NCBI GenBank assembly: GCA_005223085.1
Contig: NJBP01000054.1
Span: 1-13,243, forward strand
Length of the DNA: 13,243 nt
DNA from: Candidatus Aerophobetes bacterium Ae_b3b
GTDB taxonomy: Bacteria > Aerophobota > Aerophobia > Aerophobales > AE-B3A
Reading direction: 5' to 3'
In this document: positions 1 through 13,243 of the stretch, in pieces
Layout: each line of letters opens with the position of its first letter
Numbering within the stretch: position 1 is the stretch's first letter
The notes under the pieces: model-generated
Seen by the model: the letters and a program-made list of their open reading frames with translations, nothing else
Database searches by the model: none
Told to the model about the DNA's origin: nothing
Program-made: the position numbers and the translations under genes

Positions 1-611
1 TTCTGCAGCCAACCGGGCAGAATAGTAATAGGAAAGAATACCCCCCCAAAAAGAGTGGAGAAACTGCCAATCAACCAATTTAAAGGGTTTCCCCGTTTAA
101 AAACCATAATGAAGCTGGCCGATATAATACCCAGGCTGCTAAAGGCAAGGATAGTTAAAATGAGAACCAGGAAGGCCGCCGGGATATTGGGTCTAATCAT
201 GCTTACGCCGAAGAAAAATACCCCAAGCAAAATATAAGCCAAAACTCTGATAGAAGTTAAAAGAAACTGCCAGATTGAAGAAAAGAGGATAATACTATGA
301 ACCCTGGTGGGAGTGACCAGCATAGCTTCAAGAGTTCCCAGCATCTGTCCTTCCCGAATGGTGCCGGCAAAGCTACCCAGGCCAACTCCCAGGTAGTCGG
401 AGAAGGCAATCCCGATCAAGACAAAAGAAAAGTAGTCCCCCCCATAGGACTCAAGATAGGGAACAGCTGCCTTGCCAAATAACTTAGCAATGAAGTAAAA
501 AGTTACCACGGAAAAGAAAATGCCAAAGAACTGAAAGAAAAAGGAAAGACGGTAACTGGCAGTGATAGAGAAATCCCTTTTGATGAAAGCGAGGATTTTC
601 TGCCACATCAT
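1..611 (-). CDS. ABC-2 type transporter permease (partial, 3' end beyond left edge)
   Basis: About 203 codons are visible. The frame is open to the window edge, so the C-terminus is missing. The protein is very hydrophobic: after a short basic N-terminus (MMWQKILAFIKRDF) come about five predicted membrane segments, near residues 22-44, 62-80, 112-135, 145-165 and 176-195. The cytoplasmic stretch GTLEAMLVTPT is typical of ABC-2 permeases of the drug/polysaccharide/antibiotic exporter class. The start is a tandem ATG ATG preceded by GAGGAG seven bases upstream. It begins 33 bp downstream of the ATPase stop on the same strand, so the two genes should be co-transcribed and form one inner-membrane exporter. 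The substrate cannot be read from the sequence. Two plus-strand open frames inside it (55-237, 297-482) are shadows. Confidence 0.9.
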   Translation of the reverse strand, partial: MMWQKILAFIKRDFSITASYRLSFFFQFFGIFFSVVTFYFIAKLFGKAAVPYLESYGGDYFSFVLIGIAFSDYLGVGLGSFAGTIREGQMLGTLEAMLVTPTRVHSIILFSSIWQFLLTSIRVLAYILLGVFFFGVSMIRPNIPAAFLVLILTILAFSSLGIISASFIMVFKRGNPLNWLIGSFSTLFGGVFFPITILPGWLQ

Positions 612-644
612 GGAAGCACTCCTCATCTAGAATAAATGATGTTT

Positions 645-1664
645 TTAAACATCGGCACCCTTCCTCTTAACTACTTCGGCAAAGATATCTTCCAGGGGAA
701 CTTCAAAATGGCTGCAATCAAGGATCTTGGCCCCGGAGCTGACTAAAGTCTCAATGACCAAGGGTAAAGCGGCCTCGTGCTCAAGAAGGCCGATTTCCAG
801 GATGCAAACCGAAGAATTGGCCGGGTCAGGCCGGGACGAGAGGTGAGCTACCTTCTTCTTCCTACCTATTTTTTCTAGAACCTCAGCCGATAAAGCTCGA
901 ACTTTCAAGATATATCTATCCTCTTTACTCACAGTCCTCCTGATCTCGGAAGGTGTTCCCAGGGAAAGAATCTTCCCCCGGTCAATAATGGCCAGACGAT
1001 CGCAGATTTGCTGGGCTTCCTCAAGATTATGGGTAGCTAAAAACACAGTTTTTCCTTGCTCTTTCACTAATTTTTCTTGAATGAACTTCCTGATATTTCG
1101 AGCGGCAACAGGATCTAAACTTCTAGTAGGCTCATCAATAAAGAGGATTTGAGGATCGTTAATTAGTCCCCGAGCCAGGGCAAGCTCCTGTTTAATCCCT
1201 GTGGAATAGGTATAAAAGAGATCATCCACCTTCTCCTGAAGCTCGAGAATCTCCAATATCGAATTGATTCTCTTCTGGATCTGAAAAGGTGACATATTGT
1301 GGAGGGTGGCAAAAAACTGAAGATTGCGTCTTCCGGAAAGCCTCCAGTAGAAACTCCGCTCCTCACCAGTTACCAGACCAATGGACCGCTTAATGTTCTC
1401 TTCCTCATGGAAAATATTGTAGCCGTTCACCCAGGCCTCTCCTTCATCGGGCAAAATCAAGGTAGAGAGTAACTTAATAAGAGTGGTCTTACCTGCTCCG
1501 TTGGGACCGAGGATACCAAAAAGTTCACCTTCTTCAACCTGAAGGTTTACTCCGTTTAGGGCAGTGATGGTCTCCATCCGAAAAGGGTGACGAGCGATTT
1601 GTCTTAATTTTCTTCTACGGGGAAATCTTTTAATTAGTCCTACAGTTTCGATAGCATAGGCCAT
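645..1664 (-). CDS. ABC transporter ATP-binding protein (ABC-2 exporter)
   Basis: The protein has 339 residues and all the nucleotide-binding motifs of an ABC ATPase: Walker A GPNGAGKT (53-60), a signature in the YSTGIKQELALAR form (153-165), Walker B ILFIDEP (173-179), D-loop SLDP (182-185) and switch histidine H212. The STGIKQ form of the signature is usual in exporters of the NodI/CcmA/drug-resistance type. The Q-loop region reads GLVTGEERSFYWRLS, with no obvious glutamine. A C-terminal extension of about 100 residues follows the catalytic core, as in DrrA-like ATPases. The start is ATG with GAGG six bases upstream. A strong sigma-70 promoter lies about 80 bp upstream, and the permease gene follows after 33 bp. 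The ATPase should drive export by the adjacent permease; the substrate is unknown. Confidence 0.93.
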   Translation of the reverse strand: MAYAIETVGLIKRFPRRRKLRQIARHPFRMETITALNGVNLQVEEGELFGILGPNGAGKTTLIKLLSTLILPDEGEAWVNGYNIFHEEENIKRSIGLVTGEERSFYWRLSGRRNLQFFATLHNMSPFQIQKRINSILEILELQEKVDDLFYTYSTGIKQELALARGLINDPQILFIDEPTRSLDPVAARNIRKFIQEKLVKEQGKTVFLATHNLEEAQQICDRLAIIDRGKILSLGTPSEIRRTVSKEDRYILKVRALSAEVLEKIGRKKKVAHLSSRPDPANSSVCILEIGLLEHEAALPLVIETLVSSGAKILDCSHFEVPLEDIFAEVVKRKGADV

Positions 1665-1746
1665 CAGCTACCTCGCTACATCGAAGGGGAATAGTTTTAC
1701 TCTTATTTTTGATCCTTGAGATTTATGCAAATTGTGATGCTTTAAA

Positions 1747-1774
1747 ATTATAGCGAACCACTGCCGCCTGTCAA
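1747..1774 (-). promoter_or_regulatory. Sigma-70 promoter for the ABC exporter operon
   Basis: On the minus strand TTGACA (1774-1769), a 16-bp spacer and TATAAT (1752-1747) match both hexamers perfectly. The predicted transcript starts near 1740, giving a leader of about 75 nt before the ATPase start at 1664. Confidence 0.85.
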
Positions 1775-2167
1775 TTTAAGCTTGAGGTCAGCTCTGTTCA
1801 AAATACGTCGTCCATGGGTGGAACTGAACATGCCCGATGAGACAAAAGAGTCTATTGGCAAACTCTATTCGGGTAGAAAAATTAGGTGAAATCTGGATAT
1901 TGCATGTCTGGCTTTGGCAGTGAAAAATTTACCCCCCTCGATCTTTCTCTTTAGCTTCTCCTTCCCATCAGTAAACATTGGTACAAAAATTGCTATTTTG
2001 AGGATAGGAATTTCAACAATTTCTCTGGATCATTATCAAGTAAACCTCGGCAGACAAGATATCAGAAAAAAGAGGGGAGCAGGCCCTCTCTTGCCCTGAG
2101 CGAAGCGAGAGTCGGAGCTTTAGGGACCCCCCGCTGACTGCCTGGTTATTTTTTACCGGAGTAAATA
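1775..2167. other. Intergenic region between divergent ABC exporter and sensor kinase
   Basis: I see no convincing gene here. The plus-strand open frame at 1914-2099 has a weak TTG start, no Shine-Dalgarno and no recognisable protein. The region contains an inverted pair TGTTCA (1795-1800) and TGAACA (1825-1830), whose first arm lies in a 14-mer nearly repeated near 12218. It also contains a GC-rich, partly self-complementary stretch around 2085-2125 (CTCTC ... GAGAG). No clear plus-strand sigma-70 promoter for the sensor gene was found. Confidence 0.6.
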
Positions 2168-3529
2168 ATGCAAAGGTTGGGTCAAAAAGGTAGTTCTATA
2201 CCCGAGCAAGAGTTCGAGCGCAGCGACATAGTTCCCAGAATCAGACAGGGCACGAAAATTAGAATGATTGCCCTGATAATTTTTTTCAGCATTGTTTGCT
2301 TTGCTAAGTGGGGACTGGGCCTACCCTTACCCAATAATATCCTGGTGCTCACCATCGTCTGGCTGGTAGCTGGGGGTCTTTATGGTTTCTTGGTCAGAAG
2401 AGAAGCAAAGGTAAAGAGCATCAGGACCATGTATTCGAGGTACTTTCTCCTGGAGATGCTGATCCTCACCTTTATCCTCTATTTTTTGGGATTAGGCGGA
2501 TGGATGGGCGCTATCTTCTATATCTTTCCCATTATTTATGCTAATACGATTCTGCATAAAAAAGAGGGAAGAATCATTACTTTAGTTGCTGTTCTTTTTT
2601 ACCTCCTTCCCGTTTTTCTCGATTATTATCAGGTGGTAAGCCGGCGCCGTATATTAGCCACCTTCGACCTGGGCCCTTATCATGACACTGCTTTTGTTCC
2701 CATCACCAACTTAATTGTCCTCTGGGTGTTTCTTTTTGTGGGCTACACCAGCTCTGTCTTTGCCGAGATGGTGCGGTAGAAAAATCGAAAATTGCTAGAG
2801 CGTACCAGGGAGCTGGAAGAAATTCAGGAAAAGCTCGTACAAAAGGAAAGGCTAGCAGCCATGGGAGAGATGGCAGCAGGATTGGCTCATGAGATAAGAA
2901 ATCCACTGTCTGTTATCAGGAACTCAATCTACTTTCTCCAGACAGTACTTTCCGGTAAAGAAAAGATAAAAGTTGAAAAACATCTAAAGATTATTGACCA
3001 AGAAATAGACGAGACAGCCTCTATCATAGAAGAGCTTCTTAACTTCACCAGAGAAGTAAAACCCGAACTTTCCTGGACTAAGATTGATGATCTAATTAAA
3101 GAAAGCCTGAAAAGCCTTCCCATTCCGCGGAAGATCCGACTAGCCAAGAAACTGGGTAAAGATGTCCCCCGGATAAGATTGGACAAGGTTCAGATGAGGC
3201 AGGCTTTGAAGAATCTCATCACGAATGCTGTTCAAGCTATGCCTCAAGGAGGTGATCTTAAGATAGGTGTCAAGGTAAACAAACGGCATCTAGTCATCAG
3301 TGTTTCTGACACCGGGGAAGGAATCTCCGAGAAGAATTTGGAGAAGGTATTCCAGCCTTTGTTCACTACCAGAGCAAGGGGTATAGGTCTAGGTCTTGCC
3401 ATAACGAAGAGATTGATTGAGGCTAATCAAGGAGAAATAGAAGTAGAAAGTAGAGAAGGAGAAGGTGCCACCTTTTATCTCAAGTTACCTCTTCCTTCTG
3501 AGCAAATTCAGCGAGGTAAGTCAAATTGA
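2168..3529 (+). pseudogene. Membrane sensor histidine kinase, interrupted by an in-frame TAG
   Basis: Two open frames lie in the same reading frame, separated only by TAG at 2777-2779. The first (2168-2776, ATG with GGAG six bases upstream) encodes 203 residues with six predicted membrane helices, near 33-50, 57-77, 92-111, 113-129, 136-154 and 181-200. The second restarts at best at a TTG at 2792 without a good Shine-Dalgarno. It carries a coiled-coil linker and a complete kinase: H-box HEIRNP, N-box NLITNAVQAM, G1 DTGEG, F-box FQPLFTT and G2 GIGLGLAI. Read through, this is one protein of about 453 residues of the NtrB-like class. The break falls between the last helix and the dimerisation linker, a normal join within such kinases. 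It may be a nonsense mutation, a sequencing error, a functional split, or amber read-through. The receiver gene overlaps its end by 4 bp. Confidence 0.85.
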
Positions 3530-3870
3530 CCAAAGTTCTCATAGTAGATGACGATACCACCGGAGTAGAGACCCTCTCCAATGTTTTGGAGATAAAGGGA
3601 TACCGGGTAGATGCTGCCTATGGGGGGATGGAGGCCTTAGAAAAGATAGGGAGAACCAACTTTGATTTTGTTCTTCTAGACTTGAAGCTACCCGATATAA
3701 ATGGAGTCGAGACTTTCAGGAAGATTAAGAAAGTTAAGGATGGACTAAAAGTGGTAATAATGACCGCCTATTCTTTACCCCATCTCATTCAGGAAGCCAG
3801 AAAAGAAGGTGCCTTAGCTATTCTAACCAAACCTTTAAATATAGATGAGCTACTGTCTTTGCTCAAATAA
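3526..3870 (+). CDS. Stand-alone response-regulator receiver domain
   Basis: The protein has 114 residues and is entirely a CheY-like receiver, with no output domain. The acidic pocket is D8-D10 (VLIVDDD), the phospho-acceptor is D52 (LLDLKLPD), the switch threonine is T80 (IMTAY) and the conserved lysine is K102 (LTKPL). The start is TTG, overlapping the kinase stop as TTGA, which implies translational coupling. It is therefore the likely partner of the upstream kinase. Without a DNA-binding domain it must act by protein contact or pass phosphate on. If the TAG abolishes the kinase, this gene would also lose its coupled translation. No GC-rich terminator follows, only AT-rich sequence before the convergent gmhB. 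Confidence 0.9.
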   Translation: MTKVLIVDDDTTGVETLSNVLEIKGYRVDAAYGGMEALEKIGRTNFDFVLLDLKLPDINGVETFRKIKKVKDGLKVVIMTAYSLPHLIQEARKEGALAILTKPLNIDELLSLLK

Positions 3871-3894
3871 AAGAAAATTTTTAAAAAAACTTTC

Positions 3895-3918
3895 ATAATT
3901 AATGCTTTTGGTAATTAT
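3895..3918. repeat. AT-rich inverted repeat at convergent gene ends
   Basis: ATAATTA (3895-3901) and TAATTAT (3912-3918) form a perfect 7-bp stem with a 10-nt loop. It lies between the convergent receiver and gmhB genes and includes the gmhB stop. It is low in GC and lacks a U-tract, so it is only a weak candidate for a bidirectional transcription end. Confidence 0.35.
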
Positions 3919-4475
3919 CTCTCAGCAGAGTCGAGTTTCAATATCAGGTCAACTGCTGCGGATAAATCTGAGACGATATAGTCTGGACGGGTTTTGTCCC
4001 TCGGTAGATTCTTTACGCTGCCAGCCTTCTTGTCATCCTTGACCATCATAGTGGTGCATCCCACATAGCGGCCTGCTTCCACATCGCTAAGGTTGTCTCC
4101 CACGAGATACGAGCTTTTAAGATCGAGAGCAAAATCCCTGGCTGCTTTCAGCAAAAGTCCAGGCTTTGGCTTTCTACAGTTGCAATCATCCTCAGGTCTA
4201 TGGGGACAGTAATAAACCTTCTCGATCTTTCCCCCTGCTTGATGCACACCCCTCATCATTCTCTGATGGATATCCTCCACCGAGAGCCGGGATACAAGAC
4301 CTCTACCTACCGCAGACTGGTTGGTTATCACAATCACCGTACGATGATTGCCACTTAAACGCTTCAGTGCCTTCCTCGCCCCCGGAATCCAAACAAACTC
4401 ATCCCAGGACTTGACGTAATCATCCCTATCTTTGCAGATTATCCCATCTCGATCGAGAAAGACAGCTTTAGTCAC
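3915..4475 (-). CDS. gmhB: D-glycero-manno-heptose 1,7-bisphosphate phosphatase
   Basis: The protein has 186 residues, the normal length for GmhB of the HAD-IIIA subfamily. It removes the C1 phosphate of heptose 1,7-bisphosphate on the way to nucleotide-activated heptose for surface polysaccharide. The HAD motifs are present: FLDRDG with D8 and D10, ITNQS with T51, and GDNLSDVEAG with D127 and D131. The GmhB-specific zinc site is also complete (YYCPHRPEDDCNCRKPKPG: C90, H92, C98, C100). The start is GTG, overlapping the stop of the upstream gmhA stub as GTGA, so the two are translationally coupled. No full heptose isomerase or kinase is present in the window, only their 5' stubs. gmhB may therefore be a survivor of a broken operon, or be served by copies elsewhere. 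Confidence 0.93.
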   Translation of the reverse strand: MTKAVFLDRDGIICKDRDDYVKSWDEFVWIPGARKALKRLSGNHRTVIVITNQSAVGRGLVSRLSVEDIHQRMMRGVHQAGGKIEKVYYCPHRPEDDCNCRKPKPGLLLKAARDFALDLKSSYLVGDNLSDVEAGRYVGCTTMMVKDDKKAGSVKNLPRDKTRPDYIVSDLSAAVDLILKLDSAER

Positions 4476-4597
4476 AAAATCATCCTGTTTTCCCGGTAAG
4501 CCTGGAGCAAAATATTCTTGGTTTTCTCAATCTCTGAGTAAGGTAGTTTATCGAACGTTCCTTTTAATTCTGTCAGATGGTCTTCAATGAAGCTCAT
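4472..4597 (-). pseudogene. gmhA: N-terminal stub of sedoheptulose-7-phosphate isomerase (gmhA)
   Basis: A 41-codon frame starts at ATG with a strong GGAAAGGG Shine-Dalgarno and ends in TGA inside the gmhB start. The sequence begins MSFIEDHLTELKG and ends AYRENRMIL. It follows the first helices of GmhA/SIS-domain isomerases, in which this segment leads into the first strand and an FGNGGS substrate loop. It stops exactly where that strand would begin, so about 150 residues, including the whole active site, are absent. It cannot be an isomerase. I infer an internal deletion that joined the 5' end of gmhA to gmhB. The surviving stub still supplies a ribosome-binding site and coupling for gmhB. 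Assignment rests on recalled family sequence. Confidence 0.78.
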
Positions 4598-4817
4598 TTA
4601 TACCCTTTCCTTTTTATAAACTAGAGGTTTTCAGCTTAAGATAATTGTTAGCTTTCTCTTCAGAATATCAATCTCTATCTGGCAGGCTTCCTCTGCCAGT
4701 CTCCGGCTGGTTGAGACTGGGCCTGATACAGATGAAAAGCAATAGTCAAAACCAAGTTCCAGGTCAAAGAACGTCCACCGTTCCAACTCGATTGATCAAA
4801 TCCTACCTGTTTGTCCA
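4598..4817 (-). promoter_or_regulatory. Leader region of gmhA'-gmhB with two overlapping hairpins
   Basis: In the minus-strand transcript, CCAGTCTC pairs with GAGACTGG (4720-4713 with 4703-4696, loop 9). CTGGCAG pairs with CTGCCAG (4699-4693 with 4685-4679, loop 7). Both stems are perfect, and they share positions 4696-4699, so only one can form at a time. Neither is followed by a U-tract. No confident sigma-70 promoter was found in this segment, and no recognisable gene: the open frames here show no family I know. Confidence 0.4.
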
Positions 4818-5238
4818 TTACCTAAATGGATTGATAAACTTCATTCCTTCTATTTCAAGATTACGCTGAAAATCCTCTGTATAGATCCTAATCACGTTCG
4901 CCTCTTTAGCGGCAACAAATATCATAGCATCCCAGAAGTGTAAGTCATATTTATTTGCTGCTTCAATACTTGATAACAGAGTGTCTCTTCTCAGCCCTAT
5001 AACCTCCCAGGAAGAAAGATAATCTTCTATAATCGCCTTAGCCTCATTTTAGCTGATCGGTCTTTCGACCTTTTGAGTAACAACTATATAGAATTCCGAT
5101 AGAACCTGTATGCTTAGGACCCCTGCTTGACTGCTCCAGAGATGCTTGAGGAGTTTCGAAGCCTTAGGGTGTTTTTTTTTCGCTCGAATCATAGGCATAA
5201 ACTAAGATATTCGTGTCCAGAAAGAACTTATCTCTCAT
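4818..5238 (-). pseudogene. vapC: PIN-domain toxin VapC, broken by a frameshift and a stop
   Basis: The ATG at 5238 opens MRDKFFLDTNILVYAYDSSE, a classic PIN N-terminus with catalytic D8. A run of nine T on the plus strand (5172-5180) then shifts the frame. Removing one base restores HPKASKLLKHLWSS, then VLSEFYIVVTQKVERPIS with the catalytic glutamate. After that comes an in-frame TAA at 5049-5051. Beyond it the protein resumes with NEAKAIIEDYLSSWEV, FWDAMIFVAAKEANV and RIYTEDFQ, supplying the remaining PIN aspartates, and ends at TAA 4818-4820. Repaired, it would be about 139 residues, normal for a VapC ribonuclease. The frameshift alone could be a homopolymer sequencing error, but the second stop makes true inactivation likely. 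It overlaps the vapB end by 11 bp. Confidence 0.88.
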
Positions 5239-5428
5239 GTAGCTCTTCTTTGCTTTGGGATATGATCCTTCCCATGTCAAAGCCACTCCTTATCAACCTC
5301 AATTGCCTTTCTTTAGCTTGTTGGTGATCCTCCTCAAATATCACCGCTACCCTGGTTCCGTCTTTAGCTTCTACCTTTTCCAATAATTTAATAACCTGAC
5401 CTTGCAGTATTCCTTTAACTTTCTTCAC
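5228..5428 (-). CDS. vapB: VapB-type antitoxin
   Basis: The protein has 66 residues and starts MKKVKGILQGQVIKLLEKVE, followed by GTRVAVIF. This matches a small class of antitoxins with an AbrB/swapped-hairpin-like N-terminal DNA-binding part, placed before PIN toxins. The C-terminal half, rich in charge (HQQAKERQLRLIRSGFDMG), would be the toxin-binding segment. The start is GTG with AGGAG five bases upstream. Its frame is intact although the partner vapC, overlapping by 11 bp, is broken. A sigma-70 promoter lies about 35-60 bp upstream. In an intact module VapB binds VapC and represses the operon. Confidence 0.8.
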   Translation of the reverse strand: MKKVKGILQGQVIKLLEKVEAKDGTRVAVIFEEDHQQAKERQLRLIRSGFDMGRIISQSKEELHER

Positions 5429-5461
5429 CTATTCTCCTTTCATTAATTTCTTGTAAATTCA

Positions 5462-5490
5462 CTGATAGCAGTCTATTGGTCTGTTGTCAA
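5462..5490 (-). promoter_or_regulatory. Sigma-70 promoter for vapB-vapC
   Basis: On the minus strand there is a perfect TTGACA (5490-5485), a 17-bp spacer and TATCAG (5467-5462, four of six). The predicted leader to the GTG at 5428 is about 27 nt and contains the Shine-Dalgarno. Confidence 0.6.
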
Positions 5491-5500
5491 GAAGTCTAAT

Positions 5501-5524
5501 GTCCGAAGTCCTAGGTCCGAAGTC
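5501..5524. repeat. GTCCGAAGTC short repeats
   Basis: GTCCGAAGTC occurs at 5501-5510 and again at 5515-5524, a 14-bp period. Related GAAGTC fragments lie at 5491 and 5543. They are in non-coding sequence between vapB and the first YgiT-like gene. The array is too short for a CRISPR or a regular tandem array. Confidence 0.6.
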
Positions 5525-5628
5525 GGAGGTCAAAAACAAAGGCGAAGTCAACAATTCTTACACCAGTGAGCTAAGCCAATTAAAGTTCCCGGGCAACAGG
5601 GCGGACTGTCCACAAGTTGGACTTTTTC

Positions 5629-5871
5629 TTAGGTTTTGACTAACTCACGATAAGAAATAACCGGTATTTTAACACTTTCTTTTGCTTTTTCAGCCTGCAT
5701 TGTGCCTTTGTCCATTGCTTCAACAATATCAGGAGCGAAATACACTTCACCACACTGTCTGCAAACTTCGGCGGGAATACCTTCAAAAAGAATAATCTTA
5801 TCGCCCCATTGATGAATGTGTCGAATTTCCTTCGTTACTATCTCACCTTTACAAAAATAGCATCTTTTCAT
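5629..5871 (-). CDS. YgiT-type zinc-finger antitoxin (copy 1)
   Basis: The protein has 80 residues from the ATG at 5871, which I prefer to a longer frame from 5907 because GGAAGGA precedes it and the N-terminus MKRCYFCKGE fits the family. It has two CxxC pairs (C4/C7 and C37/C40) that should bind one zinc, as in the N-terminal domain of MqsA/YgiT. The characteristic phrase PAEVCRQCGEVYF follows the first zinc pair. The C-terminus KIPVISYRELVKT is short and lacks the helix-turn-helix of full-length MqsA. It starts two bases after the stop of the DUF4258 gene, so the two form a toxin-first pair. By family it is the likely antitoxin; no DNA-binding motif is visible. Confidence 0.82.
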   Translation of the reverse strand: MKRCYFCKGEIVTKEIRHIHQWGDKIILFEGIPAEVCRQCGEVYFAPDIVEAMDKGTMQAEKAKESVKIPVISYRELVKT

Positions 5872-5873
5872 AG

Positions 5874-6191
5874 CTATCCTTCCTTCCGTATCCGCCAGTC
5901 GATCCATCTATCTGGATCTGGCCGATAAATGGTAACAATGATCAACATAGTTGGATCTTTCATCCCACAAAGGATGTGAATCGGCTGTTCTTGAGCAGTA
6001 AAACCCAAAATTAAACTACTTGGACCTCTGGGGTCATTGGGATAATCTTCAATGACTTTACTCTTCGAAGAAAGTAAAGCTGTTTCTATTTCTGCCAGTG
6101 TAATTTGGTCGGCATCCCTTTCGTTTTCAGCATGAAGCGTTAAACGATACTTTCTTTCTTTGACTAAAGATCGTATTTGCTCAATATTCAC
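5874..6191 (-). CDS. DUF4258 protein, probable toxin (copy 1)
   Basis: The protein has 105 residues. It shows the DUF4258 pattern: an N-terminal [10 protein letters not shown], then [18 protein letters not shown], a PIHILCG strand and a C-terminal [15 protein letters not shown]. Genes of this family are typically found directly upstream of a YgiT/MqsA-type zinc-finger gene, and the pair resembles RelE/MqsR-like modules. The toxin role is inferred from family and context. The start is GTG with GAGGA close upstream, and the stop TAG is followed two bases later by the antitoxin ATG. It lies 41 bp downstream of a truncated DUF5615 gene and may be read from the DUF433 promoter region, since no separate promoter was evident. 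Confidence 0.82.
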
Positions 6192-6232
6192 TTATTCCTC
6201 GAAACCGGTCTGCATTTGTAATTTCATTTGTG

Positions 6233-6289
6233 TTATGAAAGGAACTCTACCGTTATTCTATATACATCCTGATCGATGAATAATTTCAT
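6233..6289 (-). pseudogene. N-terminal stub of a DUF5615 PIN-like toxin
   Basis: Eighteen codons, MKLFIDQDVYRITVEFLS, begin at an ATG that overlaps the DUF433 stop as ATGA. This is the same architecture as the intact pair at 9350-9948. The stub matches the first strand and helix of DUF5615 (VapC45-like) proteins, including the conserved aspartate after FID. A full-length relative has roughly 110-125 residues, so over 80 percent is gone. The sequence after the TAA shows no further recognisable DUF5615 parts. It must be inactive. Confidence 0.78.
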
Positions 6290-6513
6290 TCCGCGATATG
6301 TACTTCTTCCGATTTGACTATTTCAGTCGCATATTTTACGCAGGCCTGCACATCTTCTATCGTTAGATCAGGATAATATTTATCTATAATCTCCTGAAAA
6401 CTAATTCCTGCCTGAACAAGTTCAAGGACACAATATACGGGAATACGCGTGCCGGCAATACAGGGTTGACCAAAATGCACCTTATTATCAACAACAATGC
6501 GTTCCTTTTCCAT
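6286..6513 (-). CDS. DUF433 antitoxin (VapB45-like), partner toxin truncated
   Basis: The protein has 75 residues with the DUF433 signature: an N-terminal hairpin, then GQPCIAGTRIPVYCVLELV, and helices GISFQEIIDKYYPDLTIEDVQAC. The fold carries a winged/helix-turn-helix element and pairs with DUF5615 toxins. The start is ATG with AAGGAG about nine bases upstream. The stop overlaps the ATG of an 18-codon toxin stub, so the antitoxin is orphaned. It is a divergent relative of the DUF433 at 9350-9580, with the same GxPCIxGxRIPV core. It could still neutralise or regulate a related module, but this is inference. Confidence 0.85.
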   Translation of the reverse strand: MEKERIVVDNKVHFGQPCIAGTRIPVYCVLELVQAGISFQEIIDKYYPDLTIEDVQACVKYATEIVKSEEVHIAE

Positions 6514-6630
6514 TCTTCACCACTCCTTTCAGGATTTATTGTTTTTACTATACCCAAAAATAATATTATCACAAAACATCCATAATTACAACCCGAACAG
6601 TTAAACCAACCCGATTAGCTTTAGCATATA

Positions 6631-6691
6631 GTTCATAGCTCTTAGTTTTCTGATTTTTTTCTACTGTCCCTCTAATCCTTTTAATCCTCTA
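6631..6691. repeat. Short repeat patch 3' of the AAA+ gene
   Basis: GTTCATAGCTC (6631-6641) is the exact reverse complement of GAGCTATGAAC at 8111-8121, on the far side of the AAA+ gene. Next to it, CTCTAATCCTTTTAATCC resembles the TTTAATCCTTTAACCC array at 8083-8110. The patch runs into the AAA+ stop codon. Confidence 0.6.
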
Positions 6692-7969
6692 ACTTGGTTT
6701 GAAAGAAAAAACAGGCGAGAAGAAAACATTAGATTCACTTATTCTGGTGTGATAATAGAAATCTTTTGTGCATACATAAATTATCTCAGGGGAGTATTCG
6801 CTTATAAAGGACCTGATACTCCTTGAAATTTTGGGCCCTCTAAAAGAACGATACTTAACTTCATATGCTCTCAAGGTTTTACCTCGCAAAACAAAGTTCA
6901 TTTCGGCTCCAGCCTTCGTCCTCCAATAGTATATTTCATCAAGAAGATCTTTGCCCATTAGAAGCATTGAAAATACAGAGTTTTCTACTAATTCCCCGGA
7001 ACCACTCCTTGCCTCCAAAGGATTCAAGTCACCCATAACTACATTTCTGATTCCCGTATCTGTAAAATATAGTTTAGGCATTTTAGCAACTTCCTTCACT
7101 CTATTTGTATAAAACGGACTAATTAATTTTATGACGAAGGCACTTTCAAGAATAAAAAGGTATCGCTCAAGAGTACGCCGTGATATTCCACAAATGCTGG
7201 TGAGATTGGAAAAATTTAATGCCTTAGCTATTAAAGAGGCAAGTAATTTAAGTAACTTATTAAAGGCATAAGGGTTGTCTATACGGAAAAGGTCCTTAAT
7301 ATCTTTTTTGATATAAGAGCTCACTACATCCTTTAGGTATCCAATTTTCTCCTCTTTGGACTGTAGAAGCGAAACCTTCGGCAGACCACCAAATACTACA
7401 TACTCTTCAAAAAAACGGGAAAAATCGCTTTTAAAGAAGCGAGCTTTTTCCCAGTTGGCTGTATTCCAAAAATCTGCAAGTTCTTTTCTGCCTCTGAATT
7501 CGAGAAATTCGCCAAAATCGAGCGGATGAATATTAAACACAATCTTTCTTCCTGCTAAGGAGTCTTTAAATTTACTCCTTATAGCAAAAGATGATGAACC
7601 ACCTACAACCGCTTTAATCTCCTTATGATGGTCCACAAGAAGCTTTAAGAAGTTACTCGGATTTTCCATATATTGAATCTCATCAAGAAAGACAAAACAT
7701 CTTTCCTTTAAGTTCGCTCCGTTTGCCTCAAGAAAGGCAATGAACTCATCAATACCCCTATTTACTATCTCTAAGAGGCTCATATCCTCAAGGTCAAAGT
7801 AAAATACCCTATTTTTTTCTACTCTCTTCACATTGAGAAGCTTATCCATCAACAGCTGCATTATACTGGTCTTACCTACCTGCCTGGCTCCCAGAAGAAC
7901 AACCAACCTCTCATCTTTTAGAAGTCTGGTGAGAATATTCTCTGTAACTCTTCGTGGCTTTAGTCTCAT
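6689..7969 (-). CDS. AAA+ ATPase with DUF4143 domain
   Basis: The protein has 426 residues from the ATG at 7969, chosen over one at 7996 because GAGAGGTGAT directly precedes it. It contains Walker A GARQVGKT (27-34), Walker B FVFLDEIQ with D96 and E97, a sensor-like GGSSSFAIRSKFKDSLAGR and the HPLDFGEFLEFRG region, which together are typical of this archaeal/bacterial ATPase family. The C-terminal DUF4143 domain has LYFTDTGIRN, then YYWRTKAGAEMNFVL and AYEVKYRSF, a pattern like a PD-(D/E)xK nuclease fold. The biological role of the family is unsettled; it is widespread in horizontally acquired islands near toxin-antitoxin genes. It has its own strong promoter and no partner gene. It is intact and ends in TAG. 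Confidence 0.9.
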   Translation of the reverse strand: MRLKPRRVTENILTRLLKDERLVVLLGARQVGKTSIMQLLMDKLLNVKRVEKNRVFYFDLEDMSLLEIVNRGIDEFIAFLEANGANLKERCFVFLDEIQYMENPSNFLKLLVDHHKEIKAVVGGSSSFAIRSKFKDSLAGRKIVFNIHPLDFGEFLEFRGRKELADFWNTANWEKARFFKSDFSRFFEEYVVFGGLPKVSLLQSKEEKIGYLKDVVSSYIKKDIKDLFRIDNPYAFNKLLKLLASLIAKALNFSNLTSICGISRRTLERYLFILESAFVIKLISPFYTNRVKEVAKMPKLYFTDTGIRNVVMGDLNPLEARSGSGELVENSVFSMLLMGKDLLDEIYYWRTKAGAEMNFVLRGKTLRAYEVKYRSFRGPKISRSIRSFISEYSPEIIYVCTKDFYYHTRISESNVFFSPVFSFKPS

Positions 7970-8013
7970 ATCACCTCTCTTTTCGTAAATAATCATTCTA
8001 CTTTATTGAGGTT

Positions 8014-8042
8014 ATTTTAGTATATCCTTTACAATTTGTCAA
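8014..8042 (-). promoter_or_regulatory. Sigma-70 promoter for the AAA+ gene
   Basis: On the minus strand there is a perfect TTGACA (8042-8037), a 17-bp spacer and TAAAAT (8019-8014, five of six). The leader to the ATG at 7969 would be about 38 nt and include the Shine-Dalgarno, which supports that start. Confidence 0.8.
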
Positions 8043-8082
8043 GGATCAAGTCTAGCCCGCCCTTAGTTTGTTGAGTTTATCA

Positions 8083-8189
8083 GGTTTAATCCTTTAACCC
8101 TTTAATCCTTGAGCTATGAACTTTGTTTTGGTTTTGCCATGAGCTATGAGCTATCAGCTATGAGCTAACTTGAGTCATGAGCCATGAAT
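8083..8189. repeat. Degenerate 7-bp tandem array (GAGCTAT) and TTTAATCC array
   Basis: TTTAATCCTTTAACCC and TTTAATCC lie at 8084-8110, followed by GAGCTATGAAC (8111-8121). Four 7-bp units follow at 8141-8168: GAGCTAT, GAGCTAT, CAGCTAT, GAGCTAA. Then come looser GAGTCAT and GAGCCAT copies up to about 8187. The rest of the gap between the AAA+ gene and the second YgiT-like gene (8190-8349) shows no recognisable gene or signal. Confidence 0.65.
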
Positions 8190-8349
8190 TTTGTAAGGTA
8201 AGCTCATTTTCTCCACTCACCACCCAGAGCCCAACAAAGTAAGGATAACTTACCAGGTAGGTCTTAAAAGGAAATATCTCCCTTGGTTGGCACACTTAGT
8301 CTTCCTTGTCTTGCCATTTTTGAAGAAGATCTAATTCTTTACAGAAGCG

Positions 8350-8586
8350 CTATAGGTGAACTGAAGAAAGATCAAAAATAGGTATTTTGATTTTTTTCTG
8401 AGGGGTCTGTTTGTCCCAGATAATCTTTTGTAATCGTTCTACAGCTTCGGGATCAAATAATTTCTCGCCGCACTGCTGACAAACTTTTGCAGGAACATTT
8501 TCCACAATAATCCAGTGACCTTCATAGAAAAGAGTATAACTGATTAATTTCTTTTCAACTCTTCCTCCACATAAATCGCACCTCAT
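8350..8586 (-). CDS. YgiT-type zinc-finger antitoxin (copy 2)
   Basis: The protein has 78 residues from the ATG at 8586, chosen because GAGGAGGCGATAAAT precedes it and MRCDLCGGRV is the usual N-terminus. Two CxxC pairs (C3/C6, C36/C39) form the predicted zinc site, with the family phrase VPAKVCQQCGEKLFDPEAV. The C-terminal IKIPIFDLSSVHL is the short tail seen in zinc-finger-only relatives. It begins two bases after the DUF4258 stop, the same toxin-first arrangement as copy 1, to which it is clearly homologous but divergent. The stop is TAG, after which 17 more sense codons run in frame to TAA. I treat TAG as the true end. Confidence 0.82.
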   Translation of the reverse strand: MRCDLCGGRVEKKLISYTLFYEGHWIIVENVPAKVCQQCGEKLFDPEAVERLQKIIWDKQTPQKKIKIPIFDLSSVHL

Positions 8587-8588
8587 AT

Positions 8589-8894
8589 TTATCGCCTCCT
8601 CTTTTTGAAATCTATCCATTCTTCTACATCAGGTTCGTACACCGTAATAATCTTAATCTTTGGTCTGGTGGGATACGAACACTGAACATGCAAAGGCCTT
8701 TCTAAACTAGTTTTTCCATAAATAAGACAACTTGGGCCAAATTTATCTTCAGGATAATCTTCGATCATCTCACCATTCTCAATCGCCTCTAAAATTTCCT
8801 TACGAGTAATATATCTTAAAATACTTTGATCAACAGCATGGAGACTATATTCATAACGATTTTCCCTAAATGCTTTCCTTATCTTCTTAATCAT
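8589..8894 (-). CDS. DUF4258 protein, probable toxin (copy 2)
   Basis: The protein has 101 residues and is homologous to copy 1 across its length: YSLHAVDQSILRYITRKEI, EMIEDYPEDKFGPSCLIYG, LHVQC and IITVYEPDVEEWIDF. The DUF4258 fold is probably RelE/MqsR-like. The toxin role is inferred from the following zinc-finger antitoxin two bases downstream. The start is ATG, only six bases after the TATATT -10 hexamer of its own promoter, with no room for a Shine-Dalgarno in the transcript. Translation may therefore be leaderless, or begin from an upstream transcript. Divergence from copy 1 suggests separate acquisition rather than recent duplication. Confidence 0.82.
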   Translation of the reverse strand: MIKKIRKAFRENRYEYSLHAVDQSILRYITRKEILEAIENGEMIEDYPEDKFGPSCLIYGKTSLERPLHVQCSYPTRPKIKIITVYEPDVEEWIDFKKRRR

Positions 8895-8900
8895 TTTTTA

Positions 8901-8928
8901 AATATATCTCATTTTACCTAGAGGTCAA
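8901..8928 (-). promoter_or_regulatory. Sigma-70 promoter for DUF4258/YgiT copy 2, apparently leaderless
   Basis: On the minus strand TTGACC (8928-8923), a 16-bp spacer and TATATT (8906-8901) match ten of twelve consensus positions. The start codon ends at 8894, six bases past the -10, so the expected transcription start is at or near the A of ATG. Confidence 0.7.
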
Positions 8929-9128
8929 TCTTTCACGTCAAGAAAATCAACCATAGAATCCCCCTTCCTTTTTATTTAATACAAGCGGATATTACACGTA
9001 ACATAGCTTAACTCAAGAGAAAATCAAGTATTGCATATTCTCCTATATGAGCGAGATTCTTTGTGGATGAAATTCAAAAATCAAGACCTGACCCTAAAGC
9101 CTCCTGAGTATTAGTGGGCACGGGTAAA
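8929..9128. other. Intergenic region between divergent toxin-antitoxin modules
   Basis: No gene is evident. A nine-codon minus-strand frame (8925-8954, MVDFLDVKD) has a striking GGAAGGGGG Shine-Dalgarno and ends inside the -35 of the copy 2 promoter. It could be another gene stub or a leader peptide, but is too short to identify. Confidence 0.4.
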
Positions 9129-9157
9129 TTGACAAAATTTTTAAAGTTTGATAAAGT
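9129..9157 (+). promoter_or_regulatory. Sigma-70 promoter for the plus-strand DUF433/DUF5615 unit
   Basis: TTGACA (9129-9134), a 17-bp spacer and TAAAGT (9152-9157, four of six). It is upstream of the DUF5678-like stub and the DUF433/DUF5615 pair. Confidence 0.7.
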
Positions 9158-9214
9158 ACATTTTGTCTTTTAGAAAACGGGCATAAGAACAATATGTTGG
9201 TAGGGGTGATTTCA

Positions 9215-9334
9215 ATGGATGAAACCGCCAGATGGTTTAGGAGAGTAAATTTGAGAAAATATGAGGATAAGTATATCTCTATTGTGAATAAAGTCTACGC
9301 TTATTCAACACCTTTGTTTTGCCCAAAAAACTAA
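9215..9334 (+). pseudogene. N-terminal stub of a DUF5678-like protein
   Basis: A 39-codon frame starts at an ATG with GGGGTGAT four bases upstream; an in-frame ATG at 9194 is a less likely start. It reads MDETARWFRRVNLRKYEDKY and then ISIVNKVYAYSTPLF. The first 30 residues fit the start of DUF5678 proteins, in which a WF ... YEGKWIAIV-like segment is followed by a VVASG turn and about 35 more residues. Here the match ends after VNKV and the frame closes at TAA. DUF5678 proteins have no established function and often sit in small-gene clusters of the toxin-antitoxin kind. It shares the promoter of the following DUF433/DUF5615 pair. It may also be a genuine small protein. Confidence 0.5.
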
Positions 9335-9349
9335 AAGGAGATAACAAAG

Positions 9350-9580
9350 ATGAAATTTATCCGCATCACTGTTGAAGCAAACAAAATGGGCGGAGTGCCC
9401 TGTATCCGGGGATTGCGCATCCCGGTAGCGACGGTAGTAGGAATGGTAGCTGACGGGATGAGCGAGAAGGAGATATTGAAGGCATTTCCCGACCTTGAGC
9501 CCGAAGATATTCGCCAGGCCTTACATTATGCCGCCGAGGCCGTAAGAGAACGAGAAATCCCGCTGGTGAGTGCCTCGTGA
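9350..9580 (+). CDS. DUF433 antitoxin (VapB45-like)
   Basis: The protein has 76 residues: [20 protein letters not shown], then [20 protein letters not shown] and [17 protein letters not shown]. This is a full-length DUF433 domain. The start is ATG with AAAGGAG about nine bases upstream. The stop overlaps the GTG of the DUF5615 gene as GTGA, the usual antitoxin-toxin coupling. It should bind the DUF5615 toxin and the operon's promoter region. Compared with the orphan copy at 6286-6513 it shares the GxPCIxGxRIPV core but is otherwise divergent and lies on the opposite strand. Confidence 0.88.
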
Positions 9581-9948
9581 GGTTCTTGATAGACAACGTT
9601 CTTTCGCCTGTTGTTGCTGAAGGACTAAGGCAAGCTGGATATGATACGGTACATGTGCGAGACTATAGGATGCAATCTGCTCCGGATACCGAAATATTTG
9701 AGAGAGCCTTCATTGAAGACCGCATTATAGTTTCAGCAGATACCGACTTTGGCACGCTGTTGGCATTGCGACATGAAAAGAAGCCTTCGGTGATTCTGTT
9801 GCGTCATCCACAGAAACGACCCAAATCGCAGTTGGCTCTCCTTCTCGCTAACCTGACGAATATTCGTGAAGTACTAGAGCAGAGAAGCATAATAGTATTT
9901 GAGGCAACGCGTATCCGAGTGCGATCACTACCAATTCTCCAATCCTAA
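9577..9948 (+). CDS. DUF5615 PIN-like toxin (VapC45-like)
   Basis: The protein has 123 residues starting at [22 protein letters not shown], then an acidic [10 protein letters not shown] and SVILLRHPQ, and a C-terminal [15 protein letters not shown]. The conserved aspartates (D6 in the first strand, then SADTDF) form the predicted metal site of the PIN-like fold. It is the only complete DUF5615 gene here and forms an intact module with the overlapping DUF433 gene. A ribonuclease toxin role follows from family knowledge, not from this sequence. No hairpin terminator is visible after it. The next 46 bp run to the end of the convergent hddA stub. Confidence 0.86.
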
Positions 9949-9994
9949 GAGGAATTCCATGTAAAAAATAGTCTCGTCCCCATTTTCTTTGCTA

Positions 9995-10114
9995 TCACCT
10001 TTTGATAGAGACCGTACTTAATACAGCCCCACCTTCATTTAACCTGTAAAAGCCTTTAAAGTCGGTTCCACCACCAAAGAAGCTAATCCTTAGCGGTGTC
10101 TGGGTGATTATCAT
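9995..10114 (-). pseudogene. hddA: N-terminal stub of D-glycero-D-manno-heptose 7-phosphate kinase (hddA type)
   Basis: A 39-codon frame starts [19 protein letters not shown] and continues through [16 protein letters not shown] before TGA. The [14 protein letters not shown] and GGAVLST motifs are the hallmark N-terminus of the GHMP sugar kinases of the HddA group, which phosphorylate heptose 7-phosphate at C1. The full enzymes have about 330-350 residues; here homology ends near residue 35 and the ATP-binding GHMP motif is absent. The ATG is preceded by AGGA six bases upstream, and the insertion sequence ends about 12 bp further upstream. With the gmhA stub and gmhB on the same strand, this marks the remains of a heptose operon. 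A related GHMP kinase such as a fucokinase is possible. Confidence 0.82.
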
Positions 10115-10236
10115 CTCTATCCTGACTCAAGTTTGACAGTTGTAAAATATAAGTTCTTTATTCATCGTAATTTCAGCGATTAAAAATGAGGCGTACCACT
10201 AGGTTTACCTTTTGATCTTTGACAAAAAGCCTAATG

Positions 10237-11814
10237 TTAAAGTTCCTGTACTCGAGGAGGAACCTGAACTCCTACAGCTCGAAATGCCTTATGGGCAAGT
10301 CCTTGAAGTTCAGTCCTCACAAGATATGCTTTATCTTTGACAAAGAGCTTTATGGCCTTTACGCGACGGATATCCCTGATCACTTTCCAGACACTCTCTT
10401 TGACTCCTATTTCAGAGAGCTTTCTTTGTAAGGTAACAGTGAGAAGAAAGGCTAAAAAACAGATAAAGATGTGTCCCCTCACTCGAGAAGGAGTCCAGTG
10501 AAAGATGGGTCTTATCTTGAAGATGTCCTTTATGTCCCTGAAGGCATGCTCTATCATCCAAAGGTTCTTGTAGGCTCGTGCGACCTCCTCTGAGGAAAGA
10601 TCAGTACTCGTCTGAAGTACATACTTTCCATCGTAGCGAGCCTCTTTCTGGATTCTCTCTTTGTTAAGGATTATTCTTTTAGCTTCTATCCTTAAGAATC
10701 TCTTAGCATCTCCGGTTAAAACTCTAGCGAGAGAACCAGTGTGGATCTTCTCCTCTAAGTTTTTGATAATCGTCTCCCGCTCTTGTCTGTCCCTCTCTTT
10801 CTCCTCTGGATTGGAGCAGATGATGTAGCGCACATCACCAAGGATAGCTTCCTTTACCTTAAGGTTATCTTCCACCTTCCTGTAGCGGCCCGGTGTAGAT
10901 AAGACATGATCCCGTACCCTCTTAAATCCTCTCATCTTCACTCCTACGATGTACTCATAGCCTTCTTTCTCAATGAGTGAAAGGTTCTTCTCTCCTGCCA
11001 TACCCCTGTCGGCAACGAAGATGACCCGTCCTATCTTGAACCGCCTGGATAGAGTAGCTAAATCTGTCTTGAGAGTCTTCGAATCATACATGTTTCCGGG
11101 AAAGATCTCACATCCTATAGGGATACCCTCACCTGTCATTAAGATACCGATGATAACCTGGTTTGTATCAGGGCGATGATCTCGTGAGAAACCTTTTACT
11201 GCAAGGCTCTCGGGTCCTTCTCCTTCAAAGTAGATACTGGTGGTGTCATAAAAGACAACATTGAGCTTTAGGTTGAATAAGTTCTTTACCCTTTCAAATA
11301 AGTCCTTTTCAATTTTTTCCTTGTGCTCATCCAGAAAATCGAGTGAGCGGTAAAGGTGTTGGAGCTGTAAGCACTCAAGGCGAGGATCATATACCTCATC
11401 CAGCCACTCGTATACCCTTAGCTTACTGGAAGGAGTAAGAACCCTATTTAGGAGCATGGCAAAGATTGCTTCCTTTACAGGGAAGATGTGGTTATGATGA
11501 GAAAGATAAGCATCCAGGATGTCCTCAAGACCTAAGAGCTTAAAGAGTCTTTTGAAAATAAGAGGTGCTCCGTAGTCCTTATCGTCCTTAGCTAAAAGAT
11601 CCTTACTTATCTCAACGACCTCTAGTTTCTCACTGAACTTACTAAGACCCCTAATGAGGGTGTCCATGCCTCCCCTTTTAAGATCCTTGAGACGGCCCAG
11701 AGTGCAGATAACCCTCTGGTGGGGCTTGCCATTCTCCCATACACTTTTGGCGATTTGGAGATATATCCTCTTTGATCCATCTTTGTTCACAAATGTTTTT
11801 GTTCTCACAAACAT
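10237..11814 (-). CDS. IS1634-family DDE transposase
   Basis: The protein has 525 residues and is intact. The N-terminus MFVRTKTFVNKDGSKRIYLQ, followed by the HQRVICTLGRL segment, is typical of IS1634/IS4-like transposases. The catalytic triad can be placed as D190 (VVFYDTTSIYFE), D269 (IFVADRGMAG) and E422 in the YKNLWMIEHAFRDIK motif (Y415, E422, R426, K429). The long insertion between the second aspartate and the glutamate is normal for the IS4 superfamily. A near-consensus promoter places the transcript start about three bases before the ATG, so the message is probably leaderless, which would keep transposase levels low. The gene reads towards the hddA stub, so read-through could reach it. 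Confidence 0.93.
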   Translation of the reverse strand: MFVRTKTFVNKDGSKRIYLQIAKSVWENGKPHQRVICTLGRLKDLKRGGMDTLIRGLSKFSEKLEVVEISKDLLAKDDKDYGAPLIFKRLFKLLGLEDILDAYLSHHNHIFPVKEAIFAMLLNRVLTPSSKLRVYEWLDEVYDPRLECLQLQHLYRSLDFLDEHKEKIEKDLFERVKNLFNLKLNVVFYDTTSIYFEGEGPESLAVKGFSRDHRPDTNQVIIGILMTGEGIPIGCEIFPGNMYDSKTLKTDLATLSRRFKIGRVIFVADRGMAGEKNLSLIEKEGYEYIVGVKMRGFKRVRDHVLSTPGRYRKVEDNLKVKEAILGDVRYIICSNPEEKERDRQERETIIKNLEEKIHTGSLARVLTGDAKRFLRIEAKRIILNKERIQKEARYDGKYVLQTSTDLSSEEVARAYKNLWMIEHAFRDIKDIFKIRPIFHWTPSRVRGHIFICFLAFLLTVTLQRKLSEIGVKESVWKVIRDIRRVKAIKLFVKDKAYLVRTELQGLAHKAFRAVGVQVPPRVQEL

Positions 11815-11823
11815 GGCAAGAGC

Positions 11824-11852
11824 AATATACCATACTCTGTTTTATTTGTCAA
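11824..11852 (-). promoter_or_regulatory. Sigma-70 promoter of the transposase, apparently leaderless
   Basis: On the minus strand there is a perfect TTGACA (11852-11847), a 17-bp spacer and TATATT (11829-11824, five of six). The ATG at 11814 begins nine bases past the -10, leaving no space for a Shine-Dalgarno. Confidence 0.75.
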
Positions 11853-11992
11853 GGAACAAACCAATGAAATGTGGCATTAGGATTTACAAATTTGAAAAAC
11901 TAACTCCCCATTTTATGAGGGTTTCAGCGATCAAAATGCCCGTTTTTTAGCTTTGACTGTCAAAGTCGAGCCATAATTTTTGTTATCTGAAT

Positions 11993-12017
11993 CATCAGAA
12001 TTAGAAAAATTCTGATG
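11993..12017. repeat. Perfect 10-bp inverted repeat
   Basis: CATCAGAATT (11993-12002) and AATTCTGATG (12008-12017) pair perfectly around a 5-nt loop. No U-tract follows in either direction. It lies just outside the insertion sequence and downstream of the sigma-54 promoter, in the original leader of the heptose transcript. It could be an RNA hairpin or a protein-binding dyad. Confidence 0.6.
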
Positions 12018-12051
12018 CTACCAAAAAGAGATTGGTTTTAATAGGGAGATG

Positions 12052-12067
12052 AGCAAATTTTGTGCCA
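12052..12067 (-). promoter_or_regulatory. Sigma-54 (RpoN) -24/-12 promoter
   Basis: On the minus strand TGGCAC (12067-12062), five bases (AAAAT) and TTGCT (12056-12052) match the sigma-54 consensus TGGCAC-N5-TTGCW at every defined position. Transcription would start near 12041 and run leftwards, reaching the insertion sequence about 70 bp later. Without that element it would enter the hddA stub after a leader of about 80 nt. The gene for an NtrC-type activator ends about 200 bp upstream on the same strand. Confidence 0.85.
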
Positions 12068-12218
12068 CATCTCTTAAAAGGACGGGGAGCTTTAGCAAGT
12101 TAAGGAAAAACCTTTCGGGGCTGGGGAAATCTTTGTAGAAGCGCAGAGTGTTTAATATCTGTCATCGGGTCTAAGCTGAAGTTGAATAGCAGAAACTAAT
12201 CCTAGGTTCCTCATTTAC

Positions 12219-12265
12219 TGTTCAAAATCCGACATGCCAACCTGCGTCAAAAGAAATTCTGAACA
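12219..12265. promoter_or_regulatory. Candidate upstream activator sites for the sigma-54 promoter
   Basis: TGTTCA (12219-12224) and TGAACA (12260-12265) are perfect inverted hexamers 41 bp apart. They are 150-200 bp upstream of the -24 element, the usual range for enhancer sites. The 14-mer containing the first arm recurs with one mismatch at 1794-1807, where it is again paired with TGAACA. Function is inferred only from position and repetition. Confidence 0.35.
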
Positions 12266-13243
12266 CTATTTGGCTAATTTATGCTTTTTTATTTTACTAT
12301 AAAGGGTAGTGCGGGAAATCTCCAAGATCTGGGCAGCTTTACTCAGATTCCAGTGAGTTTCCTCTAGAACAGCGGCCAAAAGACTCCTTTCCACCTCCCG
12401 CAAGGTTTTTGAACCGACGGAAAAGCTTACCTTGCCCAAAGAGGAAAGACTTCGGAAAGGAAGAGAGAGGTCTTCTTCTTCGATTGAGGGACCCTTGGCT
12501 AGGATGACTGCCCTCTCCAGGGTATTTTCCAGCTCCCTTACATTTCCTGGCCAGGGGTAAGAGATAAGGCGACCGAGAGCCTCTTTGCCAATTCCTTCCA
12601 CGTGTCTATTGACTGTTCTATATTTTTTCAAGATATATTGTGCCAGAAGCGGTATATCTTCTTTTCTCTCTCTTAAAGGAGGAAGATCAAAGCTGACCAC
12701 ATTAAGCCGATAAAACAGATCCTCCCGAAATCTTTTTTCTTTTATAGCCTGGAGAAGGTTTTGATTGGTAGCGGCAATGATTCTCACATCAACTTTAATG
12801 GTCTCTTCTCCCCCCACCCTTTCAAATTCACCTTCTTGCAAGACCCTTAGAAGTTTTGCCTGAGTGGTGAGAGGAATATCTCCAATCTCATCTAAAAATA
12901 AGGTTCCCCCATCGGCCAGCTCAAATCTACCCCTTCTCTGAATATAAGCATCGGTAAAGGCTCCTCTTTCATGACCGAACAACTCACTCTCCAGTACTCC
13001 TTCGGCCAGGGCAGCACAATTCACCGTAACAAATAAGTTTCTTTTGCGAGGGCTCCCCTGGTGAATGGCCCGGGCTACCAGTTCCTTGCCGGTTCCAGTT
13101 TCCCCGGTGACTAAAACAGTAGCCTCGGTCCTGGCTACCTGCTTTATCAGATCCTTTAACCTGCGCATTTCCTGGCTCTGGGTGATAATCTCTCCTTTTT
13201 TCTCTAGTTCGGCCCGCAGGAATCTATTTTCCTCCCTGAGGTT
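12266..13243 (-). CDS. NtrC-family sigma-54-dependent activator (partial, 5' end beyond right edge)
   Basis: The frame is open from the right edge to the stop, giving 325 visible residues. The internal ATG at 13168 is not the real start, because 25 further coding residues precede it (ending EIITQSQE), typical of the linker between a receiver domain and the AAA+ domain. Counting from that ATG: Walker A GETGTGKE (22-29), the sigma-54 contact loop as GAFTDA (69-74) instead of GAFTGA, Walker B GTLFLDEIGD (88-97), the arginine-finger region REDLFYRLNV, and YPWPGNVRELEN. A Fis-type helix-turn-helix (NLSKAAQILEISRTTLYSKI) closes the protein. It should remodel sigma-54 polymerase, most plausibly at the promoter just downstream. 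An N-terminal receiver is expected off-window. Confidence 0.93.
   Translation of the reverse strand, partial: NLREENRFLRAELEKKGEIITQSQEMRRLKDLIKQVARTEATVLVTGETGTGKELVARAIHQGSPRKRNLFVTVNCAALAEGVLESELFGHERGAFTDAYIQRRGRFELADGGTLFLDEIGDIPLTTQAKLLRVLQEGEFERVGGEETIKVDVRIIAATNQNLLQAIKEKRFREDLFYRLNVVSFDLPPLRERKEDIPLLAQYILKKYRTVNRHVEGIGKEALGRLISYPWPGNVRELENTLERAVILAKGPSIEEEDLSLPFRSLSSLGKVSFSVGSKTLREVERSLLAAVLEETHWNLSKAAQILEISRTTLYSKIKKHKLAK

Follow-up and report, generated by a model that had tools for sequence, protein, structure and literature searches.

We propose, with a probability of roughly 0.78, that a sigma-54 (-24/-12) promoter in a 13,243-nt stretch of DNA (hereafter the window) from a metagenome-assembled genome (MAG; 2.04 Mb, 88.6% complete) belongs to a small regulon through which sigma-54 directs the synthesis of surface polysaccharide (exopolysaccharide/O-antigen-like) in Candidatus Aerophobetes, interrupted here by an insertion sequence (IS). 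Comparative evidence supports the predicted promoter as a real one, and likewise supports its putative assignment to the neighbouring activator and to a surface-polysaccharide regulon, so that the functional area had been well guessed in a preliminary description of this DNA.

The promoter, TGGCACAAAATTTGCT at positions 12052-12067 on the minus strand, matches TGGCACN5TTGCW with 0 mismatches, having GG at -24, GC at -12 and the required spacing. As the preliminary description had reported, this full-consensus site follows the gene of an NtrC-type activator and points towards the IS; the transcript start that had been placed at about 12041 is also the +1 expected from the position of the site. 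The leftover leader between promoter and IS (11971-12051, minus strand) showed no convincing gene start on reading the sequence. At up to one mismatch, 0.23 matches to this consensus are expected by chance per window. Genome-wide, exact sites were found twice, in the window and on contig C14, and not at all with a reversed-pattern control, while sites with at most one mismatch numbered 57 versus 21 in the control. A second candidate sigma-54 promoter in the window, TGGTACAAAAATTGCT (1979-1994, plus strand), has one mismatch and lies ahead of a histidine kinase gene and a receiver-only gene (2168-3870, plus strand) that it probably serves. The kinase gene (2168-3529) contains an in-frame stop at 2777-2779, and the receiver gene downstream is intact.

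Each of the nine family genomes had exact sigma-54 sites; together they numbered 17, and the reversed pattern gave 1. The genes following the intergenic exact sites mostly belonged to receiver/Wzz exopolysaccharide, receiver/kinase, glycosyltransferase and sugar nucleotidyltransferase operons, with some others among them. In relative G001, for instance, the promoter precedes a sugar nucleotidyltransferase gene, and the exact site on C14 precedes genes for a receiver-only protein and a Wzz/tyrosine-kinase-like chain-length protein. Sites located in coding regions (G002:C66, G006:C75, G006:C148, G008:C156, G007:C129 and window position 9750) were judged to be chance matches. Farther along the C14 polysaccharide operon (L143:8773-13118) are genes for PqqD-like and radical SAM proteins, for a protein with weak similarity to HprK and for a signal peptidase, a set that hints at an associated modified peptide. 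One-mismatch sites were also seen before pilB- and pilT-like genes, named by eye (L210:1501, L213:1501; G000:C6, C9), suggesting that type IV pili may share the sigma-54 regulon.

The element that the window promoter faces (10126-11970, minus strand) had been described as an IS1634 element lying between the promoter and a heptose-kinase stub, and this assignment holds, as its transposase scored 409.8 bits against NF033559 (cut-off 100) and inverted repeats are present at about 10126 and about 11970. The transposase ORF (10237-11814, minus strand) has the orientation of the sigma-54 promoter, which would therefore transcribe the transposase if it is active now. No target-site duplication was found at the ends of the window copy (CCTGA/CCATA), whereas a sister copy on contig C22 has a perfect 5-bp duplication (TCTCA/TCTCA). 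For this reason flanking DNA may have been lost, and the two flanks of the IS need not have been neighbours. Since duplications can be lost after insertion, the missing duplication bears on how this copy came here and not on its family: it shares the transposase family and the terminal inverted repeats with other IS1634 elements, and differs from them by having no target-site duplication.

On its far side the IS adjoins the start codon (10114) of the heptose-kinase stub, as had been noted before, although the measured distance is 11 bp instead of 12 bp. The 39-codon 5' stub of this hddA-type GHMP heptose kinase gene (9995-10114, minus strand) was confirmed by best matches that were 63-70% identical to GHMP/heptose kinases. 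It is broken independently of the IS. The same is probably the case for a 41-codon 5' remnant of a probable gmhA (4472-4597, minus strand), which runs straight into an intact gmhB-type heptose bisphosphatase gene (3915-4475, minus strand; 180.2 bits, cut-off 178), the only copy found in the genome. The identity of the gmhA remnant is tentative: its alignment beat 500 of 500 shuffles against the gmhA of contig C37 and 491 of 500 with a second sequence, and did not stand out against two others. The hddA stub and the gmhA remnant are about 5.4 kb apart, with toxin-antitoxin-like genes between them. Window positions 4600-10000 hold small toxin-antitoxin-like and ATPase genes (DUF4143-type by eye), several of which resemble repeated DUF4258/YgiT-type pairs.

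An intact nucleotidyltransferase-hddA-gmhA row, without gmhB, is present on C37 (L179:15917-18248) in a Wzx/glycosyltransferase polysaccharide locus. Judged from this incomplete MAG, the window gmhB may have been retained because it completes the C37 heptose pathway. Set against the GDP-heptose pathway HddA/GmhA/GmhB/HddC, the window has an hddA stub and gmhB, of which only gmhB is intact, and C37 has the nucleotidyltransferase, hddA and gmhA, so that the pathway, if working, is split over two loci. No clear gmhB was detected in the family relatives, where only very weak HAD matches were obtained. As a probe for relatives gmhB was discarded, having no close family matches and 31-42% identity outside the order.

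Gene order in relatives bears on the original target of the promoter. In G004 the activator gene is followed by the promoter and then by the beginning of a gene that resumes past a transposon and there encodes a Wzy_C O-antigen-ligase/polymerase; the exact-consensus site of this genome, TGGCACAGAAATTGCT, lies 210 bp past the activator gene, compared with 199 bp for its window equivalent. This promoter region downstream of the activator is present twice in G004, in nearly identical form on different contigs (L261:1-482 and L043:2600-3060), each copy being interrupted by a transposon at the polymerase gene. In G005 the activator gene is followed by a radical-SAM gene and then by an enhancer half and the promoter; this contig ends 20 nt downstream, and a search for an overlapping contig that continues it found none. 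G006 and G003 have an acyl-CoA-synthetase-type gene after the activator, and the sigma-54 site is absent there. Heptose genes were found at none of 80 activator-homologue loci. A polysaccharide gene is the likeliest target to have been served by the window promoter.

We give about even odds to a history in which an IS-associated deletion or recombination removed the original first gene or genes, for example one for an O-antigen ligase, after which hddA came to be adjacent secondarily. Such a loss would fit the missing target duplication in view of the perfect 5-bp one at the C22 sister copy, the gene order in G004, and the decay on both sides of the locus (stubs, toxin-antitoxin-like genes and the in-frame stop of the kinase gene). 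However, three of the five flanking bases (CCTGA/CCATA) still match, so that an eroded duplication is possible, and IS1634 relatives can produce target duplications of variable length.

The preliminary description had held that the activator controlled an hddA-gmhA-gmhB operon directly, through a leader of about 80 nt, until a simple IS insertion severed it. This would agree with the ribosome-binding-like AGGA of the hddA stub and its start just past the IS in the direction of the promoter, with the presence of gmhB farther along in the same direction, with the role of heptose genes in surface polysaccharide synthesis, and with the G001 promoter ahead of a sugar nucleotidyltransferase gene. 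Against it stand the absence of a target-site duplication, a gene order seen in no relative, the O-antigen-ligase gene behind the G004 promoter, and the failure to find gmhB in family relatives beyond the HAD matches mentioned above. Relatives without the IS in which the promoter directly precedes hddA were not found within a limited sampling. We consider this course of events unlikely, and it is equally doubtful that hddA was the original first gene of the promoter; given the gene orders in relatives and the IS flanks, the promoter did not have to adjoin the heptose stub originally. The proposed heptose target is not supported by the G004 locus, by the 80 activator-homologue loci or by the ends of the IS.

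The activator gene next to the promoter (12266-13243, minus strand) encodes an NtrC-type sigma-54 activator with an AAA+ domain, a Fis-type HTH and a GAFTDA loop (Sigma54_activat, 247 bits; AAA_lid; HTH_8), and its receiver domain is found on the adjoining contig C12. Both ends of the window share exact 127-bp overlaps with other contigs, C14 on the left and C12 on the right, and it is on such k-mer overlaps that the joins C14-window-C12 are based. C12 carries, in one direction, the activator receiver domain, a gene for a 1067-aa membrane histidine kinase and a gene for RpoN, the latter two directly upstream of the activator. The C12 RpoN has the DNA-binding domain (Sigma54_DBD PF04552, 89.8-91.8 bits) and the RpoN box SRRAVAKYRKEL; with 91.4 bits against a cut-off of 277.35 it remains below the full-length equivalog TIGR02395, and it is a divergent paralogue. 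Two divergent RpoN paralogues occur in the family (L270:7771-8949, L271:6149-7327, L272:5427-6557, L273:5172-6302, L040:3700-4869), the other one having a degenerate box, SRRSISDCRKNL; in G006 and G003 this second paralogue stands in tandem with an activator of its own that has a GAFTGA loop. The search for RpoN yielded none in five of the nine family MAGs, all five of which are incomplete, and one of the five, G002, has the start of an rpoN gene at a contig end. The GAFTDA loop is shared by the window activator, its orthologues and the activator on contig C3, while 80 sampled activator homologues comprised 53 with GAFTGA, 2 with GAFTDA, 1 with GAFTSA and 24 that were unread by pattern.

Upstream of the sigma-54 sites we found a dyad, TGTTCAAAATACGTC...TGAACA, with a usual length of 36 nt. 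It is a likely enhancer, located where binding of an activator of the NtrC type would be anticipated. A 36-nt copy (1795-1830, plus strand) precedes the 1979 site by 149 bp. The putative enhancer of the window promoter (12219-12265, minus strand; 152-198 bp upstream) has a 47-nt form, TGTTCA-N35-TGAACA, with a strong half-site, TGTTCAAAATCCGAC. It is 11 nt longer than the 36-nt form, and 11 nt equals about one helical turn.

Full dyads were upstream of sigma-54 sites in 8 of 8 cases. In the nine genomes, all five exact half-sites lay within 300 bp upstream of sigma-54 sites with at most one mismatch, and when one mismatch was allowed in the half-site, 19 were found versus 6 for the reversed pattern, 12 of the 19 in that same position relative to sigma-54 sites; the half-site consensus was drawn from some of the regions later counted, and the out-of-sample pairs are those in G004:C27, G007:C132 and G003:C26. 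Nine 36-nt dyads were present in 302 kb of loci, as opposed to 0-4 for each of the remaining spacings between 28 and 59, and the fair test is one spacing against another since these loci were chosen partly for holding sigma-54 sites. Eight of the nine were ahead of sigma-54 sites, and the ninth was without the inner letters. No good dyad was found at the exact site of G001. Another dyad, at L266:1287 close to the C3 activator, has different inner letters and was for that reason set aside as a chance occurrence.

It would also be conceivable that the dyad is bound by another regulator, such as the PrsR-like C3 activator, and that the window activator serves other promoters. The genome indeed encodes three strong sigma-54 activator domains (the others on C2 and C3), and the C3 protein reached 467.7 bits to TIGR02915 although it is cut at a contig end (L266:1-1230, G000:C3). 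We nevertheless regard this as rather improbable, because dyad halves adjoin the gene of the window activator in two genomes, G000 and G004, and are close to it in G005, and because in G002 the rpoN start, which is of the type found in the window operon, adjoins and is divergent from a dyad, a sigma-54 site and a receiver-Wzz operon.

G005 has the same promoter core, and the 32 nt compared there, which extend into the first part of the leader, are 87.5% identical; the enhancer half beside it is kept at 84% over 43 nt. That the window site is a chance match without promoter function is highly improbable: single-sequence consensus matches can be accidental, as the control counts for one-mismatch sites indicate, but this match is exact, its core is kept in G005 amid diverged intergenic DNA, its placement in G004 is comparable, and an activator gene and an enhancer dyad are adjacent to it.

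From the sites, the dyads, the gene order and their conservation we infer how the regulon that includes the window promoter could operate with respect to phosphorylation, binding, transcription and the identity of the dyad-binding activator. Successive genes from C12 into the window would encode the divergent RpoN, the histidine kinase of the membrane and an activator of receiver-AAA+-Fis architecture. Once phosphorylated, the activator would probably bind the TGTTCAAAATNCGTC dyads about 110-400 bp upstream, and its AAA+ domain would open the RpoN polymerase complex at TGGCACN5TTGCT. The predicted regulon would include the C14 receiver-Wzz operon and the window kinase/receiver pair and, in relatives, operons for an O-antigen ligase, glycosyltransferases and nucleotidyltransferases. 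At the window promoter, the IS1634 element 80 nt downstream would have separated the first target gene or genes, or replaced them through an associated deletion. Only tentatively, the two sigma-54 paralogues may each be wired to their own activator, such that RpoN-2 (SRRAVAKYRKEL), the kinase and the GAFTDA activator would read TGGCAC/TTGC polysaccharide promoters via the 36-nt TGTTCA dyad, with RpoN-1 (SRRSISDCRKNL) in tandem with a GAFTGA activator. If true, sigma-54 would have co-evolved with its activator loop, enhancer and promoter as an insulated set.

A complete signalling chain of kinase, activator, dedicated sigma-54, enhancer, promoter and polysaccharide genes can in this way be predicted for an uncultured phylum from nothing but its sequence, and the prediction includes an explicit DNA motif open to testing in vitro. 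The window locus would be an example of a regulon promoter decaying through an IS, and it cautions that a promoter and a gene flanking an IS need not be former neighbours.

The closest known counterpart is the PrsK/PrsR system of PEP-CTERM/exopolysaccharide bacteria, for which two DNA motifs, one for sigma-54 and one for the activator, have been described (Haft et al. 2006, PMC1569441). Shared features are the tandem of membrane kinase and NtrC-like activator, the sigma-54 motif with a distinct activator motif (a putative one in the window system) ahead of it, the association with exopolysaccharide genes, and a similar promoter-to-gene spacing (mean 71 nt in PrsK/PrsR, PMC1569441). The family models are TIGR02915 for the activator (cut-off 502.6) and TIGR02916 for the kinase (cut-off 300). 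Orthologues of the window activator, which is itself split over two contigs, scored 413-429 bits to the former, with AtoC matching better, and its identification as PrsR was rejected on this score. The G005 kinase, which is cut at a contig start, scored 100.9 against the cut-off of 300, and TIGR02916 was absent from the best 25 matches of the C12 kinase. Unlike the 17-nt TTTACA motif of PrsK/PrsR, which is about 63 nt away, the Aerophobetes motif is a 36/47-nt TGTTCA dyad located much farther upstream; the Aerophobetes targets are polysaccharide operons, and an rpoN paralogue stands in the gene row. Sigma-54 has been recognised as a controller of the cell exterior, with sigma-54, its activators and its promoters tied to exopolysaccharide and lipopolysaccharide genes (Francke et al. 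2011, PMC3162934). The linkage to surface polysaccharide genes is shared with that theme, although the published analysis was made across phyla and the Aerophobetes case concerns one lineage. Among the papers searched we found no description of this lineage, its enhancer or its paired rpoN paralogues, and no directly relevant report on RpoN with heptose genes. Sigma-54 control of heptose synthesis, previously put forward as an uncommon regulatory link, would be less uncommon than claimed, since surface polysaccharides are already established as a target of sigma-54 (PMC3162934, PMC1569441). Since the window system resembles PrsK/PrsR yet falls below its family scores and differs in motif and spacing, and since control of surface polysaccharides by sigma-54 is already recognised, we place it within the known sigma-54/exopolysaccharide regulatory theme, to which it adds.
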